From contig NZ_SBFF01000011.1 of NCBI RefSeq assembly GCF_004151485.1, forward strand, positions 8,036-72,035: DNA of 64,000 bases, read 5' to 3'. The notes beneath the pieces were generated by a model, which saw only the letters and a program-made list of their open reading frames with translations, was not told the DNA's origin and searched no databases. The translations under genes and the position numbers were made by a program. This document shows, in pieces, positions 1 to 64,000 of this stretch. The first letter of the stretch is position 1; each line of letters begins with the position of its first letter. The DNA is from Sphingosinicella sp. CPCC 101087 (GTDB lineage: Bacteria > Pseudomonadota > Alphaproteobacteria > Sphingomonadales > Sphingomonadaceae).

Positions 1-2
1 GC

Positions 3-1364
3 TGGGCTTCGATCTTGCTGCGTCGGGCCCTCCTGAGCCGTGCCGCGGCGCCGCCTCGTGTCCATCCGGTAGACTGGGTGGCGCACCGCGCCGACCTGCT
101 GCTGCGCATGGGGGAAGCGGACGGCGCGCGCCTGCTGGTCCAGTCGATCGACCAGCCATTCTACACGCCTCGCCTGATCGAGGTGGCGGCGCGAACCGCT
201 CTCGCCACGGCCGATCCGGCAGCCTTGTGCCCGTTGGTCGAGCCGGCGGGGGCGTCCGGGACGGTGTGGACGCTGGCCGACGCGATGTGCGCTGCGCTGG
301 AGGGAGAAGCGGCGCGGGCATCCGCCTTGGTCGACGATGCGCGCCGCGAGGGCGATATTCGGGGAATCGACTTGGCTTTGGCCGAGAGGGTGATCGGCGC
401 CGGCGCCGAAGCTCGCCGCTCCGCAACTCTCGACTGGGAGCCGGTGGTCACGCTGAATGCGTGGCGTGTCGGCCTCGCGAGCGCCACCGGCGCCCCGATC
501 CCCGATCGATTGCTTGACGCGAGCGCACCGGCGATGCGGGCCTGGCGGGCCCGGGCGCCGATGGTGCCGCTCGAGCAAAGGCTCGGCGCCGCCTCGGTCG
601 CCGCCTCGCTCGGCGTCTTCTCGTCGCGATCCCTGGTTGAGATATATAGTTTGATGCTCGATCGGACCGACCCTGCCGAGGCGGCCGGAACCGTGGGCGC
701 GCGGCTTCGCACAGCCTGGGCGGGGACCGATACGGGCGAGAAGATGGAGGCGATGCGAAGCCTCTGGCAGGAAGCGGACGGGCCTCACGAACAGCATGCG
801 CGGCTGATCCTCACGGCCCGGGCGGCCGCGCGGATCCAGCCCTCGGCCGAGCACGGCGCCGATACCGCGAGGCTGATCGCCTCGATGCTGACGGCCGGAC
901 TTGATCGCGCCGCCGCGCGTTGGAGTGCGGTCGTAGAGGAAAGCGGCGATAGCCAGGCTTGGGCGCTGCTTGCCGTCGGCGCCCCCGATGGCTCGGTCGA
1001 GGTCGGCACCGGCTCCATCGAGACGTTCATCGAGGCCGATGAGGCCGACCGCCGGCGGGCGCAGATGCTGGTGGCGGCGCTCGCGGGCCTCGGCCGCTTG
1101 AACGAAGGCGACGCTTCCCGGCTCGCTTCGAATTTGGGACTCGCACTCGGGGGCACCGGTGGACGCTGGGCGCAGTCGCTCGATCGCGCTGCGCGCAATC
1201 GCGAGACCGGCACAGTGGCCCTCCTCGCCGCCGTCGGGATGCAGACCGCCGGCTGGCACGGCGTGCCCCCGGACCACTTGTTCCGCATCGTCCGCGCGTT
1301 GCGCACGGCGGGGCTCGAATATGAGGCGAGGATGATCGCCGCCGAGGCGATCGCGCGGTCGTGA
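3..1364 (+). CDS. Conserved hypothetical protein, 5' end outside the window
   Basis: The frame is open from the first full codon of the window, so the N-terminus is missing; the TTG at 15 is only the first possible start inside the window. About 450 residues are visible, rich in Ala, Leu and Arg and probably mostly helical, with repeat-like helices near residues 20-110 and 300-440. I recognise no catalytic motif, signal peptide or membrane segment. The gene overlaps the GTG start of xerD by 4 bases (GTGA), so the two are probably co-transcribed and translationally coupled. That proximity does not show a role in recombination. Confidence 0.7.
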   Translation, partial: WASILLRRALLSRAAAPPRVHPVDWVAHRADLLLRMGEADGARLLVQSIDQPFYTPRLIEVAARTALATADPAALCPLVEPAGASGTVWTLADAMCAALEGEAARASALVDDARREGDIRGIDLALAERVIGAGAEARRSATLDWEPVVTLNAWRVGLASATGAPIPDRLLDASAPAMRAWRARAPMVPLEQRLGAASVAASLGVFSSRSLVEIYSLMLDRTDPAEAAGTVGARLRTAWAGTDTGEKMEAMRSLWQEADGPHEQHARLILTARAAARIQPSAEHGADTARLIASMLTAGLDRAAARWSAVVEESGDSQAWALLAVGAPDGSVEVGTGSIETFIEADEADRRRAQMLVAALAGLGRLNEGDASRLASNLGLALGGTGGRWAQSLDRAARNRETGTVALLAAVGMQTAGWHGVPPDHLFRIVRALRTAGLEYEARMIAAEAIARS

Positions 1365-2275
1365 GCGCGTCGGCGGACCGCCGGCTGGTCGATGCTTTTC
1401 TTGAAATGCTTGCGGCCGAAGCGGGCGCGGCGCGCAACACCTTGCTCGCCTACGAGCGCGACCTGATCGGCGCTTCCGAGCTGCTCGGGGGTGAATTGGG
1501 CGAGGCCTCTCCCGAAGCGCTTCGAAGGCTCGCGGAGGCCTGGATGCCGCTCAAGCGCTCGACGGTTGCCCGAAAGTCGGCGGCGCTTCGGCGCTTCTTC
1601 GGCTTCCTGCAGGACGAAGGTATTCGACCCGACGATCCCTCGCCCGCGCTGCCGCGGCCGGGCGCCGATCGCCCGCTGCCGAAGATCCTCGATCACCGGG
1701 CCGTCGACGCACTTTTCGCCGAGGTCGAACGCCGTAAGGCGGAGGGCGGTATCGCGGCCTTGCGACTGTCTGCACTGGTCGAACTGCTCTATGGCTCCGG
1801 CCTGCGCGCGACCGAGCTCGTCTCGCTTCCGCGCAACGCGGTCTCTCCCGACAAGCCCTTCCTGATCCTCAAGGGCAAAGGCGGTCGCGAGCGCCTGGTG
1901 CCGATCTCCGACCGCGCCCGCGCCGCTGTGTCCTCCTGGCTGGCCCAGGTTCCGCGCGATTCACCTTTCCTCTTCCCCTCCGGCCGCAAGCACCTCAGCA
2001 GGGTGCGGCTCCACCAGCTGATCAAGGCGCTCGCCGCCGATGCCGGCATTCCGCCCGAGCGGATCAGCCCGCACGTGCTGCGCCACGCCTTTGCGACCCA
2101 TCTCCTCGAAGGCGGCGCCGATCTGCGCGCCGTACAGATGCTGCTCGGCCACGCCGACATAGCCACGACGCAGATTTACACCCACGTCGATTCACGGCGC
2201 CTGATCGACCTGGTGAACAGCCGTCACCCCTTGGCGGATTCCCGCTCCGTTGACGCGCGCCGGAAGCCGGCCTAA
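1361..2275 (+). CDS. xerD: Tyrosine recombinase XerD
   Basis: Site-specific tyrosine recombinase of 304 aa that would act with XerC at the dif site to resolve chromosome dimers at division. The N-terminal SAM-like DNA-binding domain spans about residues 5-95 and the catalytic domain about 110-295. The catalytic set is complete: Arg149 (GSGLRATEL), Lys173 (KGKGGRE), His238 and Arg241 (HVLRHAFATH), His264 (LGHADI) and nucleophile Tyr273 (QIYTHV). The start is GTG, overlapping the previous stop. The length is normal for XerC/XerD. The choice of XerD over XerC rests on general resemblance and the neighbouring accA, so the paralogue name is less certain than the family. accA follows after 12 bases. 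Confidence 0.9.
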   Translation: MSASADRRLVDAFLEMLAAEAGAARNTLLAYERDLIGASELLGGELGEASPEALRRLAEAWMPLKRSTVARKSAALRRFFGFLQDEGIRPDDPSPALPRPGADRPLPKILDHRAVDALFAEVERRKAEGGIAALRLSALVELLYGSGLRATELVSLPRNAVSPDKPFLILKGKGGRERLVPISDRARAAVSSWLAQVPRDSPFLFPSGRKHLSRVRLHQLIKALAADAGIPPERISPHVLRHAFATHLLEGGADLRAVQMLLGHADIATTQIYTHVDSRRLIDLVNSRHPLADSRSVDARRKPA

Positions 2276-2287
2276 CCCGCCCGGCTC

Positions 2288-3229
2288 ATGCCGACCTTTC
2301 TCGATTTCGAAAAGCCGATAGCGGAGCTCGAAGCGCGGGTTGCAGAGCTGCGCGAGACCGCCTCGGCCGGCGAGCTCAACATCGAAGCTGAGATCCAGCG
2401 GCTCGAAGAGCGCGCCCAGCGCCTGCTGCGCGAGACCTATGCCAGGCTGACGCCCTGGCAGAAGACCCAGGTCGCGCGGCACCCCGAACGTCCGCACTTC
2501 AAGGATTACGTCGCCGCCCTCGTGGACGACTTCGTGCCGCTGGCCGGCGATCGCCATTTCGGCGAAGACCAGGCGATCGTCGGCGGCCTCGGCCGCTGGC
2601 GCGGCCGCAAGGTCGTTCTGATCGGCCATGAGAAAGGCGACGACACCGCCAGCCGGCTCAAGCACAATTTCGGGATGGCGCGGCCGGAAGGCTATCGAAA
2701 GGCGATCCGGTTGATGGACCTCGCCGACCGATTCGGCCTGCCTGTGGTGACCCTGGTCGATACGCCAGGCGCCTTTCCCGGCGTGCAGGCCGAAGAACGC
2801 GGCCAGGCGGAGGCGATCGCCCGCGCGACCGAACAATGCCTCGCTCTCGGCGTGCCGCTCGTCGCCGCCGTGGCCGGCGAAGGTGGCTCCGGCGGCGCGA
2901 TCGCCATCGCCGCCGCCAATCGTGTGCTGATGCTCGAGAACAGCGTCTATTCGGTCATCTCGCCGGAAGGCTGCGCCTCGATCCTATGGCGCACCGCCGA
3001 GAAGGCGGCCGATGCAGCCGAAGCGATGCGAATCACCGCCGGGGATCTGCAGCAGCTCGGTCTCGTCGAACGGGTCATCCCTGAGCCGGTCGGCGGTGCC
3101 CACCGCAATCCCGCCGAAGCGATCGAGACGCTGGGCGCCGCCATTTCCGAGGAGCTCGAAGCCCTGGCGCCGCTTTCGCGGGAGGAGATACGCGCTCAGC
3201 GGCGGGCGAAGTTCCTGGCGGTCGGATAG
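2288..3229 (+). CDS. accA: Acetyl-CoA carboxylase carboxyltransferase subunit alpha
   Basis: Alpha subunit of the carboxyltransferase half of acetyl-CoA carboxylase, which makes malonyl-CoA for fatty acid synthesis in the cytoplasm together with AccD (encoded at 10767). The 313 aa match the usual 315-320. An N-terminal helical region (1-60) precedes the crotonase-like carboxyltransferase fold. Diagnostic segments are [20 protein letters not shown], the Gly-rich [12 protein letters not shown] loop that forms an oxyanion hole, and [10 protein letters not shown]. It starts with ATG 12 bases after xerD and is probably in the same transcript. It converges on radA across a hairpin. Confidence 0.96.
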
Positions 3230-3235
3230 CCGAGC

Positions 3236-3263
3236 CTTCCCCCGCCGCACGACGCGGGGAGAA
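3236..3263. terminator. Candidate bidirectional terminator between accA and radA
   Basis: Inverted repeat CCCCGC (3240-3245) and GCGGGG (3254-3259) with an 8-base loop; it extends outward by a few more pairs with one mismatch. It sits between two convergent genes. There is no long T run, so termination is inferred from position. Confidence 0.45.
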
Positions 3264-3269
3264 CGATCC

Positions 3270-4643
3270 TTATCCTCGTCCCAGCAGGTGATCGACGAGC
3301 TGCCCGAGCGTCCGAAAGCCGGACAGCCTCATCGCGCCCTTCTCTCCAGCCACGGCAGCCGGGACGAAGGCGTTGCCGAATCCGAGCTTGGCGGACTCCT
3401 TGAGACGCAGCGGGGCATGCGCCACGGGGCGCAGCTCGCCGGACAGAGCGACCTCGCCGAACGCAACCGTTTCCGCCGGCACGGGCCGCTCGGCCAGTGC
3501 CGAGACCAGGGCGGCCGCCACGGCAAGATCGGCGGCGGGGTCGGTGACGCGATAGCCGCCGGCGACGTTGAGATAGACTTCGGCGGTCGAGAAGCTCAAG
3601 CCGCAGCGTGCCTCGAGGACCGCGAGGATCATCGCCAGCCGCCCGGAATCCCAGCCGACCGCTGCACGGCGCGGCGTTGCGCCGCTGGCCAGGCGGACGG
3701 TCAGCGCCTGGATCTCGACGAGCACCGGCCGCGTGCCCTCCAGCGCCGGGAAGACCACGGCTCCCGGAACCGGCTCGCCACGATCGGTGAGGAACAGGGC
3801 GGACGGGTTGGCGACTTCCTCCAGCCCTTCCTCCGCCATGGCGAACACCCCGATCTCGTCGGTGCCGCCGAACCGGTTCTTGGCGGCACGAAGGATCCGG
3901 TACTGATGGCTGCGCTCGCCTTCAAAGCTCAGCACCGTATCGACCATATGCTCGAGGACGCGCGGCCCCGCGATCGCGCCGTCCTTGGTGACATGGCCCA
4001 CCAAAACGATTGCCGCGCCGCTCTCCTTGGCGAAACGGATCAGCTCATGCGCCGAGGCACGAACCTGGCTCACGGTTCCGGGCGCGCCTTCGATCAGGTC
4101 GGAATACATGGTCTGGATCGAATCGATCACCACCATGGCGGGCGGCGCGGAGTCGGCCAAAGTGGTCAATATGTCACGGACCGAGGTCGCGGCGGCGAGA
4201 CGCAGCGGAGCCGCGGCAAGACCCAGGCGGCGGGCGCGCAGGCGCACCTGATCGGCCGCTTCCTCGCCTGATATATAAGCAACGGCAAGTCCTTGCGACG
4301 CAACCTTCGCAGCCGCCTGGAGGAGCAACGTCGACTTGCCGATTCCAGGATCGCCGCCGATCAGGGTCGCCGACCCGGCGACAAGACCGCCGCCCAGCGC
4401 GCGGTCGAACTCGGCGATCCCGGTGCCGATCCGATCCGGCAGCCTGGTTTCCGCGTCGAGCCCGACCAGCTCGATCCGCCGTCCGCCGCCGCGAAGGTCG
4501 TGGCGCGCCGAAAAGGGGGTCACTACGCCCGCCTGGTCTTCCACCAGGCTGTTCCACTCGCCGCAGTCTGCGCACTGGCCGACCCAGCGGCTGCTCACCG
4601 ATCCGCACAGCTGACAGACATATCGCTTCTTCGGCTTCGCCAT
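3270..4643 (-). CDS. radA: DNA repair protein RadA
   Basis: RadA/Sms, a RecA-like branch-migration ATPase that processes recombination intermediates. At 457 aa it has the normal length. Order of parts: an N-terminal C4 zinc finger (C10, C13, C24, C27), a RecA-fold ATPase core with Walker A GGDPGIGKST at 96-105, the RadA-specific KNRFG motif at 255-259, and a C-terminal Lon-protease-like domain from about residue 290 (VGWDSGRLAMILAVLEAR, YLNVAGG). The ATG start begins the conserved MAKPKKRYVCQLCG-type N-terminus. The gene stands alone, converging on accA and divergent from the hibernation factor. Confidence 0.96.
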   Translation of the reverse strand: MAKPKKRYVCQLCGSVSSRWVGQCADCGEWNSLVEDQAGVVTPFSARHDLRGGGRRIELVGLDAETRLPDRIGTGIAEFDRALGGGLVAGSATLIGGDPGIGKSTLLLQAAAKVASQGLAVAYISGEEAADQVRLRARRLGLAAAPLRLAAATSVRDILTTLADSAPPAMVVIDSIQTMYSDLIEGAPGTVSQVRASAHELIRFAKESGAAIVLVGHVTKDGAIAGPRVLEHMVDTVLSFEGERSHQYRILRAAKNRFGGTDEIGVFAMAEEGLEEVANPSALFLTDRGEPVPGAVVFPALEGTRPVLVEIQALTVRLASGATPRRAAVGWDSGRLAMILAVLEARCGLSFSTAEVYLNVAGGYRVTDPAADLAVAAALVSALAERPVPAETVAFGEVALSGELRPVAHAPLRLKESAKLGFGNAFVPAAVAGEKGAMRLSGFRTLGQLVDHLLGRG

Positions 4644-4755
4644 AGCCGCGGAGGCTAGCGAAACGAAGCGTGAACATCCAGCGGAAATCGCGCATCGGGA
4701 ACGACCGTCCCTTCCGCGGCATTATCGCTTCATCCAATCAAGCGAGGAGGCCGCC

Positions 4756-5076
4756 TTGTACGTCCAGATCAATACCGACAATCAGATCAAGAGCGACGCG
4801 GAGGCGAACGAGCGGCTGGAGCAGCGCATCCGCTCGCGGCTGCGCCGGTTCGAAAGGCGGCTGACCCATGTCGAGCTGCACGTCTCCGATATCAACGGCA
4901 CCAAGGGCGGCGACGACAAGAGGGTGAGCCTGGAGGTTCGCCCGACGGGACACGACCCCATCGCCGTCCATGCGGATGCGCACCGCGTCGAGGACGCCGT
5001 ATCGGTCGCGGCGGAAAAGGCGGCCCGCGCCCTCGATCACGCGCTGGGGCGGATCGCCGACGTGAGGGGGCGCTGA
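4756..5076 (+). CDS. Short HPF/RaiA-type ribosome hibernation factor
   Basis: S30AE/HPF-type protein of 106 aa, expected to bind near the decoding centre of the 30S subunit and silence ribosomes in stationary phase. It carries only the N-terminal ribosome-binding domain (VELHVSDINGTKGGDDKRV; VHADAHRVEDAVSVAAEKA) and lacks the extra C-terminal dimerisation domain of long HPF, so it is a short form. The TTG start is supported by GAGGAGG at 4744-4750, six bases upstream, and no ATG fits. It is divergent from radA and has no clear operon partner. The family is fairly secure, but HPF and YfiA-type roles cannot be separated here. Confidence 0.75.
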   Translation: MYVQINTDNQIKSDAEANERLEQRIRSRLRRFERRLTHVELHVSDINGTKGGDDKRVSLEVRPTGHDPIAVHADAHRVEDAVSVAAEKAARALDHALGRIADVRGR

Positions 5077-5189
5077 TCTCCGCGGGCAGATCCGAGGTAT
5101 CGCGACTTGGAGCAGCCCCGGCGTCGCTATAGCCCGGCGCCTCGCCGTCGGCTTGCCCTGCGCCATCCCGTTGGGCACAGCCGCCGGCG

Positions 5190-5993
5190 ATGATCCGGGT
5201 TGCGAGCTACAACATGCGCAAGGCTATCGGCACCGATCGAAAGCGGCGGCCGGAGCGGACGATCGAGGTCCTCAACGAGCTCGATGCGGACGTCGTTGCC
5301 CTGCAGGAGGCCGACCGGCGGTTCGGCTCGCGCGCCAGCGCCGTGCCTCTCCACCTGATGGAAGAGCATAGCGACTACCGGCCGGTGCCCCTCGATATCC
5401 GAGCCGGCAGCATCGGCTGGCACGGCAATGCGCTGCTCGTGCGCAAGGGAGTCGAGGTGCTCGAGCGGCACCTCTTCCACCTGCCCTCGCTCGAGCCCCG
5501 TGGCGCGGTGCTGGCGGAGGTAGCGTTCGGCGGGATGCGGCTGCGCGTCGTCGGAATGCACCTCGACCTGTCCGGACTCTGGCGCCGCCGGCAGGCCCAT
5601 GCCATCCTCGCCCACCTCGCCGAGCGCGAAGACAGGCTGCCGACGGTCCTGATGGGCGACCTCAACGAATGGAGCAGCCGAGGCGGCTGCCTGCGCGACT
5701 TCGCGACGCATCACCAGTTCGCCCCTTGCGGGCGCAGCTTCCACGCCCGCCGGCCGATCGCCCAACTGGACCGCATCATGGTGTCGCCGGACCTGGAGAT
5801 CGTCGACAGCGGGGCGCATGACAGCGCGACCGCCCGGCGCGCCTCCGACCACCTTCCGGTATGGGCCCAGCTTCGGCCCGCGGCGGAGATTCAGCCGTTG
5901 CCGCCCTCGTCCGCCGGGACGTCCTCCGGCACGGGTTGGGCCGCAAGGCTGCGATCCTCGATCGCGAGCCAGTCGCGGAAAGGCAGGCGATAG
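5190..5993 (+). CDS. Endonuclease/exonuclease/phosphatase (EEP) family hydrolase
   Basis: Predicted metal-dependent phosphodiesterase of the EEP (DNase I-like) superfamily; substrate unknown (DNA, lipid or a soluble phosphodiester). The 267 aa contain the family's active-site residues: Asn8 (SYNMRK), Glu40 (LQEADRR), His124 (GMHLDLS), Asp157 and Asn159 (MGDLNEW), Asp194 (QLDRIM) and the terminal Asp220-His221 (SDHLPVW). No signal peptide is evident, so it is probably cytoplasmic. The catalytic domain ends near residue 230. The last 35 residues are low-complexity and overlap the 3' end of the convergent serine hydrolase gene by about 100 bases, so the tail may not be functionally constrained. 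Confidence 0.8.
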   Translation: MIRVASYNMRKAIGTDRKRRPERTIEVLNELDADVVALQEADRRFGSRASAVPLHLMEEHSDYRPVPLDIRAGSIGWHGNALLVRKGVEVLERHLFHLPSLEPRGAVLAEVAFGGMRLRVVGMHLDLSGLWRRRQAHAILAHLAEREDRLPTVLMGDLNEWSSRGGCLRDFATHHQFAPCGRSFHARRPIAQLDRIMVSPDLEIVDSGAHDSATARRASDHLPVWAQLRPAAEIQPLPPSSAGTSSGTGWAARLRSSIASQSRKGRR

Positions 5994-7192
5994 ATCATGT
6001 CCATCACCTCATATTCGATTCCGTTCGGTCGCGACGTCGCGCTGTTCCACAAAGCGACGATCCCGGCCCGCCGCTCGGGATCGAACATCATCATCGAACG
6101 ATAGCCGCGCACGCCGCCATGGTGGCCGATGACGTTGCGGCCGGAATAATCGAGCACGCGCCAGCCGAGGCCATATGCCGAGCTCGTGGTCCGCTCTCGA
6201 TACTTCCGGCGCCGTGAAGTCTCGCGCGGCGTGTTGACTCGCGGGGTCTGCACCGCCGCGATGACGGGTTCCGGCAGCACCTCTTGCGCCTGGCCCATCT
6301 GCGCCATCATCCAGAAAGCGAGATCCTCGATCGAGCCGTTGACTCCGCCTGCCGCCGGCACGCGATAATAGGAATCGGTGACCTCGACCGGGCGCGAATT
6401 GCGTCCGCCGACATGTGGGCGCGCCCAGCTGCGGGCGCGGAACAGGTCCTCTCGCGTGACGCTGGCGGTTCGCATCCCCAAGGGACCGAACAAACGCTCG
6501 CGCACCGCCTCCCCATAGCTTCGGCCGGTGACCCGCTCGACGATCTCGGAGGCGGCGTCATATGCGACGTTCTGATAGGCATGGCAGCTGCCGGGCGGGC
6601 AGATGCTGTCGAGGGTCGCGAGCGTTCCGCGCAGGTAGCGCGGGTCCCAGCCATCCTCCAGCTTGAGGTCGTAAGCATGGGCGAACAGGCCGAGCTGATG
6701 GGACAGCAGGTCCGAAACCGTCGCCGCCCTTTCGCTGCCGCCGGGAAGGCGCAGCGAGACGGCGTGAAGGCCTACCGGCTCCATCAGCGAGAGACGCTTC
6801 TCGTGGGCCAGGAGGGCGACCATGTCGGCGGCCACGCCCTTGGAAAGCGACGCCCAGCGGAAGACGGTCGACGTGGTCACCGGATCGCCGCTCCCGGCGA
6901 TGGTCTCGCCATAGCCCTTGGCGAACCTGATCTCGCCATCCTCGACCACGGCGACGGCGAGCCCGACCATGGCCGGATCCTCCATCAGGGCCTGTAGCCG
7001 CAGGTCCAGCCTTCTATAGTCGACCAGGCTGGGGCGCTTCGCCTTGGCCTCGCCGACCACCAGCTCGAAGCGGGGCGGTCCGTCCTCGCGGGGGATCGGC
7101 GCAGCGCGGGTGAAGATCAGAGTGGCCGCCAAGGCCAGGCCGAGCAGACCGAGCCCGACCAGCATGAATGTGAACAGACGCCTCAGATACAC
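5891..7192 (-). CDS. Membrane-anchored serine hydrolase, class C beta-lactamase family
   Basis: Penicillin-binding-protein-like serine hydrolase of 433 aa (beta-lactamase/esterase superfamily), probably anchored in the inner membrane facing the periplasm by an N-terminal segment (residues 7-28). The active-site set is present: SxxK at Ser115-Lys118 (SLSK), YxN at 206-208 (YQN) and HHGG near residue 370 in place of the KTG box, as in the esterase-like branch. The likely substrate is a peptide, ester or cell-wall fragment; antibiotic resistance should not be assumed. The GTG start at 7192 lacks a well-spaced ribosome binding site. The 3' end overlaps the convergent EEP gene. Confidence 0.82.
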   Translation of the reverse strand: MYLRRLFTFMLVGLGLLGLALAATLIFTRAAPIPREDGPPRFELVVGEAKAKRPSLVDYRRLDLRLQALMEDPAMVGLAVAVVEDGEIRFAKGYGETIAGSGDPVTTSTVFRWASLSKGVAADMVALLAHEKRLSLMEPVGLHAVSLRLPGGSERAATVSDLLSHQLGLFAHAYDLKLEDGWDPRYLRGTLATLDSICPPGSCHAYQNVAYDAASEIVERVTGRSYGEAVRERLFGPLGMRTASVTREDLFRARSWARPHVGGRNSRPVEVTDSYYRVPAAGGVNGSIEDLAFWMMAQMGQAQEVLPEPVIAAVQTPRVNTPRETSRRRKYRERTTSSAYGLGWRVLDYSGRNVIGHHGGVRGYRSMMMFDPERRAGIVALWNSATSRPNGIEYEVMDMIYRLPFRDWLAIEDRSLAAQPVPEDVPADEGGNG

Positions 7193-7340
7193 GACACCGG
7201 TAGTCCAGCTCCTCCCCCGGCAGTTCCAATGCGGCTCCGGTTGTGCCGCTTTATCGCGGCCCGGCGGCGAATGACAGCGATTCGAACGTGTTCCGTCCTT
7301 CGCTCGACATCGACTCGGCTTGCTGTCAGGTTCCGCACCG

Positions 7341-9638
7341 ATGCGGGAGAAAGAGCTTCGAATTGCGCTGGTCTGCTACGGGGGTATCAGCCTCGCCGTC
7401 TACATGCATGGTGTCACCAAGGAGATCTGGCGCCTCGCCAAGGCGAGCCGCGCCTTCACCGGCGGGGACGCTCGCGGGCCGGACAGCGAAGGAGTCTATC
7501 ATGACCTGCTTCGCCGCATGGCCGAGCATGGCGAGACCGAGCTTCGCGTCCTCGTCGACATTCTCGCCGGGGCCAGTGCCGGAGGGATCAATGCCATCTT
7601 CCTCGCCCATGCCATTGCCGGCGGCCACTCGCTCGATCCCCTGACCGACCTCTGGCTCGAATCCGCCGATATCGACCGGCTGCTCGATCCCGAAGTGAGC
7701 TCCGTCTCGCGCTTCGCCAAATCGGCGGCGGTTCCCTTCGCCTGGGCCTTTTCGGCCCGCTCGGGGACGGTCGAGGAGACGGTCGAGCCGGCCCATCGCG
7801 CCGAGGTTCGCAGCAAGCTCGCCAATTTCGTCCGCGCTCGCTGGTTCGCGCCGCCGTTCGGCGGCCCGGCCTTCACCAACCTCATTCTCGACGCGTTCGA
7901 CGCGATGGAGGCCGAGCCGAACGAAAGGCCCCTGCTCCCGGCTTCCCAGCCGCTCGACCTGTTCGTCACCGTCACCGACTTTCGCGGCCATCCAGTGCAA
8001 TTGCGGCTGAACTCGCCGTCCGAAGTCACCGAGCGCGAGCATCGGATCACGCTCGCCTTCCATGACGCGCCGGGCGACGAACGGCAGCTCGGCGACGCGG
8101 TCGAGCTGACCTATGCCGCCCGCGCCACCGCCAGCTTCCCGGGCGCTTTCCCGCCCTTCACCGTCGGAGAGCTCGACGAGGTGCTGAAGCAGCGCGGCCG
8201 CAGCTGGCCGGGTCGCGACGCCTTCCTCGCCCGGGCGCTGCCGCGCCACGCCGCCCTCGGCGACGCCGAGGATGCGGTCCTGATCGACGGCTCCGTCCTT
8301 GCCAATGCGCCGTTCGGACCGGCGATCCGCGCGCTGGACCAGAGGCCGGCGCGACGCGAGGTGGATCGCCGTTTCGTCTATATCGATCCCAAGCCGGGCC
8401 TGAAGAGCGTGCGTCTGACCGGCGGAGGCGCGTCCGAACCGCCCGGCTTCTTTTCGACCATCATCGGCGCGCTTTCCGACATCCCGCGCGAGCAGCCGAT
8501 CCGCGACAATCTCGAGGTGATCGAGCGGCTGTCCGGCCGAATCCGGCGCCTACGGCGGATCGTCGGAGCCATGCAGCCGGAGGTCGAGGCGGCGATCGAG
8601 GATGCCTTCGGCTCCACCTTCTTCCTGGTGCGGCCGACGCCGAAGCGGCTCGCGGCCTGGCGTGCCCGCGCCAACGAACTGGCGGCGAAGTCGGCCGGCT
8701 ATGCCTACGCTTCCTACGCCCATCTCAAGATCGCGACGGTGGTGGAGGAAGCGGCCGACAGCGTCCTTCGCCTTGGCGGCCGCGAAAGCGGCGACCGGGT
8801 CGGGCGCGAGCAGGTCCGCGGGGCGATCTGGGCCTATGTCCGCAATCTCGGCCTGGTCGAACCCGGCGCGGTGTCGGCGCGAGGCGCGAGCCCCGAGGTG
8901 ATCCGCTTCCTTCGCGACTTCGACGTCGGCTTCCGCACGCGGCGGCTTCGCTTCATCGCCAAGGGGGCAGCGCAGCTCATCGAGGATCGCGACGCGGCGG
9001 CGAAAGTGGGCGCGCTGCTCAACGATCTGCTCGAACGCTATCAGCGCCGCACCCCGGATCAGGTGGATGAACGGATCCGCCAGGCGCTCGCCGCCGCCGC
9101 GACCGAGCCGGCCGCCGCGATGGAGGCGCTGGCACGCCTGTGGGACCTGCGTCCGCTCGACGAGTTGACCGATCTTCAGCTGACCGAGACCATTTCCACG
9201 CTCGACAAGCCGGAGCGGCGGCGGCTGATCCTCTCCTATCTCGGCTACCCCTTCTACGACGTCGCCACGCTGCCGCTGCTGCAGGGCGAAGGACTGGACG
9301 AATTCGATCCGATCAAGGTCGACAGGATCTCGCCCGACGACGCGGTTGCGATCCGGGCCGGCGGGACGGCGGCGACCCTGAAGGGGATTCAGCTGAACAG
9401 CTTCGGTGCCTTCTTCAGCCGCGCCTATCGTGAGAATGACTATCTCTGGGGCCGCCTGCACGGTGCCGACCGGCTGGTGGACATCCTCCTGTCGACGCTG
9501 CCGGAGCCGAAGCGGCTCCCGCAGATCGAGGTGGCCGCGCTCAAGCGGCAGGCCTTCCGCGCCATCCTCGCCGATGAGAAGTCGCGCCTCGGCTGCATCG
9601 CCTCCCTGTTCGAGACGCTGGAGCGCGAGGTCGGCTGA
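7341..9638 (+). CDS. Large patatin-like phospholipase-family protein
   Basis: Patatin-related protein of about 765 aa. The N-terminal patatin domain holds the oxyanion loop (CYGGIS, 12-17), the nucleophile elbow GASAG with Ser79 and the DGS catalytic Asp motif (IDGSVLANAPFG, about 320), so a Ser-Asp lipid acyl hydrolase is expected. The long C-terminal half (400-765) is mostly helical and matches the large bacterial patatin-related subgroup rather than classic patatins. I chose ATG 7341 because MREKELRIALVCYGG starts the domain; an in-frame TTG lies at 7320. A strong hairpin with a T run follows the stop. No signal peptide is seen. Confidence 0.85.
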   Translation: MREKELRIALVCYGGISLAVYMHGVTKEIWRLAKASRAFTGGDARGPDSEGVYHDLLRRMAEHGETELRVLVDILAGASAGGINAIFLAHAIAGGHSLDPLTDLWLESADIDRLLDPEVSSVSRFAKSAAVPFAWAFSARSGTVEETVEPAHRAEVRSKLANFVRARWFAPPFGGPAFTNLILDAFDAMEAEPNERPLLPASQPLDLFVTVTDFRGHPVQLRLNSPSEVTEREHRITLAFHDAPGDERQLGDAVELTYAARATASFPGAFPPFTVGELDEVLKQRGRSWPGRDAFLARALPRHAALGDAEDAVLIDGSVLANAPFGPAIRALDQRPARREVDRRFVYIDPKPGLKSVRLTGGGASEPPGFFSTIIGALSDIPREQPIRDNLEVIERLSGRIRRLRRIVGAMQPEVEAAIEDAFGSTFFLVRPTPKRLAAWRARANELAAKSAGYAYASYAHLKIATVVEEAADSVLRLGGRESGDRVGREQVRGAIWAYVRNLGLVEPGAVSARGASPEVIRFLRDFDVGFRTRRLRFIAKGAAQLIEDRDAAAKVGALLNDLLERYQRRTPDQVDERIRQALAAAATEPAAAMEALARLWDLRPLDELTDLQLTETISTLDKPERRRLILSYLGYPFYDVATLPLLQGEGLDEFDPIKVDRISPDDAVAIRAGGTAATLKGIQLNSFGAFFSRAYRENDYLWGRLHGADRLVDILLSTLPEPKRLPQIEVAALKRQAFRAILADEKSRLGCIASLFETLEREVG

Positions 9639-9660
9639 ACGCAATGCCCGCGACATGGCG

Positions 9661-9686
9661 GCAGGTCTGGACCTGCGCGGTTTTTT
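9661..9686 (+). terminator. Rho-independent terminator after the patatin-like gene
   Basis: Perfect stem GCAGGT/ACCTGC with a 4-base loop at 9661-9676, extendable by CCGC/GCGG-type outer pairs, followed by TTTTTT at 9681-9686. It lies 22 bases after the patatin-like stop codon and is the clearest intrinsic terminator in the window. Confidence 0.75.
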
Positions 9687-9722
9687 GAGAGAGGGAGGCG
9701 GGAACGTGGGAAAGGGCCTTTC

Positions 9723-10025
9723 ATGCAGTTCCTGAAGACCCTGTTCTGGGTGATCCTAGCGGTGGTGCTGGTCCTGTTCGCCCATGCCAATTGGAACGTG
9801 GTGACGATCAGGCTCTGGGGCGGCCTCGCTGCGGACGTGAAGCTGCCGGTGCTGGTGATCGGCGCCTTCCTGCTTGGCTTCCTGCCCACACTCGTCCTCT
9901 ATCGCGCCAGGATCTGGTCGCTGAAGCGCCGACTCGAGGCGCCGTCGCACGCCCATGTCGCCAACGCGCCCGGGCCGGTGGCGGCACGGCCTCCCGCGCC
10001 GGAGGCGGAGCGGCCGGACGCATGA
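9723..10025 (+). CDS. LapA-domain (DUF1049) membrane protein
   Basis: Small inner-membrane protein of 100 aa with two transmembrane segments (about 5-22 and 42-62) enclosing the LapA-type stretch FAHANWNVVTI. A short basic segment (YRARIWSLKRRLE) and a Pro/Ala-rich cytoplasmic tail follow. In Enterobacteria LapA works with LapB in controlling lipopolysaccharide synthesis; that role is an extrapolation here because no LapB is adjacent. It overlaps pyrF by the ATGA junction at 10022-10025, so the two are co-transcribed. Confidence 0.8.
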   Translation: MQFLKTLFWVILAVVLVLFAHANWNVVTIRLWGGLAADVKLPVLVIGAFLLGFLPTLVLYRARIWSLKRRLEAPSHAHVANAPGPVAARPPAPEAERPDA

Positions 10026-10696
10026 GGGGACCCATCTTCGTCGCTCTCGATACCACCGATCCCGAACAGGCCCGGCGAATCGCCGGCGCGGTGCGCAACC
10101 ATGTCGGCGGGATCAAGCTCGGCCTGGAATATTTCTGCGCCAACGGGCCCGAAGGCGTGCTGGCGATGGCGGACCTGGGGCTGCCGCTTTTCCTGGATCT
10201 CAAGCTGCACGACATACCCAATACGGTCGCCAAGGCGGTGCAGGCGCTGCATCCGCTCGCGCCGGCGGTGCTCACCGTCCACGCCGCCGGGGGCCGGGCG
10301 ATGATGGAGGACGCCAAGGCGGCGGCGCCATCCGGCACGAAGGTGATCGGGGTATCGGTGCTCACCAGCCTGGATGCGCAGGATCTGGACACGGTCGGCG
10401 TGCGGCCGGACGTGCACGCTCAGGTCGAGCGGCTGACCGGGCTGGCGCGCGAGTCCGGCCTCGACGGGGTCGTCTGCTCGGGACGCGAGGTCGCCGCGGC
10501 GAAAGCGCTCTGGCCGGACGGCTTCTTCGTCGTGCCGGGGGTCCGCCCGGCCGATGGCGATCAGGCCGATCAGAAAAGGATCATCACCCCGCGCGAGGCG
10601 CTGGACAATGGCGCGTCGATCCTCGTCATCGGTCGGCCGATCACCCGGGCGGCCGCTCCGGACGAAGCGGCGCGAGCCATCGAAGCGACGCTCTAG
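10022..10696 (+). CDS. pyrF: Orotidine-5'-phosphate decarboxylase
   Basis: Decarboxylates OMP to UMP, the last step of de novo pyrimidine synthesis. The 224-aa TIM barrel is full length. Active-site residues are visible: Asp10 (FVALDTTD), Lys32 (IKLGLEYF), and the Asp59-Lys61-Asp64 set in [18 protein letters not shown] and IGRPIT form the C-terminal phosphate-binding part. The ATG at 10022 overlaps the lapA stop. accD follows after 70 bases. In many Alphaproteobacteria trpF-trpB-trpA lie in this neighbourhood before accD; none is present here. Confidence 0.95.
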
Positions 10697-10766
10697 CTCC
10701 GTTCCACGGGGAGGATTCTGGACTTCCCTCCGCCCGCGGCCTATCCGCCCCGCCAAGGAGCATGAG

Positions 10767-11621
10767 ATGAGTTGGCTCAACCGGGTTCGCAACAAGATCC
10801 CCTTCCTTCCGAAGCGCGAGACTCCGGAAACGCTCTGGCACAAATGCCCGGAATGCGGCGCGATGGTCTTCCTCAAGGAATATGAGGAGAATCTGTTCGT
10901 CTGCCCGCGCTGCGAGCATCACGGCCGGATCGGTCCCCGCCTGCGTTTCGAGATGCTGATGGACCCGGGCTATACGGTCCTGCCGCCGCCGCAGGTCAGG
11001 GAAGACCCGCTCAAGTTCCGCGATTCAAAGCGCTATAGCGACCGTCTGAAAGCGGCACGCCAGTCGACCGGGGAGCCGGACGCCCTGCTCAACGCCCGCG
11101 GCGCGATCGACGGCAGGCGCGCGGTGGTGGGCGTCCAGGATTTCGCCTTCATGGGTGGGTCGATGGGCATGGCGGTCGGGGCGGCCTTCGTCGCCGGCGC
11201 GCGTGACGCCATCGCGAACAGGTGCCCCTACATCATCGTCACCGCCGCCGGCGGGGCGCGGATGCAGGAAGGCATATTGTCGCTGATGCAGATGCCGAAG
11301 ACGACGGTGGCGATCGCGGAGCTCAGGGAAGCCGGCCTGCCCTACATCGTCATCCTGACCGATCCGACCACCGGGGGAGTCACGGCTTCCTACGCGATGC
11401 TCGGCGACGTCCACATCGCCGAGCCCGGCGCGTTGATCGGATTCGCCGGACAGCGGGTCATCGAATCGACGATCCGGGAGAAGCTGCCCGAGGGCTTTCA
11501 GCGCGCCGAATATCTGCTCGAGCACGGCATGGTCGACATGGTCGTCCACCGCCGGGACCTGCGAACGCGGGTGACGCTGCTGCTCGACTATCTGGCGCCC
11601 CAGCAGCAAGAGGCGGCGTGA
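10767..11621 (+). CDS. accD: Acetyl-CoA carboxylase carboxyltransferase subunit beta
   Basis: Beta subunit of the carboxyltransferase, partner of AccA encoded about 8 kb upstream. The 284 aa begin with the bacterial C4 zinc ribbon (C27, C30, C46, C49), followed by the crotonase-like domain with [23 protein letters not shown] and the late GFAGQRVIE segment. ATG 10767 is preceded by AAGGAG at 10755-10760, seven bases away, which fixes the start although the frame stays open upstream. folC follows after 130 bases that hold a GC-rich hairpin; accD-folC is a conserved pair. Confidence 0.96.
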
Positions 11622-11626
11622 CGAGC

Positions 11627-11650
11627 CCCTCTCCCCTCCAGGGGAGAGGG
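11627..11650. repeat. GC-rich palindromic hairpin between accD and folC
   Basis: Perfect 10-bp inverted repeat CCCTCTCCCC / GGGGAGAGGG with loop TCCA. It resembles repetitive extragenic palindromes and lacks a T run. It may attenuate transcription between accD and folC or stabilise the accD mRNA. A related hairpin lies at 18458-18490. Confidence 0.6.
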
Positions 11651-11751
11651 TCGCCAGCAGGGACGTCGGGCGTCGCAAGCCTCGTCCCGGACCCCTCTTC
11701 CTGCCCCTCCCCTTTTCCGCGTCCCGGCGACGACGGCGGAAGGAACTGATC

Positions 11752-13077
11752 ATGGACTCCGCCGTCTCCGCGGATCCCGAGGTCCAGCGTCAGCTCGACC
11801 GCCTGTCCCGGCTCGCGCCGGTCGTCGACGGGCTCGGCCTCGAACGCATCTCGATCCTGCTCGGCCGGCTCGGCCATCCCGAGCGTTCGCTGCCGCCCGT
11901 CCTCCACGTCGCCGGCACCAACGGCAAGGGCTCCACCTGCGCCTTCCTGCGCGCCGCGATCGAGGCGGCAGGCCTTACCGCCCATGTCTATACCAGCCCC
12001 CATCTCGTCCGCTTCAACGAGCGGATCCGGCTGTCCGGGCGCCTCATCGACGACCCCGCTCTCGCGGCCTATCTCGGCGAAACGCTCGACGCCGCGGCCG
12101 ACATGGAACTGAGCTTCTTCGAGGCGACCACGGCCGCCGCCTTTCTCGCCTTTGCCCGCACTCCCGCCGATGCCCTGGTGCTCGAGGTCGGACTGGGCGG
12201 CCGGCTCGACGCGACCAACGTCGTCGAAGCCCCACTGGTGTGCGCAATCGCCCAGCTCGGGCTCGACCATGCCGCCTTCCTCGGCGACCGTCTCGAGCAG
12301 ATCGCCGCCGAGAAAGCCGGGATCGCCAAGGCACGCGTGCCGCTGGTCACTCAGCACTATCCCGCGCGCGTTGCCGAGCAGGTGGCCCGAGCCGCCGCGG
12401 CGGCCGACGCCCCTTGGCTGCCGCGTGGCAGTCGGTGGGACGCGACCCTTCGGAGTGGGCGGATCCATTATGTCGACGCGCGCGGGGAGCTCGACCTGCC
12501 CGCCCCGCGCCTCCCCGGCGCGCACCAGGCGACAAACGCGGCACTCGCCGTGGCGATGCTCCGCCACCAGGACGTCCTCGCCATACCCGACTCGGCGCTC
12601 AAGGCGGCGATGGGCTGGACCGACTGGCCGGCGCGACTGCAGCTTCTCGCCCCCGGGCCGCTGCGAAGCCGGTTGCCTGCCGGCGCCGAACTCTGGCTCG
12701 ACGGCGCCCACAACCCTTCCGCCGCGCGCGTGGTCGCCGATTTCTTCCGCGGCCGCCTGCCCCCGGGCCGTCCGTTCCACATCGTCCTCGGCCTGCTGTC
12801 CAACCGCGACGTCTCGGGCTTGCTGCGGCCGTTCCGCGGCCGCGCGATCATGCTCCACCCCGTCCCCGTGCCGGGTCACGACCATCACTCGCCGGAAGCC
12901 TTCGCCGCAGCCGCGCGCGAAGCGGGGTTCAGCGCGATGCCGGCCACCGGCGTCGAGGGGGCGCTGGATTGGATCGGCCGTCATACCGACCGGGAGCATC
13001 CGCCCGTCGTGCTGATCCTCGGCTCCCTCTACCTGGCGGGCGACGCGCTCCGGCGGAACGATCAGCTGCCGAATTGA
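11752..13077 (+). CDS. folC: Dihydrofolate synthase/folylpolyglutamate synthase
   Basis: Mur-ligase-family enzyme of 441 aa that couples glutamate to dihydropteroate and extends folate polyglutamate tails in the cytoplasm. The ATP-binding loop GTNGKGST lies at 55-62. Further family marks are TSPHLVRFNERIR (about 82-94), LEVGLGGRLDATN, the GLDHAAFLG segment and the C-terminal-domain motif LDGAHNPSAARV. The ATG at 11752 begins the protein. The gene is nearly back to back with the convergent permease gene: the two stop codons are 3 bases apart. Confidence 0.94.
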   Translation: MDSAVSADPEVQRQLDRLSRLAPVVDGLGLERISILLGRLGHPERSLPPVLHVAGTNGKGSTCAFLRAAIEAAGLTAHVYTSPHLVRFNERIRLSGRLIDDPALAAYLGETLDAAADMELSFFEATTAAAFLAFARTPADALVLEVGLGGRLDATNVVEAPLVCAIAQLGLDHAAFLGDRLEQIAAEKAGIAKARVPLVTQHYPARVAEQVARAAAAADAPWLPRGSRWDATLRSGRIHYVDARGELDLPAPRLPGAHQATNAALAVAMLRHQDVLAIPDSALKAAMGWTDWPARLQLLAPGPLRSRLPAGAELWLDGAHNPSAARVVADFFRGRLPPGRPFHIVLGLLSNRDVSGLLRPFRGRAIMLHPVPVPGHDHHSPEAFAAAAREAGFSAMPATGVEGALDWIGRHTDREHPPVVLILGSLYLAGDALRRNDQLPN

Positions 13078-13080
13078 CTT

Positions 13081-14793
13081 CTATTCTGCGGGAAGGCCTT
13101 GGGCGTGCTCCGGCGCCACTACGCCCGACGCACGACCTTGGCGAATTTCGCGAATCCATTCGAGCACACACAGCACGACCGCGATCACGCCGATCAAGGC
13201 GGTGAAGACGAACACGAAATAGTATCCGCGCTCCTCGATCATCTGGCCGAGCGCGCCGCGACCCAGCGTTCCGACCAGCAGAGTCAGCGAGGCGAGCAGC
13301 GCATATTGCACCGCGCTGTACCCCTTGGCGACGATCGAGGAGAGCCAGGCGATATAGGCCGCGCCCGCAATTCCGATGGCGAGGTTCTCGCCGCCGATCG
13401 TGATCATCAGCCGGGCCAATCTCTCGCTGCCGCCGAACTGCTCGACCGCCCAGGTGAAGCCGATCGCATTGCTGACCGCGGACATGGTCGCCCCGCCCAC
13501 GGCCAGGTCCGCGTAGAGCAGGTTGGTGGCCGCCGAGAGCGCTGCGCCCAGCGTCAAGGTCAGCATGCGACCGAGCACGACGATCAACCAGCCGCCCACC
13601 GCCAGCCCGAGGATGATCGCGCCGATGCCGAAGAACTTGGAGGCCAATGCGACCTCGTCGTTCGTGTAGCCGAGCTCGCCGAGGTAGAACGGATAGGCGA
13701 AGGTCCCCCAGATCGAATCGCAGATGCGATAAGTCAGCACCAGGGCGAGGATCAGCACCAACGACCAGCCCATCCGGCCGACGAACTCGACCAGCGGCAG
13801 CACCAGAGCGCGGTAGAAATGATCGGTCACCTGACCGGCGCGCGACTCCGGTCCGCCCCCCGCCGGGATCACGTGGCGCCCTTCGCGACGAAGCTTCACC
13901 AGCCAGGCGGCAACGAAGGCCGGCAGGACGATCGTGGCGATGACGATCAACGGCCCATAGGTGGCGGTGAACTCGGTCGGGTTGGGACGGTCCTCGGGCA
14001 GCGCGGTCATCGAGCGCACCATGAACACGAGAACGGTGCCGATCGCCCAGGCCCACAGCAGGCCCACGGCCAGAAGACCCCATTTGCGGATGTTCGGCAG
14101 CAATTCGCCGGGCTGGTAAAGCTCGTCGATATCGTCGCCCGCGGCGATGATCGTCCGAAACTTCCCGGCATCGGGCGCAAATAGCCCCACGATTCCGATC
14201 GCCAGCAGGATCATTCCCAGCATGACGTAGGTCTGCGGCCAGCCGATCCGCGCGGCGATGATCAGGCCGAGCGCCCCTCCGACGAGGGAGGAGAGGCGGA
14301 AACCCATCTGATACACCGTAGAGAGAATGTCGATCGTCGCCTCTTCGTCGGCGATGTCGATGCGCCAGGCGTTGATGGCGATGTCCTGGGTGGCGCTGGC
14401 GAAGGCTCCGATGCCCGCGAGCAGGCTGAACAGGCCGATCGCGCTCCTCGGGTCGAGCAGGCTCATCGTCATCAAGATGATTCCGAGCAGGAGCTGCGCG
14501 GGCGCGATCCACTGCTTGCGCTTCCCCAGCCGCCGCAGGACCGGAATGTCCACCTTGTCAACCAACGGCGACCATAGGAACTGGAACGAATAAGCGAGGC
14601 CAATGAGCGAGAAGACGCCCATCGTCTCGAGATCCACCTCGGCCTCGGTGAACCAGGCGTAGAGCGTGCCGAGGAACAGCGCGAAGGGCAGCCCCGAAGC
14701 GAATCCAAAAAGCGCCATGAAACCCGACTTCGGATTGCGCAGCGACCGCGCCAGGGTGCGCCAGCCGGGCCTCTTCGCTGCTGTCGTGACCAT
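13081..14793 (-). CDS. AmpG-like muropeptide MFS permease
   Basis: Major facilitator protein of 570 aa with about 12-14 membrane segments. The N-terminus (NPKSGFMALFGFASGLPFAL, LYAWFTEAEVD) and the segment ASATQDIAINAWRID match AmpG, the inner-membrane importer of GlcNAc-anhydroMurNAc peptides in cell-wall recycling. It is longer than Escherichia coli AmpG because of a charged loop near residues 280-310 (LRREGRHVIPAGGGPESRAG). No ampC, ampR or ampD is adjacent, so a link to beta-lactamase induction is not shown. It is read alone and converges on folC. Confidence 0.8.
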   Translation of the reverse strand: MVTTAAKRPGWRTLARSLRNPKSGFMALFGFASGLPFALFLGTLYAWFTEAEVDLETMGVFSLIGLAYSFQFLWSPLVDKVDIPVLRRLGKRKQWIAPAQLLLGIILMTMSLLDPRSAIGLFSLLAGIGAFASATQDIAINAWRIDIADEEATIDILSTVYQMGFRLSSLVGGALGLIIAARIGWPQTYVMLGMILLAIGIVGLFAPDAGKFRTIIAAGDDIDELYQPGELLPNIRKWGLLAVGLLWAWAIGTVLVFMVRSMTALPEDRPNPTEFTATYGPLIVIATIVLPAFVAAWLVKLRREGRHVIPAGGGPESRAGQVTDHFYRALVLPLVEFVGRMGWSLVLILALVLTYRICDSIWGTFAYPFYLGELGYTNDEVALASKFFGIGAIILGLAVGGWLIVVLGRMLTLTLGAALSAATNLLYADLAVGGATMSAVSNAIGFTWAVEQFGGSERLARLMITIGGENLAIGIAGAAYIAWLSSIVAKGYSAVQYALLASLTLLVGTLGRGALGQMIEERGYYFVFVFTALIGVIAVVLCVLEWIREIRQGRASGVVAPEHAQGLPAE

Positions 14794-15433
14794 GGGTCGT
14801 TTCTCCTGCTCGCCTGGCCGCGAACCTAGCGCCTCATCGCGCCATTGCTAGGCCGATGAACGAAGCCGCGGTGGCTCGACGCGATCCCCTGGCGCGAGCG
14901 AAGGCCCGCGGCCAACGGGTTGATCATGTCGCTGCGAGACTCCAGTCATGCCGGGGGTGGCCGGCACTGAACCTCGGCACGCTCGAATCCGGCATCCGGC
15001 ATTTCCATGACCAGGTCGAGTGAGCGCTGGCCTGAGCGAGTGGCGCCGGGGCGCCATGGCGCCATCACATGCCGCGATGCTTTCCCCCTCGGTGAAGGGC
15101 GGGCGTACGGCGCCGCCACCCGTTCACCAGAAGGGCCAACCGGAAGCCTTTTCCGGACATCCAGCTTTCCTCCGCATCCTGCTCCCGCCCGCCGCCGAGC
15201 GGGAGGTGCCGTGGAAGGCCGTGGGGGGACCGCCGCGGACGATGTCCTCTCCCAAATCCGGCCCCTTCGTTCGGGTGAGATCGTCAAAGCCTTTCTCTTC
15301 TTCTTGGGCGCAACGATAAAGGGTGGCCTTCGACGAGCTCAGGTCAAACGGGGAGAAGACCAGACAGACGCCGCTCGAAACCTGCCCGCCTCGCCTAGAA
15401 CGGGTTGCCTTCGCCTTTTCCCCGGCACATCTT
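14794..15433. other. Intergenic region with a gene remnant beside the IS
   Basis: About 640 bases without a convincing intact gene. Near 14973-15023 lies a remnant matching the 3' end of the Rieske oxygenase gene (separate entry). The part at 15290-15350 contains the phrase CTTCGACGAGCTCAGG, typical of interspersed intergenic repeats in sphingomonads as I recall them. The short open frames have no domain, ribosome binding site or plausible composition. Confidence 0.55.
14973..15023 (+). pseudogene. 3' remnant of a second Rieske oxygenase gene
   Basis: Translates as LGTLESGIRHFHDQVE followed by a stop. This matches the C-terminus of the intact Rieske protein (LGTLEAGIRHFHDQVE, encoded at 17732-17779) at 15 of 16 residues, and the nucleotide similarity continues past the stop (GCGCTGGCC..., TGAGCG). 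Nothing upstream of 14972 resembles the rest of the gene. It lies on the other side of the IS5 element, in the same orientation as the intact copy. Confidence 0.7.
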
Positions 15434-16201
15434 CTAGGCCGTAGACTCATTAGCTCGGAGCCACAGGCGTATTGAAGCGAGTTGGACCATGGCAAGGAAG
15501 TTGGCTGCGAGCTTGTCGTAGCGCGTAGCGACCCTGCGGAAGTGCTTCAGCTTGGAGAAGAACCGCTCGATCAGGTTGCGTTCGCGGTATAGGCGCTTGC
15601 TGAAGCACGATTTCCAGCGCCGGTTGCTCTTGGGCGGGATGTTGGGCGTGGCGCCCTGGTTCTGGATCAGCTCGCGGATGCGGTCGGCGTCGTAGGCTTT
15701 GTCAGCCAGCACGATGGTGCGCGGGCCGAGTTGGTCGAGCAGAGTATCCGCGATCTGCCCGTCGTGCGTCTGTCCTGCCGTCAGGCCGAGCCGGATCGGG
15801 AGGCCCTGCGCGTCGACGACGACGTGGATCTTGGTCGTGAGGCCGCCCCGTGATCGACCGAGACAGTGATCTGCACCCCCTTTTTTGCCGTCGCAGCCTG
15901 CCTGCTGGGCGCGAACGGAGGTGCTGTCAATCATCTGGATCTCGCCGTCGCGCGCGGCGGTGATGGCGTCCATCAGCCGGTCCCACACACCTGCCTTCCG
16001 CCATCGAACGAAGCGGTTGTAGCAGGTGGTGCGTGGGCCATAGCGCTCGGGCAGGTCTCGCCACGGCGCGCCAGACCGCAGAACCCAAAATATGCCGTTC
16101 AGCACGCGGCGGTCATCAACACGCGGCACGCCTCGCAGCTTGTTGGGCAGCAGCGGCTCGATCACGCGCCACTCGAAGTTTGTCAGATCGTATCGGCTCA
16201 T
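15434..16201 (-). CDS. IS5-family DDE transposase
   Basis: Full-length 255-aa transposase of the IS5 family. The N-terminal DUF4096-like part (YDLTNFEWRVIEPLLP ... GIFWVLRSGAPWRDLP) is followed by the DDE catalytic domain: Asp in MIDSTSVRA (about 91), Asp in LADKAYDADRIR (about 164) and Glu in RERNLIERFFSKLKHFRR (about 206). It is read as one continuous frame. An A6G5 tract lies near residues 104-108 at a place where many relatives split into orfA/orfB and need a frameshift. No internal stop is seen, so it may be active. A conserved-looking neighbour starts about 60 bases beyond its start. Confidence 0.92.
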   Translation of the reverse strand: MSRYDLTNFEWRVIEPLLPNKLRGVPRVDDRRVLNGIFWVLRSGAPWRDLPERYGPRTTCYNRFVRWRKAGVWDRLMDAITAARDGEIQMIDSTSVRAQQAGCDGKKGGADHCLGRSRGGLTTKIHVVVDAQGLPIRLGLTAGQTHDGQIADTLLDQLGPRTIVLADKAYDADRIRELIQNQGATPNIPPKSNRRWKSCFSKRLYRERNLIERFFSKLKHFRRVATRYDKLAANFLAMVQLASIRLWLRANESTA

Positions 16202-16235
16202 GGCGAGCCCGAATCACACTCGAGCCCTTCGCGAA
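15434..16235 (-). mobile_element. IS5-family insertion sequence (ends approximate)
   Basis: The element consists of the single transposase gene plus short ends. A weak imperfect inverted repeat may exist between about 15438-15458 (GGCCGTAGACTCATTAGCTC) and about 16206-16229 on the other strand (GGGCTCGAGTGTGATTCGGG). I could not identify a convincing target-site duplication, so both borders are estimates. Confidence 0.6.
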
Positions 16236-16262
16236 AGCGACTACTTGATGTAGCCTCGCGCC

Positions 16263-16643
16263 ATGGCCTTCATGCGCATCGTTCTTGTAAGCGTCCTTGC
16301 TGCTGTTGCGGCTTGTGCTGTCGCGTCGCTGATCCTCTTCGGAAGCATTGAGCGAGCAAGCTTCATCCCCTTGATGTTCGCTGTGCCCGGTTCGCTTCTG
16401 CTCCTCGCGACTGCAGACGGGGCTCTGGCAGAACAAGGCCGTCCACTGATCTGGCGCTATGCCGCACTGGTTGCCATCGGCGTCGTCGGTGGCGGTCTGA
16501 TGCTCGGCTTCATCTCCAGCGGCGACGGGAAGAATATTGCAATCGGCAGCTTCTATGGTCTGACCACCGCCCTGTGCTGGATCGCCTTGCACGTACTCAC
16601 GCGCTCAAACGTGCGTTCCACCGTTAATGAGTTCACGACTTAG
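16263..16643 (+). CDS. Small four-helix integral membrane protein, unknown function
   Basis: 126-aa hydrophobic protein with four predicted membrane segments (about 5-27, 34-53, 66-86 and 92-112) and short loops. I do not recognise a family. It begins just beyond the IS5 element and ends two bases before the Rieske gene start (TAG, TC, ATG), so it may be co-transcribed with it. The composition is normal for a membrane protein and the reading is uninterrupted, which supports a real gene. The IS may have removed its native promoter. Confidence 0.6.
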   Translation: MAFMRIVLVSVLAAVAACAVASLILFGSIERASFIPLMFAVPGSLLLLATADGALAEQGRPLIWRYAALVAIGVVGGGLMLGFISSGDGKNIAIGSFYGLTTALCWIALHVLTRSNVRSTVNEFTT

Positions 16644-16645
16644 TC

Positions 16646-17797
16646 ATGGACATGCCAACGCGGCAGCGCCCCACCGAGGGCCAGCTCCAGCTTGCCCGGC
16701 TGCTCGCCGGGGGTGAAGGCACGAAGGGCGATCGCGTCACCACCGTCCCGGCGAGCGTCTACACCGATCCGGTCCGCTTCGAGGCCGAGAAGGCAAGGCT
16801 GTTCGAGCGGATCCCGCAGGTGATCGCCCCGTCGGCGCTGCTGCCGGAGCCGAGCATGGCGGTGACGCATGACGGCTTCGGCCTGCCGCTGCTGCTGACC
16901 CGCGACAAGGAAGGGCGCGCCCACGTCTTCTGGAACGTCTGCCGCCATCGCGGTACCCGCCTGGTCGAGGCCGAGGACGTGCAACGCGCGGCCCGAATCA
17001 CCTGTCCCTACCATGCCTGGACCTACAAGGCGGACGGAATGCTGGCGGCATTGCCGCGGCCCGATTCCTTCCCCGGGCTAGACAAGCAGGGGCATGGCCT
17101 GCGTGCCCTGCCCTCGCACGAGGCGGGCGGCCTTATCTGGTTCGCGCACGAGGGCGGCGACGACGCGGGCTTCGCCGACGCCGCGATGCTGGCGCCCGAG
17201 TTCGACGCTTTCGGCCTCGCCGGCCACCATCTCTACCGGCGCCGGCTCCACGATGTCGCCGCCAACTGGAAGCTGATCATGGATGCCTTCCTGGAAAGCT
17301 ACCATGTCCAGCGCCTCCACGCATCGACCATCGCCCGCTTCTTCACCGACGGGATCACCGTCGCCGACATGATCGGCCGGCACCAGCGCTCGGCGGTCGG
17401 CCGCACCGATTATCTTGCGCGGATCGATCATGGCGACTGGCCGGCGCTTCGCTCGGCGATCACCTTCGCCTACCAGCTCTTCCCGGCGTCGATCCTGATA
17501 ATGAGTCCGGATTATGTGAACCTGATGGTGCTGATGCCCCGGGGGGTAGGCCGAACCCTGGTCGAGGATTTCATGCTGATCCCCCAGGCGCCGCGCGATG
17601 CCGACGAGATCGAGCATTGGGACCGGAGCTGGACGTTGCTCGACGAGGGCGTGTTCGCCGGCGAGGATTATCGCGCCGCCGCGCTCGGACAGGAGGGCCT
17701 GTCTTCCGGCGCCCTCGACGAAGTTACCCTCGGCACGCTGGAAGCCGGCATCCGCCATTTCCACGACCAGGTGGAGCGGGCGCTGGCCGGACCCTGA
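16646..17797 (+). CDS. Rieske non-haem iron aromatic ring-hydroxylating oxygenase, alpha-type subunit
   Basis: Rieske-type mononuclear iron oxygenase of 383 aa that would activate O2 for hydroxylation or demethylation of an organic substrate, with electrons from an unidentified reductase. The Rieske [2Fe-2S] ligands are C99/H101 (CRHRGT) and C120/H123 (CPYHAW). The C-terminal domain has the iron-site pattern D213...H220...H225 (MDAFLESYHVQRLH). No ferredoxin, reductase or beta subunit is nearby, so partners must come from elsewhere. The general form resembles carnitine, choline or phenylpropionoid-type single-component oxygenases, and the substrate is unknown. An alternative ATG lies two codons in. 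A 3' fragment of a paralogue lies at 14973. Confidence 0.88.
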   Translation: MDMPTRQRPTEGQLQLARLLAGGEGTKGDRVTTVPASVYTDPVRFEAEKARLFERIPQVIAPSALLPEPSMAVTHDGFGLPLLLTRDKEGRAHVFWNVCRHRGTRLVEAEDVQRAARITCPYHAWTYKADGMLAALPRPDSFPGLDKQGHGLRALPSHEAGGLIWFAHEGGDDAGFADAAMLAPEFDAFGLAGHHLYRRRLHDVAANWKLIMDAFLESYHVQRLHASTIARFFTDGITVADMIGRHQRSAVGRTDYLARIDHGDWPALRSAITFAYQLFPASILIMSPDYVNLMVLMPRGVGRTLVEDFMLIPQAPRDADEIEHWDRSWTLLDEGVFAGEDYRAAALGQEGLSSGALDEVTLGTLEAGIRHFHDQVERALAGP

Positions 17798-17977
17798 GCG
17801 CCGAATCGAGCCTTTACGCCGGATGAATGGCCCCTCCGGCGGTGCGTTTCGTCTCATCGTCGGCCTCGTTTCGCCGCTGCGGCTGGAACGACCCGGCCCG
17901 CTTCCCGTCCTTGCCACGGTCATCCGCAGCCAAGACCAGACTGCGGACATTTTCCCCGGAAGGAAGGGAGTTGAGTC

Positions 17978-18424
17978 ATGATCAAGAGTAAGAAACGGCG
18001 CCTGCTGGCGGCCGCCTTTGGGGGAGCCCTGATGATTGCCGGAGCGGCCGCGCCCGCGGCAGCGGCCGACTTCAGGGCGATGCTGAACGGAGACAATCTG
18101 CTGCCCGCCGGCGATTCCGATGGCTGGGGCCGGGCGAACATCGACATAGACGATGCCTTCGACCGGCTCTGCGTCGACCTCGAGGTGCGAAGCGTTGCCG
18201 ACGTCACGTCCGTGCAGCTCCTGCGCGGCAAACCGGGCGAGGGCTCGCCGGTGCTCAATCTCGATACGCCGGACGACGATAATGACGAGGACGATTGCGA
18301 CCGGATCGGCGACACGCTCGCCGACGAGATCCGCGCCAATCCCGGTGAATTCTACGTCGAGGTGAAAACGGCCGAGCATCCGCACGGGGCGATACGCGGC
18401 CAGCTCGTGCCGAGCGCCAGCTGA
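17978..18424 (+). CDS. Secreted CHRD-domain protein
   Basis: 148-aa exported protein. Residues 1-30 form a signal peptide (KKRRLLAAAFGG core, cleavage near AAAAD). The rest is a short CHRD domain, ending in the characteristic EHPHGAIRGQLV. CHRD domains occur in chordin and in many bacterial secreted proteins of unknown function. The acidic run DTPDDDNDEDDCD with paired cysteines may bind a cation, but that is speculation. The gene stands alone with a hairpin just after it and converges on the response regulator. Confidence 0.8.
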   Translation: MIKSKKRRLLAAAFGGALMIAGAAAPAAAADFRAMLNGDNLLPAGDSDGWGRANIDIDDAFDRLCVDLEVRSVADVTSVQLLRGKPGEGSPVLNLDTPDDDNDEDDCDRIGDTLADEIRANPGEFYVEVKTAEHPHGAIRGQLVPSAS

Positions 18425-18457
18425 TCCGGCGGGTCGGGCATCCGCCCGTCGCACGAA

Positions 18458-18490
18458 GATCCCTCTCCCCCGCCTCGGGGGAGGGGGATC
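18458..18490. terminator. GC-rich bidirectional hairpin
   Basis: 15-bp inverted repeat at 18458-18472 and 18476-18490 with one mismatch and a 3-base loop (CCT). It lies between convergent genes and overlaps the stop codon of the response regulator. It shares the CCCTCTCCCC core with the hairpin at 11627-11650. Confidence 0.55.
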
Positions 18491-18917
18491 AGGCCGCTTC
18501 GAACAGGGCCAGTTGCGACGGCAATTTCTTCAGCCGCTTGCCCTGCAGATGGGCGTCGAGCGCATCGAGCGCTCCCTTGAGCACCTTGTCCGAATAGGGC
18601 TTTGACAGGCAGCCGAGGCCGAGCGGCCTGGCCTCGTCGGTGCAATGGGCCGTGACGAACAGGACCGGCACGCCGCGCTCGCGGGCGACCCGCGCGACGT
18701 CGGTGCCGTCCCCTTCCCCGGCCAGCCTGATATCGGTGAGGACGAGGTCGAGCGGCTCCGTCTCGATGACCTCACGTGCGGCAGCCAGCGTGTCGACCGT
18801 TGCGGCTACCTCATAGCCGGCATCCTTGAGCATATACTCATTGTCGAACGCGACCAGCGGCTCGTCCTCGACCACCAGGATCCGCTTTATGATCCTGTTG
18901 CGCTTGCCGAAGATCAT
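18489..18917 (-). CDS. Single-domain response regulator
   Basis: 142-aa receiver-only protein with the full phosphorylation site: acidic pair Glu17-Asp18 (VVEDEP), phosphoacceptor Asp62 (LTDIRL), Thr89 (FVTAH) and Lys106 (SKPYS). No output domain follows; residues 120-142 are a basic/hydrophobic tail. It probably relays phosphate or binds a partner protein, as in alphaproteobacterial stress and cell-cycle relays. The frame is open far upstream, but I chose ATG 18917 because the receiver fold begins there. No histidine kinase is adjacent. Divergent from the pseudouridine synthase gene. Confidence 0.85.
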   Translation of the reverse strand: MIFGKRNRIIKRILVVEDEPLVAFDNEYMLKDAGYEVAATVDTLAAAREVIETEPLDLVLTDIRLAGEGDGTDVARVARERGVPVLFVTAHCTDEARPLGLGCLSKPYSDKVLKGALDALDAHLQGKRLKKLPSQLALFEAA

Positions 18918-19053
18918 GTTCGTTCCGATCCTCCCCTTTTCCGTCGATCCGAATGCGTAACGAAGCAGCGGCTCGCCGGTGCCGTTGCCCCGTGCGCCCG
19001 GGCGCGAATAAACTTCAGGCCGTCCATCCTGACCGGGCCGCCGCCTGCCGCCT

Positions 19054-20622
19054 TTGCGAACCGGGCCGCGCGCCGTAAGGGACGCGGGCGGCCGGCGGAT
19101 CGTCGGCGGCCGCCGGATTCGACGGAGAATCGACCTGCCGCCTTCCAGCGACACGCAGCGTATCGCCAAGCTGCTCGCCCGTGCCGGCATCGCCTCGCGT
19201 CGCGAGGTGGAACGGATGATCGCCGACGGCCGGGTGGCGATCGGCGGGCAGATTGTCGAAACGCCGGCGACCCTGATCGCCTCGCTCCACGGCGTGACGG
19301 TCGACGGAAAGCCGGTGAGCGCGCCCTCGCCTGCCAGGCTGTTCCGGTTCCACAAGCCGGCCGGACTGCTCACCACCGAGCGCGACCCCAAGGGGCGGCC
19401 GACCATCTACGACCGATTGCCGCAGGGCCTGCCGCGGCTGATGCCGGTCGGGCGGCTGGACATGAACACCGAGGGGCTGCTGCTCCTTACCACCGACGGC
19501 GGCCTGAAGCGCCAGCTCGAACTGCCCGCGACGGGGGTCGAGCGCACCTACCGCGCCCGCGCCTTCGGCGACATCAGCCAGGAACGGCTCGAGGAGCTCA
19601 TCGAGGGTATCGAGATCGAAGGGGTCCGATACGGCCCGATCGACGCCAATCTGGAACGGCGGACCGGCCGTAACCAATGGATCGAGCTCAGGCTCAGAGA
19701 GGGAAAGAATCGCGAGGTGCGCAGGGTGCTTGAGCATCTCGGGCTCCAGGTCTCGCGCCTGATCCGCACCGCCTACGGTCCCTTCGCCCTTGCGGACCTC
19801 CCGCCCGGGGCCGTCGACGAGGTCCGCCAGCACGATCTGGTGGCGTTCAAGAAGACGCTGTCCAGTTCCTCTCCAACCATGGCCGCCGACGCGACGCGCC
19901 CCTCCTCGCCTCTCAGAGGACCGACCCGAACGCCGAATTCCGCTGCGCATCAGCCGCCGGCGAAGCGTGGCGGCGGAGCCGCGCGACCAGCCTCTCGCCG
20001 GCCTCCCGAGGCCGGCCGCAATCCTGCCGACCGGCATGATCGCTCGAAACCGTCGACCGCCCGGCAAAGTGCCGGCGCAGGTTCGGCCGTTTCTCCCCGG
20101 CCGGCTCGGCGAAAGGGTGCGCCCGCCGGTTCGGACGCCGCACGTTCGGGTCCTGAGCCGGGGCGGACCGCACGGCGCGTCGTCGCGGGGCCGGCCGCGC
20201 GACGGTCCGATGAGCAGGCGCGCTCCGCCCAGCGGACTGCCGTCGGGTCCGGGCAAGGACGGCCAGGCAAGCGCACGCACGCCGCGCAGGGGGCCGCCGC
20301 CGGTTCCGGGGAGCGTCGGGCGGACAAGGAGAACCGCGCCGCCCAGCGGCTCGAGCCTGGATCCGGGCAGCGACGGCCCGACAAGCAAGGCCGCGCCGGC
20401 CCCCGTTCTGCGGCCGGACCTCGGCAGCGTGACGAGCAGGCGCGAGCCGCCCCGCGGCCCGCGGCCGGGTCCCGGCGACCTGATGAGCAGGCGCGAGCCG
20501 CCCCGCGGCCCGCGGCCGGGTCCCGGCGACCTGATGAGCAGGCGCGAGCCGCCCCGCGGCCCGCGGCCGGGTCCCGGCGACCTGCTCATCCCGGGCGAAG
20601 GCCGGGGAGGAAGGGGAAGTGA
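19054..20622 (+). CDS. RsuA/RluB-family pseudouridine synthase with long repeat tail
   Basis: Ribosomal RNA pseudouridine synthase, probably RluB-like (U2605 of 23S rRNA). An S4 RNA-binding domain (about residues 35-80, RIAKLLARAGIASRREVE) precedes the catalytic domain with the active Asp in GRLDMNTEGLLLLT (about 140) and the GKNREVRRVLEHLGL motif (about 225). The enzyme part ends near 275. The remaining 245 residues are a disordered, very basic Arg/Ala/Pro/Gly tail ending in degenerate 17-19-residue repeats, the last three perfect in DNA. Only TTG 19054 (or a CTG just upstream) is available as start after an in-frame stop at 19030. The stop overlaps the rsmD GTG. Confidence 0.85.
   Translation: MRTGPRAVRDAGGRRIVGGRRIRRRIDLPPSSDTQRIAKLLARAGIASRREVERMIADGRVAIGGQIVETPATLIASLHGVTVDGKPVSAPSPARLFRFHKPAGLLTTERDPKGRPTIYDRLPQGLPRLMPVGRLDMNTEGLLLLTTDGGLKRQLELPATGVERTYRARAFGDISQERLEELIEGIEIEGVRYGPIDANLERRTGRNQWIELRLREGKNREVRRVLEHLGLQVSRLIRTAYGPFALADLPPGAVDEVRQHDLVAFKKTLSSSSPTMAADATRPSSPLRGPTRTPNSAAHQPPAKRGGGAARPASRRPPEAGRNPADRHDRSKPSTARQSAGAGSAVSPRPARRKGAPAGSDAARSGPEPGRTARRVVAGPAARRSDEQARSAQRTAVGSGQGRPGKRTHAAQGAAAGSGERRADKENRAAQRLEPGSGQRRPDKQGRAGPRSAAGPRQRDEQARAAPRPAAGSRRPDEQARAAPRPAAGSRRPDEQARAAPRPAAGSRRPAHPGRRPGRKGK
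20431..20583 (+). repeat. Three tandem 51-bp repeats in the synthase tail
   Basis: Units at 20431-20481, 20482-20532 and 20533-20583 encode DEQARAAPRPAAGSRRP three times and are identical except one silent GAC/GAT. Four more degraded copies of 17-19 residues precede them in the protein (for example DEQARSAQRTAVGS, DKENRAAQRLEPGS). The unit length is a multiple of three, so gains or losses keep the frame. Confidence 0.9.
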
Positions 20623-21167
20623 GAATCATCGCCGGCGCGTGGCGCGGGCGGGTGATCGAAGCGCCGCTCGGCCAGGCCACCCGCCCGACCAGCGATCGCG
20701 CCCGCGAAGGGCTCTTCTCGATGCTGCTCAGCCGGATCGGCAGCTTCGAGGGCCTCCAGGTAGCGGACCTGTTCGCCGGAACCGGCGCGCTCGGCCTCGA
20801 GGCGCTGTCCCGCGGCGCTGAATCCTGCCTCTTCGTCGAGAAGGATCGCGCCGCCGTCGACACGATCCGACGCAATGCGTCGCGGCTCGGGGCGGAAGGC
20901 CGTGCCGAGTTGCGGGCGCAAGCGGTCGAACATGCCGCGCCACCGGCCCGTCCCCGCGACCTCGTCTTCATGGACCCGCCTTACGGCACCGGCCTCGCCC
21001 AATCGGCGCTCGACACGATCGCCGGCGGCGGCTGGCTGGCCGGGGGCGCCTGGGTCAGCCTCGAGATCGCGCGGGAGGAAATCGTTGTCCCGCAACCGTT
21101 GGCCATCGAAGCCGACCGCCGCTTCGGCAAGGCGCGGATATTGCTGCTGAGGGCTCAGCCGGGATAG
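20619..21167 (+). CDS. rsmD: 16S rRNA (guanine966-N2)-methyltransferase
   Basis: SAM-dependent methyltransferase of 182 aa acting on G966 of 16S rRNA in the small subunit. Typical marks are the N-terminal RIIAGAWRGRVI, RPTSDRAREGLFSML, SAM-binding VADLFAGTGALGLEALSRGA and the catalytic DPPYGTGLA motif IV. The GTG start at 20619 overlaps the TGA of the pseudouridine synthase (GTGA), linking two rRNA-modification enzymes in one operon. The 3' end overlaps the convergent GFA-family gene by 13 bases. Confidence 0.94.
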   Translation: MRIIAGAWRGRVIEAPLGQATRPTSDRAREGLFSMLLSRIGSFEGLQVADLFAGTGALGLEALSRGAESCLFVEKDRAAVDTIRRNASRLGAEGRAELRAQAVEHAAPPARPRDLVFMDPPYGTGLAQSALDTIAGGGWLAGGAWVSLEIAREEIVVPQPLAIEADRRFGKARILLLRAQPG

Positions 21168-21547
21168 CGCTCGAATTCCGGCAGCGCGTGCAGGCTCGTC
21201 ACCCAGCCGATCCGTTCCGCGACCTGGACGTGGAGTTGCGGCGCCAGCGCCTCCGGATCGTCAAGCGTCGCGGTCTGCACGTCGACCAGCCCCGGCAGCA
21301 CCGCCTCGTTGACATAGTATAGGCCGGTTCCGCACCGGCCGCAGAAGGCGCGCGTCGCATGCTCCGACGATCGATAGGTTTGCGGCTCGCCCGTCACCTT
21401 GAAGTCCTCGCGCTTCACCGCCGCCCAGGCGACCATCGGCGCGCCGGCGCAGGTCCGGCAGTCCCGACAATGGCAGAGGCTGTGATGAACCACTTGCGAA
21501 GGCATTTCGTAGCGCACTCCGCCGCAATGGCAGCCACCCTGCAGCAT
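21155..21547 (-). CDS. GFA-family zinc-binding protein (DUF636)
   Basis: 130-aa protein of the glutathione-dependent formaldehyde-activating (GFA/CENP-V) fold. Its zinc-binding cysteines are visible as CHC (C6, C8), CHCRDC (C25, C27, C30) and FCGRCG (about C75, C78). Proteins of this group bind glutathione or small adducts, but the exact substrate is unknown. I chose the ATG at 21547 because an AAGGAG ribosome binding site lies at the right distance upstream; a longer in-frame start at 21604 is less likely. Confidence 0.82.
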   Translation of the reverse strand: MLQGGCHCGGVRYEMPSQVVHHSLCHCRDCRTCAGAPMVAWAAVKREDFKVTGEPQTYRSSEHATRAFCGRCGTGLYYVNEAVLPGLVDVQTATLDDPEALAPQLHVQVAERIGWVTSLHALPEFERYPG

Positions 21548-21614
21548 CTTGTGGTCTCCTTTCGTTCCGGGACCATTTCTGCCATGGTCCCGCATCGCGT
21601 TCAAGCGCGAACGT

Positions 21615-22883
21615 TCAGGCGAGCGCCGGCCGCGATCTCAGCAGCGCCATCGCGGTGGCACTGATCGCGGCCGCCCCCGCAAGGTAGAGGCCGACATAGA
21701 AAAGACCGCCTTGGGTAACGAGCGCCTGCGCCGCGATCGGTGCCAGCGCGCCGCCCATGATCCCGCCGACGTTGAACGAGATGGACGCGCCGGAATAGCG
21801 CACCCGCGCCGGAAACAGGTCGGGCAGATAGGTGCCGAGCGGGCCGTAAAGGATGCCGGCGGTGAATTGCGACAGGATCAGGTAGAGCCAGATCAGAGCG
21901 ATCGAGCCGCTGTCGAACAACGGCGCCATCAGCAGGCCGACGATGGCGGCGAGCCCGCAGCCGCCGATCAGCACCGATTTGGCGCTGCTGGCGTCGGACG
22001 CCCAGCCGGCGAGCAGGATGGCAAAGGCGAAGAACAAGGCGGCGACGAGCTGGGCCTGAAGGAAGGCGTCGCGGTCGATGCCGAGCGCGGTCGTGCCATG
22101 GCCGAGGGCGAAGGCGGTCGAGAGATAGAAGACGGCGAAGCAGGCGATGACCGCGAACATGCCGGCGATCGTCGGGCCGGCATGGCGCGCGAACAGCTCG
22201 CCGAGCGGCACCCGGGGCGGGGGTGCTTCCTCCAGCGCGGCGGCGAAGGCGGGGGTCTCGCTGAGCTTCAGGCGCACCCACAGCCCCACAGCGACCAGGA
22301 CGATGCTGAGCAGGAACGGGATCCGCCAACCCCAGGCGACGAACTGCGTTTCGGTGAGCAGCCCGTCGAGCAGCAGGAACAGGCCGTTGGCCGCGAGGAA
22401 TCCGATCGGCGCGCCGAGCTGCGGGAACATGCCGAAGCGCGCGCGATGGCCGGGCGGCGCATTTTCCACCGCCAGCAAGGCCGCGCCGCCCCATTCGCCG
22501 CCCAGGCCGAGTCCCTGGCCGAAGCGCAGGATGCACAGCAGCAGCGGCGCGACCCAGCCGGCCGTCTCGTAGGTCGGCAGGAAGGCGATCAGCAGGGTCG
22601 ATCCGCCCATCAGCATCAGCGAGGCGACGAGGGTCGACTTGCGGCCGATCCGGTCGCCGAAATGACCGAAGACGGCGGCGCCGATCGGCCGCGCGATGAA
22701 CGCCACGCCCAGGCTGGCATAAGCGGCGAGCAGCTGCGCCGATGCCGATTCCGCGGGGAAGAAGAGCGGTCCGAACACCAAGGCGGCGGCGGTCGCGTAG
22801 ATGTAGAAATCGTAGAACTCGACCGACGTGCCCACCAGGCTCGCCGTCAGCACCCGCGCATTCGACCGGTAGGCGTTGGCCAT
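21615..22883 (-). CDS. MHS-family MFS transporter
   Basis: 422-aa major facilitator of the metabolite:H+ symporter (sugar-porter-like MHS) family, inner membrane, about 12 segments. Signature parts are GTSVEFYDFYIYATAAALVF in the first helix, RPIGAAVFGHFGDRIGRKS (loop 2-3 motif) and LGLGGEWGGAALLAVE in helix 4. Relatives import organic acids such as alpha-ketoglutarate, citrate, proline or shikimate; the substrate is not deducible. ATG 22883 has an AGGAGT site five bases upstream, which rules out the longer upstream frame. It sits between the GFA gene and the divergent helicase. Confidence 0.85.
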   Translation of the reverse strand: MANAYRSNARVLTASLVGTSVEFYDFYIYATAAALVFGPLFFPAESASAQLLAAYASLGVAFIARPIGAAVFGHFGDRIGRKSTLVASLMLMGGSTLLIAFLPTYETAGWVAPLLLCILRFGQGLGLGGEWGGAALLAVENAPPGHRARFGMFPQLGAPIGFLAANGLFLLLDGLLTETQFVAWGWRIPFLLSIVLVAVGLWVRLKLSETPAFAAALEEAPPPRVPLGELFARHAGPTIAGMFAVIACFAVFYLSTAFALGHGTTALGIDRDAFLQAQLVAALFFAFAILLAGWASDASSAKSVLIGGCGLAAIVGLLMAPLFDSGSIALIWLYLILSQFTAGILYGPLGTYLPDLFPARVRYSGASISFNVGGIMGGALAPIAAQALVTQGGLFYVGLYLAGAAAISATAMALLRSRPALA

Positions 22884-23023
22884 GACTCCTCCCCTGCCGC
22901 TTGGGTGGCTTAGGCCGCCAGCATGGTCAAGCCACGACGACGCCCTCTTCCCGGCTGCGAGAGCGGGGGAGAATGATTCCATAAGTGATTGAGTCTGCGC
23001 CGCACGTTCCCTAACTGTTCGCT

Positions 23024-25303
23024 GTGACCGATCCCGCCCCCGCCCCTGCCGCCGATCCCCCTTATCTCGCCGGCCTGAACCCGCCGCAGCGCGAGGCGGT
23101 GCTGACCACCGAGGGGCCGGTCCTGGTCCTCGCCGGCGCGGGCACCGGCAAGACCGCCGCGCTCACCGCGCGCCTCGCCCATCTCCTCTTCACGCGTCGC
23201 GCCTGGCCTTCGGAGATCCTCTCCGTCACCTTCACCAACAAGGCCGCGCGCGAGATGCGCGAGCGCGTCGGGCGGCTGGTCGGCGAGGCGGTCGAGGGCA
23301 TGCCCTGGCTCGGAACCTTCCACTCGATCGGCGCGAAGATGCTGCGCCGCCATGCCGAGCTGGTCGGCCTCAAGAGCAATTTCACCATCCTCGACACGGA
23401 CGACCAGCTGCGCCTGCTCAAGCAACTCATCGCGGCCGCCGACATCGACGAGAAAAGGTGGCCGGCGCGGATGCTCGCGGGCATGATCGATCGGTGGAAG
23501 AACAAGGGCTGGACGCCCGGCCAGGTCGACGCCGGGGAAGCCGAAGGCTTCGCCAACGGCCAGGGAGCCAATCTCTACCTCGTCTACCAGGAGCGGCTGA
23601 AGCAGCTGAACGCCTGCGATTTCGGCGACCTCCTGCTCCACATGCTGGTGATCCTGCGCACCCATCGCGACGTGCTGGAGCTCTATCAGCAGCGCTTCCG
23701 CTACATTCTGGTCGACGAGTATCAGGACACCAACCAATCCCAATATCTGTGGCTCCGGCTGCTCGCTCAGGAGCGCAAGAACATCTGCTGCGTGGGCGAC
23801 GACGATCAGTCCATCTATTCGTGGCGCGGCGCCGAGGTCAGCAACATCCTTCGCTTCGAGAAGGATTTCCCGGGCGCGAAGATCATTCGCCTCGAGCAGA
23901 ATTACCGCTCCACCCCGAACATCCTCGCCGCCGCCTCGGGACTGATCGCCCAGAATGCCGGGCGCCTCGGCAAGACCTTGTGGACCGAGGCGCCGGAGGG
24001 CGAGAAGCTCCAGGTGATCGGCGTGTGGGATGGTCCCGAGGAGGCGCGGCGGGTCGGCGAGGAGTTGGAGGCGATCCAGCGCAAGGGTGGCCGCCTCGAC
24101 CAATGCGCGATCCTCGTGCGCGCCCAGTTCCAGACTCGGGAGCTGGAGGACCGGTTCATCGCGATCGGCCTCCCCTATCGGATCGTCGGGGGCTTCCGCT
24201 TCTACGAGCGCGCCGAGATCCGGGACGCGCTGGCTTATCTGCGCGTCATTCACCAGAGCGCCGACGATCTCGCCTTCGAACGGATCGTCAACGTGCCCAA
24301 GCGCGGCCTGGGCGACAAGGCGGTGGCGAGGATCCACGCACTGGCGCGGGCACAGGACGTCCCGCTGAGCCAGGCGGCGGCGCAGATCCTCGACACGGAC
24401 GAGCTGACCGCGCAGGCCCGCCGCTCGCTGGGCAATCTGGTCGGCGACTTCGCCCGCTGGCGCGCGAAGCTGGACGAGCTTCCCCATCCCGAGCTGGCGC
24501 GGCTGATGCTCGACGAATCCGGCTATACCGCGATGCTCCAGGCCGACCGTTCGGCCGAGAGCGCCGGCCGTCTCGAGAATCTCTCGGAGCTCACCCGGGC
24601 GATGGAGGAGTATGAGACGCTGGGCGCCTTTCTCGAACATGTCAGCCTCGTCATGGACAATGACGCCGATGCGGAGACGGACAAGGTCACGATCATGACC
24701 ATCCATGCCGCCAAGGGGCTCGAATTCGACACCGTCTTCCTCGCCGGCTGGGAGGAAGGCGTCTTCCCCTCGCAGCGGGCGCTCGACGAAGGCGGGACCG
24801 CGGCCCTCGAGGAGGAACGCCGGCTCGCTTATGTCGCGATCACCCGCGCGCGGCGGCGCTGCATCATCATGCACGCGGCCAACCGCCGCATCTATGGCCA
24901 ATGGACCTCCTCCATTCCCTCGCGCTTCGTCACCGAACTGCCGGACGAGCATGTCGAGCAGGAGACGACGATGAGCGGCGGCGAGTCGCTTTGGCGCGCC
25001 AACTGGTCGGAACGGGCCGATCCGTTCGCCGACCTCGCCCGCGGCACAGGCCGCGGTCCCGGCTGGCAGCGCGCCGCCGCCGGCGGCGGCTTCGAGCGTA
25101 CCCCGCCCAGGGTGATCGAGGCACGGGCGAGCGCGGTCAGCTTCGGCAATCCCGGCCGTTCCGACATTTCGGTCGGCCAGCGCGTCTTCCACACCAAGTT
25201 CGGCTACGGCCAGGTCGCCGAGGTCGAGGGCAACAAGCTCGAGATCGACTTTGAGCATAGTGGCCGCAAGCGGGTCCTCGACAGCTTCGTGACGATCGCC
25301 TGA
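23024..25303 (+). CDS. UvrD/PcrA-type ATP-dependent DNA helicase
   Basis: Superfamily 1A 3'-5' helicase of 759 aa for nucleotide excision and mismatch repair and for replication conflict resolution. All motifs are visible: Q-motif (LNPPQREAV), I GAGTGKT, Ia TFTNKAA, II VDEYQDTN, III GDDDQSIYSWRGAE, IV EQNYRS, V IHAAKGLEF, VI LAYVAITRARRR. The C-terminus (about 710-755; VGQRVFHTKFGYGQV) is the Tudor-like RNA polymerase-binding domain found in UvrD and PcrA. The start is GTG. The gene is called uvrD or pcrA depending on the genome, so I leave the symbol empty. No operon partner. Confidence 0.93.
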   Translation: MTDPAPAPAADPPYLAGLNPPQREAVLTTEGPVLVLAGAGTGKTAALTARLAHLLFTRRAWPSEILSVTFTNKAAREMRERVGRLVGEAVEGMPWLGTFHSIGAKMLRRHAELVGLKSNFTILDTDDQLRLLKQLIAAADIDEKRWPARMLAGMIDRWKNKGWTPGQVDAGEAEGFANGQGANLYLVYQERLKQLNACDFGDLLLHMLVILRTHRDVLELYQQRFRYILVDEYQDTNQSQYLWLRLLAQERKNICCVGDDDQSIYSWRGAEVSNILRFEKDFPGAKIIRLEQNYRSTPNILAAASGLIAQNAGRLGKTLWTEAPEGEKLQVIGVWDGPEEARRVGEELEAIQRKGGRLDQCAILVRAQFQTRELEDRFIAIGLPYRIVGGFRFYERAEIRDALAYLRVIHQSADDLAFERIVNVPKRGLGDKAVARIHALARAQDVPLSQAAAQILDTDELTAQARRSLGNLVGDFARWRAKLDELPHPELARLMLDESGYTAMLQADRSAESAGRLENLSELTRAMEEYETLGAFLEHVSLVMDNDADAETDKVTIMTIHAAKGLEFDTVFLAGWEEGVFPSQRALDEGGTAALEEERRLAYVAITRARRRCIIMHAANRRIYGQWTSSIPSRFVTELPDEHVEQETTMSGGESLWRANWSERADPFADLARGTGRGPGWQRAAAGGGFERTPPRVIEARASAVSFGNPGRSDISVGQRVFHTKFGYGQVAEVEGNKLEIDFEHSGRKRVLDSFVTIA

Positions 25304-25629
25304 GCCCGCCCTCGCCAGCTCGGGTGATTGATCTCATTCGCCCGCGCGGCACCGATCCAGCTTTGTCTCGTGCGAAGACGCGAAGCAAAGCTCGCCCTCA
25401 CTCACGAGAGGGGATAGCCGCGCCCTTGGCTTCTTTGCGTCTTGCGCCTTTGCGTGAGATCGGCGCGAGTTCCTAAACGCGCCGGCCGCCGCGCCGAGGC
25501 TGAGAAGGATATGCGCGAACACGGCTCGCCGACGAATGATCTTCCGCGTCCGCCCCGGCTCTCGCCAAATCGTCCCTTTCCACACGGCCGCATTGCCCGC
25601 CGCACCGCCGGCTCCTAAGTCCGCTCCCG
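25304..25629. other. Intergenic region with short repeat-like phrases
   Basis: About 325 bases without a supported gene. At 25431-25457 the phrase TTTGCGT-CTTGCG-CCTTTGCGTGA repeats a short TTGCG unit, and an inverse form, GAAGACGCGAAGC, lies near 25373. This resembles an interspersed intergenic repeat; I cannot tell whether it is mobile. No terminator with a T run and no obvious promoter were seen. Confidence 0.4.
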
Positions 25630-26904
25630 ATGCCGCTCCCCTCGCCCTTCGCCATCGCCAATTTCCGCTATTATTGGGTGGCGCGCCTGACGACGATGCT
25701 GGGCCAGTCCGCGATGCTGCTGATCGTCGGCTGGCAGGTCTACAATATCGCCCGGCTGACGATGAGCCCCGCCGCCTCGGCGGCGCAGATCGGCTTCATC
25801 GGCCTCATCCAGTTCGTGCCGTTGTTCCTTCTCACGCCGGTGACCGGCTGGCTCGCCGACCATGTCGACCGGCGCCACATCGCCCGCGCCACGACCGGCT
25901 TGCTCGTCCTGAGCGCGGTGGTGCTCGGCGCCTTCACCTGGGCGGACGCGATGACCCTGCCGGTCCTGTTCGTCGTCGCCGGCCTGCTGGGAATAGCGCG
26001 CGCCTTTTCCGGCCCCGCGCTCGGAGCTCTCGCACCCAACCTGGTGCCGCGCGAGATCCTTCCCAACGCCATCGCCCTGAGTTCGATCGCCTGGCAGGCC
26101 GGCATGATCGCCGGCCCGGCGATCGGCGGCTATCTCTACGCCTGGATTCCCGCCGCCGCTTACGGCGCGAGCGCCGCCTTGTTCCTCTTGTCCCTGCTCT
26201 GTCTGCTGCTGATCGGGCCCGTGCCGCGTCCGGAGCGGGATCGCGAGCGCCATCCGGTCCGGCAGATGGTCGACGGCCTCTCTTACGTTCGCACCAACCG
26301 GCTGGTGCTCGGCGCGATCACTTTGGACCTGTTCGCCGTCTTCCTCGCCGGTGCGACCGCCTTGCTGCCCGTCTATGCGCGCGACATACTCGAGGTGGGG
26401 CCGGAAGGCCTCGCTCAGCTCGGCGCCGCGCCCGCCGTCGGTGCTGCGCTCACCGCCCTCTTCTTCACCTTCCGGCCGCTGCGCAGCGATGTCGGCATGA
26501 AGATGCTCGGGGCGGTGGTCGTCTTCGGCGCCGCCACCGTCGCCTTCGGCCTGTCGCGCTGGATGCCGCTTTCGCTGGCGGCCTTGTTCGTGATCGGCAG
26601 CGCCGACATGTTCTCGGTCTACGTCCGCCAGTCGCTGATCCAGCTCCACACTCCCGACGCGATGCGCGGGCGCGTGGGCGCGGTGTCGCAGCTCACCATA
26701 TCCGCCTCGAATGAGCTGGGCGATGCCCAGTCGGGCTTTCTTGCCGCCCTGATCGGGCCGGTCGCCGCGGTCGTCGCCGGCGGCGCCGGTGCGGTCGCGG
26801 TCACCCTCTTGTACGCCGCCCGCTTCCCGGAGCTGCGCCGCGCCCGCAGCTTCGACGAGCCGACGTACGAGGAGAAGGATTCCCAAGGAAGAGCGGCCGC
26901 ATGA
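25630..26904 (+). CDS. MFS transporter, DHA3/EntS-like exporter
   Basis: 424-aa major facilitator with about 12 membrane helices. The N-terminus (FRYYWVARLTTMLGQSAMLLIVGWQVY), the loop motif GWLADHVDRRHIAR and the central MRGRVGAVSQL segment are typical of the DHA3 drug:H+ antiporter family that includes the enterobactin exporter EntS. A role in exporting a siderophore or small toxic molecule is plausible but not shown, as no biosynthesis genes are adjacent. The start MPLPSPFAIANFRYY is the family-like N-terminus. It stands alone, with more than 300 bases of non-coding DNA on either side. Confidence 0.82.
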   Translation: MPLPSPFAIANFRYYWVARLTTMLGQSAMLLIVGWQVYNIARLTMSPAASAAQIGFIGLIQFVPLFLLTPVTGWLADHVDRRHIARATTGLLVLSAVVLGAFTWADAMTLPVLFVVAGLLGIARAFSGPALGALAPNLVPREILPNAIALSSIAWQAGMIAGPAIGGYLYAWIPAAAYGASAALFLLSLLCLLLIGPVPRPERDRERHPVRQMVDGLSYVRTNRLVLGAITLDLFAVFLAGATALLPVYARDILEVGPEGLAQLGAAPAVGAALTALFFTFRPLRSDVGMKMLGAVVVFGAATVAFGLSRWMPLSLAALFVIGSADMFSVYVRQSLIQLHTPDAMRGRVGAVSQLTISASNELGDAQSGFLAALIGPVAAVVAGGAGAVAVTLLYAARFPELRRARSFDEPTYEEKDSQGRAAA

Positions 26905-27325
26905 TGCCTTGCGGCTCGTTCCCCGTCCTGCGGGGCGCCCGTCCAGGCGACCGGCGACCAGCGTGGTCCCCGCGTCACCGGACTCGCGCGGCGCAGCCTC
27001 GGCGGCGCAAGGCGTTGGGCCGCGCCGCGCGGCGGCACACGCGTCCGGCCGATCGAGCCCGGCGCCGGTACGGAGGGACGCCGGCGGTCGTGACGGTCGA
27101 GGTCCGCATCTATATGCCCGGTGCGGAGATGACAGCGGACGTCGCAGCAAAGGGTCTGGATACCCTCCTTCGCGGGGCGCCCCGGCAGGCCGAAGGCCTT
27201 CGCCGCGCCCGTAAAGAGGGTGTAGAGCCGGCCGAACGGTCGGCGCCGCGGGTGCGGTCTGCCCGCTCGTGCGTTGCCGCTCGACGCCCGAATTCATCCG
27301 CATTGGACAATGAAGGAGAAATGCC
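26905..27325. other. Intergenic region upstream of cysK
   Basis: About 420 GC-rich bases. The open frames on both strands have no recognisable domain, and those that run into cysK are antisense shadows. A short inverted repeat CCGCA...TGCGG lies near 27103-27125. AAGGAG at 27312-27317 is the cysK ribosome binding site. I see no riboswitch or clear promoter. Confidence 0.4.
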
Positions 27326-28246
27326 ATGAAGGCCGCGAATATCCTCGAGACGATCGGCGGCACGCCGCATGTCCGGGTCAACCGCCTGTTCGGCGATGCC
27401 GAAGTGTGGATCAAGCAGGAGCGCGCCAATCCCGGCGCCTCGATCAAGGATCGCATCGCCTTGGCGATGGTCGAGGATGCTGAAAAATCGGGCAGGCTCA
27501 AACCCGGCGGCGTGATCATCGAGCCGACCAGCGGCAACACCGGGATCGGCCTTGCGATGGTGGCGGCCGTCAAGGGCTACAAGCTCGTCCTGGTCATGCC
27601 GGAAAGCATGAGCCTCGAACGGCGGCGGCTGATGCTCGCTTATGGCGCGAGCTTCGATCTCACCCCCAAGGAAAAGGGCATGAAGGGCGCGATCGAGCGA
27701 GCCAATCAGCTCATTTCCGAGACCCCGAACAGCTGGATGCCCCAGCAGTTCGAAAATCCCGCCAATCTGGAAGTGCATCGCCGCACGACCGCACGCGAGA
27801 TACTCGACGATTTCCGCGACACGCCGCCCGACCTCCTGATCACCGGCGTCGGCACCGGTGGCCACATCACCGCCTGCGCCGACGTCCTGAAGAAGGAATG
27901 GCCGGGCCTGCAAGTCTTCGCGGTCGAGCCCACTTTGTCGCCGGTCCTGTCGGGCGGCCAGCCCGGCCCGCATCCGATCCAGGGGATCGGCGCCGGCTTC
28001 GTCCCGGCGATCATGGACACCGGCCTGCTCGACGGGATCATCCAGGTCGATCCCGCCGATGCCAAGGAGATGGCCCGCCGCGCCGCGCGCGAGGAAGGCA
28101 TGCTGGTCGGCGTCAGCTCCGGCGCGACGCTCGCCGCCATCGCTCAGAAGCTCGCCGAGACCGGCAGCGGCAAGCGCGTCCTCGGCTTCAACTACGACAC
28201 GGGCGAGCGCTATCTCTCAGTGCCCGATTTTCTGCCGGAGGAATGA
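27326..28246 (+). CDS. cysK: Cysteine synthase A (O-acetylserine sulfhydrylase)
   Basis: PLP enzyme that makes L-cysteine from O-acetylserine and sulfide. At 306 aa it is the normal length. Lys41 in PGASIKDR forms the internal aldimine, [11 protein letters not shown] binds the substrate carboxylate, GTGGHITA binds PLP phosphate, and GVSSGA contains the Ser that contacts the pyridine nitrogen. AAGGAG stands eight bases before the ATG. It is followed four bases later by an SRPBCC gene and then a small monooxygenase gene, which may be co-transcribed without obvious pathway links. Confidence 0.94.
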
Positions 28247-28250
28247 GGCG

Positions 28251-28739
28251 ATGACGGATTCCGGCGGTGCAAGGGTCGACTCGGCCTCGCGGCTGGTTCT
28301 CGCGCCGCCGGACGCAATCTATCGGGCCTTCATCGACCCGGAGGCGCTCGTCCGCTGGCTGCCGCCCGCAAGCATGACCGGCCGCATCGACCGGTTCGAA
28401 CCGCGGCCCGGCGGCCGCTTTGACATGACCCTGACCTATGACGAGCCCGGAGCCGCTACGCACGGCAAGTCCTCGGAAGATTCGGACATCGTGCGCGGCC
28501 GCTTCGTCGAACTGGATCCAGGGCGGCGGATCGTCCAAATTTTCGCCTTCGACTCGCCCGACCCGGCTTTTGCCGGCGAGATGCGGATGACCTGGGCGTT
28601 CGAGGCCGAAGCCGCGGGGACAAGGGTGACCGTCCATGCGCAAGACGTGCCTTCCGGGATCGGTCCGAAGGACCACGAGCTCGGCATGCGCTCCTCGCTC
28701 GAGAATCTGGCCGCCTTCGTCGAGCGGCGCGACCTTTAG
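28251..28739 (+). CDS. SRPBCC (AHSA1-type) domain protein
   Basis: 162-aa protein with one START/Bet v1-like SRPBCC domain of the AHSA1 (activator of Hsp90 ATPase-like) type. N-terminal strand-helix APPDAIYRAFIDPEALVRWLPP, central RFEPRPGGRFDMTLTY and the terminal helix MRSSLENLAAFVERR fit the family. These proteins bind hydrophobic ligands, and most bacterial members have no assigned role. The start at 28251 follows a GGAGGAATGAGGCG region four bases after cysK, so it is probably read on the cysK transcript. Confidence 0.8.
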   Translation: MTDSGGARVDSASRLVLAPPDAIYRAFIDPEALVRWLPPASMTGRIDRFEPRPGGRFDMTLTYDEPGAATHGKSSEDSDIVRGRFVELDPGRRIVQIFAFDSPDPAFAGEMRMTWAFEAEAAGTRVTVHAQDVPSGIGPKDHELGMRSSLENLAAFVERRDL

Positions 28740-28826
28740 CGGATCCTCCCCCGGCGCCCGCCGGGGGACCGAACGGGCGCGAAGCGGGTCCGGGCCATCA
28801 CCGGACAGGATTTGAGGAGGCGAAAC

Positions 28827-29162
28827 TTGATCGAACGAATCTGGCGCGGCTGGATCGCGCCCGAAAAGGCCGAGCGATACGCGCAATTCCTTCGCGACGA
28901 ATTCCTCCCCGGCGCCCATTCCATCCCCGGCTATCGCGGGGCGCGCGTGCTTCGGCGGGAGCGTGGCGGAGAGGTCGAGTTCCTCGTCGTCACCCATTTC
29001 GACTCGCTCGATGCGATCCGCGCCTTCGCCGGCGAGGACCTCGAAAAGGCCCACCTTGCAGAGCCGGCGCGCGCCCTGCTCCACCGCTGGGAGGCGCGCG
29101 TCGCCCATTACGAGATCGCATTCGAGGATGTGACCGGGCAGGAAGCGGGAACGGTGCGTTAA
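28827..29162 (+). CDS. Antibiotic biosynthesis monooxygenase (ABM)-like small protein
   Basis: About 111 aa with a dimeric alpha/beta barrel fold pattern (IERIWRGWIAPEKAERYAQFL ... IPGYRGARVLRR ... VEFLVVTHFDSLDAIRAFAG). Residues SIPGYRGA and FLVVTHFDS resemble ABM-type proteins, which include cofactor-free oxygenases and many of unknown activity. I chose TTG 28827 because GAGGAGG at 28814-28820 is correctly spaced; a TTG at 28812 would overlap that site. It follows the SRPBCC gene by 87 bases and may share a transcript. Confidence 0.68.
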   Translation: MIERIWRGWIAPEKAERYAQFLRDEFLPGAHSIPGYRGARVLRRERGGEVEFLVVTHFDSLDAIRAFAGEDLEKAHLAEPARALLHRWEARVAHYEIAFEDVTGQEAGTVR

Positions 29163-29213
29163 TTTGGACTCGCCACGCCCCCTGCGCTCACGGGGAAATT
29201 CGAACCCTTCCCG

Positions 29214-30737
29214 TCAGATCGTCGCCATCTCGTAGAGGAAATCGACATAACCCATCGTCGCCTCGTTGAGGCCCCCGACCGCCGGGTCGCGGCTTTCGAT
29301 GAGGAAATATTCGTTCGGCGCATGGGCTCCGCTGCCATGGCCGAGGCCGAACTGGCCGGCGGGCTTGCGCAGCGGGTCGCCGGTGAAGACGAAGCCGGGC
29401 CAGGAGCCGGCGCTGCGCGGGAATAGATTGTAGGGGATTCCGGATCGGGTCAGCACCGCCTGCTGGGCCCGGACGACATTGCTGTCTTCCGCCGTCTCGG
29501 TCGGATCGTAGCCGCCCGACATGTTGACCTCGATGTCGCCGAAACCGCGGGCGGCGAGATGCGCGCGCATCTTGGTCAGGCATTCTTCGACGGTCATGTT
29601 CGGAACGAGCCTCAGGTCGAGCTTGGCGACGCCGCGCGCCGGCAGAACGGTCTTGCCCCCCGGCCCGGTATAGCCCGCGACCAGCCCCTCGATGTTCACC
29701 GTCGGCTGCGACACCAGACGCTCCAGCGATTCGCGCCACGGCAGGTCATCGATCCACCGTTGCACGCCGAGCAGCCGTTTCGCCTCCTCTTCGCTTCGAT
29801 TGCGTGCGCTCTCGGCGACCAGAGCGCGTTCGCGTTCCGTGAGCGGACGGACATTGTCGAACCATCCGTCGATGGCCGGCGTGTTGCCTTCGTCGCGCAC
29901 CAGCGTCGTCAGCGCGTGGACGAGATGCCAGACCGGGCTGTCCACCTGCGCCTTCAGGCTCGAATGGACGTCGCGCGCCGGCCCCCTCCCCCAGCGTTCG
30001 CCGCTTGCCACGAGCTCGCATTCGATGATGCCCTTGGCGCCGAGCGTGATGGTGACCGAGCCGTTCGCCCCCTGCGAGGCGGACGGGATGATGACGCCGT
30101 CGGCGCGCCGCATCGCCGCCAGCACCTCGGCGTCGCGGAACACGTTCTTGAAGTTGGGCGAGCCGATCTCCTCCTCGCCCTCGGCGAGCAGCACGATGTT
30201 GACCGGCGGCCGTCGCCCGGCCGCGCGCATCGCGTGCAGGGCGGCGAGAAAGGCGCCTTCCGGGCCCTTCTGGTTGACCGCGCCCCGGCCGCGTATCGCT
30301 CGGCCCTGGGCCACGTCGACGAACTGCCCTTCGAGCGGCGGCGACGACCATTCCGCCGGGTCGAACTGCTTGACGTCGTACATGAAATAGATGCCCACCG
30401 TGCGGCGCGCGCCGGCGTCGAGCACGCCGAACACCGCCGGAACGCCGCCGGTCGGCACCTTGCGGACGCCGGTAAAGCCCGCATCCGTGGCCAGGCGCGC
30501 CATGTGGTCGGCGCCCTCCTCGATGTTCAGGCCTTCGGCCGCGATCGTCGGCAGGGCGATCCACTCGCGGATCCGGCGGACAGACTCCTCATGGCCGGCC
30601 TCCACCGCGCGGCGGATCGCCTCCCGGTCGCTGTCACGGCTGGATTGGGCCAGACCGGCGCCCGGGGCCAAGAGTGCAGCGGAGGCTGCAGCGGCCTGGA
30701 TGAGGCTGCGGCGATCGGTTGAGAATCGTTCGGACAT
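29214..30737 (-). CDS. Exported M20-family peptidase-like protein with altered metal ligands
   Basis: 507-aa protein with a Tat-like signal (TDRRSLIQAAAASAALL, cleavage near GLAQ), so periplasmic. The architecture is M20/M28 metallopeptidase: catalytic halves around a dimerisation insert (about 225-390). The usual HYDV ligand His is Met119 (FMYDVKQFDP) and the bridging Asp of GRGxxDxKG is Asn155 (GRGAVNQKGP), while the EGEEEIGSP Glu pair (188-189) and a late His (GSGAHAPNEY) remain. It may hold one metal or act otherwise; that is inference. I chose ATG 30737 for its AAGGGGG site and signal peptide. It is read alone. Confidence 0.78.
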   Translation of the reverse strand: MSERFSTDRRSLIQAAAASAALLAPGAGLAQSSRDSDREAIRRAVEAGHEESVRRIREWIALPTIAAEGLNIEEGADHMARLATDAGFTGVRKVPTGGVPAVFGVLDAGARRTVGIYFMYDVKQFDPAEWSSPPLEGQFVDVAQGRAIRGRGAVNQKGPEGAFLAALHAMRAAGRRPPVNIVLLAEGEEEIGSPNFKNVFRDAEVLAAMRRADGVIIPSASQGANGSVTITLGAKGIIECELVASGERWGRGPARDVHSSLKAQVDSPVWHLVHALTTLVRDEGNTPAIDGWFDNVRPLTERERALVAESARNRSEEEAKRLLGVQRWIDDLPWRESLERLVSQPTVNIEGLVAGYTGPGGKTVLPARGVAKLDLRLVPNMTVEECLTKMRAHLAARGFGDIEVNMSGGYDPTETAEDSNVVRAQQAVLTRSGIPYNLFPRSAGSWPGFVFTGDPLRKPAGQFGLGHGSGAHAPNEYFLIESRDPAVGGLNEATMGYVDFLYEMATI

Positions 30738-30901
30738 GCTGTTCCCCCTTGCTCGTTCCGACCGCATTAAACCGCGCGGGCCGCGGCCCGTCCAGACCGT
30801 TGCCGAACGCGGACGCGCATTCCTTCTGCGTCGGCCGCGCTCGAGAGGAACCGCCAGCGCTGCCGCCGCGTTGCGCACCCGTAACAGAGGGAGTACCTGC
30901 C

Positions 30902-31210
30902 ATGGACGAGCGTGACAGGGAGCGGCGCGATCCGGATCCCGCGGAGCCGCGTGTGGAGCGAGAGACGACGGTCATTCATACCGGCGACCGTGGCGGCGGA
31001 GGAGGCACGGGCCTGATCGTCGCCATCGTGCTGCTCATGATCCTCGCGGCCGTCCTGTTCTTCGTCTTCGGCGGCGGACTTGAACGCGCCGCCGACGAGA
31101 CCGACGTGAACGTCAATATCGACACTCCGGAGATCAATCTGCCGGATATGGACGTCGATTTGCCCCAGGGGCCGTCGGAGCCGACCGAGCCGGCCGGAAA
31201 CGGCCAGTAG
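30902..31210 (+). CDS. Small single-pass membrane protein, unknown function
   Basis: 102-aa protein: a charged N-terminus (about 1-27, rich in Asp/Arg/Glu), a Gly-rich spacer, one membrane helix (about 37-60, GLIVAIVLLMILAAVLFFVF) and an acidic tail with the repeating pattern DVNVNIDTPEINLPDMDVDLP. I do not recognise a named family. The tail lies outside or in the periplasm if the positive-inside rule holds weakly here. The ATG at 30902 has GAGGGAG upstream. It is divergent from the M20-type gene and followed by a 230-base gap. Confidence 0.6.
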   Translation: MDERDRERRDPDPAEPRVERETTVIHTGDRGGGGGTGLIVAIVLLMILAAVLFFVFGGGLERAADETDVNVNIDTPEINLPDMDVDLPQGPSEPTEPAGNGQ

Positions 31211-31388
31211 GCTCGCCGGACGACCTGCCCGACATCGGACGGTGAGGGCGCGCAGCCCTGCACCGGCCCGATGTCCGGCACGGCGAGGTAGGGCATCGGC
31301 GCGTGGTTCGCCGCGCCCGTCTCCGTCGAGACTTGAACCCGGCCCCGCACGGCGGGCGCGCCCTGCTGCCCGCGCCCATCCGTTAGTC

Positions 31389-31417
31389 TTGACTTACCGT
31401 AAGTGATTACTTACCAG
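31389..31417 (+). promoter_or_regulatory. Candidate promoter/operator of the MAPEG-ArsR-SRPBCC operon
   Basis: TTGACT (31389-31394) could be a -35 box. Overlapping and following it is ACTTAC-C-GTAAGT (31392-31404), a perfect 6-bp inverted repeat, and a second ACTTACC at 31409-31415, 17 bases from the first. Such repeats suit a dimeric repressor; the ArsR protein encoded in this operon is the obvious candidate. Confidence 0.5.
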
Positions 31418-31442
31418 TCTTCCGAAGCCATCGGGAGAGACC

Positions 31443-31841
31443 ATGACCCTTCATGCGACCGCGGCCGTCACTTTGCTCGCGCTGCTCGTCTATTTCGGAA
31501 TGGCGGTGCAGGTCGCCCGGACCCGAACCATGCTCGGAATCCTCCCTCCGGCCATGACCGGCGATGCGCGACTCGAGCGCACCCTGCGCGCGCATGCCAA
31601 CACGCTCGAGTGGCTGGCCATCTTCCTGCCCTCGCTCTGGCTGTTCGCCGTCTATTGGGGCGATCTCCCGGCGGCGCTGATCGGGCTGGTCTGGATCGCC
31701 GGCCGTATCGCCTATTTCCTCGGCTATGTCGGTGCGGTGCACCGGCGCTTTCCCGGCTTCTTCATTCAGTCCATCGCCTCGGCCGTGCTCCTGTTCGGTG
31801 CCCTCGGCCGCGCAATCTTCCTGGCGGTGACGCAGGGATGA
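31443..31841 (+). CDS. MAPEG-family membrane protein
   Basis: 132-aa integral membrane protein with four helices, matching the MAPEG family (membrane-associated proteins in eicosanoid and glutathione metabolism). The marker segment is RTLRAHANTLEWLAIFLP, which carries the conserved Arg-x-x-x-Asn/His-like glutathione-site pattern, followed by GRIAYFLGYV. Bacterial members can have glutathione transferase or peroxidase activity. It is first in an operon; its stop overlaps the ArsR ATG (ATGA). GGGAGAG just before the start is the ribosome binding site. Confidence 0.82.
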   Translation: MTLHATAAVTLLALLVYFGMAVQVARTRTMLGILPPAMTGDARLERTLRAHANTLEWLAIFLPSLWLFAVYWGDLPAALIGLVWIAGRIAYFLGYVGAVHRRFPGFFIQSIASAVLLFGALGRAIFLAVTQG

Positions 31842-32182
31842 GCGCAGGCGGGCCGCGGCGCGCGCCTTGCGACGACGCGCTTTCGGCTTTGGCCGACCCG
31901 ATGCGCCGGCGCATCTTCGAATCGCTCCGGCAGGGGCCGGCGCCGGTCGGCGAGATCGCCCAGCGGCTTCCGGTCAGCCGCCCCGCCGTGTCGCAGCATC
32001 TCAAGGTGCTCCGCCAGGCCGGTTTGGTGAACGATCGCGCCGTAGGCACGCGCCGGATCTATGCGATCGATCCGGCAGGGCTCGGGCCGCTCAGGGCGTG
32101 GCTCGATCAATTCTGGGACCAGGCGCTCGCCGCCTTTGCGGCCGAGGCCGATCGGCAGGACGAGGAAGAGAGGGAGGCATGA
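31838..32182 (+). CDS. ArsR-family transcriptional regulator
   Basis: 114-aa winged-helix repressor. The HTH region is clear: ADPMRRRIFESLRQGPAPVGEIAQRL and the recognition helix SRPAVSQHLKVLRQAGLV, followed by the wing VGTRRIYAIDP. It has no cysteine metal site of the ArsR/SmtB type, which fits the subgroup that is paired with SRPBCC proteins rather than metal sensors. The ATG overlaps the MAPEG stop, and its own stop overlaps the SRPBCC ATG at 32179. It may bind the ACTTACC repeats upstream of the operon. Confidence 0.88.
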   Translation: MSAGGPRRAPCDDALSALADPMRRRIFESLRQGPAPVGEIAQRLPVSRPAVSQHLKVLRQAGLVNDRAVGTRRIYAIDPAGLGPLRAWLDQFWDQALAAFAAEADRQDEEEREA

Positions 32183-32649
32183 ATATGAGCAGGACCATCC
32201 ATGTCGCCCCGGTGCGGCGGCGCATTCGCGTGGGCTCCGCCCCCGAGCGCGCCTTTCATGTCTTCACCAAGAGCATGGGCCGCTGGTGGCCGAAGCAGCA
32301 CAGCATCAACAATTCGCCGATCCGGGAGATTGTGGTCGAACCGCAGGTCGGCGGCCGTTGGTTCGAGCGCGGCGAGGACGGCAGCGAGTGCCAATGGGGA
32401 AAGGTGCTCGCCTGGGATCCGCCGGCACACATCATGCTCGCCTGGCAGATCGGCCCCGAGTGGCGCTATGACGGCGATCTCGTCACCGAGCTTGAGATCC
32501 GCTTCTCGCCCGACGGCGACGGCACGCTGGTCGAACTCGAGCATCGCCTGGACGGCTATGGTGACGCCGCCGGAACGATGCGCGAAATATTCGAAGGGCC
32601 CGACGCTTGGGAAGCCACGCTGGCTGCCTTTGCCGCAGAGGCGGGTTGA
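32179..32649 (+). CDS. SRPBCC (AHSA1-type) protein paired with ArsR
   Basis: 156-aa SRPBCC domain protein of the AHSA1 type: APERAFHVFTKSMGRWWPK, VVEPQVGGRWFERGEDG, ILAWDPP-like KVLAWDPPAHIMLAWQ, and LVELEHRLDGYGD. The ArsR-SRPBCC gene pair is common in Proteobacteria and Actinobacteria, but its physiological role is poorly defined. Overlap with arsR (ATGA) shows translational coupling. The ATG at 32185 is an alternative start two codons in. Its 3' 70 bases and about 30 more beyond the stop recur at 33362-33465. Confidence 0.85.
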   Translation: MNMSRTIHVAPVRRRIRVGSAPERAFHVFTKSMGRWWPKQHSINNSPIREIVVEPQVGGRWFERGEDGSECQWGKVLAWDPPAHIMLAWQIGPEWRYDGDLVTELEIRFSPDGDGTLVELEHRLDGYGDAAGTMREIFEGPDAWEATLAAFAAEAG

Positions 32650-32697
32650 GGAGACGGCGCTGGAGCTGCGGGATACGCTCTTGGCTTGGCGGCCCCG

Positions 32698-32745
32698 GCC
32701 GCCTGTAGCTCGGCGCCTCCGCAATGGACCGGCCCTACCCCGCCG
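32698..32745 (-). repeat. Short segment resembling the 3' end of comM
   Basis: GCCGCCTGTAGCTC, GCGCCTCCGC and ATGGACC recur here in the same order and orientation as at 39845-39890, the 3' end of the comM gene. The match covers about 48 bases with a 2-base gap and roughly five mismatches. It could be a duplicated gene end or an interspersed repeat that also forms the comM terminus. Confidence 0.5.
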
Positions 32746-32793
32746 CGTTCCGCCGATCGCCCTGTTCCGCCGCTGCATGCGCCGCGGCCCGGC

Positions 32794-33342
32794 CTACCAT
32801 GCGCCCCGCTCGCCGGGCCACACCGGCTCGAAATCCACGCCTTGCAGGCCCGACGTGCGGATTCTCTCAGCAACCCGTCCGCTGACATAAACGGGTGAAG
32901 CTCGGATCGGCAGTTTGAAGATCTCGGCATCGCCGATCGCGTGTGGATTGAACACGTGCCGCTCGATGGTCATGATCGTTCCATCGTCGAAAGGCACGAT
33001 TGTGGAATTGTCCAAATCGAGCGCGTCTACGACTTTGGTGACGTTGAAAAGCCAGACGGGCTCGGCGCAATCCAGCGGCAGGAACTCGCCATACTGCTCC
33101 AGATCGGGTTTGAGGACACCTACTGCATGCTCCCTCAGAACGGGCGTGTCCGACCCAAGCCACGGAAAATCTGAATGAAGCAGCGGCCGGCCATCGTCGC
33201 CGGTCTTGAGAATCTTCATCTCCGGCGGCTGCCAAGCGGACTGCCGTTGCCCATCGAGGGAGAAGAAGGTCTGGAAGGCGTCGTCTCTAGTCGGGAGGAT
33301 CCATTCAAAAGCGCCCGGGACCGTGAAAACGAATATCTCCAT
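32794..33342 (-). CDS. Imm11-family (DUF1629) immunity-type protein
   Basis: 182-aa protein resembling the Imm11 family, which includes immunity proteins for contact-dependent or secreted polymorphic toxins and many orphan copies. Family-like segments are VLKPDLEQYGEFLPLDC, WLFNVTKVVDALD, GTIMTIERHVF, EIFKLP and the terminal VAERIRTSGLQGVDFEPVW. There is no signal peptide, so it is cytoplasmic. ATG 33342 is chosen because AGGAGG lies ten bases upstream; the frame is open further. No toxin gene is nearby. It lies opposite to its neighbours, between two related gene-end fragments, which suggests horizontal arrival. Confidence 0.72.
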   Translation of the reverse strand: MEIFVFTVPGAFEWILPTRDDAFQTFFSLDGQRQSAWQPPEMKILKTGDDGRPLLHSDFPWLGSDTPVLREHAVGVLKPDLEQYGEFLPLDCAEPVWLFNVTKVVDALDLDNSTIVPFDDGTIMTIERHVFNPHAIGDAEIFKLPIRASPVYVSGRVAERIRTSGLQGVDFEPVWPGERGAW

Positions 33343-33361
33343 CGCCGACGTTCCTCCTCGA

Positions 33362-33465
33362 ATGCGCAGCGCGACATCTTCCAAGGGCCCGAGGCCTGGT
33401 AGCCACTCTGGCCGCCTTCGCCTCCGAGGCGCCTGAAGCGCCGGCGCTGGAGCTGCGGGGTACCC
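33362..33465 (+). pseudogene. Decayed 3' fragment of an SRPBCC gene
   Basis: Aligns with 32578-32675, the last 24 codons and downstream bases of the intact SRPBCC gene. Shared stretches include AAGGGCCCGA, GCCTTYGCC and CGGCGCTGGAGCTGCGGG. A single-base loss after the TGG codon (GGGAAGCC versus GGTAGCC) breaks the frame and brings a stop. Nothing upstream of it is SRPBCC-like; the Imm11 gene occupies that side on the other strand. Confidence 0.65.
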
Positions 33466-33719
33466 TCCTCCATTCCGCGGCGCCAGACGCCGTTCGCGCG
33501 ACCCGCATCGTGGTGCGCGTGTCACAAGCCCAACAGCCAGAAACTCGCGGGCGATCCGAAATTCGGAGGCTCGAACGAACTGAGCGGGCAGCACCTTCTG
33601 GCCGGCAGTGATGGACTCGCCGCTCACGTCTGCTCTCGCTCATGAGGTCGCACGCGATTCACCTTCGCCCACTCGGACTTGGGCCCAATGACCGGCCGCC
33701 GGCTCTTGCGCGAATCTGG
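33466..33719. other. Short non-coding stretch before the TonB receptor
   Basis: About 250 bases, together with the preceding fragment a gap of some 375 bases between the Imm11 start and the receptor's 3' end. The open frames here continue from the Imm11 frame or from the decayed fragment and show no domain. No regulatory element was recognised. Confidence 0.35.
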
Positions 33720-35642
33720 CTAATCATTTGCACCAAAGGCGATGGTGAGCACCGCTCGCACCGTTCGCGGGGCCACCGGCGACAGGAGCCCGGACGACGC
33801 GACGAGATAGCCCTCCTCACCGAGGAGGTTCGAGCCTAGGACGCGCACGTCGGCCGGACGGCCGCCGAGCATGAAGCGGTGGCGTAGGCCCAGGCTGAGC
33901 GTCGTGACGGCGGGCGCCTTGAAGGTGTTGGCCGTGTCGACCCAGCGCTCCCCCAGGTAGCTGAGTGTCGCATCCAGCGACCAATTCGGTCCGAACCGGC
34001 GTACGATCGTGGCATTCGCGACGATCTGGGAGACGCCCACGTCATGAGTTCCGACCAGGCCGGCATCCACAAGTGCGCCGGTGAGCTTGGAGTCGAAGGC
34101 GACGAAGCCCGCGAGGAGGCCGATGTTGGGAGTGAGCTCCCCCGCGATCGAGGTCTCGAAGCCGCGATGCCGAACCTCCCCGACGACGCCGAACGACTGG
34201 TCGAGACGAAATCCCTGGCTGGGCTTCGAAACGTCGAAGAGCGCGGCGATCAGGGTCAGCCGCGGGGAAAGGGTGTAGCGCGCGCCCAGTTCGAATTGCT
34301 CGGCTTCCACCGGCGGCAGGACTTCCTCGCGGTTGGTCGCCGTCGCGGGCGCCGACCCGCTTTCTTCCAGGCCCGTCACCCAGCTCCCGAACAGCGCGAG
34401 GCGGTCGGTCAGATTGACGACGGCGGAAACATTGTAGTTGGTCGTGTTGCTGATTCGCTCGCTCGTCACGCCGGACGTCGAGTGCACTGTCTTGTCATAG
34501 CGCGTCCGGTGCGCTCCGAAGCGCAGCTGCACGCGATCGCGCCAGGTCAGGCCATAGCCCGCGGAGATCGTATATTGCTTGACGATGTCTTCGCCGCGCG
34601 TGCCGGCCCACGGGCGTTCGGGCACCTCCGGCGGGTCACCGGTGGTCAGGTCGAACCTGCCCAGCGGGATGGCGAGGGCGGAGGCGAGCTCGGTGGTGGT
34701 GTGGCGGCCGCGCAACGACAGGGTGATGTGGTTCTCGAAATCGCCCGCATCGAACGCGCGCCCCAGCCGGATTTCGCCGGTATTCGAGACCTTCCAGTCC
34801 CGCTCCGGGGTACGCAGCGTGGTGGCGGTAGCGTTCCCCAGCGCGTCCGACGAGATCAGCGTGTTGTCCGCATTGTGGATGGCCCAGAACGAGCGAAAGG
34901 CCGAGGCGTCGACGGTGAAACCGTGAAGCTCGCCGCGGTAGAGAAGACCGAGGTTGGTGGTCGTGGCTGCAGTCCACGCCCAGGCCGGCGAATATTGGTG
35001 CAGCTTCCGCAGGTTCGGCGGCATGGCCCCCGCGCTGGCGATAACCGCATAGTCACCGTCATATTTGCGGTCATTGACCGACGCGAACGCCCGCAGCCGG
35101 TGACCGGGCGCGACGTTCCAGCCGACGACCGCGCCCGCGGTGATGCTCGAGCCGTTATAGCCTTGCGCATATTGCCGCACCGGGCTCCATACGAAACCAC
35201 CGGCGAGGCTGAGCGCCCCGTCGCGCAACGAGACGTCGCCCTGAACCACGCTCGTGCCGAAATCGCGAAGGCCGGCGCCCAGTCGCAGTTCGTTCGTCGG
35301 CCCGGCTTCGCGCAGCCGATAGTTCACGACGCCCGAGGGCGCCGGGTAAGGGAGGCGCGCGGCGTTCACGCCGACGCGCACGCTCACGCCCGACAGCACC
35401 GTGTCGTCCAGCGCTCCGCCGCGACTGAAATAGGCGTCGTCTATGCGATAGGCGCCGCTGTCGTTGAGGTCGAAGCCGCGAACCTGGCTCTCGGTATAGA
35501 GACCCGATTGCTCGATCCCGGCACGCTCGCCGAACGCGTCGGCAGCGCTGCTGACGGCATTGTCCTGAGCGGCCGCCGGCGCGGCGGCGGCGTAGGTCAA
35601 GGCGATCCCGCTGACGCGTGAAAGGAGCGCGAGGCCGTTCAT
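33720..35642 (-). CDS. TonB-dependent outer-membrane receptor
   Basis: 640-aa beta-barrel receptor. Residues 1-26 are a signal peptide (ending PAAAQ). The plug domain is short (about 30-110; GVSVRVGVNAARLPYP, GVVNYRLREAG) and is followed by many alternating barrel strands to the terminal RAVLTIAFGAND. It resembles siderophore-type receptors in general form (NTTNYNVSAVVNLTDRLALFGSWVTGLE), but no ligand can be named. ATG 35642 has AGGGGAAG upstream; the frame is open a little further. It is divergent from a LytS/LytTR kinase-regulator pair 134 bases away, which could control it. Confidence 0.85.
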   Translation of the reverse strand: MNGLALLSRVSGIALTYAAAAPAAAQDNAVSSAADAFGERAGIEQSGLYTESQVRGFDLNDSGAYRIDDAYFSRGGALDDTVLSGVSVRVGVNAARLPYPAPSGVVNYRLREAGPTNELRLGAGLRDFGTSVVQGDVSLRDGALSLAGGFVWSPVRQYAQGYNGSSITAGAVVGWNVAPGHRLRAFASVNDRKYDGDYAVIASAGAMPPNLRKLHQYSPAWAWTAATTTNLGLLYRGELHGFTVDASAFRSFWAIHNADNTLISSDALGNATATTLRTPERDWKVSNTGEIRLGRAFDAGDFENHITLSLRGRHTTTELASALAIPLGRFDLTTGDPPEVPERPWAGTRGEDIVKQYTISAGYGLTWRDRVQLRFGAHRTRYDKTVHSTSGVTSERISNTTNYNVSAVVNLTDRLALFGSWVTGLEESGSAPATATNREEVLPPVEAEQFELGARYTLSPRLTLIAALFDVSKPSQGFRLDQSFGVVGEVRHRGFETSIAGELTPNIGLLAGFVAFDSKLTGALVDAGLVGTHDVGVSQIVANATIVRRFGPNWSLDATLSYLGERWVDTANTFKAPAVTTLSLGLRHRFMLGGRPADVRVLGSNLLGEEGYLVASSGLLSPVAPRTVRAVLTIAFGAND

Positions 35643-35776
35643 GAAATGCTTCCCCTGCCATTGCCGCGCCAAGCCTACGGGCGCCGGTCACAGGGAAGAA
35701 GGCAGCTCGCTGCAGCCATCCGGCGGTTCGCTGCATCGATGAGGCGTTTTCCGCGACTTGGACTAAGGTTGCCGGC

Positions 35777-36877
35777 ATGACCTACGCAGCCGCCCCTCCC
35801 GCGCCGATGATCAGCTGGCGATGGGTCGCCATCTTCTGGTTCGCCGCCGCTATGTTCGAGGCCACCCAGTCCATCTTCATCCAGCACGCCATCGGGCGGC
35901 GTGGCGGCGAAGTCCTGCTCTTCGCGATCGAGCTGGCGGGTTGGCTGCCCTGGGCGCTTGCCACGCCCTTCGTCATCGAGCTGGCACAGCGTCATCCGGT
36001 CATCCCTGCGCCGACGGCGCGCGGCATCGCGGCGCATCTCATGACGTTCTTCGCCATCACCCTGATGGCGGAGGGGTGGTCCGCGGCCCTCCACATGCTG
36101 TTCAATCCCTGGGCCCATCGCCAGGCCCCGACCTTCTGGGACACGTTGAGCGCAACACTCATCTTTCACGGGCTGATCTGCGTGTTCGCCTATGCGCTGA
36201 TCCTGGCCGTCACCTATCTGGTGGACTCCAGGGACAAGGTCGCACGCAAGGTGACCGAGACCGCACAGCTCAACGAAGACCTTTCGAAAGCCCAGCTCGC
36301 GGCGCTGCTTCGCCAGATGGAGCCGCACTTCATGTTCAACACGCTCAATTCCATCGCCGGGCTGGTGCGCGACGATCGCAAGGCGGCGGCAGTCGACATG
36401 ATCGTCGGCCTCAGCGAAATCCTTCGCCGCGCGTCCCAGGATCACAAACCGGAGGTGACGCTCGCGGAGGAGGTCGAATATCTTCAGCGCTACATCGACA
36501 TCCAGAAGCTCCGCTTCGGGGAGCGCCTTGGCTGCAGCGTGGAGATTCCGGAGCCGCTGATGCACGCACGGGTCCCGAGCCTCCTGCTTCAGCCACTGGT
36601 GGAGAATGCCATCAAGCACGGGCTCGCCGACCGGGTGGCGGGCGGAGAGATACGCGTCGCGGCGGCGAGACAGGGTGCGGCCCTGTGCCTCAGCGTCTAT
36701 AATGACGGCCCGGATTTCGCGTCCGATTGGGAGTCGAACGGCGCCGGCGTCGGCCTCGCCAATCTGCGTTCGCGGCTGCGGATCATGCACGGCGACGCGG
36801 CCGATCTCCTGGTGAAGAAAGCGCAGGGCGGCGGCGTGGAAGTGGTCGTGATCCTTCCGCTGGCGGAGGCCGGATGA
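35777..36877 (+). CDS. LytS/YehU-type sensor histidine kinase
   Basis: 366-aa inner-membrane kinase of the His_kinase family (PF06580 type). Four membrane segments (about 16-34, 46-68, 85-107 and 125-148) precede the phosphoacceptor His184 in QMEPHFMFNTLNSIAGL. The N-box LVENAIKHGL and the G-box GAGVGLANLRSRL complete the ATPase domain. There is no separate periplasmic sensor domain, so sensing probably occurs within the membrane. It overlaps the LytTR regulator by ATGA and forms a two-component pair with it. Divergent from the TonB receptor gene. Confidence 0.9.
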   Translation: MTYAAAPPAPMISWRWVAIFWFAAAMFEATQSIFIQHAIGRRGGEVLLFAIELAGWLPWALATPFVIELAQRHPVIPAPTARGIAAHLMTFFAITLMAEGWSAALHMLFNPWAHRQAPTFWDTLSATLIFHGLICVFAYALILAVTYLVDSRDKVARKVTETAQLNEDLSKAQLAALLRQMEPHFMFNTLNSIAGLVRDDRKAAAVDMIVGLSEILRRASQDHKPEVTLAEEVEYLQRYIDIQKLRFGERLGCSVEIPEPLMHARVPSLLLQPLVENAIKHGLADRVAGGEIRVAAARQGAALCLSVYNDGPDFASDWESNGAGVGLANLRSRLRIMHGDAADLLVKKAQGGGVEVVVILPLAEAG

Positions 36878-37665
36878 TGTCGTCCGATCGGCGCGCTGCC
36901 GCGATCAGCACGCTCGTCGTCGACGACGAGCCGCTCGCCCGGCGCAATCTCACGATCCTGCTGGGCCGCGAGCCGGGCGTCGGATCGATCGGGGAATGCG
37001 CCTCGGGGGCCGAGGCCGTCGAGGCCATTCGGCGCCGCAAGCCCGATCTCCTGTTTCTCGACGTGCAGATGCCCGAATGCGGCGGCTTCGATGTCCTGGA
37101 ATTGCTCGGCACCGATTGTCCGCAGACGATCATCTTCGTCACGGCGCACGACGAATATGCCCTGCGTGCCTTCGAGGCCGGCGCACTCGATTATCTGCTG
37201 AAGCCGTTCGATGACGCACGTTTCACGAGGGCGCTGACCCGCGCCAGGGAAAAGATCGCTTATCTCGCGTCGCATCGCCAGGCGCCGCCCCGGCTCGTCG
37301 TCAAGGCGCCCGGCCGGCTGCTTTTCATCCAGGTGCCGGACGTGGATTGGGTGGAAGCCGCGAGCTATTATTCCTGCCTGCACGTCGGCCGGGAGACGCA
37401 TGCGATCCGCCGCACCATGGAGGAGCTCGAACGGGATCTCGGCGACGCCTTCGTCCGCATCCACCGCTCGACCATCGTCAACCTCGAGCGAGTCGTCGGG
37501 CTCGAGCTTCAAAGCTCGGGCGATTATGCGGTCTTCCTGCGCTGCGGCGTCCGGCTGCGTTTGAGCCGGCGCTACAGAAAGGCGCTGCAATCGCGCTTGA
37601 TCGCAAGCCGGCAGCGGCCGGCGGCCGGTGCGGGACGATCTTCGACCGACTGGCGCGTTGGCTGA
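36874..37665 (+). CDS. LytTR-family response regulator
   Basis: 263-aa response regulator. The receiver domain (10-125) has acidic pair Asp17-Asp18, phosphoacceptor Asp63 (FLDVQMPECGG), Thr in FVTAHDEYALRAF and Lys in YLLKPFDD. A LytTR DNA-binding domain (about 140-240) follows, with VDWVEAASYYSCLHVG, FVRIHRSTIVNLERV and RLRLSRRYRKAL. Its ATG overlaps the kinase stop codon, so the pair is translationally coupled. LytTR regulators bind direct repeats; I did not identify a site in the 134-base gap to the TonB receptor. The last 20 residues are a low-complexity tail. Confidence 0.92.
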   Translation: MMSSDRRAAAISTLVVDDEPLARRNLTILLGREPGVGSIGECASGAEAVEAIRRRKPDLLFLDVQMPECGGFDVLELLGTDCPQTIIFVTAHDEYALRAFEAGALDYLLKPFDDARFTRALTRAREKIAYLASHRQAPPRLVVKAPGRLLFIQVPDVDWVEAASYYSCLHVGRETHAIRRTMEELERDLGDAFVRIHRSTIVNLERVVGLELQSSGDYAVFLRCGVRLRLSRRYRKALQSRLIASRQRPAAGAGRSSTDWRVG

Positions 37666-37882
37666 AAAGCGGCCGCCGGCGATCCATCTACCTCTGGACA
37701 GGGCTGGGGATGAGGCGTTTTCAAGGCCCGCGCGGCCGTCGTCGAGCCTGCGCTGCTTCAAGAGCCGTCGAGATGCGCCGGGAACCGATCGGCAACGAGC
37801 CCGAGTCCGGGGCCGTGCTCGACATAGGCTTCAGGCCGGCGAGGGTCCGAGGCGAAACCGCCCGTGGACTCGCACACGAACC

Positions 37883-38197
37883 TCAAGAATGCGCGTCGCC
37901 GTGCGCGACCGGAACGTTGGTAAGCGCCTTGCCGCGTGCGATGATGCATTCGGTCTCGAACCGGATATCCGCATTTGTTGCGATCCCGGTCCACAGCGCG
38001 ATGCAGGCGGCCTTGCCTTCATGGCGGGAGCCGTCGGGCGCGGGCTGGGTATTCTCGATCACGCAATCGTCGGCAACCAGATCCTGCAGCGCCGTCGGAT
38101 CGTGGCTCAGGAACAGCTGGTTGAAGCGCGTCAGGATCTCGGCGGTCCGCACGCTTTCCGGATCGTCGAAACGGTCTTTCGTCATCATGGGCTCCAT
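37883..38197 (-). CDS. SnoaL/NTF2-like protein, apparently shortened
   Basis: 104 aa. The N-terminal part (EILTRFNQLFLSHDPTALQDLVADDCVIENTQPAPDG) is clearly a SnoaL-like NTF2 fold. Usual members are 120-140 aa and continue with strands after a GDRAVVRW-like motif. Here the equivalent ARGKALTNVPVAHGDAHS ends abruptly, so the last strands are missing or lost by frameshift. It may be a decayed gene. It is the third gene after tetR and the SRPBCC gene in the same direction, 92 bases downstream with a hairpin between. ATG 38197 is the likely start, with ATG alternatives at 38188 and 38185. Confidence 0.6.
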   Translation of the reverse strand: MEPMMTKDRFDDPESVRTAEILTRFNQLFLSHDPTALQDLVADDCVIENTQPAPDGSRHEGKAACIALWTGIATNADIRFETECIIARGKALTNVPVAHGDAHS

Positions 38198-38246
38198 CGC
38201 GAAGCCCCTGCCGCGGTCGGGCGACCGCTGGGAGGCCGCGGGGTGC

Positions 38247-38276
38247 GGGGGCCGCAGGAACCTTCCTGCAGCCCCC
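38247..38276 (-). terminator. Hairpin between the SRPBCC and SnoaL-like genes
   Basis: GGGGGC-C-GCAGGAA (38247-38260) pairs with TTCCTGC-A-GCCCCC (38263-38276) with one internal mismatch and a 2-base loop. It is long and stable but lacks a T run. It may stop or attenuate the tetR-SRPBCC transcript. Confidence 0.5.
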
Positions 38277-38289
38277 GGGGTGTGTCGCT

Positions 38290-38733
38290 CTACGGGTTGA
38301 TCTCCGGCTCGACGAGCCTGGCGAGCTTGTGCAGGGATTCCTGCCATCCGAGGTAGCAGGCCTCGGCCGGAATGACGTCCGGCACGCCTTCCTGGACGAT
38401 CTCGACTTCGGTGCCCACCGAAACGGCCTTCAGGGTCACGGTGACGCGCATCTCGCCCGGCAGGTTCGGGTCGTCGAACTTGTCGGTATAGACGAGGCGC
38501 TCCCCCGGCACGAGCTCGACATAGGTGCCGCCGAAGGCGTGGCCATTGCCGGTCGTGAAATTGCGGAAGGACATCCTGTGGGTGCCGCCCACCTTCGCCT
38601 CCAGCTCGTGGACCGTGCAGACGAAACCGTAGGGCGGGAGCCAGCTCGCGACGGCGTCGGGCTCCAGGAAGGCGCGATACACCTTCTCCGGCTTGGTCGC
38701 GAACACGCGGTGGAGTTTGATCGTATTAGGCAT
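38290..38733 (-). CDS. SRPBCC (AHSA1-type) protein in a tetR operon
   Basis: 147-aa SRPBCC/AHSA1 protein: HRVFATKPEKVYRAFLEPDAVASWLPP, KVGGTHRMSFRNFTTGNGHAF, TYVELVPGERLVYTDKFDD and the terminal ACYLGWQESLHKLARLVEPEI. This subgroup is often seen next to ArsR or TetR regulators and lacks a defined substrate. It lies 36 bases after tetR in the same direction and is likely regulated by it. Confidence 0.85.
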   Translation of the reverse strand: MPNTIKLHRVFATKPEKVYRAFLEPDAVASWLPPYGFVCTVHELEAKVGGTHRMSFRNFTTGNGHAFGGTYVELVPGERLVYTDKFDDPNLPGEMRVTVTLKAVSVGTEVEIVQEGVPDVIPAEACYLGWQESLHKLARLVEPEINP

Positions 38734-38769
38734 TTTACGCTCCTTTTGCTGCGTTGGGATTGCTGACGT

Positions 38770-39384
38770 TCAGGACTTTGCCGGGCGGAACAGCTGCTCC
38801 AGGTACCGGGTGAGATGATCGATGCTGTCGGCGGCGATCTCCGCCCCGCCTTTCGCCTTGGCGAGGATGAAGGCGCCCTGGAGGACCGCCTGGATATGAA
38901 GCGCAAGCGACTTGGCTGTCCATTCGGATGACAGGCCGCGACCCCGCATCGCCGCTTCGATATCCGCTTCCAGCGTCTCGGCATGGCCGCTGATGCTGCG
39001 ATCGCAAGCCTCGCGGATGGTCGGAACGGTCTCGTAGGTCTCCTGGACCAGCGTGCCGATCAGGCAGGTGAACTCCGGAACGCCGCCCTGCAGCAGCGCC
39101 TTGCGGAACGCGACATAAGCGAGCAGGCGATCGAGCGGATCGGCATGGTCGTGGTACGGAGCGGCGGCAAACTTAGCACCGGTCGTCTCCGACCAATGCT
39201 CCGCAGCGGCGACGCCGAGCTCGTCCTTGCTTTTGAAATGATGGAAGAAGGCGCCCTTGGTGACGCCGGCGGTCGCGCAAAGCTCGTCGACCGTGGTCGC
39301 CGAATAGCCTTTGGCCCGGATTACGGACAGGGCCGCGTCCAGGATCTTGAGCTTTGCGTTCGGCTTTGCGGTGGGGCTGGGCAT
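38770..39384 (-). CDS. TetR-family transcriptional regulator
   Basis: 204-aa TetR repressor. The HTH domain spans about 12-58, with ILDAALSVIRAKGYSATTVDELCATAGVTKGAFFHHFKSKDEL typical of the AcrR/YcdC-type group; residues 70-204 form the helical ligand-binding and dimerisation part, containing EFTCLIGTLVQE and the late helix LALHIQAVLQGAFILAKAKGG. AAGGAGGAAGG lies just before the ATG. An 18-base palindrome 21 bases upstream is the obvious operator, so autoregulation is expected, with the SRPBCC and SnoaL-like genes as targets. Confidence 0.92.
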   Translation of the reverse strand: MPSPTAKPNAKLKILDAALSVIRAKGYSATTVDELCATAGVTKGAFFHHFKSKDELGVAAAEHWSETTGAKFAAAPYHDHADPLDRLLAYVAFRKALLQGGVPEFTCLIGTLVQETYETVPTIREACDRSISGHAETLEADIEAAMRGRGLSSEWTAKSLALHIQAVLQGAFILAKAKGGAEIAADSIDHLTRYLEQLFRPAKS

Positions 39385-39405
39385 TCCTTCCTCCTTGCGT
39401 GCTGG

Positions 39406-39423
39406 ATACCGACTGGTTGGTAT
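39406..39423 (-). promoter_or_regulatory. Candidate TetR operator
   Basis: Palindrome ATACCGAC-TG-GTTGGTAT: half-sites ATACCGAC and, on the other strand, ATACCAAC, identical at 7 of 8 positions. It lies 21 bases upstream of the tetR ATG, where it would cover the promoter. This is the classic size and layout of a TetR-family site. Confidence 0.7.
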
Positions 39424-39827
39424 GGTGTCAAGCCATGAAAAGCTTGCTTTCCGAAACTGGCGGACCGCTCGATCTGCACGTTGATCTCAGCTTTGCTGTC
39501 GGACTGCTTGCGGCGGTTGCAAGGCCACTCTGCACGGCAGGCTTTGAGCCCAATGCGGCGACCTGCAGAGCCTGCCGCGCGTCTCCGTGATGAACGGCAG
39601 CCGAATTGCCTTCGCCGCGGCGAAGCCCGTTGACGCACTCCGACACGCCCTGCGCTTGATACGGTCGCACTCCGTGCCGGAGGCGAGCGGCATCTCCGGA
39701 TTGCCTAACGGGCGCGCGTCCGAGGCTGGCCTGCAAACGTCATCGAGCCGCAGCTGGGGCCGTGGATCGAACGAAGTACGGAGGAACCGAGCGTCAGCCG
39801 AGGGCGCTGGTTACGGAGCTACCACAC
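39424..39827. other. Intergenic region between tetR and comM
   Basis: About 400 bases. Several short frames are open on both strands but none has a domain or a convincing ribosome binding site. The sequence beside the comM stop contains GAGGCGC...GCGCCTC (about 39833-39864, extending into the gene end), which may act as a terminator. A decayed gene is possible, but I cannot identify it. Confidence 0.4.
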
Positions 39828-41336
39828 TCAATTCCGAGGCGCCTGCCGCCTGTAGCTCAGCGCCTCCGCTACATGGACCCGCCCCACCCCCTCGCTGCCC
39901 GACAGGTCGGCGATCGTCCGCGCCACCCGCATCACCCGGTGATAGCCGCGCGCCGACAGGCGCATCGCCTCGGCGGCCTGGGCGAGGAGTTGCCGGCCGG
40001 GATCGTCGGGCGTGGCCACCGCGTCGAGCAGCTCGCCATCCGCCTCCGCATTGGTGCGGGCCGCATGCCCGTCGTACCGCTCCGTCTGTATCGCGCGCGC
40101 CGCCGCCACCCGGCCCGCCACCTCGGCCGAGCCCTCGGCTGGCGGCGGCAGGGCCAGGTCGGCGGCGGCGACCGCCTGCACCTCGACATGAAGGTCGATG
40201 CGATCGAGCAGCGGCCCCGATACGCGCGCCTGATAGTCGGCGGCGCAGCGCGGCGCCCGCGAGCAGGCGAGCGCCGGATCGCCGAGATGGCCGCAGCGGC
40301 ACGGGTTCATCGCCGCGACGAGCTGGACCCGGGCGGGAAAGGTGACATGGGCGTTGGCGCGCGCGACCTGGACGGTTCCCGCCTCGAGCGGCTGACGCAG
40401 CGAATCGAGCGCCTGCCGCTGAAATTCCGGCAGTTCGTCCAGGAACAGCACCCCCAGATGGGCAAGGCTGGCCTCGCCCGGCCGAACCTTGAGTCCTCCG
40501 CCTACCAGGGCCGGCATCGACGCGCTGTGGTGCGGCGCGCGGAACGGCCGCGTCCGGATCAGCCGGCCGTCCTTCAATTCGCCGGCAACGCTCGCGATCA
40601 TCGAGACTTCGAGCGCCTCGGCCGGCGTGAGCTCGGGAAGAATTCCGGGCAGGCAGGCCGCGAGCAGCGACTTGCCGGCGCCAGGCGGGCCGATCATCAG
40701 CAAATTGTGGCCGCCCGCCGCGGCGATCTCGAGAGCGCGCTTGGCGCTCTCCTGGCCCTTGACCTGCCTCATATCCGGCCCGGTCCCGACAGGCTCGGCT
40801 TCGCCGGGACTCGGCGGCACCAGCACCGACCGGCCGCGCAAATGGTTGATCAAAGCGATGAGGTCGGGTGCCGCGATGAGTTCGACATCGCCCGCCCAGG
40901 CCGCTTCCGGCCCCTGCGCGGCCGGACAGATCAGGCCGAGCCCCTTGCCGGAAGCGTGGAGCGCCGCGAGCAGGACGCCCGGCGACGGCGCGATCCGCCC
41001 GTCGAGGCTCAATTCGCCGATCGCCGCATAGCCGGCCAGGGTCTCGCGGTCGATCGCGCCCATGGCGGCGAGCAGGCCGAGCGCGATCGGCAGGTCGTAA
41101 TGCGAGCCTTCCTTGGGGAGATCGGCGGGGGACAGGTTGACCGTGATCCGCTTGGGCGGAAGCGCAAGTCCGATCGCGGCGAGCGCCGCATGGACCCGCT
41201 CGCGGCTCTCGCCGACCGCTTTGTCGGGAAGTCCGACGACGAGGAACTTGGGCAGCCCGCTGGCGATCTGCACCTGTACCTCGACCGCACGTGCCTCCAC
41301 ACCCAGAAATGCCACAGTGGCGACATGCGCGACCAT
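39828..41336 (-). CDS. comM: YifB/ComM-family Mg chelatase-like AAA+ ATPase
   Basis: 502-aa protein of the ComM family, a hexameric branch-migration helicase that helps integrate incoming DNA during natural transformation. An N-terminal Lon-like/ChlI domain (1-170; FLGVEARAVEVQVQIASGLPKF, SPADLPKEGSHYDLP) is followed by the AAA+ core with Walker A GPPGAGKS, Walker B LFLDELPEF, RPFRAPHHSAS, the zinc-like CRCGHLGDP...C segment and RVSGPLLDRIDLH. ATG 41336 gives the standard start; the frame extends upstream. ComM is widespread even in species not known to be competent. Confidence 0.93.
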   Translation of the reverse strand: MVAHVATVAFLGVEARAVEVQVQIASGLPKFLVVGLPDKAVGESRERVHAALAAIGLALPPKRITVNLSPADLPKEGSHYDLPIALGLLAAMGAIDRETLAGYAAIGELSLDGRIAPSPGVLLAALHASGKGLGLICPAAQGPEAAWAGDVELIAAPDLIALINHLRGRSVLVPPSPGEAEPVGTGPDMRQVKGQESAKRALEIAAAGGHNLLMIGPPGAGKSLLAACLPGILPELTPAEALEVSMIASVAGELKDGRLIRTRPFRAPHHSASMPALVGGGLKVRPGEASLAHLGVLFLDELPEFQRQALDSLRQPLEAGTVQVARANAHVTFPARVQLVAAMNPCRCGHLGDPALACSRAPRCAADYQARVSGPLLDRIDLHVEVQAVAAADLALPPPAEGSAEVAGRVAAARAIQTERYDGHAARTNAEADGELLDAVATPDDPGRQLLAQAAEAMRLSARGYHRVMRVARTIADLSGSEGVGRVHVAEALSYRRQAPRN

Positions 41337-41443
41337 TCGGAACTTTCCCCCCGCACCTTCGTCCTCATCGTGGGACTCCCTTTTCCAAATGTCGAGGCGA
41401 TGGGCAATCCGGCCGTGCCCGACGTCGATGTTCACCTTTTGTC

Positions 41444-41472
41444 TTGACAATCCGGCCGCCTTCGGCTAGACA
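41444..41472 (+). promoter_or_regulatory. Strong sigma70-like promoter
   Basis: TTGACA (41444-41449), a spacer of exactly 17 bases, then TAGACA (41467-41472). It points toward the small open frame at 41682 and the GNAT gene at 41769, giving a leader of almost 290 bases before the GNAT start. Confidence 0.6.
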
Positions 41473-41681
41473 ACCGGACACGGATCCGTTCGGACGCGGA
41501 AGGGCCCGATGCTCCTTGAAATCGTGAACGAACCTCGTTGAGGGCGCCGCGGCGGCATGGCTTCACCTGTGGCCTCGCCGCGCATTTCGGCTGCGAGGAG
41601 GCGTGGCCGGGCTCCTCGCGCGTGTGCGCGAGCGCTCGCGCGCGATACGGTGTCAATTTCGTCAAGTTCGGCAGGAAAAGG

Positions 41682-41759
41682 ATGCCTCGGATGAACGAGC
41701 GCGGGAAGCGCAAGGACCGAGGTCGGGCGTTCGGTGACACGGCTCGGCTAGGGGTTTAG
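41682..41759 (+). CDS. Candidate very small basic protein or leader peptide
   Basis: 25-codon frame, MPRMNERGKRKDRGRAFGDTARLGV, with AGGAAAAGG directly upstream of the ATG. It is highly basic. It lies in the long leader between the promoter at 41444 and the GNAT start, its stop nine bases before the GNAT ATG. The close spacing and good ribosome binding site argue for translation, but I know no family and the frame is too short to judge by composition. The rest of 41473-41681 is GC-rich with hairpin potential and no gene. Confidence 0.35.
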   Translation: MPRMNERGKRKDRGRAFGDTARLGV

Positions 41760-41768
41760 GGCAGCTCC

Positions 41769-42257
41769 ATGAGCAGGATCCGCCCCGAGCGGCCGGGCGA
41801 CGAAGCCGCCATCGCCTCCGTGATCGAACGCGCTTTCGGACGGCCGGACGAGGCACGGCTGGTCGAGCGGCTTCGCGCCGACGGAGATTCGGTCGTCTCG
41901 CTTGTCGCGGAAGCGGAGGGGGAACTTGCCGGCCATGTCCTCCTTTCGCGCATGTCCGCCCCGTTCCGCGCGCTCGGATTGGGGCCGGTCTCAGTCGCGC
42001 CGGAGCGGCAGCGAAGCGGTGTCGGCGCCGCTCTGATCGGGGATGCGCTCGCGCTCGCCCGGTCCGGCGGATGGGACGCGGCATTCGTGCTCGGCGATCC
42101 CGCTTATTATGGCCGCTTCGGCTTCCGCGCCGATCTCGCCGCTTGCTTCGCCTCGCCTTATGCGGGTCCTTACCTGATGCTCCTCCCGCTCGCCCCACCG
42201 CTCCCGGCAGCCGGGGGCAGAATCGACTATCCGCCGGCTTTCGCCGGTCTGGAATGA
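41769..42257 (+). CDS. GNAT N-acetyltransferase, YhbS-like
   Basis: 162-aa GCN5-type acetyltransferase. The acetyl-CoA-binding motif A is VSVAPERQRSGVGAALIGDAL (about 75-95), preceded by strand LAGHVLLSRM and followed by AAFVLGDPAYYGRFGFR, which is the hallmark of the YhbS-like subgroup. The acceptor is unknown. The start at 41769 follows the small frame by nine bases. The gene ends about 70 bases before a short membrane protein. Confidence 0.85.
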   Translation: MSRIRPERPGDEAAIASVIERAFGRPDEARLVERLRADGDSVVSLVAEAEGELAGHVLLSRMSAPFRALGLGPVSVAPERQRSGVGAALIGDALALARSGGWDAAFVLGDPAYYGRFGFRADLAACFASPYAGPYLMLLPLAPPLPAAGGRIDYPPAFAGLE

Positions 42258-42326
42258 GCAAAAGTCTATATCATGGGTTCTTGCATTAGGACTTGTGCGC
42301 GTCTGCGACCGGCTTAGGGATTCTTT

Positions 42327-42554
42327 ATGGGCATTTACCAATCCGCATTGATCATTGCCCTCGTGATTGCGGGGCTGGCGGTAGCACTCGCCCTGATCCC
42401 GGAACTTCTCCAACGATTGCCGCACCGGTATCGGAGGCGCCCCCGGGAGGAGTATCACGTGAAGTTGCGCGAGGAGGAGCTTCAGGTTCGCGCGCGGCCC
42501 AACCTGAAGCGGGAGTCCCGCCCCGATGGCGCCCCGCCGGCGGATCCCTCCTGA
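42327..42554 (+). CDS. Short single-pass membrane protein, unknown function
   Basis: 75 aa: one membrane helix (about 4-26, YQSALIIALVIAGLAVALAL) then a strongly charged cytoplasmic tail (HRYRRRPREEYHVKLREEELQVRARPNLKRE). I recognise no family. It is flanked by the GNAT gene and the tmRNA gene. The tail's alternating Arg and Glu could form a helix or coiled coil. Reality is supported by the sharp hydrophobic-then-charged design, but not by homology. Confidence 0.5.
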   Translation: MGIYQSALIIALVIAGLAVALALIPELLQRLPHRYRRRPREEYHVKLREEELQVRARPNLKRESRPDGAPPADPS

Positions 42555-42809
42555 AGTCCGTCCGCACGCCGCTCACTTCACATCACGCGCTTATTGCCTA
42601 TATAGGGAGGTGCCGGCTTCGGCCGGCTATGGCGATAAAGTGCAGCGTATAATAGACGCAGCGGACCCGGGGGCAGTACCCGGCGGCTCCACCAAAAGCG
42701 GCCCTGTACAAGGGCCGGTTCTGACGGGGCCGAACCAGGATCGACGTGTGTTCAAAAGCGCTGTTTTCGCCCGGGCTGAGTAACCCGTAAAAGGCTCAAA
42801 ACCACAAGT

Positions 42810-42845
42810 GCCAACGACAACGAGGCGCTCGCGATTGCTGCGTAA
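42810..42845 (+). other. tmRNA proteolysis tag frame, ANDNEALAIAA
   Basis: GCC (resume codon) AAC GAC AAC GAG GCG CTC GCG ATT GCT GCG TAA. The peptide ends in Ala-Ala with hydrophobic residues before it, as needed for ClpXP recognition, and begins AND like other alphaproteobacterial tags. It lies in the coding piece of the tmRNA. Confidence 0.9.
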
Positions 42846-42926
42846 CAAGGTCCTCACGGACTGAGTTACAAAGACAAAAGCGCGGTTCGGGCCCAACCGG
42901 GCAACAGAATGGGACACCAGCGGTAC

Positions 42927-42954
42927 GGGGAGCACCGGGCAACAGAAGCTCCCC
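42927..42954 (+). terminator. Hairpin at the end of the tmRNA gene
   Basis: GGGGAGC (42927-42933) pairs with GCTCCCC (42948-42954) across a 14-base loop and is followed by a pyrimidine-rich run. It could be the terminator of the tmRNA precursor or its last structural stem. The phrase CCGGGCAACAGAA occurs twice in this area (near 42897 and 42935). Confidence 0.45.
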
Positions 42955-43041
42955 ACTTCCCTTCCCCCCCCTCCCCTTTCCTCTCCCTCCCCCCTTGCCT
43001 CTTCGCCTCGACGGCCCGAAAATGGTTCCGAGGAGACGAAT

Positions 43042-43314
43042 ATGCGCCTTGCCATCCTGATCCTGCCGGCTGCCGCGGCCGTGTTGCTCTCGGCATGCAG
43101 CCGTGAGGAGGAGCCGGTCGCCAACAGGTTCGAGCGCCAGGCCGCCGAAATCCAGGACAAGGCCCGCGCCTTCGAGGCGCAGGTCGAAAACGAAGTCGGC
43201 GCCGCCGAAGCGAGGCTGGAGAACGAGGTCGACACGCTGATGAACAGCCTGGACCAGGGCAATGCAGGCGAAGCGGACGCAGAGGCGAATGCGGAGGAGA
43301 ATTCCGGCGAATGA
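43042..43314 (+). CDS. Small predicted lipoprotein with a helical body
   Basis: 90-aa protein with a type II signal peptide and lipobox LLSAC (Cys about residue 19), so attached to a membrane by lipid. The mature part is a charged amphipathic helix (ANRFERQAAEIQDKARAFEAQVENEVGAAEARLENEVDTL), probably a coiled coil, with an acidic low-complexity end. Function unknown. GAGGAGACGA precedes the ATG. It stands alone after the tmRNA. Confidence 0.75.
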   Translation: MRLAILILPAAAAVLLSACSREEEPVANRFERQAAEIQDKARAFEAQVENEVGAAEARLENEVDTLMNSLDQGNAGEADAEANAEENSGE

Positions 43315-43442
43315 TCGTCGGCGCGACCGCTAGGCCTTGAGAAAGTCGGAACCGATCGGGCGCAGTCTCAGACACCTTCTTCCCGTCGAAGTGCGACCGG
43401 ACCGGCGACCGGGCTGCCATCCCTCGGCGCCAGGCAGCGCCG

Positions 43443-43997
43443 CTACAGCGCCAGCCGCATGACGTGGCGGCGGCTGCCGGCGCGTCCCACCTCGCGAAAA
43501 CCCGCCGCTTCGAAGGCGCTCACGAAACCCATGAAGCGGTAGCTCGGGGAATCCGGGTCGACCGGATAGGCTTCGATCACCTTCGCGCCCTCGGCGCGGG
43601 CATGAGCGATCGCCGCCTCGAGCAGACGGTGGCCCATTCCTTGGCCGCGCAGCCCCCGCTTCACGTAGAAGCAAACCAGGGACCAGACCGCTTCGTCCGC
43701 TTCGCCGGCCACGACCGGGCCGCCGAGCGGTCGATAGGTCGGGCGCGGGGCGATCGAGCACCAGGCCACCGGCTCATCGTGGAGATAGCCGATGATCCCG
43801 ATCGGCACGCCGTCGCGGACCAGCCGCTCGAGCGCGGCCTTGCGCTCCGGGCCCTTCATGCGCGCCGCTTCGGCGCCTTTCGCGCGCCAGGCCATGCACC
43901 AGCAATAGCTCGGACCGCCGCGACCTTCGAACAGAGACTCCAGGTCCGCCCAGCGAACACGGTCGACCTCGTGAAAGACGAAGTCGGCCTGCCGCAC
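43443..43997 (-). CDS. GNAT N-acetyltransferase next to mutL
   Basis: About 184 aa. The GNAT core is complete: VWSLVCFYVKRGLRGQGMGHRLLEAAIAHARAEGA contains motif A with R-G-x-G-M/H-G, and EAYPVDPDSPSYRFMG with FEAAGFREV forms motif B. The N-terminus WADLESLFEGRGGPSYCWCMAWR is typical of a subgroup with conserved Cys-Trp-Cys. The start is uncertain: GTG 43997 or TTG 44006, both just after the mutL stop (44011). Immediate proximity and shared direction suggest co-transcription with mutL. The substrate is unknown. Confidence 0.82.
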   Translation of the reverse strand: MRQADFVFHEVDRVRWADLESLFEGRGGPSYCWCMAWRAKGAEAARMKGPERKAALERLVRDGVPIGIIGYLHDEPVAWCSIAPRPTYRPLGGPVVAGEADEAVWSLVCFYVKRGLRGQGMGHRLLEAAIAHARAEGAKVIEAYPVDPDSPSYRFMGFVSAFEAAGFREVGRAGSRRHVMRLAL

Positions 43998-44010
43998 TCC
44001 GCTCAAACTC

Positions 44011-45819
44011 TCACTTGCGTCCGAACAGTTTCTCGATGTCGCCATGGGCAAGCTTCACCCAGGTCGGGCGGCCGTGATTGCACTGGCCGCTATGTGGGGT
44101 GACCTCCATCTCGCGCAACAGGGCGTTCATCTCGGCGACCGAAAGGATGCGGCCGGCGCGGACCGAGCCGTGGCAGGCCATCGTCGCGGCGACATGGTCG
44201 ATCCTCTCCTTCAGGCTCAGCGCCTCGTCGAAGGCGGCGAGCTCGTCGGCCAGGTCGGTGATCAGGCCCTTCACGTCGCCGGCGCCGAGCAGGGCCGGAG
44301 TCGCTCGGACGAGGACCGCGCGCGGGCCGAAGCGCTCGACCTCGAGGCCCATCTCGGCAAGCTCGGGAATCCGCGCCTCGATCCGGTCGCACCCCGGCTC
44401 GTCCAGCTCCACCACCTCGGGCAGCAGCAGGGCTTGGCGAGCGACTCCGCCATTCGCCATCGCCTTGCGCATACGCTCGAGCACCAGCCGCTCGTGGGCG
44501 GCATGCTGGTCGACCAGCACCAGCCCGTCCTCTGCCTCTGCGACGATATAGGTGGCGGCAACCTGGCCGCGGGCCACGCCGAGAGGATAGGTGCGCGCCT
44601 CGGGCGGAGCCTCGGTGGCCCTCTCGGCGCGTGCTTGGGGGGCGTAGGAATCACGAGGGTCGTTGACCCTCGGCCCCTCCCCTTCGGAACCGGGGTAACG
44701 GGGTGGGGCCGGTACGTGTGAGGCGAACAGATTATGTGCGTTCCTGCTCCCCCACCCCAGATCCTCTCCCGAAGGGACGGCACCTTCGCTCTGCCACGCT
44801 CCAAGCGCCGCCGCGCTCGGGCGCTGCGCGCTGCGGTGGCCGGCGGCGTCGAGCGCGTGCCGCAGACCACCGACGATCAAACCGCGAATCCCGGCCGGAT
44901 TCCTGAAGCGGACCTCGGTCTTGGCGGGATGGACGTTGACGTCGACCTCCTCGCCGGGAAGGTCGATGAACAGGGCCAGCACCGGGTGGCGATCGCGCGC
45001 GAGCAGGTCCTGATAGGCCGCCCGCACCGCGCCGATCAGCAGCCGGTCCTTCACCGGCCGGCCATTGACGAACAGATATTGATGGTCGGCGACGCCGCGA
45101 TTGAAGGTCGGCAGGCCGGCGACGCCGCCGAGCCGCGCCGGCCCGCGGGCATAATCGATGGCGAGGCTGTTGTCGGCGAGCGCCCGGTCGGTCAGCGCCG
45201 CCACCCGCGCCGGGCGGTCCTCGCCCGGCTGGGCCGAGACGATTCGGCGGCCATCATGGTCGAGGCTGAAGCCGATGTCGGGCCGCGCCATGGCGAGCCG
45301 TTTCACGACGTCGAGGCAGGCGGCATATTCGGACCGCGTGCTGCGCAGGAACTTGCGCCTCGCCGGGACCTTGCCGAACAGGTCCTCGACGGTGACCCGG
45401 GTACCGGGCGGCAGCGCCGCAGGCCCCTCCCCGACCCGCCGTCCGTTGTCGACGATGCGCGACCAGCCGTCGGCCCCGCGCACCCGGCTCTCGATCGTGA
45501 GCCGGGCGACGCTGGCGATCGACGGCAGCGCCTCGCCCCGGAAGCCGAGTGTCTCGACCCGGTCGATTTCATCGCCCGGAAGCTTGGACGTAGCGTGGCG
45601 CTCGAGCGCGAGCGCGAGGTCGTCCGGAGTCATGCCGCAACCGTCGTCGGCAACCTCGATCCGGGTGATCCCGCCGCCGGCCAGCGAGACGGCGACGCGC
45701 GCCGCGCCGGCGTCGATCGCATTCTCGACCAGTTCCTTCAAGGCGCTGGCCGGCCTTTCGACCACCTCACCGGCGGCAATTCGATTGACGAGCTGTTCGG
45801 GCAGGCGCCTTATTGACAT
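44011..45819 (-). CDS. mutL: DNA mismatch repair protein MutL
   Basis: 602-aa MutL, the ATPase that links MutS to strand incision. GHKL ATPase motifs: [32 protein letters not shown] and [14 protein letters not shown]. The C-terminal domain carries [12 protein letters not shown], which fits the DQHA(x)2E(x)4E endonuclease pattern, plus ACHGSVRAG and CNHGRPTW (CPHGRP in most), so it probably nicks DNA itself, as expected in a lineage without MutH. The linker (about 330-400) includes a GC-rich palindromic stretch read in frame. It is divergent from mreB. A GNAT gene follows within 14 bases. Confidence 0.95.
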
Positions 45820-45912
45820 CGATCCTGCTCTATACGAAGCCGCGCCGGCCCGCGAGACCGCGCCGCACTTCCTATGGACCGGGTACGGCGACTTCGACTA
45901 GGGGAATATTAG

Positions 45913-47013
<1,101 letters not shown>

Positions 47014-47193
47014 GGTCTTGGGCGAGTTGGCCGGAACGGCGTATCGGCAATGGCGGCCGGCGAGCTCGGCAGGAACCGATAGCCCGGTCTGGCCCGTCCG
47101 CCTGCCGCCCAGCCGTCTTCACCGTCGTTCCGCCATCCCGGCTTTTCCCCATCGCGGGGAGAGGCTCGCCGCCCTCCTGAAGGTCTGACCGCC

Positions 47194-48249
47194 ATGCCGC
47201 CGCCCCCGCACCGGCGCACCGGCTTCTCGCGCAAGGCGCAATATGGGCTGCTGTTCGGCTATGCCGTCGCCGTCGCCGGGATCCTCGTCGCCCTGCTGCT
47301 GCTCGCGATCGCTGTCGTCGATCCGCGGGGCTTCTCGGCGATAAAGGGCGCGGCACTCGACGCGACGGCCCCGGTAAGCGCCGGCGGGCGCAGCGTCACC
47401 CAATTCTTCAGCGGCATTGGCGAAGGCGTGTCCGCTTACTTCCGGGCCGGATCGCAAAATGCGAGTCTCCGGCGCGAGCTCGAGCAAACGCGGCGCGATC
47501 TGGTCGCAGCTCAGACCGCCCGAGCCGAAAATGCGCAGCTTCGCGCGCTGCTCGGCCTCGCCCGCCAGACCGAGGACGAGATCACCGTCGCGCGCATCGT
47601 CGGGTCGAGCTACGGCAGCGCCCGGCGCCTCGCCACTTTGTCCGCCGGCGCCGGCGACGGCGTGCGGGTCGGTCAGCCGGTCCGGTCGGCCGATGGGCTG
47701 ATCGGCCGGGTGCTTGAGGCCGGCCGCTGGGCGTCGCGCGTGCTTCTGGTCAGCGACGGAGCGAGCAGCGTGCCGGTCCGGTCGCTGCGCAACAACGTGC
47801 CGGCGCTCGCCGTCGGCCGGGGCGACGGCACGATCGAGCTGCGCACGCTCGAGGTGGGGGTCAATCCGTTCCGAGGCGGCGACATCGTGGTGACGTCGGG
47901 CATCGGCGGCATCTTCCCGCCCGGTGTCCCGGTGGCGCGAGTGGTGCGGCTCGAAGGCGACACGGCGATCGCCCGCCCGCTCGCCGACCCGGCCCGGACG
48001 GAGGCCGCGATCGTCCAGCCGATCTACCAGCCGGCGGCGGCCGGCGAGCTCGAGGACGCGCAGCCGGCCAATCCCAGCGGCCCGGTTTCCGGCCCGCCCC
48101 CGGGCGCGCCGGCCCTCGAAACCACCCCGGAACCGCTGCAGCGCAATCCCAACTACCAGCCTGCGCTCCAGGACCCACAGCCGGGCCAGTTCGTCCGACC
48201 GCCGGCAGTGCCCGCCCAGCCGCCGGCGCGACCGGAGCCGCAAGGATGA
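47194..48249 (+). CDS. mreC: Rod-shape-determining protein MreC
   Basis: 351-aa bitopic protein that activates PBP2-RodA in the elongation complex. A cytoplasmic basic start, a membrane helix (about 22-44) and a coiled coil (about 80-115, RRELEQTRRDLVAAQTARAENAQL) precede the two beta domains (VARIVGSSYGSARRLATLSAGAGDGV; GDIVVTSGIGGIFPPGVPV). From about 270 the tail is Pro/Gln-rich and disordered, longer than in many MreC proteins. mreD starts 49 bases later. Confidence 0.95.
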   Translation: MPPPPHRRTGFSRKAQYGLLFGYAVAVAGILVALLLLAIAVVDPRGFSAIKGAALDATAPVSAGGRSVTQFFSGIGEGVSAYFRAGSQNASLRRELEQTRRDLVAAQTARAENAQLRALLGLARQTEDEITVARIVGSSYGSARRLATLSAGAGDGVRVGQPVRSADGLIGRVLEAGRWASRVLLVSDGASSVPVRSLRNNVPALAVGRGDGTIELRTLEVGVNPFRGGDIVVTSGIGGIFPPGVPVARVVRLEGDTAIARPLADPARTEAAIVQPIYQPAAAGELEDAQPANPSGPVSGPPPGAPALETTPEPLQRNPNYQPALQDPQPGQFVRPPAVPAQPPARPEPQG

Positions 48250-48298
48250 AGCCGCGGGCGATTGCCACCCGCCCTCCGGCTCTCGGGAAGATGGACCG

Positions 48299-48814
48299 AT
48301 GAACCGCATTGCCGGATCCGAGGCCGAGGTTGCCGTCTTCGACCTGCGGCGGCGACACGTGCCGCTGCTCTCGACCATCGCGGCGATCCTGCTCGCGCTG
48401 CTGCCGATCGTTTCGACCTCGCCGCTCCTTCCCGATTTCGGATTCCTGCTACTGATCACCTGGCGCCTGCTTCGGCCGGAGATCTGGACGGCACGCATGG
48501 CGCTCGGCCTTGGGCTGATCGCCGACCTCGTCGTCGGCCACCCGCTCGGCCAGTCCATGCTGCTGTGGACCAGCCTTTTCCTGGTCTTCGATCTTATCGA
48601 TACCCGATTGGGATTCCGCGATTATATGATGGATTGGCTGATCGCGGCGGGAGCGATTCTCTTCCACTCGATCGGCGCCTGGTACATCGCTTTGATCATG
48701 GGCAGCGACATCGCCTTCACCATCATGGTACCCCAGATCGTTCTCACCATCCTCGCTTATCCGCTTGCGGCGCGCGTCGTACTGGCGCTCGACCGGTGGC
48801 GGCTGATGCGATGA
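48299..48814 (+). CDS. mreD: Rod-shape-determining membrane protein MreD
   Basis: 171-aa integral membrane protein with about five helices, partner of MreC in the elongation complex. Segments LLSTIAAILLALLPIV, FGFLLLITWRLLRPEIW, ALGLGLIADLVVGHPLGQS and LAYPLAARVVLALDRWRL are typical. ATG 48299 follows GGGAAGATGGACC; the frame is open upstream within mreC, but an overlapping start is unlikely. mrdA begins 16 bases after its stop. Confidence 0.92.
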   Translation: MNRIAGSEAEVAVFDLRRRHVPLLSTIAAILLALLPIVSTSPLLPDFGFLLLITWRLLRPEIWTARMALGLGLIADLVVGHPLGQSMLLWTSLFLVFDLIDTRLGFRDYMMDWLIAAGAILFHSIGAWYIALIMGSDIAFTIMVPQIVLTILAYPLAARVVLALDRWRLMR

Positions 48815-48830
48815 GCGGGACGAACGCGCG

Positions 48831-50774
48831 GTGAAACGCCCCAAGCTTCCCCTGGTCACCGAAACCTCGCAGGCGGCGATGTTCTCGCGCCGGGCGGTCG
48901 TGATCGGCGCCGCGCAGGCCGGGCTCGCCGCCGTCTTGGTGGGCCGCCAAGGTTATATCGCCATCGCCCAGAACCAGCGCTACGCCGACATGGCCGAGGA
49001 GAACCGCATCCAGATGCGGCTGATCCCGCCGCGTCGGGGCTGGATCGTCGACCGCCACGGCCATCCGATGGCGGTCAACCGAAGCGACTACCGGGTCGAC
49101 CTCATCCCCGACCGTCTCGAGGATCCGGAGCGGGTGATTGCCGAACTCACGCGCCTGCTCGAGCTCACCCCCGAGGACATCGATCGGATCCGGCGCGGCC
49201 TCGAGGCGGCGGCCGGATTCCAGCCGGTGCCCGTCGTCGAGCATCTCAGCTTCGAGAAGTTCGCGGCGGTGAGCCTGCGTCTTCCCGAACTGCCCGGCGT
49301 GTCGCCGCTGCGCGCCTTCTCCCGCTACTATCCCGAAGGCGCGGCGGTCGGTCACCTGATCGGCTATGTCGGCACGCCCAATCGGGAGGAATATGAAGCG
49401 GAGGACAAGAACCCACTGCTGATCGCGCCCGGCTTCAAGATCGGCAAGGAGGGGCTCGAGCAGGTGATGGAGCAGAGGCTGCGCGGGCGCCCCGGCGCGG
49501 CGCGGGTCGAGGTCACCGCGCGGGGCCGGCTGGTGCGGGAGCTTCGCACCCTGCCCGACGTCAGCGGCCCGCCGCTCCGCACGACGATCGATGCCGGCCT
49601 GCAGAGCTTCGCGGCGCGCCGGCTGGGAGAAGAATCCGGCGCCTGCGTCGTGATGGACTGCCATAGCGGCAATCTGCTCGCCATGGCCTCGATGCCCGCC
49701 TACGATCCCAACAGCTTCTCGGACGGCATCGGCCATAACGAATGGGAGATGTTCCGCGCCGACGAGCGCAAGCCCCTGCTCAACAAGGTGCTGAACGCCC
49801 TCTATCCGCCCGGGTCGACGATGAAGCCGTCCGTGGCGCTGGCCCTGCTCGAGGCCGGGGTGGACCCTGAAGAACGGGTCAACTGCCCGGGTGGTTACCA
49901 GCTCGGCAACCGCTTCTTCCGCTGCCTGGGCCGGCACGGCGGGATGACCCTGCACACCGCCATCGCGCGCAGCTGCAACACCTATTTCTACGCGATGGGC
50001 CGGCGCATCGGCTTCGATCGGATCGCGCCTGTCGCGCGGAGCCTGGGCCTCGGCGAGAAGTTCGACTTGCCAGTCGTCTCGCAAAGCTACGGCACCATTC
50101 CCGACAGCGAATGGAAACGGCGGCGGCACGGCCAGAATCCGGAGCTCTTCCTGCGCGCCGACTGGACCGACTCCGACACGCTGAACGCGTCCATCGGCCA
50201 GGGCTATGTGATCCTGAACCCGCTGCAGCTGGCGACGATGTCCGCTTGCATCGCCTCGGGCAAGCGCGTCCGGCCGCGGCTCGTCGAGGGCGAGGGAACG
50301 CCGCCGCAGGACCTGCCCTACGATCCGGAATATTTCGCGACGGTCCGGGCCGGCATGGACGAAGTGGTGAACGGCCATGGGACTGCCGGGCGCAGCCGCC
50401 TCCCCTTCCCCGACATAAGAATGGCCGGCAAGACCGGAACGGCGCAGGTGCGGCGGATCGCCGCCGGCCAGCGCGGCCAGGGCGGGGAGCGGCGTTTCCG
50501 CGACCACGGCCTGTTCGTCTTCTTCGCGCCCGCGGACCGGCCGATCTATGCCGGCGCCGTGGTGATCGAGCACGGCATGGGCGGATCGCGGGCCGCCGCG
50601 CCCGTGGCGAAGGACGTGATGACCTACCTGTTCGACAAGGACAAGGCGATGACCGCGCTCCACGCGCTCGAGGCGCAATGGGGCGGCAACATCGCCCAGC
50701 GGATGGAACGCCGGGCGCAGGCCTGGGCGGCGCGCAGTGCGACCCAGGCCGAGGATTCGGAGGCGGCAGGGTGA
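48831..50774 (+). CDS. mrdA: Penicillin-binding protein 2 (elongation transpeptidase)
   Basis: 647-aa class B penicillin-binding protein that cross-links peptidoglycan during elongation. A membrane anchor (about 20-42) is followed by the dimerisation/pedestal domain (PRRGWIVDRHGHPMAVNRSDYRV) and the transpeptidase: SxxK at Ser329-Lys332 (PGSTMKPS), SxN in ARSCNTYFY, and KTG at about 534 (AGKTGTAQV). The start is GTG. Its stop overlaps the GTG of rodA (GGGTGA), the usual coupling of the transpeptidase with its glycosyltransferase. Confidence 0.97.
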   Translation: MKRPKLPLVTETSQAAMFSRRAVVIGAAQAGLAAVLVGRQGYIAIAQNQRYADMAEENRIQMRLIPPRRGWIVDRHGHPMAVNRSDYRVDLIPDRLEDPERVIAELTRLLELTPEDIDRIRRGLEAAAGFQPVPVVEHLSFEKFAAVSLRLPELPGVSPLRAFSRYYPEGAAVGHLIGYVGTPNREEYEAEDKNPLLIAPGFKIGKEGLEQVMEQRLRGRPGAARVEVTARGRLVRELRTLPDVSGPPLRTTIDAGLQSFAARRLGEESGACVVMDCHSGNLLAMASMPAYDPNSFSDGIGHNEWEMFRADERKPLLNKVLNALYPPGSTMKPSVALALLEAGVDPEERVNCPGGYQLGNRFFRCLGRHGGMTLHTAIARSCNTYFYAMGRRIGFDRIAPVARSLGLGEKFDLPVVSQSYGTIPDSEWKRRRHGQNPELFLRADWTDSDTLNASIGQGYVILNPLQLATMSACIASGKRVRPRLVEGEGTPPQDLPYDPEYFATVRAGMDEVVNGHGTAGRSRLPFPDIRMAGKTGTAQVRRIAAGQRGQGGERRFRDHGLFVFFAPADRPIYAGAVVIEHGMGGSRAAAPVAKDVMTYLFDKDKAMTALHALEAQWGGNIAQRMERRAQAWAARSATQAEDSEAAG

Positions 50775-51889
50775 GAGGCCTCCACATTCCCTCGCCCCTC
50801 ACCACCTTGCCGTGGAAGATGCTGCTCGTCGTTTGCGGCCTGACCGGCTTCGGCCTGCTCGTCCTCTATTCTGCGGCCGGCGGCGCGATGACCTGGGCGA
50901 TGCCGCAGGGAATTCGCTTCGTCGTCTTCCTCGGCATGGCGATCGGCATGTCCTATTTTCGTCCGACCTTCTACAAGGAGTGGACGTTCCTCGCTTATGC
51001 GGGCGTGCTCGTCCTCCTGATGCTGGTCGAGGCGATGGGCGCGATGGGCGGCGGCGCCCAGCGCTGGCTCGACCTGGGGCCGATCCGGCTGCAGCCGTCG
51101 GAGTTGATGAAGCCGGCGGTGGTGCTGGCCGTAGCGCGCTTCTACGACATGCTTCCGGCGCGCGAGATCAACAAATGGATGGCGGTGTGGCCGGCGTTGG
51201 TGCTGATCGGCCTCCCGGCGGCCCTCGTCATGCTTCAGCCGGACCTCGGCACCGCCATTGCGGTCACGACGGGCGGGGTGACCGTGATGTTCCTCGCCGG
51301 CCTGCCGCTGCGCTATTTCATCGGCGCTGGCGCAGCCACCGCGGTAGCGGTGCCGCTCGCCTACAATTTCGTGCTTCACGACTATCAGCGCAACCGGATC
51401 ATGATCTTCCTCGATCCGGAGGCCGATCCGCTCGGCACCGGCTATCACATCACCCAGTCCAAGATCGCGATCGGGTCCGGCGGGCTCACCGGCAACGGTT
51501 TCCTCCAGGGCACCCAAAGCCATTTCGCCTTCCTGCCCGAGCCCCACACGGACTTCATCTTCGCCACCATGGCCGAGGAATGGGGCCTTCTCGGCGGACT
51601 GATCGTCATCTTCGGCTTCGCCCTCCTGCTCAAGTGGGGAACCAGCGTGGCGCTGGCGTCGCGAGGGCGGTTCGAGCGGCTGACCGCCGCGGGGCTCACC
51701 ATGACGATCTTCTTCTACGTCGCGATCAATCTGATGATGGTGATGGGGCTCGCACCCGTCGTCGGCATCCCGCTGCCGCTCATCTCTTATGGCGGGTCGG
51801 CGATGATGACGATCATGATCTGCCTCGGGATCATGATGTCGATCGACCGGCAGAACCGCCTCGACCCGCGCCGCCGTCAGCCGGACTGA
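50771..51889 (+). CDS. rodA: Rod-shape peptidoglycan polymerase RodA
   Basis: 372-aa SEDS-family glycosyltransferase that polymerises lipid II with PBP2. About ten membrane helices. Family marks are QRWLDLGPIRLQPSELMKPA, LQPDLGTAIAV (conserved Asp region), GSGGLTGNGFLQGTQSHFAFLPEPHTDFIFA and GIPLPLISYGGSAM. GTG 50771 overlaps the mrdA stop; the frame is open upstream inside mrdA but the protein clearly begins here. A small hairpin follows the stop, ending the rod operon. Confidence 0.96.
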   Translation: MRGLHIPSPLTTLPWKMLLVVCGLTGFGLLVLYSAAGGAMTWAMPQGIRFVVFLGMAIGMSYFRPTFYKEWTFLAYAGVLVLLMLVEAMGAMGGGAQRWLDLGPIRLQPSELMKPAVVLAVARFYDMLPAREINKWMAVWPALVLIGLPAALVMLQPDLGTAIAVTTGGVTVMFLAGLPLRYFIGAGAATAVAVPLAYNFVLHDYQRNRIMIFLDPEADPLGTGYHITQSKIAIGSGGLTGNGFLQGTQSHFAFLPEPHTDFIFATMAEEWGLLGGLIVIFGFALLLKWGTSVALASRGRFERLTAAGLTMTIFFYVAINLMMVMGLAPVVGIPLPLISYGGSAMMTIMICLGIMMSIDRQNRLDPRRRQPD

Positions 51890-51923
51890 GCTCACGGCTC
51901 CTCAGGCCCGCCGCGGCCCGCTG

Positions 51924-51938
51924 GAGAGGCTTCCTCTC
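51924..51938 (+). terminator. Weak hairpin after rodA
   Basis: GAGAGG-CTT-CCTCTC, a 6-bp stem with a 3-base loop, 34 bases after the rodA stop. There is no T run. It may mark the end of the rod operon before the separate transporter gene. Confidence 0.35.
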
Positions 51939-51991
51939 GCCCGCTCATATGGTAACGCTCACGCCAGCGATAACGGGATAGGGCGCAGGGG

Positions 51992-53659
51992 ATGAGGGAC
52001 GAGGCGGTGGAGCGGCCGAAGCATCGGAAGCCGGCACAGAGCGAAAAGCTGGTGATCACCGCTTCCTCGCTCGGCACCGTGTTCGAATGGTACGATTTCT
52101 ACCTGTACGGGCTGCTCGCCGCGATCATCTCCGCCCAGTTCTTCTCGGGCGTCAACGAGACGACCGGCTTCATCTTCGCGCTGGCGGCCTTCGCCGCCGG
52201 CTTCGCGGTGCGGCCATTCGGCGCGATATTGTTCGGGCGGATCGGCGACCTGGTCGGGCGCAAGAACACTTTCCTCGTCACGATGGGCCTGATGGGCCTC
52301 TCGACTTTCGCCGTCGGACTGCTGCCGAGCTATGCCTCGATCGGAGTCGCCGCGCCGGTGATGCTGGTCGTGCTGCGGCTCATTCAGGGGCTGGCGCTCG
52401 GCGGCGAATATGGCGGCGCCGCCACTTATGTCGCCGAGCATGCGCCCAACCACCGGCGCGGCCTCTATACGAGCTTCATCCAGACGACCGCGACCCTAGG
52501 GCTTTTCGCGGCACTCCTGGTCGTGATCGGCATCCGCACCTGGCTCGGCGAGGAAGCCTTCGCCGCGTGGGGCTGGCGCCTGCCCTTCCTGATCTCGCTG
52601 GGTTTGCTCGCCGTGTCGCTATGGATCCGGCTGCAGCTCGAGGAGAGCCCGGTATTCCGCCGGATGAAGGCGGAAGGCACGACATCCAAGGCTCCGCTGA
52701 CGGAGGCCTTCGCCCGCTGGGGGAACCTGCGATGGGTGCTGATCGCCCTGTTCGGCGCCGTCGCGGGCCAGGCGGTGGTCTGGTATGCGGGCCAGTTCTA
52801 CGCGCTCTTCTTCCTCGAGCGGATGATGCGGGTCGATGGCGCGACGGCGAACATCATGATCGCGATCGCGCTGGCCATCGGCACGCCCGCCTTCATCCTG
52901 TTCGGCTGGCTCTCCGACAAGATCGGACGCAAGCCGATCATCCTGACCGGCTGCGCGCTCGCCGCCTTGACCTACTTTCCACTGTTCCACGCTCTCGCCG
53001 ATGCCGCCAACCCGGCGCTCAGCGCCGCCCAGGCGCGGGCGCCGGTCACGGTGATCGCCAACGCGGACGACTGCTCCGTGCAGTTCGACCCGATCGGGCG
53101 CAACCGCTTCGACCGCCGCAGCTGCGATATCGTGAAATCCTGGCTCGCCCGTGCCGGCGTGCCGTATGAGAATGTCGCCGCCCCTGCGGGAACAGTCGCG
53201 CGACTTCGGATCGGCGGCGTCGAGATAGCGGCGCCCGATCCCGCCCGGATGACCAACGAAGCCCGAGCGGCGGCAATCGGAGCCTTCCAGAACGAAGGCC
53301 AGACGGCGCTGACGGCAGCCGGCTACCCGAGCGAAGCGGACCCCGACTCGATCGACAAACCGAGGGTCGTGCTGATCCTCACCATCCTCGTCCTCTATGT
53401 GACCATGGTCTACGGCCCGATCGCGGCGATGCTCGTGGAGCTGTTTCCGGCTCGGATCCGCTACACCTCCATGTCGCTGCCCTACCATATCGGCAACGGC
53501 TGGTTCGGCGGCTTCCTTCCGACCACCGCCTTCGCCATGGTGGCCGCGACGGGGGACATCTATTACGGCCTCTGGTATCCTGTCGCGATCGCGGCGGCGA
53601 CGGTGCTGATCGGCGCCCTTTTCCTGCCGGAGACCCGAAAGCGGGAGATCGACCGCTAG
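51992..53659 (+). CDS. MHS-family MFS transporter with a soluble insert
   Basis: 555-aa symporter of the metabolite:H+ (MHS) family: GTVFEWYDFYLYGLLAAIIS, RPFGAILFGRIGDLVGRK, LALGGEYGGAATYVAEH, and later GWLSDKIGRKPIIL. Usual members are 420-450 aa. Here residues about 340-455 form a hydrophilic insert (PVTVIANADDCSVQFDPIG, two Cys) in the C-terminal half before LTILVLYVTMVYGP. The insert faces the periplasm if topology is standard, and might bind substrate. Substrate unknown. The gene precedes the TonB receptor by 158 bases, the gap holding a MarR-type site, so it is a separate unit. Confidence 0.85.
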   Translation: MRDEAVERPKHRKPAQSEKLVITASSLGTVFEWYDFYLYGLLAAIISAQFFSGVNETTGFIFALAAFAAGFAVRPFGAILFGRIGDLVGRKNTFLVTMGLMGLSTFAVGLLPSYASIGVAAPVMLVVLRLIQGLALGGEYGGAATYVAEHAPNHRRGLYTSFIQTTATLGLFAALLVVIGIRTWLGEEAFAAWGWRLPFLISLGLLAVSLWIRLQLEESPVFRRMKAEGTTSKAPLTEAFARWGNLRWVLIALFGAVAGQAVVWYAGQFYALFFLERMMRVDGATANIMIAIALAIGTPAFILFGWLSDKIGRKPIILTGCALAALTYFPLFHALADAANPALSAAQARAPVTVIANADDCSVQFDPIGRNRFDRRSCDIVKSWLARAGVPYENVAAPAGTVARLRIGGVEIAAPDPARMTNEARAAAIGAFQNEGQTALTAAGYPSEADPDSIDKPRVVLILTILVLYVTMVYGPIAAMLVELFPARIRYTSMSLPYHIGNGWFGGFLPTTAFAMVAATGDIYYGLWYPVAIAAATVLIGALFLPETRKREIDR

Positions 53660-53732
53660 CGAGCCCAGCCGCTCCTCCAAGCCGCCTTCCGGCATGGGGC
53701 GCCCGTCCCCCTCTCCGCCGCTCGACAACCTC

Positions 53733-53769
53733 GTTGACTGATCAACGGCATTTGGTAAGACGTCTGAAC
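53733..53769 (+). promoter_or_regulatory. Promoter/operator of the TonB receptor, member of the AGA-YG-TCT family
   Basis: TTGACT (53734-53739) is a likely -35 box inside the inverted repeat GTTGA-CTGA-TCAAC (53733-53746). TTTGGTAAGA-CG-TCTGAAC (53751-53769) follows, its left half identical to one half of the site at 59512. The second element would cover the -10 region (TAAGAC, 16-base spacer). Confidence 0.55.
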
Positions 53770-53817
53770 AAAATCGACGGCCGGCCAAGCGGCCCGTTGG
53801 ACAGGGAGAGTCGATCG

Positions 53818-56742
53818 ATGAACAGGCGGACCTTTGGCGCGCGAAGCCGTTCGCGCTTGCAGCTCGCGGCGCATGTCTGCGCCTTCGCCCTGATCGCGAC
53901 GCCGGCAGCGGCCGGAGCGCAGGCGACGAGTTCCGCCCCTGGTCAGCCGGTTGCGCCGAGCAGCGAAGCCGAGGATGCCGGATCGGATGTGACGGGAGCC
54001 GGGACGCAGACGCCCGCCGGCAGCGATGCCGAAGCGGCGGCAGCTTCGGAAAATATCGTCGTCACCGGATCGCGCATCGCGCGCAGCGGCTTCTCGGCGC
54101 CGACGCCCGTGACCGTGGTTGGGGCTTCGCGCTTCGAGGAACTGGCAGCGACCAATGCCGGCGAAGTGCTCGCCCAGCTCCCCTCCTTCCGGCCGACCAC
54201 GTCGCCCACGACCCAGGGCGTCTCGATCGGCACCGGCGGCGCCCGTACCGTGGACCTTCGCGGGCTCGGTGCGCCGCGCTCGCTCGTCCTGGTCGACGGC
54301 CGGCGCTTCATCGCAAGCACGGCGAACGGAAGCGTCGACACCAACCTCATCCCGAGCATCCTGATCGACCGGGTCGAACTGGTCACCGGCGGCGCCTCGG
54401 CCGCCTACGGCTCGGACGCCGTCGCCGGCGTCGTCAACTTCATCCTCAACAACCGGTTGCAGGGCGTGCGCGCCAACGTGCAGGCCGGGATCTCCGAGCG
54501 TGGGGACGATGGCGAACGCCTGTTCGCGCTTGCCGCCGGCACCAGCTTTGCCGGCGGACGTGGCCATGTCGTCGTCGGCGGCGAATATAACGACAGCGAC
54601 GGAATCGGCGGCTGCTACGGCTATTCGCTCTGCGCCCAGGAATGGCAGGTGCTGACCAATTCCGGCTTCGCCACCAACGGCCAGCCGGCGCGCATCATCG
54701 CCAATGACGTCCACACCGCGACCCAGACCTACGGGGGCCTCATCAACAGCCCCGGCCCGCTTCGCGGTATCCAGTTCGCGCCGGACGGCACGCCGATCCC
54801 CTTCGTCTACGGTCAGTTTGCCGGTTTGTTCATGCAAGGCGGAAGCGGCCATGGTCAGAATGCCTTCCGCTCCGGCGGCGTCATCGAAGTGCCGGTCGAG
54901 CGTTACGCGCTCTACGGCCATGCCGAATATGAAGCGGGCCCGGCCACGTTCTTCACCGACCTCTCCTTCGGCCGGGTGAAGGTGGTCACCCCCGGATCCC
55001 AGACCCGCGACACCAATCTCGTCATGCGCGTCGACAATCCGTACATTCCCCAGTCGATCCGGGACCAGATGGTTGCGCTCGCCATCCCGTCGATCACGAT
55101 CGGGCGTGTCGGCCAGGATCTCGGCCTCGCCATGGGGCTCAACACGACCGAGACCTTCCGCGGCGCCGCCGGCGTGGATGTCGAGCTCGGCAACGACTGG
55201 AGCGCCGACGCTTATTACCAATATGGCCGCACCGACGCGAAGCAGGTCGTCAGCAACAACCGCATCACGGCCAACTTCAACCGGGCGATCGACGCGGTGC
55301 GGGGTCCGGACGGAAACATCGTCTGCCGCGCCACCTTGAGTCCCGATCCGGCGGTCAGGGCGGCTGCGGCGGGCTGCGTCCCGCTCAACCTGTTCGGCCA
55401 GTACCAATGGTCCCAGGGCGCGAAGGACTATACGTTCGGTACCTCGATCCAGGACACGACCCTCGAGCAGCACGTCGTCGCCGCGAACGTGCAGGGCAAT
55501 CTGGTCGATTTCGGCTCCGGTCCGGTCTCGGTCGCCTTTGGCGGCGAGTATCGGCGCGAGCAGATCAGCGGCACGGCCGACCCGATCTCGCTGCAGAACG
55601 GCTTCTTCGTCAGCAACGCTTCGGCTTTCGATCCATCCCCGGTCGAGGTGGTCGAGGGCTATGCCGAAACGATCGTCCCGCTGCTGCGCGACCTGCCCAT
55701 GGCCAGGCGGCTGGAGCTCAACGCCGCCGCCCGCGTCACCAACTACAGCACCAGCGGGACCGTCTGGACGTGGAAGGTCGGCGGCGTCTACGAGCCGGTG
55801 GCCGGGCTTCGCCTCCGCGCCACCCGCTCGCGCGACATCCGCGCCCCCAATCCAAGCGAATTGTTCAGCCCGCTCGCCGGCCTTCAGACCTCGGTCTTCG
55901 ACGTCGTCACGAACACGCAGGTGCTGACGCGGATCTTCCGGGGCGGCAATCCGGACCTCGACCCCGAGATCGCCGACACCTTCACCGTCGGCGCCGTCCT
56001 TCAGCCCAGCTTCCTTCCGCGCCTGCGGCTTTCGGTCGACTATTACGACATCAAGATCGAGGACGCGATCGACCTCGTCGGCGCGCAGACGATCGCGGAC
56101 CGCTGCGCTGCCGGCGGCCAGGAATATTGCGCCTTGATCGCGCGCGACCCGGTGACGAACCTGATCGTGTCGGTGACCGACCAGTTCCTCAACGTGAACC
56201 AGGTCAAGACCCGGGGCATAGACATCGAGCTCGACTATGTTCACCGTTTCGACAGCGGCGGAACCCTCGCCTTCCGGACCCTTGCCAATCGCACCTTCGA
56301 TCTGATCCAGGTCGACAGCACCGGCGCGATCGACCGCGCGGGCCAGACGGGGCGCCAGGTCAGCGGCCCGATCGGCGTTCCCAAATATACGATCGATTCC
56401 ACCTTGAGCTACGACCAGGGACCTTATGGCGTCACCCTGCAGGGCCGCTACATCCCCTCCGGAAGCTATGACGCGTCGCTCATCGGTCCGGACGATCCGG
56501 ACTATTCGCCGACGCTTCCGAACAGCATCAACGACAATACGGTGGACGATTTCCTCACCTTCAATCTCACCGCCCGCTTCACCGTCGGTTCCGAGGACAG
56601 CCGCAAGATCCAGTTCTTCATGGCGGTCACCAACCTGTTCGATGTGGATCCGCCGCTCGCGCCGGGCAACGCCTATACGAACCCGATCTTCTTCGACCAG
56701 ACGGGCCGGGGCTATCGCGCGGGGGCGAGGCTGACCTTCTGA
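53818..56742 (+). CDS. Large TonB-dependent outer-membrane receptor of the catabolic cluster
   Basis: 974-aa TonB-dependent receptor. Signal peptide 1-38 (LAAHVCAFALIATPAAAGAQA), an Ala/Ser-rich linker, then a TonB-box-like/plug start VVTGSRIARSGFSAPTPVTVV (about 80) and plug domain (LAATNAGEVLAQLPSFRP, GGASAAYGSDAVAGVVNFIL) to about 230, and a large 22-strand-type barrel ending in GYRAGARLTF. It belongs to the sphingomonad family often tied to sugar or aromatic substrates; the ligand is inferred from context. ATG 53818 has GGGAGAG upstream. A MarR-type site lies in the promoter. The first monooxygenase gene starts 16 bases downstream, so they share a transcript. Confidence 0.92.
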   Translation: MNRRTFGARSRSRLQLAAHVCAFALIATPAAAGAQATSSAPGQPVAPSSEAEDAGSDVTGAGTQTPAGSDAEAAAASENIVVTGSRIARSGFSAPTPVTVVGASRFEELAATNAGEVLAQLPSFRPTTSPTTQGVSIGTGGARTVDLRGLGAPRSLVLVDGRRFIASTANGSVDTNLIPSILIDRVELVTGGASAAYGSDAVAGVVNFILNNRLQGVRANVQAGISERGDDGERLFALAAGTSFAGGRGHVVVGGEYNDSDGIGGCYGYSLCAQEWQVLTNSGFATNGQPARIIANDVHTATQTYGGLINSPGPLRGIQFAPDGTPIPFVYGQFAGLFMQGGSGHGQNAFRSGGVIEVPVERYALYGHAEYEAGPATFFTDLSFGRVKVVTPGSQTRDTNLVMRVDNPYIPQSIRDQMVALAIPSITIGRVGQDLGLAMGLNTTETFRGAAGVDVELGNDWSADAYYQYGRTDAKQVVSNNRITANFNRAIDAVRGPDGNIVCRATLSPDPAVRAAAAGCVPLNLFGQYQWSQGAKDYTFGTSIQDTTLEQHVVAANVQGNLVDFGSGPVSVAFGGEYRREQISGTADPISLQNGFFVSNASAFDPSPVEVVEGYAETIVPLLRDLPMARRLELNAAARVTNYSTSGTVWTWKVGGVYEPVAGLRLRATRSRDIRAPNPSELFSPLAGLQTSVFDVVTNTQVLTRIFRGGNPDLDPEIADTFTVGAVLQPSFLPRLRLSVDYYDIKIEDAIDLVGAQTIADRCAAGGQEYCALIARDPVTNLIVSVTDQFLNVNQVKTRGIDIELDYVHRFDSGGTLAFRTLANRTFDLIQVDSTGAIDRAGQTGRQVSGPIGVPKYTIDSTLSYDQGPYGVTLQGRYIPSGSYDASLIGPDDPDYSPTLPNSINDNTVDDFLTFNLTARFTVGSEDSRKIQFFMAVTNLFDVDPPLAPGNAYTNPIFFDQTGRGYRAGARLTF

Positions 56743-56758
56743 CCCGGGAAAGGCGGCC

Positions 56759-58453
56759 GTGAACGGGCGCGATTCGACCGAGCCCCGGACCCCCCCGCCG
56801 CGCACGATCGGCGCCGGCGAGGCCGACGTCATCATCGTCGGTGCCGGTCCGGTAGGCATGACCCTGGGGATGGATCTCGCCGACCGCGGGGTCCATGTCG
56901 TGGTCGTCGAGACGCGGGCGCGGCGCGAACCCCCATCGGTCAAATGCAACCATATCTCGGCGCGGACGATGGAGACGTTCCGGCGCCTCGGAGTCGCCGA
57001 TGCGCTGCGCGACACACGAGGCCTGCCATTCGACCATCCGAACGACGTCGCATTCCGGACGGCGATGGTGGCGGAATATGAGCTGGCGCGGATCGTCATT
57101 CCCTGCCGCCGCGATCGTCTCACCGCGACCGGCGGGCCAGACACCTGGTGGCCGACGCCCGAGCCTCCGCACCGCCTCAACCAGATCGACATGGAGCCGG
57201 TGTTGTTCGATCATCTCGAACGGCGACGCCGAGTGACCATCCTCAACCGTACCCGCGTCGAGTCGATCGAGGAGGACGACCAGGGGATCGATGCCGTCGC
57301 GACGGATCTCGAAACCGGGGACCGGAAGCGCCTCCGTGCCCGGTTTCTGATCGGCTGCGACGGCGCGCGCTCATTGGTGCGCAAGCATATCGGCGCCGCC
57401 TTCGAAGGCACGCCACGGCTGTACGACGTCCAGTCGACCTTCATCCGCGCGCCCACCTTGCGGGGGCTCCTCCGCCACGATCCGGCCTGGATGACGATCG
57501 CCAACAATCCTCGACGATGCGGCTCCGTGCTCGCGATCGACGGACAGGAGACGTGGCTGGTGCACAACAGCCTTCTACCCGGCGAGACCTATGCTTCGGT
57601 CGATCGCGACCGAGCGATCCGCGATATTCTCGGCGTAGGATCGGACTTCGACTATGAAGTGATCGCCCACGAAGACTGGACGGCTAGGCGGCTCGTCGCC
57701 GATCGCTTCCGGAAGGGACGCGTCTTCATCTGCGGCGACGCGGCGCAATTGTGGGTGCCGATGGCCGGCTATGGCATGAATGCCGGCATCGCCTCGGCGA
57801 TGGACCTTTCATGGATGCTCGCCGCCCATCTTCATGGCTGGGCGGGACCCGCGATCCTGGACGCCTACGAGGCCGAGCGCCGCCCGATCAGCGACCAGGT
57901 CTCACGCTTCGCAATGGATCACGCCTTCCGGGTCATGGCCGACCGCAAGCATGTTCCCGCGGAGATCGAGCAGCCGGGCAGTCCGGGGGAGGAAGTACGG
58001 GCAGCGGCCGGCAAGGCGCTCTACGAGCTCAACGTCCAGCAATTCTGCTGCGGCGGGCTCAACTTCGGCTATTATTACGATCGCTCGCCCATCATCGTCT
58101 ATGATGGCGAGGCCCCGCCGGACTATTCGATGTACGATTTCACGCCATCGACCGCGCCGGGCTGCCGGCTTCCCCACTTCACGCTGTCCGACGGACGGTC
58201 GCTTTACGACGCGCTAGGCGCCGACTTCACCCTGATCCGAATGGACCGCGACGTTGTCGCCGATGGCGTGCTGAAAGCGGCTTCGGAGCGCGGCGTTCCG
58301 ATCACGCTTCTCGACCTCGACCAGTCGGCGGCGCCCGCCGAATATCGCCACCCGCTGCTGCTCGTCCGCCCGGATCGCCACATCGCGTGGCGCGGCCACC
58401 ATCTTCCGGGCGATCCGGAGAAAATCGTGAAGCTGGTGAGCGCCGGCGACTAG
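56759..58453 (+). CDS. FAD-dependent aromatic hydroxylase-like monooxygenase, copy 1
   Basis: 564-aa class A flavoprotein monooxygenase (MhpA/phenol hydroxylase type), expected to hydroxylate a phenolic ring with NAD(P)H and O2. GxGxxG at VIIVGAGPVGMTL (about 24-36), the DG motif LIGCDGARSLVR (about 198-209) and the GD motif VFICGDAAQLWVPMAGYGMNAG (about 322) are present; the latter has Gln where most have His (GDAAH). The C-terminal thioredoxin-like domain (about 455-564) ends HIAWRGHHLPGDP. The start is GTG. It is read with the TonB receptor. The stop overlaps that of the convergent amidohydrolase by 3 bases. Confidence 0.88.
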   Translation: MNGRDSTEPRTPPPRTIGAGEADVIIVGAGPVGMTLGMDLADRGVHVVVVETRARREPPSVKCNHISARTMETFRRLGVADALRDTRGLPFDHPNDVAFRTAMVAEYELARIVIPCRRDRLTATGGPDTWWPTPEPPHRLNQIDMEPVLFDHLERRRRVTILNRTRVESIEEDDQGIDAVATDLETGDRKRLRARFLIGCDGARSLVRKHIGAAFEGTPRLYDVQSTFIRAPTLRGLLRHDPAWMTIANNPRRCGSVLAIDGQETWLVHNSLLPGETYASVDRDRAIRDILGVGSDFDYEVIAHEDWTARRLVADRFRKGRVFICGDAAQLWVPMAGYGMNAGIASAMDLSWMLAAHLHGWAGPAILDAYEAERRPISDQVSRFAMDHAFRVMADRKHVPAEIEQPGSPGEEVRAAAGKALYELNVQQFCCGGLNFGYYYDRSPIIVYDGEAPPDYSMYDFTPSTAPGCRLPHFTLSDGRSLYDALGADFTLIRMDRDVVADGVLKAASERGVPITLLDLDQSAAPAEYRHPLLLVRPDRHIAWRGHHLPGDPEKIVKLVSAGD

Positions 58454-59457
58454 GCGTCATCCTCTCCTATCCCGAACAGTCCGGCGGCGTTCTCAGAAAA
58501 GATCGGCGCCTGCGCTTCCGGCGCGAGCGCGGACACGCGCCTCGTGACGCCCTCGGCGTCGGCGATCAGGAACGGGTAATCGGACCCGAACATGATGCGA
58601 TCGGCGCCGACCTGCTTTACCAGGAGGTCGAGCGCATTCTGGTCGTAGACGATGGCGTCGAACCAGAATCGGCGCAGATAGGTGCTTGGCGGCGAAAAGA
58701 CCTTCCGAACGCTCCGGGATCGGTGCCACATCTGGTCGAAGCGGCCGATCAGGTAGGGCAAGGTGCCGCCACCGTGACAGGCGATGAGGTCCAGCTTCGG
58801 ATGTCGATCGACGAAGCCGTCGAGGATCATGCGCGCGAAACAGGCGGTCGTGTCCATCATGAAGCCCACCGTGTTGGACAGGCCGAAGCCTTCGAGACCA
58901 AGCGTGGCGGCGTCGATGAACGGCGTGGTCGGATGGATGAAGGCCGGAAGCCCGCTCGCCTCGATCGCCGTCCAGATCGGCTCGAAATCCGGATCGGTCA
59001 GGTGCCGGCCAAGGATGTTGGTGAGAAGGCACACGCCGACCGCCCCCATCCCTTTAGCGCGTTCCAGCTCCGCGACCGCATCTTCGGGATATTCCCACGG
59101 CAAGGAGGCCATCCAGCGGATCCTCTTGCCATATTTGCGCTCGGCTGCGGCGAAATCGTCATTCACCTGCCGCGCAGCGGCGATGCTGAGCTCGCGGCTT
59201 CCCCAATAGACGTTGGGGCAGGTCAGGCTGATGATCGAAACGTCGATCGAATCGCGATCCATCGCCTCCATGCGCAGATCGAAATCGGTCATCTCCGGCG
59301 ACAGGCGAACGATCGGGGCGCCGCGATAGTCGACGATCTCGTGGGGAGTGCCCGGAACGATGCGGACGTTCGGGTCCGGATTCTCCTTCAGCAGCCGCAC
59401 CCATTCGGGCGTGAACATGTGGGTATGAACGTCGATGATCCTGCGGTCCTGCACCAT
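58450..59457 (-). CDS. Amidohydrolase-2 family protein, ACMSD-like decarboxylase
   Basis: 335-aa TIM-barrel metalloenzyme of the ACMSD/amidohydrolase-related branch, whose members are mostly decarboxylases or hydratases of aromatic or ring-cleavage acids. The metal-binding HxH is IIDVHTHMF (His about 11 and 13); further ligands are in FIHPTTPF, IACHGGGTLPYL and the catalytic Asp in MFGSDYPFL (about 292). The substrate cannot be read off. ATG 59457 follows GGAGAGGAA. It is divergent from the LigW-like gene, sharing a 123-base promoter region with a palindromic site. Confidence 0.85.
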   Translation of the reverse strand: MVQDRRIIDVHTHMFTPEWVRLLKENPDPNVRIVPGTPHEIVDYRGAPIVRLSPEMTDFDLRMEAMDRDSIDVSIISLTCPNVYWGSRELSIAAARQVNDDFAAAERKYGKRIRWMASLPWEYPEDAVAELERAKGMGAVGVCLLTNILGRHLTDPDFEPIWTAIEASGLPAFIHPTTPFIDAATLGLEGFGLSNTVGFMMDTTACFARMILDGFVDRHPKLDLIACHGGGTLPYLIGRFDQMWHRSRSVRKVFSPPSTYLRRFWFDAIVYDQNALDLLVKQVGADRIMFGSDYPFLIADAEGVTRRVSALAPEAQAPIFSENAAGLFGIGEDDA

Positions 59458-59511
59458 ATTTCCTCTCCGTCCCGGGCCTCGGCCCCTTCGGCCTTCCGGC
59501 ATATTGCAAAA

Positions 59512-59531
59512 TTTGTAAGATGTCTTACCAA
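59512..59531. promoter_or_regulatory. Central palindromic operator between two divergent amidohydrolase genes
   Basis: GTAAGA-TG-TCTTAC (59515-59528) is a perfect 14-base palindrome, extending to TTTGTAAGA/TCTTACCAA with one mismatch. It is the best-conserved member of a set also seen at 53751, 61206 and about 62979. A MarR-family dimer typically binds such a site. Confidence 0.72.
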
Positions 59532-59580
59532 TACGCGCCTTGCTGTCAACGCGAGCGCCACGCCGGGAGGAAAGTTGAGC

Positions 59581-60594
59581 ATGAACGGGGAAAGCTGGCG
59601 CCGAATCGCCACCGAGGAAGCGTTCGCGACCCGCGAGCTGGCGGGCGCGATGCGCCGCCTCGTCGACGCCGGCGGCAGCAGCGTCGACCTCATGTTCTGG
59701 CGCGGGCTTCTGTTCCGGGAGGATGACGACCGGCTGGCGAACCTGCTCGATCTCGATGAGCGCCGCCTGGCGACGATGGACGCGAACGGCGTGGACATGC
59801 ACGTGCTGTCGCTCACCTCTCCAGGCGTCCAGATGCTGGATCCCGCTGAAGCAGCGGAGATTGCGGCAGACGCCAACGACCAGCTCGCCGCCGCCATTGC
59901 ACGCCACCCGGGCCGCTATGCCGGCCTTGCCGCCTTCGCGCCGCAGGACCCCGAGGAGGCGGTTCGCGAAATGGAGCGCTCCGTCACGCGGCTCGGCCTC
60001 AACGGCTTCATCGTCAACAGCCATACCGACGGCGAATATCTGGACCAGCCGAAATATTGGCCGATCCTGGAAGCGGCCGAGGCGCTCGGTGCGCCGATCT
60101 ACATCCATCCACGCTCGCTCCCCGACGAGGCGGTCGGCCCCTATCGCGACCACAGCCTGTGGACCGCCATGTGGGGGTTCGCCGCGGAGACCGGGCTTCA
60201 CGGAATGCGGCTGATCGTCTCGGGCGTCCTGGACCGCTTTCCGAAGCTGAAGATCGTCCTCGGCCATCTGGGCGAGGGCATTCCCTACTGGGTCTATCGG
60301 ATCGACCACATGTATCCGAAGATGGCCCGCCGCCACCCGGTGCGGATCGAGCTTGCCCCGAGCGAGTATCTGAAGCGCAACTTCGTGATCACGACCAGCG
60401 GAATGAACCATCATCCCGCGCTCGAATACTGCCTACAAGTTCTCGGGCCCGACAATATCATGTGGGCGATCGATTATCCCTACCAGGCGATGGACGAAGC
60501 CGTCGCCTTCATGGACGGCGCGCCCATCAGCGACGCGGACAGGCGCAAGATCTATTCGCTCAATGCCCTGCGCGAATTCCGAATTACCGGCTGA
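59581..60594 (+). CDS. Amidohydrolase-family decarboxylase, LigW-like
   Basis: 337-aa metal-dependent amidohydrolase closely resembling 5-carboxyvanillate decarboxylase LigW as I recall it: N-terminal RIATEEAFATREL, LDLDERRLATMDANGVDMHVLSLTSPGVQ, NSHTDGEYLD and IYIHPRS. Metal ligands are Glu (TEEAF), His in YIHP, His in LGHLGEGIPYW and Asp in AIDYPYQ. Non-oxidative decarboxylation of a hydroxybenzoate-type acid is the best guess. ATG 59581 has GGGAGG upstream; the frame is open far beyond. marR follows after 68 bases in the same direction. Confidence 0.86.
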   Translation: MNGESWRRIATEEAFATRELAGAMRRLVDAGGSSVDLMFWRGLLFREDDDRLANLLDLDERRLATMDANGVDMHVLSLTSPGVQMLDPAEAAEIAADANDQLAAAIARHPGRYAGLAAFAPQDPEEAVREMERSVTRLGLNGFIVNSHTDGEYLDQPKYWPILEAAEALGAPIYIHPRSLPDEAVGPYRDHSLWTAMWGFAAETGLHGMRLIVSGVLDRFPKLKIVLGHLGEGIPYWVYRIDHMYPKMARRHPVRIELAPSEYLKRNFVITTSGMNHHPALEYCLQVLGPDNIMWAIDYPYQAMDEAVAFMDGAPISDADRRKIYSLNALREFRITG

Positions 60595-60662
60595 CATCCT
60601 CGAGCGCAGGCCTTGCGTCATTCCTGTCCGCGGCTCAATGAAGGTCCAGGAGAGGGAATTTC

Positions 60663-61166
60663 ATGGCTAAGGATCGGACGGAGGTCGCGCGGGAGATATT
60701 GCGGGTCCTCTATGCGCGTCCCGGTTTTCTTATCCGCCGGGCGCATCAAATCACCGAAGGCCTGTTCGCCGACATGGCGGGAAGCCTCAACATCACGCCG
60801 ACCCAATTCGGCGCCCTCACCGTGGTCAGCGCGCTCGAACCGATCGACCAGATCAGTCTCGCGCGCGCGCTCGGTCTCGATCGCTCGACGACCGGCCTGG
60901 TCGTCGCCAATCTCGAAAGCCGCGGCCTGATCACGCGCACGACCGATCCCGGCGACCGGCGCCGAAGGGTGCTTGCCACCACGGCGGAGGGCCGCGACAT
61001 GCTCCAACGGATTACCGTCGTCGCTCGCGAGGTCCAGGACGTCACGCTGGAGATATTCGACGAGCAGGAGCGCCGGACCTTCCTCGCCCTGCTGGCCAAG
61101 CTGGTCGATCGTTTCAACGCCAGCGTCCGCACGCCGCTGATCACGGATCCCGCCGAGCTGAGCTGA
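60663..61166 (+). CDS. MarR-family transcriptional regulator of the catabolic cluster
   Basis: 167-aa winged-helix regulator. HTH and wing: TPTQFGALTVVSAL, DQISLARALGLDRSTTGLVVANLESRGLI (recognition helix) and RTTDPGDRRRRVLATTAEG. Dimerisation helices lie at 5-35 and 120-160. MarR proteins often respond to phenolic acids or their CoA esters. It has no obvious copy of the palindrome in the 68 bases upstream, so it may be read with the LigW-like gene. It is the only regulator gene inside the cluster and the natural candidate to bind the four palindromes. Confidence 0.93.
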   Translation: MAKDRTEVAREILRVLYARPGFLIRRAHQITEGLFADMAGSLNITPTQFGALTVVSALEPIDQISLARALGLDRSTTGLVVANLESRGLITRTTDPGDRRRRVLATTAEGRDMLQRITVVAREVQDVTLEIFDEQERRTFLALLAKLVDRFNASVRTPLITDPAELS

Positions 61167-61205
61167 CCGAAGCGGGCGGCGACCGCGGTTTCAACCTTGC
61201 AGATC

Positions 61206-61219
61206 ATCAGATGTCTGAT
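61206..61219 (+). promoter_or_regulatory. Palindromic operator upstream of the second monooxygenase
   Basis: ATCAGA-TG-TCTGAT, a perfect 14-base palindrome 54 bases upstream of the ATG at 61273 and 40 bases after the marR stop. It shares the AGA-YG-TCT core and spacing with the sites at 53751, 59512 and 62979. Confidence 0.68.
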
Positions 61220-61272
61220 TACTCTCGGCCCCGCTGGCGTGAGCACGCCAGGGCGGAAAGCGAAGGGAGTTG

Positions 61273-62886
61273 ATGGATATCCGGCCAGCCAGTGTCCTCA
61301 TCGCCGGAGGCGGGCCCGTCGGCCTCGGCCTCGCCATCGAGCTCGGCCAGCGCGGAACCCGGACGCTGGTCGTGGAGCGGAACCCGCAGGTCCACCGCGT
61401 CCCGAAGGGACAGAACCTCACCCAGCGGAGCATGGAGCATTTTCGCGCCTGGGGCTGCGAGTCCGAACTGCGCGCCGCCCGCCCGATTCCGCCGGAATAT
61501 GGGATTGGCGGCCTGACCGCCTACGGCACCCTGCTCGGCCAATATCATTATGACTGGCTCCAGAGGGAGCTCGTTCGCCCCTTTTATGCAACCGACAACG
61601 AGCGACTTCCGCAGTATGAGACCGAGCGGGTCCTTCGCGAGCGGGCGGCGCAGCTGGAGGCGGTCGAGATCCTTTATGGCTGGACCGCGTCGGATGCGGA
61701 GCAGAATGGCGACGGGGTCCGCCTGCGCGTGCGGCGGGAGGAGGATGGCGAAGCGCACTGGCTGACGGCCGACTATCTGGTCGGATGCGACGGAAGCCGG
61801 TCTGCCGTGCGGGAAAGCGCCGGTATCGGCCAGACCGTCCTCGACCATGACAAGCGCATGGTGCTGCTCGTCCTTCGCTCACAGCAGCTCCACGAATTGC
61901 TCGGCCGCTTTGCGGGCAAGTCTTTCTTCAACATCCTTCCTCCCCGGCTTCAGGGCTATTGGCAGTTTCTGGGCCGGGTCGATCTCGGCACCCGCTGGTT
62001 CTTCCATGCGCCGGTACCGCCCCAGGCCGCGCACGAGGATTTCGATTTCGCCGCCTGTCTCCACGAGGCCGTCGGCGCGCCGTTCGATTTCGAGCTGGAA
62101 CATATCGGGTTCTGGGACCTGCGGTTCGCCAATGCCGAGGCTTATTCGAGCGGCCGCGTCTTCATTGCCGGTGATGCCGCGCACAGCCACCCGCCATATG
62201 GCGGCTATGGAATCAATCTGGGGTTCGAGGATGCCCGAAATCTCGGATGGAAGCTCGCCGCGACGATCGAGGGATGGGGCGGGCCGTCGCTGCTCGACAG
62301 CTACGGCGAGGAACGGCGCGCTATCTTCGCGTCGACGGCGACGGACTTCATCAACCGGCTGATCAACGATGATCGGCGCTTCCTCGAGGCCTTCGATCCC
62401 GAGGTGGATCGCGCGGCCTTCGAACAGGAATGGGCCCGCCGCGCCGGCGGCGCCCGCACCGACGTGGGCGCCTACGCGCCGCATTATTCCGGATCGCCGG
62501 TCGTCTGGAGCGCGCAAGGGAGCAAGTCGGACGCCAAAGGCGGCCACGACTTCCGGGCACGGGCCGGTCATCATCTGGCGCCGCTTCCCTCGTCCGGCGA
62601 AACGACGACCCTGGATTCGCTCGGCTCCGGCTTCACCTTGCTGAACGTGGATGGCGATCCGCAATGGATCGACGCCTTTGCCGCCGCCGCGTCGTCGCTC
62701 GGCATTCCGCTCGACATAGCGGACCTGGGCGAGGCCGGCTCTTCCTATCGGGCCGCGATGATCCTCGTTCGCCCGGACGGCTTCGTCGCCTGGGCCGCGG
62801 ACGGGCGGATCGAGGAACCTGTCGAGGTCCTCCTGCGCGCGACGGGCGGCGGAAGCGCGAATGCCTCGTCGGCGCGTGCCGCATGA
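61273..62886 (+). CDS. FAD-dependent aromatic hydroxylase-like monooxygenase, copy 2
   Basis: 537-aa class A flavoprotein monooxygenase. GxGxxG is LIAGGGPVGLGLAIELGQRG, the DG motif YLVGCDGSRSAVRE and the GD motif RVFIAGDAAHSHPPYGGYGIN, here with the canonical His. The C-terminal thioredoxin-like domain (about 430-525) contains LGSGFTLLNVDG and ILVRPDGFVAWAADG. It is only distantly like the copy at 56759, so the two should act on different intermediates. ATG 61273 is preceded by a TTG and by AAGGGAG at tight spacing; either may be used. Its own palindromic site lies upstream. Confidence 0.88.
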   Translation: MDIRPASVLIAGGGPVGLGLAIELGQRGTRTLVVERNPQVHRVPKGQNLTQRSMEHFRAWGCESELRAARPIPPEYGIGGLTAYGTLLGQYHYDWLQRELVRPFYATDNERLPQYETERVLRERAAQLEAVEILYGWTASDAEQNGDGVRLRVRREEDGEAHWLTADYLVGCDGSRSAVRESAGIGQTVLDHDKRMVLLVLRSQQLHELLGRFAGKSFFNILPPRLQGYWQFLGRVDLGTRWFFHAPVPPQAAHEDFDFAACLHEAVGAPFDFELEHIGFWDLRFANAEAYSSGRVFIAGDAAHSHPPYGGYGINLGFEDARNLGWKLAATIEGWGGPSLLDSYGEERRAIFASTATDFINRLINDDRRFLEAFDPEVDRAAFEQEWARRAGGARTDVGAYAPHYSGSPVVWSAQGSKSDAKGGHDFRARAGHHLAPLPSSGETTTLDSLGSGFTLLNVDGDPQWIDAFAAAASSLGIPLDIADLGEAGSSYRAAMILVRPDGFVAWAADGRIEEPVEVLLRATGGGSANASSARAA

Positions 62887-62949
62887 GTCGCTTCGCGCAA
62901 GCAACCCTCCCCGCGCCGAACCGAGTCCCGCGCGCGGTGCGGCACCTCG

Positions 62950-62995
62950 TTGACAGGCCACCTGCCAGCGCGGATATGTTCACACGTCTGATTAA
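62950..62995 (+). promoter_or_regulatory. Promoter/operator of the AAHS-type transporter
   Basis: TTGACA (62950-62955) followed by GATATG about 17 bases on. GTTCACA-CG-TCTGATTAAC at 62979-62997 has a right half (TCTGAT) identical to the site at 61206 and a weaker left half. CCTCGTTGAC just before it also precedes the TonB receptor site (near 53729), so the two promoters look related. Confidence 0.55.
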
Positions 62996-63067
62996 CAGCT
63001 TCGATGGCGGTGAAGAGCGGGCGACGAGAGGCCCCGGCGCCGCCATGTCGATGAGGATGGCCGGATC

Positions 63068-64000
63068 ATGAAGAAGGTGAACGTTCAGGAGGCGATCGAC
63101 GAGGCGAAGCTCTCGTCGCTGCAGATCTTCCTGCTTTCCGCCTGCACGGCGATCATGCTGTTCGACGGGCTCGACATGTACATGCTCGGCAAGCTCGCCC
63201 CGGCGGTAGCCGAGTCGTTCGGGCAGCCGACCAGCTCGATGGCGACGGTCTTCTTCTTTCAGCAGATCGGGCTTGCCGCCGGCGCCTTTCTCATCAGTCC
63301 GCTCGCCGATCGCTACGGCCGCAAGCCAATGCTGCTGTGGAGCACGTTCGCATTCGGCCTGCTCACCCTCGCCGCGGTGTGGGCGCAGAGCATCTACCAA
63401 GTCGCCGTGCTCCGCGGGCTGGCCGGGCTCTTCCTGGCCTCCATCATTCCCAATGTGGTGGCCCTGCTCACCGAATATGCGCCGTCGAGGAACCGCTCCA
63501 CATTCGTGACGATCGCCTTCACCGGATTCTCCAGCGGCGGCGCGGTCGCTTCCGGAATCGTGATCTGGCTGCTCGACAGCCACGGATGGCAGAGCGCGTT
63601 CTGGATCGGCGGCCTCACGCCGCTGCTGCTGCTCCCGATCCTCAATTTCTGCATTCCCGAGTCGATCCAGTTCAGGGTCCAGCGCAACCCTCGCGATCCG
63701 AGCATCGGGAGGACTCTCGCGCGGATCAATCCGGCGCTCGCGCTCGCCCCCGATGCCGAGTTCGTGAGCAGCGCGAGGAAGTCCGACGATCGCAAGGGGC
63801 GCCTCATCGACGTCTTCACCGAGGGCCGCGGCGCCGTCACCGCGATCCTGTGGATGGTCTATTTCATCGCTCTGTCCTCCATCGCCTTGTTCACCTCCTT
63901 CGTCCCGACCTTTTTCTACGAACTGGGCGGCGTGACCCTCCAGGCCTATGCCGCCGTGTCGCTCATCTCGCTCGTGGTCGGCCTGGTCGGCTCGTCGACC
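63068..64000 (+). CDS. AAHS-family aromatic acid MFS transporter, 3' end outside the window
   Basis: First 311 codons of a major facilitator, open to the end of the window. It matches the aromatic acid:H+ symporter (AAHS) family of PcaK/BenK type: IMLFDGLDMYMLGKLAPAVA in helix 1 contains the DGxD motif needed for aromatic acid uptake; SPLADRYGRKPML is the loop 2-3 motif, and RGLAGLFLASIIPNVVALLTEYAP is helix 4. Related carriers import 4-hydroxybenzoate, protocatechuate, benzoate or vanillate. The ATG at 63068 has GATGAGGATGG upstream. Its promoter carries the cluster's palindrome. Confidence 0.88.
   Translation, partial: MKKVNVQEAIDEAKLSSLQIFLLSACTAIMLFDGLDMYMLGKLAPAVAESFGQPTSSMATVFFFQQIGLAAGAFLISPLADRYGRKPMLLWSTFAFGLLTLAAVWAQSIYQVAVLRGLAGLFLASIIPNVVALLTEYAPSRNRSTFVTIAFTGFSSGGAVASGIVIWLLDSHGWQSAFWIGGLTPLLLLPILNFCIPESIQFRVQRNPRDPSIGRTLARINPALALAPDAEFVSSARKSDDRKGRLIDVFTEGRGAVTAILWMVYFIALSSIALFTSFVPTFFYELGGVTLQAYAAVSLISLVVGLVGSST

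Follow-up and report, generated by a model that had tools for sequence, protein, structure and literature searches.

A candidate MarR operator palindrome at an aromatic-uptake and decarboxylation gene cluster of Sphingosinicella

The window, meaning the whole 64,000-nucleotide stretch that was analysed, ends in a cluster of genes for the uptake and breakdown of aromatic compounds. The cluster opens on the plus strand with a TonB-dependent receptor (53818..56742; Pfam Plug and beta-barrel domains) and a FAD monooxygenase (monooxygenase 1, 56759..58453, plus strand) with RebC and 2-hydroxybiphenyl 3-monooxygenase among its relatives. Two amidohydrolase genes then diverge. AH1 (58450..59457, minus strand) encodes an Amidohydro_2 protein related to uracil-5-carboxylate and ACMS decarboxylases, and AH2 (59581..60594, plus strand) a protein of the 5-carboxyvanillate decarboxylase (LigW) type (PDB 4icm, E 4.3e-97). 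The regulator gene marR follows at 60663..61166 (plus strand). Its product is placed in the MarR family by a winged helix-turn-helix domain that scores above the curated cut-off (Pfam MarR PF01047, 52.4 bits, cut-off 24.6). A second FAD monooxygenase, assigned from family matches, lies at 61273..62886 (plus strand). The gene of an MFS transporter of the AAHS (aromatic acid/H+ symport) type starts at 63068, fills the plus strand to 64000 and continues past the window; it scores 301.6 bits with TIGR00895, under the cut-off of 418.55. Two further LigW-type genes are found outside the window: AH3 (L020:12530-13651), after the transporter gene, and AH4 (L020:13730-14797, minus strand). The nearest solved relatives of AH2, AH3 and AH4 are LigW and LigW2 (best E 4e-97, 1e-87 and 1e-102), which suggests three decarboxylases of this type.

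A preliminary description of this DNA had picked out four palindromes as a possible MarR regulon. All four are present as quoted; the fourth starts at 62979, one base earlier than first reported. Aligned, they give the 20-bp consensus TTGNTMAGAYGTCTKANCAA with the core TNAGAYGTCTNA, and they carry no strand assignment. Site 1, TTGGTAAGACGTCTGAACAA (53752..53771), precedes the TonB receptor and monooxygenase 1. Site 2, TTTGTAAGATGTCTTACCAA (59512..59531), lies between AH1 and AH2, and site 3, ATCATCAGATGTCTGATTAC (61203..61222), before monooxygenase 2. These three match the core exactly. Site 4, ATGTTCACACGTCTGATTAA (62976..62995), stands before the AAHS transporter gene and has one mismatch. 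Each palindrome is upstream of the gene to which it had been attributed, the site centres being 56 bp (receptor), 59/65 bp (the divergent amidohydrolases), 60 bp (monooxygenase 2) and 82 bp (transporter) from the likely start codons. We found a fifth site beyond these four, TTGGTAAGACGTCTTAGCAA, 2.8 kb outside the window (C3:74800; L020:14797-14816). It is a perfect palindrome and lies before AH4. No palindrome lies immediately before marR; the gene starts after a 68-bp gap behind AH2, the amidohydrolase gene behind site 2, with which it is probably co-transcribed. A -35-like TTGACT (53734..53739, plus strand) lies 24 nt before the core of site 1, and a -35-like TTGACA (59544..59549, minus strand), facing AH1, lies at the same spacing of 24 nt before the core of site 2. 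Both were missed by a consensus promoter scan, which found two promoters against 1.4 expected and none at the operator sites.

Exact copies of the motif are rare and closely placed. The pattern AGANGTCTNA matches the window four times against 0.53 expected, and none of 100 shuffles reached four or more; the four matches are three places, as site 1 is counted on both strands. Across the genome of 4,702,612 bases, TNAGAYGTCTNA occurs exactly at four places (sites 1-3 and site 5), all of them in this cluster, and its backward control gives zero exact matches. Exact copies are thus not strewn over the genome; a random spread had been named as an outcome that would speak against the regulon. With up to one mismatch allowed, it is no commoner genome-wide than the control (29/27 versus 36/32 matches).

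We then used profiles from one set of genomes to search the other. Profile R1 was built from 13 sites of five relatives, each in both orientations, and none from this genome. At E<=10 it returned exactly four places in the 64-kb window: 53751, 59510 and 61203 (12.1-12.7 bits), and 62980 (6.4 bits, E 1.2). Sites 1, 2 and 3 score 12.7, 12.2 and 12.2 bits, and site 5 10.7 bits. On the whole genome, with 150 of 308 candidates scored, R1 returned sites 1-3 and no other place at E<=10. Sites 1-3 are secure; site 4, not significant by itself in 64 kb, is the weakest member. A candidate sixth site, TATGATGTCTGA (C3:76503; 3.7 bits, E 3.1 in 20 kb), was not counted. The reciprocal profile R2, made from the five sites of this genome, was run over 16 other genomes and gave hits in four of the seven with a same-clade MarR, in none of the four with a more distant MarR and in one of the five without a match. 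It gave no hit in the clade carrier G220, whose sites carry one mismatch. An R2 hit and two exact places are found in genome G266, where no clade MarR is detected at E<=1e-25.

The motif recurs at loci of relatives that encode a MarR of this clade, as would be expected of an operator conserved in related clusters. The relatives' proteins are 42-50% identical to the window MarR. At the six loci that bear the motif, the MarRs have the recognition helix DRSTT[GA]LV in common and fall in one eight-row tree group (support 93/92). An arginine pair, R25 and R26, is conserved in the alignment and may act in ligand binding, by analogy with Arg15 of PcaV. The seven clade loci (139 kb) hold three exact and eight one-mismatch copies, compared with no exact and four one-mismatch copies in the 291 kb of 16 loci whose MarRs are more distant. 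In G297, 8 of the 34 places with at most one mismatch lie within 30 kb of the MarR gene (expected 0.41, P 1e-8), and in G497 7 of 29 (expected 0.29, P 3e-8); this test covered these two of the seven relatives, with rounded genome sizes. In six further stretches, chosen for holding sites, our own gene calling places 13 of 15 sites between genes.

The recurrence is uneven. G224 and G042, clade carriers with near-identical loci, have a one-mismatch copy as their only copy in 20 kb, at a distance of about 2.5 kb from the MarR gene; genome-wide they have zero and one exact places, respectively. At L036 this copy lies inside called genes. Two of the seven other clade loci have no promoter site near the gene, and the near-identical sites of L040 and L041 are not independent. 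When 60 palindromes of the same letters were placed on the seven clade loci outside this genome, the motif came joint first with two others (three of seven loci; mean 0.23), and 303 of 3000 random-letter palindromes, GC-rich ones included, reached at least three of the seven, as the motif does. Locus counts alone are thus a weak test. A MarR scan of named genomes gave three weak mycobacterial hits, whose loci have no cluster-protein match at E<=1e-8.

We read the palindromes as operators of the MarR encoded at 60663, a protein that would repress a regulon for uptake, hydroxylation and decarboxylation until released by an aromatic acid, and we give this reading a probability of about 0.85. The sites, the rarity of their exact copies, the tie to the MarR clade and the gene families were computed directly. 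Twenty-base-pair palindromes before what appear to be five to six operons fit the MarR-family pattern of a 16-20 bp palindrome at target promoters. The control of all four original sites by this MarR, as first proposed, is favoured by the placing of the exact copies and by the recurrence with the clade, and site 4 is the part of that proposal that stays weak.

Binding, repression, promoter positions, operon limits and the ligand are what we infer. Each winged helix of a MarR dimer would sit on one half-site, and the protein would repress at least five promoters: those of the TonB receptor and monooxygenase 1, AH1, AH2-marR, monooxygenase 2 and AH4. Repression at AH2-marR would make the regulator its own repressor. 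The AAHS transporter and AH3 would probably be repressed too, with site 4, the weaker one, as operator. Overlap of the operator with the -10 region, predicted at site 1 and for AH1 at site 2, would make the repression there steric. MarR proteins are known as a family for release by phenolic ligands. Here a substrate or intermediate of the pathway, an aromatic acid, would bind MarR and make it leave the operator, so that outer-membrane uptake, inner-membrane uptake, hydroxylation and decarboxylation would be switched on together.

The least credible alternative is that chance palindromes were over-read by eye. The motif is short, its weakest site carries no significance of its own, and over 17 genomes exact forward matches are no more numerous than those of the backward control (16 versus 14), so that the motif differs from the control in placing and not in number. 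Yet a profile blind to this genome recovered sites 1-3, every exact place of the genome is in one cluster, and copies crowd round the MarR gene in two relatives. It is improbable, if less so, that the palindromes serve another regulator of MarR or TetR type and that the MarR at 60663 is a mere neighbour. This genome has 22 MarR-like places at E<=0.01, the present one included, and one site in G497 (L059) has a TetR gene next to it. Against this, the sites accompany the MarR clade in five other genomes under five genus labels, the window's own among them, although the surrounding genes differ, and no motif accompanies the MarR of the same genome that neighbours ligXa on contig C8.

A further reading, that the protein is orthologous to DdvR, which is known to repress the 5,5'-dehydrodivanillate (DDVA) genes, and that the palindrome is the DdvR operator, was suggested by LigY (E 1.8e-169), encoded behind the motif in relatives. 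Genes that follow the motif there include TonB receptors, a LigY-type operon, LigZ-like genes, TPP enzymes, MFS transporters, aldehyde dehydrogenases and others. The G497 cluster holds a LigXa-like gene, and in G297, G134, G028 and G220 the distance from the clade MarR to a ligY gene is about 1.5 to 23 kb. The available part of PMC6874591 also describes the same layout of MarR, TonB receptor and MFS transporter. However, the LigZ-LigY-LigXa genes of this genome form a second cluster, on contig C8, which does not include the window MarR and has its own MarR divergent from ligXa. That protein, taken as DdvR from its place, is 66% identical to the MarR at the same place in G144, presumed to be SYK-6, whose gene order ligZ-ligY-ligXa-ligW fits the locus tags in the accessible text of PMC12997858. 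The window MarR is 26% identical to the C8 protein over 82 residues and 24% to the G144 protein over 136 residues; these two form a separate branch (100/100) and represent a different subfamily. With up to one mismatch, the motif is absent from L126, L127, L129-L133 and L135-L137, and L128 has one copy, which lies some 16 kb from ligXa. Provided that DdvR is the MarR encoded beside ligXa, orthology is refuted, and we regard it as very unlikely.

The finding offers a candidate operator and regulon for an uptake-and-breakdown cluster that encodes three LigW-type decarboxylases, and connects this cluster with a TonB receptor and an inner-membrane transporter. It also suggests that LigY-type lignin-dimer pathways are under the shared control of two MarR lineages that are far apart. 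More speculatively, sphingomonads might use the clade with its operator as an alternative master regulator for lignin-type aromatics that carry carboxyl groups. It would stand in for DdvR at DDVA pathways of the LigXa/LigZ/LigY type in some genomes and would govern the LigW-type cluster in this one, where DdvR would serve the second cluster. The inducer might then be their common node, a 5-carboxyvanillate-like acid (LigY product and LigW substrate). The protein could find use as an aromatic-acid sensor once its ligand is named.

A regulon of this kind is ordinary. For the operator, the literature searched yielded no description. Among the matches listed for the motif strings, no title is that of a bacterial-operator paper, and among those listed for topic searches the operator is not described; the operators compared are those of DesR, Saro_0803 and CouR. 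It is not mentioned in the accessible portions of the MarR review PMC10458429, of PMC12997858 or of PMC11323797. Known systems are compared here from the available portions of their papers. The DdvR regulon of Sphingobium sp. SYK-6 (PMC6874591) is similar in having a MarR-type repressor by a TonB receptor, an MFS transporter and aromatic-catabolic genes. In contrast, the MarR beside ligXa is on a distant branch, its clusters lack the TNAGAYGTCTNA palindrome, and the LigXa/LigZ/LigY of that regulon are replaced in the window cluster by three LigW-type decarboxylases together with FAD monooxygenases. DesR of SYK-6, likewise a MarR repressor, has a 15-bp inverted repeat upstream of the genes it controls, and its ligands are vanillate and syringate (PMC6888825); its operators, GTTTGTGTCACATAC and GTTTGTGTAACATAC, are by eye unlike TNAGAYGTCTNA. 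PheR belongs to the IclR family (PMC13273656). Saro_0803 of Novosphingobium aromaticivorans is a MarR-like protein released by the phenolic resveratrol, with the operator GCAATA-N6-TATTGC (PMC10046596). Its model NF053777 is the best-scoring NCBIfam model for the window MarR, but at 70 bits against a cut-off of 200 the protein falls outside that family; two relatives' MarRs score 66.4 and 67.6 bits. CouR of Rhodococcus jostii RHA1 (PMC4737184) differs in its operator, cATTGA-N5-TCAATg over the -35 box, and in its ligand, a CoA thioester, but it is likewise a MarR protein that acts at four promoters of one catabolic regulon, with an inverted repeat at each.

The four palindromes that the preliminary description had proposed as operators of the MarR protein encoded at 60663 are all present in the window (C3:8036–72035); the fourth starts at 62979. 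A fifth, the perfect palindrome TTGGTAAGACGTCTTAGCAA, lies 2.8 kb past the window end (C3:74800). Aligned on their centres, the five sites share eight invariant columns (T4, T7, A9, A11, T14, T16, A18 and A21 of 24) and read TTGNTMAGAYGTCTKANCAA. Site 1 precedes a TonB-dependent receptor gene, and 16 bp after that gene comes one for an FAD monooxygenase. Site 2 is flanked by two divergent Amidohydro_2 genes (AH1 and AH2); the MarR gene comes next after AH2. Site 3 is upstream of a second FAD monooxygenase gene and site 4 upstream of an AAHS-type MFS transporter gene. Site 5 is around 30 bp upstream of the preferred start codon of the fourth amidohydrolase gene (AH4), whose longest reading frame would start at the edge of the site. 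Judged from the sequence, these palindromes are very probably (about 0.85) operators of this MarR protein, which scores above the Pfam MarR cut-off.

A chance origin was weighed as well. In the 64-kb window, AGANGTCTNA gives four matches at three places against an expected 0.53, and none of 100 shuffles reaches four. In the whole genome (4,702,612 bases, 44 contigs), exact copies of TNAGAYGTCTNA are confined to four places in the cluster within about 13 kb: sites 1–3 and the site at C3:74800, which was outside the reach of the preliminary description. Allowing one mismatch gives 36 places. Six lie no more than 12 kb from the MarR gene where 0.15 would be expected, although the pattern had been derived from three of the sites, which makes this figure partly circular. 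Genome-wide, the one-mismatch motif is no commoner than a backward control, and exact forward matches over 17 genomes number 16 for the motif and 14 for the control. The result of a random-palindrome permutation slightly lowers our confidence in the operator reading.

Relatives of the MarR protein at E≤1e-25 number 11 in 298 genomes of the family (own genome counted) and eight in 396 of the order; 12 were found in 398 genomes of the phylum, and two at E≤1e-20 in 26 of the genus. These sampled groups overlap. The surroundings of 23 relatives were examined (3 to 20 kb each). Seven loci (L036–L041 and L059) encode a MarR of the clade with recognition helix DRSTT[GA]LV, and their 139 kb hold three exact and eight one-mismatch copies, against no exact copy and four one-mismatch copies (in three loci) in the 291 kb of the other 16. 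The MarR proteins of six motif-bearing loci, L036 and L037 form one group of eight rows in the tree (support 93/92, just under the program's star). The near-identical loci L036 and L037 encode a clade MarR, but the motif occurs there only with one mismatch, and in L036 it falls within called genes.

A profile (R1) built from 13 sites of five relatives, nine near a MarR gene, four elsewhere and none from the own genome, recovered exactly the four originally proposed places when run unfiltered over the window at E≤10. Over the whole genome, with 150 of 308 candidates scored, sites 1–3 were the only matches listed; the scores of sites 5 and 4 are 10.7 and 6.4 bits, respectively. A second profile (R2), from the own genome's five sites, matched five of 16 other genomes: four of the seven clade carriers (G297, G028, G134 and G497; no match in G220, G224 and G042), none of four carriers of more distant MarRs, and one of five genomes without a MarR match (G266). 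Over 25 loci of relatives and the own genome (461 kb), all 12 R2 matches at E≤3 fall in loci of clade carriers (L038, L040, L041, L100 and L102).

Conservation of the motif in related clusters is borne out by its recurrence near MarR genes of the same clade. Clustering was computed for two of the seven relatives. In G297 (same genus), 34 places have no more than one mismatch, and 8 of these are at most 30 kb away from the MarR gene (0.41 expected); in G497 the count is 7 of 29 (0.29 expected). In six stretches chosen because they bear sites, a simple gene caller places 13 of 15 sites between genes and the remaining two close to the 5′ end of a called gene that seems too long. Downstream of sites are, among others, genes for TonB receptors (two of them in G297, others in G134 and G220), for a LigY orthologue (E 1.8e-169 against the solved LigY) accompanied by LigB-type dioxygenase and RraA-type genes, and for TPP-dependent enzymes, GST, aldehyde dehydrogenase and MFS proteins; the G497 cluster includes a LigXa-like Rieske protein. 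Exact places inside a called gene (G028, G407) and unlinked ones (G134, G032, G042, G266) look like chance.

Some neighbouring features of the own genome are recorded here. The MFS gene upstream of site 1 (51992–53659) has no palindrome of its own; its product is classed with the metabolite/H+ symporters, at a score under that model's threshold, and seems to have about 100 additional residues in the second half. At 2.4 kb past site 5 (17190–18722 of L020, a stretch that reaches past the window) lies a third gene for an FAD aromatic-ring monooxygenase, with no exact motif upstream. TATGATGTCTGA at L020:16504–16515, directly before a small gene that matches no Pfam family, scores 3.7 bits with R1 and is probably a chance copy.

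A TTGACT at site 1 and a TTGACA facing AH1 at site 2 lie 24 nt before the operator core, so that the operator would cover the −10 region; at site 4 the distance from TTGACA is 32 nt. A consensus promoter scan reported no promoters at sites 1 and 2. MarR bound over the −10 region would repress, and repression would be relieved by an aromatic compound or the corresponding CoA ester, as described for DesR (PMC6888825), CouR (PMC4737184) and DdvR (PMC6874591). There is no site in the 68 bp upstream of the MarR gene, so self-control would go via site 2 and the AH2 gene.

The nearest relatives of AH2, AH3 and AH4 are LigW/LigW2 5-carboxyvanillate decarboxylases, and 5-carboxyferulate is also a LigW substrate (PMC12997858, PMC11323797). 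From this gene content one would guess that a carboxylated methoxyphenol, or a related compound, is the most likely inducer. The own genome has six LigW-type genes at E≤1e-40, three in the cluster and the others on contigs C1, C11 and C12. Such genes are also present in G134, G028, G497 and G144, and were not found at this threshold in G297, G220, G224 and G042. The 4 kb surrounding each of the three genes outside the cluster contain no motif, even when one mismatch is allowed, and there is none in the 3.7–4 kb examined around those of other genomes. Neither the distribution over genomes nor the lack of motifs near the genes of other genomes favours a LigW step shared under the operator.

In the SYK-6 system for 5,5′-dehydrodivanillate (DDVA), ligXa and the TonB receptor gene ddvT are both repressed by DdvR, a protein of the MarR type (PMC6874591), and the layout is similar to that of the window's cluster. 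LigZ/LigY/LigXa clusters occur in G144 (presumed SYK-6) and on own contig C8, each with a MarR gene divergent from ligXa; the two encoded MarRs exceed the Pfam cut-off and share 66% identity. Taking these as DdvR, we rejected identity of the window's MarR with DdvR: it shares 24% and 26% identity with these two over partial lengths, they lie on a separate tree branch, and the palindrome is missing around them save a one-mismatch copy approximately 16 kb from ligXa in L128. The C8 cluster (L126, C8:12000–31999, and L137:4576–7518) has the order LigZ-RraA-RraA-LigY-LigXa; its DdvR-type MarR gene is next to ligXa, and around 9 kb before ligZ there is a gene for a TonB receptor. The own genome thus seems to hold two such clusters under two MarR lineages. 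In G297, G134, G028 and G220, a clade MarR gene and a ligY gene are separated by approximately 1.5 to 23 kb; the LigY-type clusters there (L097/L038, L041, L040 and L134/L039, respectively) are near a clade MarR and not one of the DdvR type. This is apparently one pathway with an exchanged regulator. An operator of matching sequence was not found in the literature searched by motif string and topic. The kind of system is already well known; as far as our searches reach, the operator, the regulon and the double use of the clade are new.
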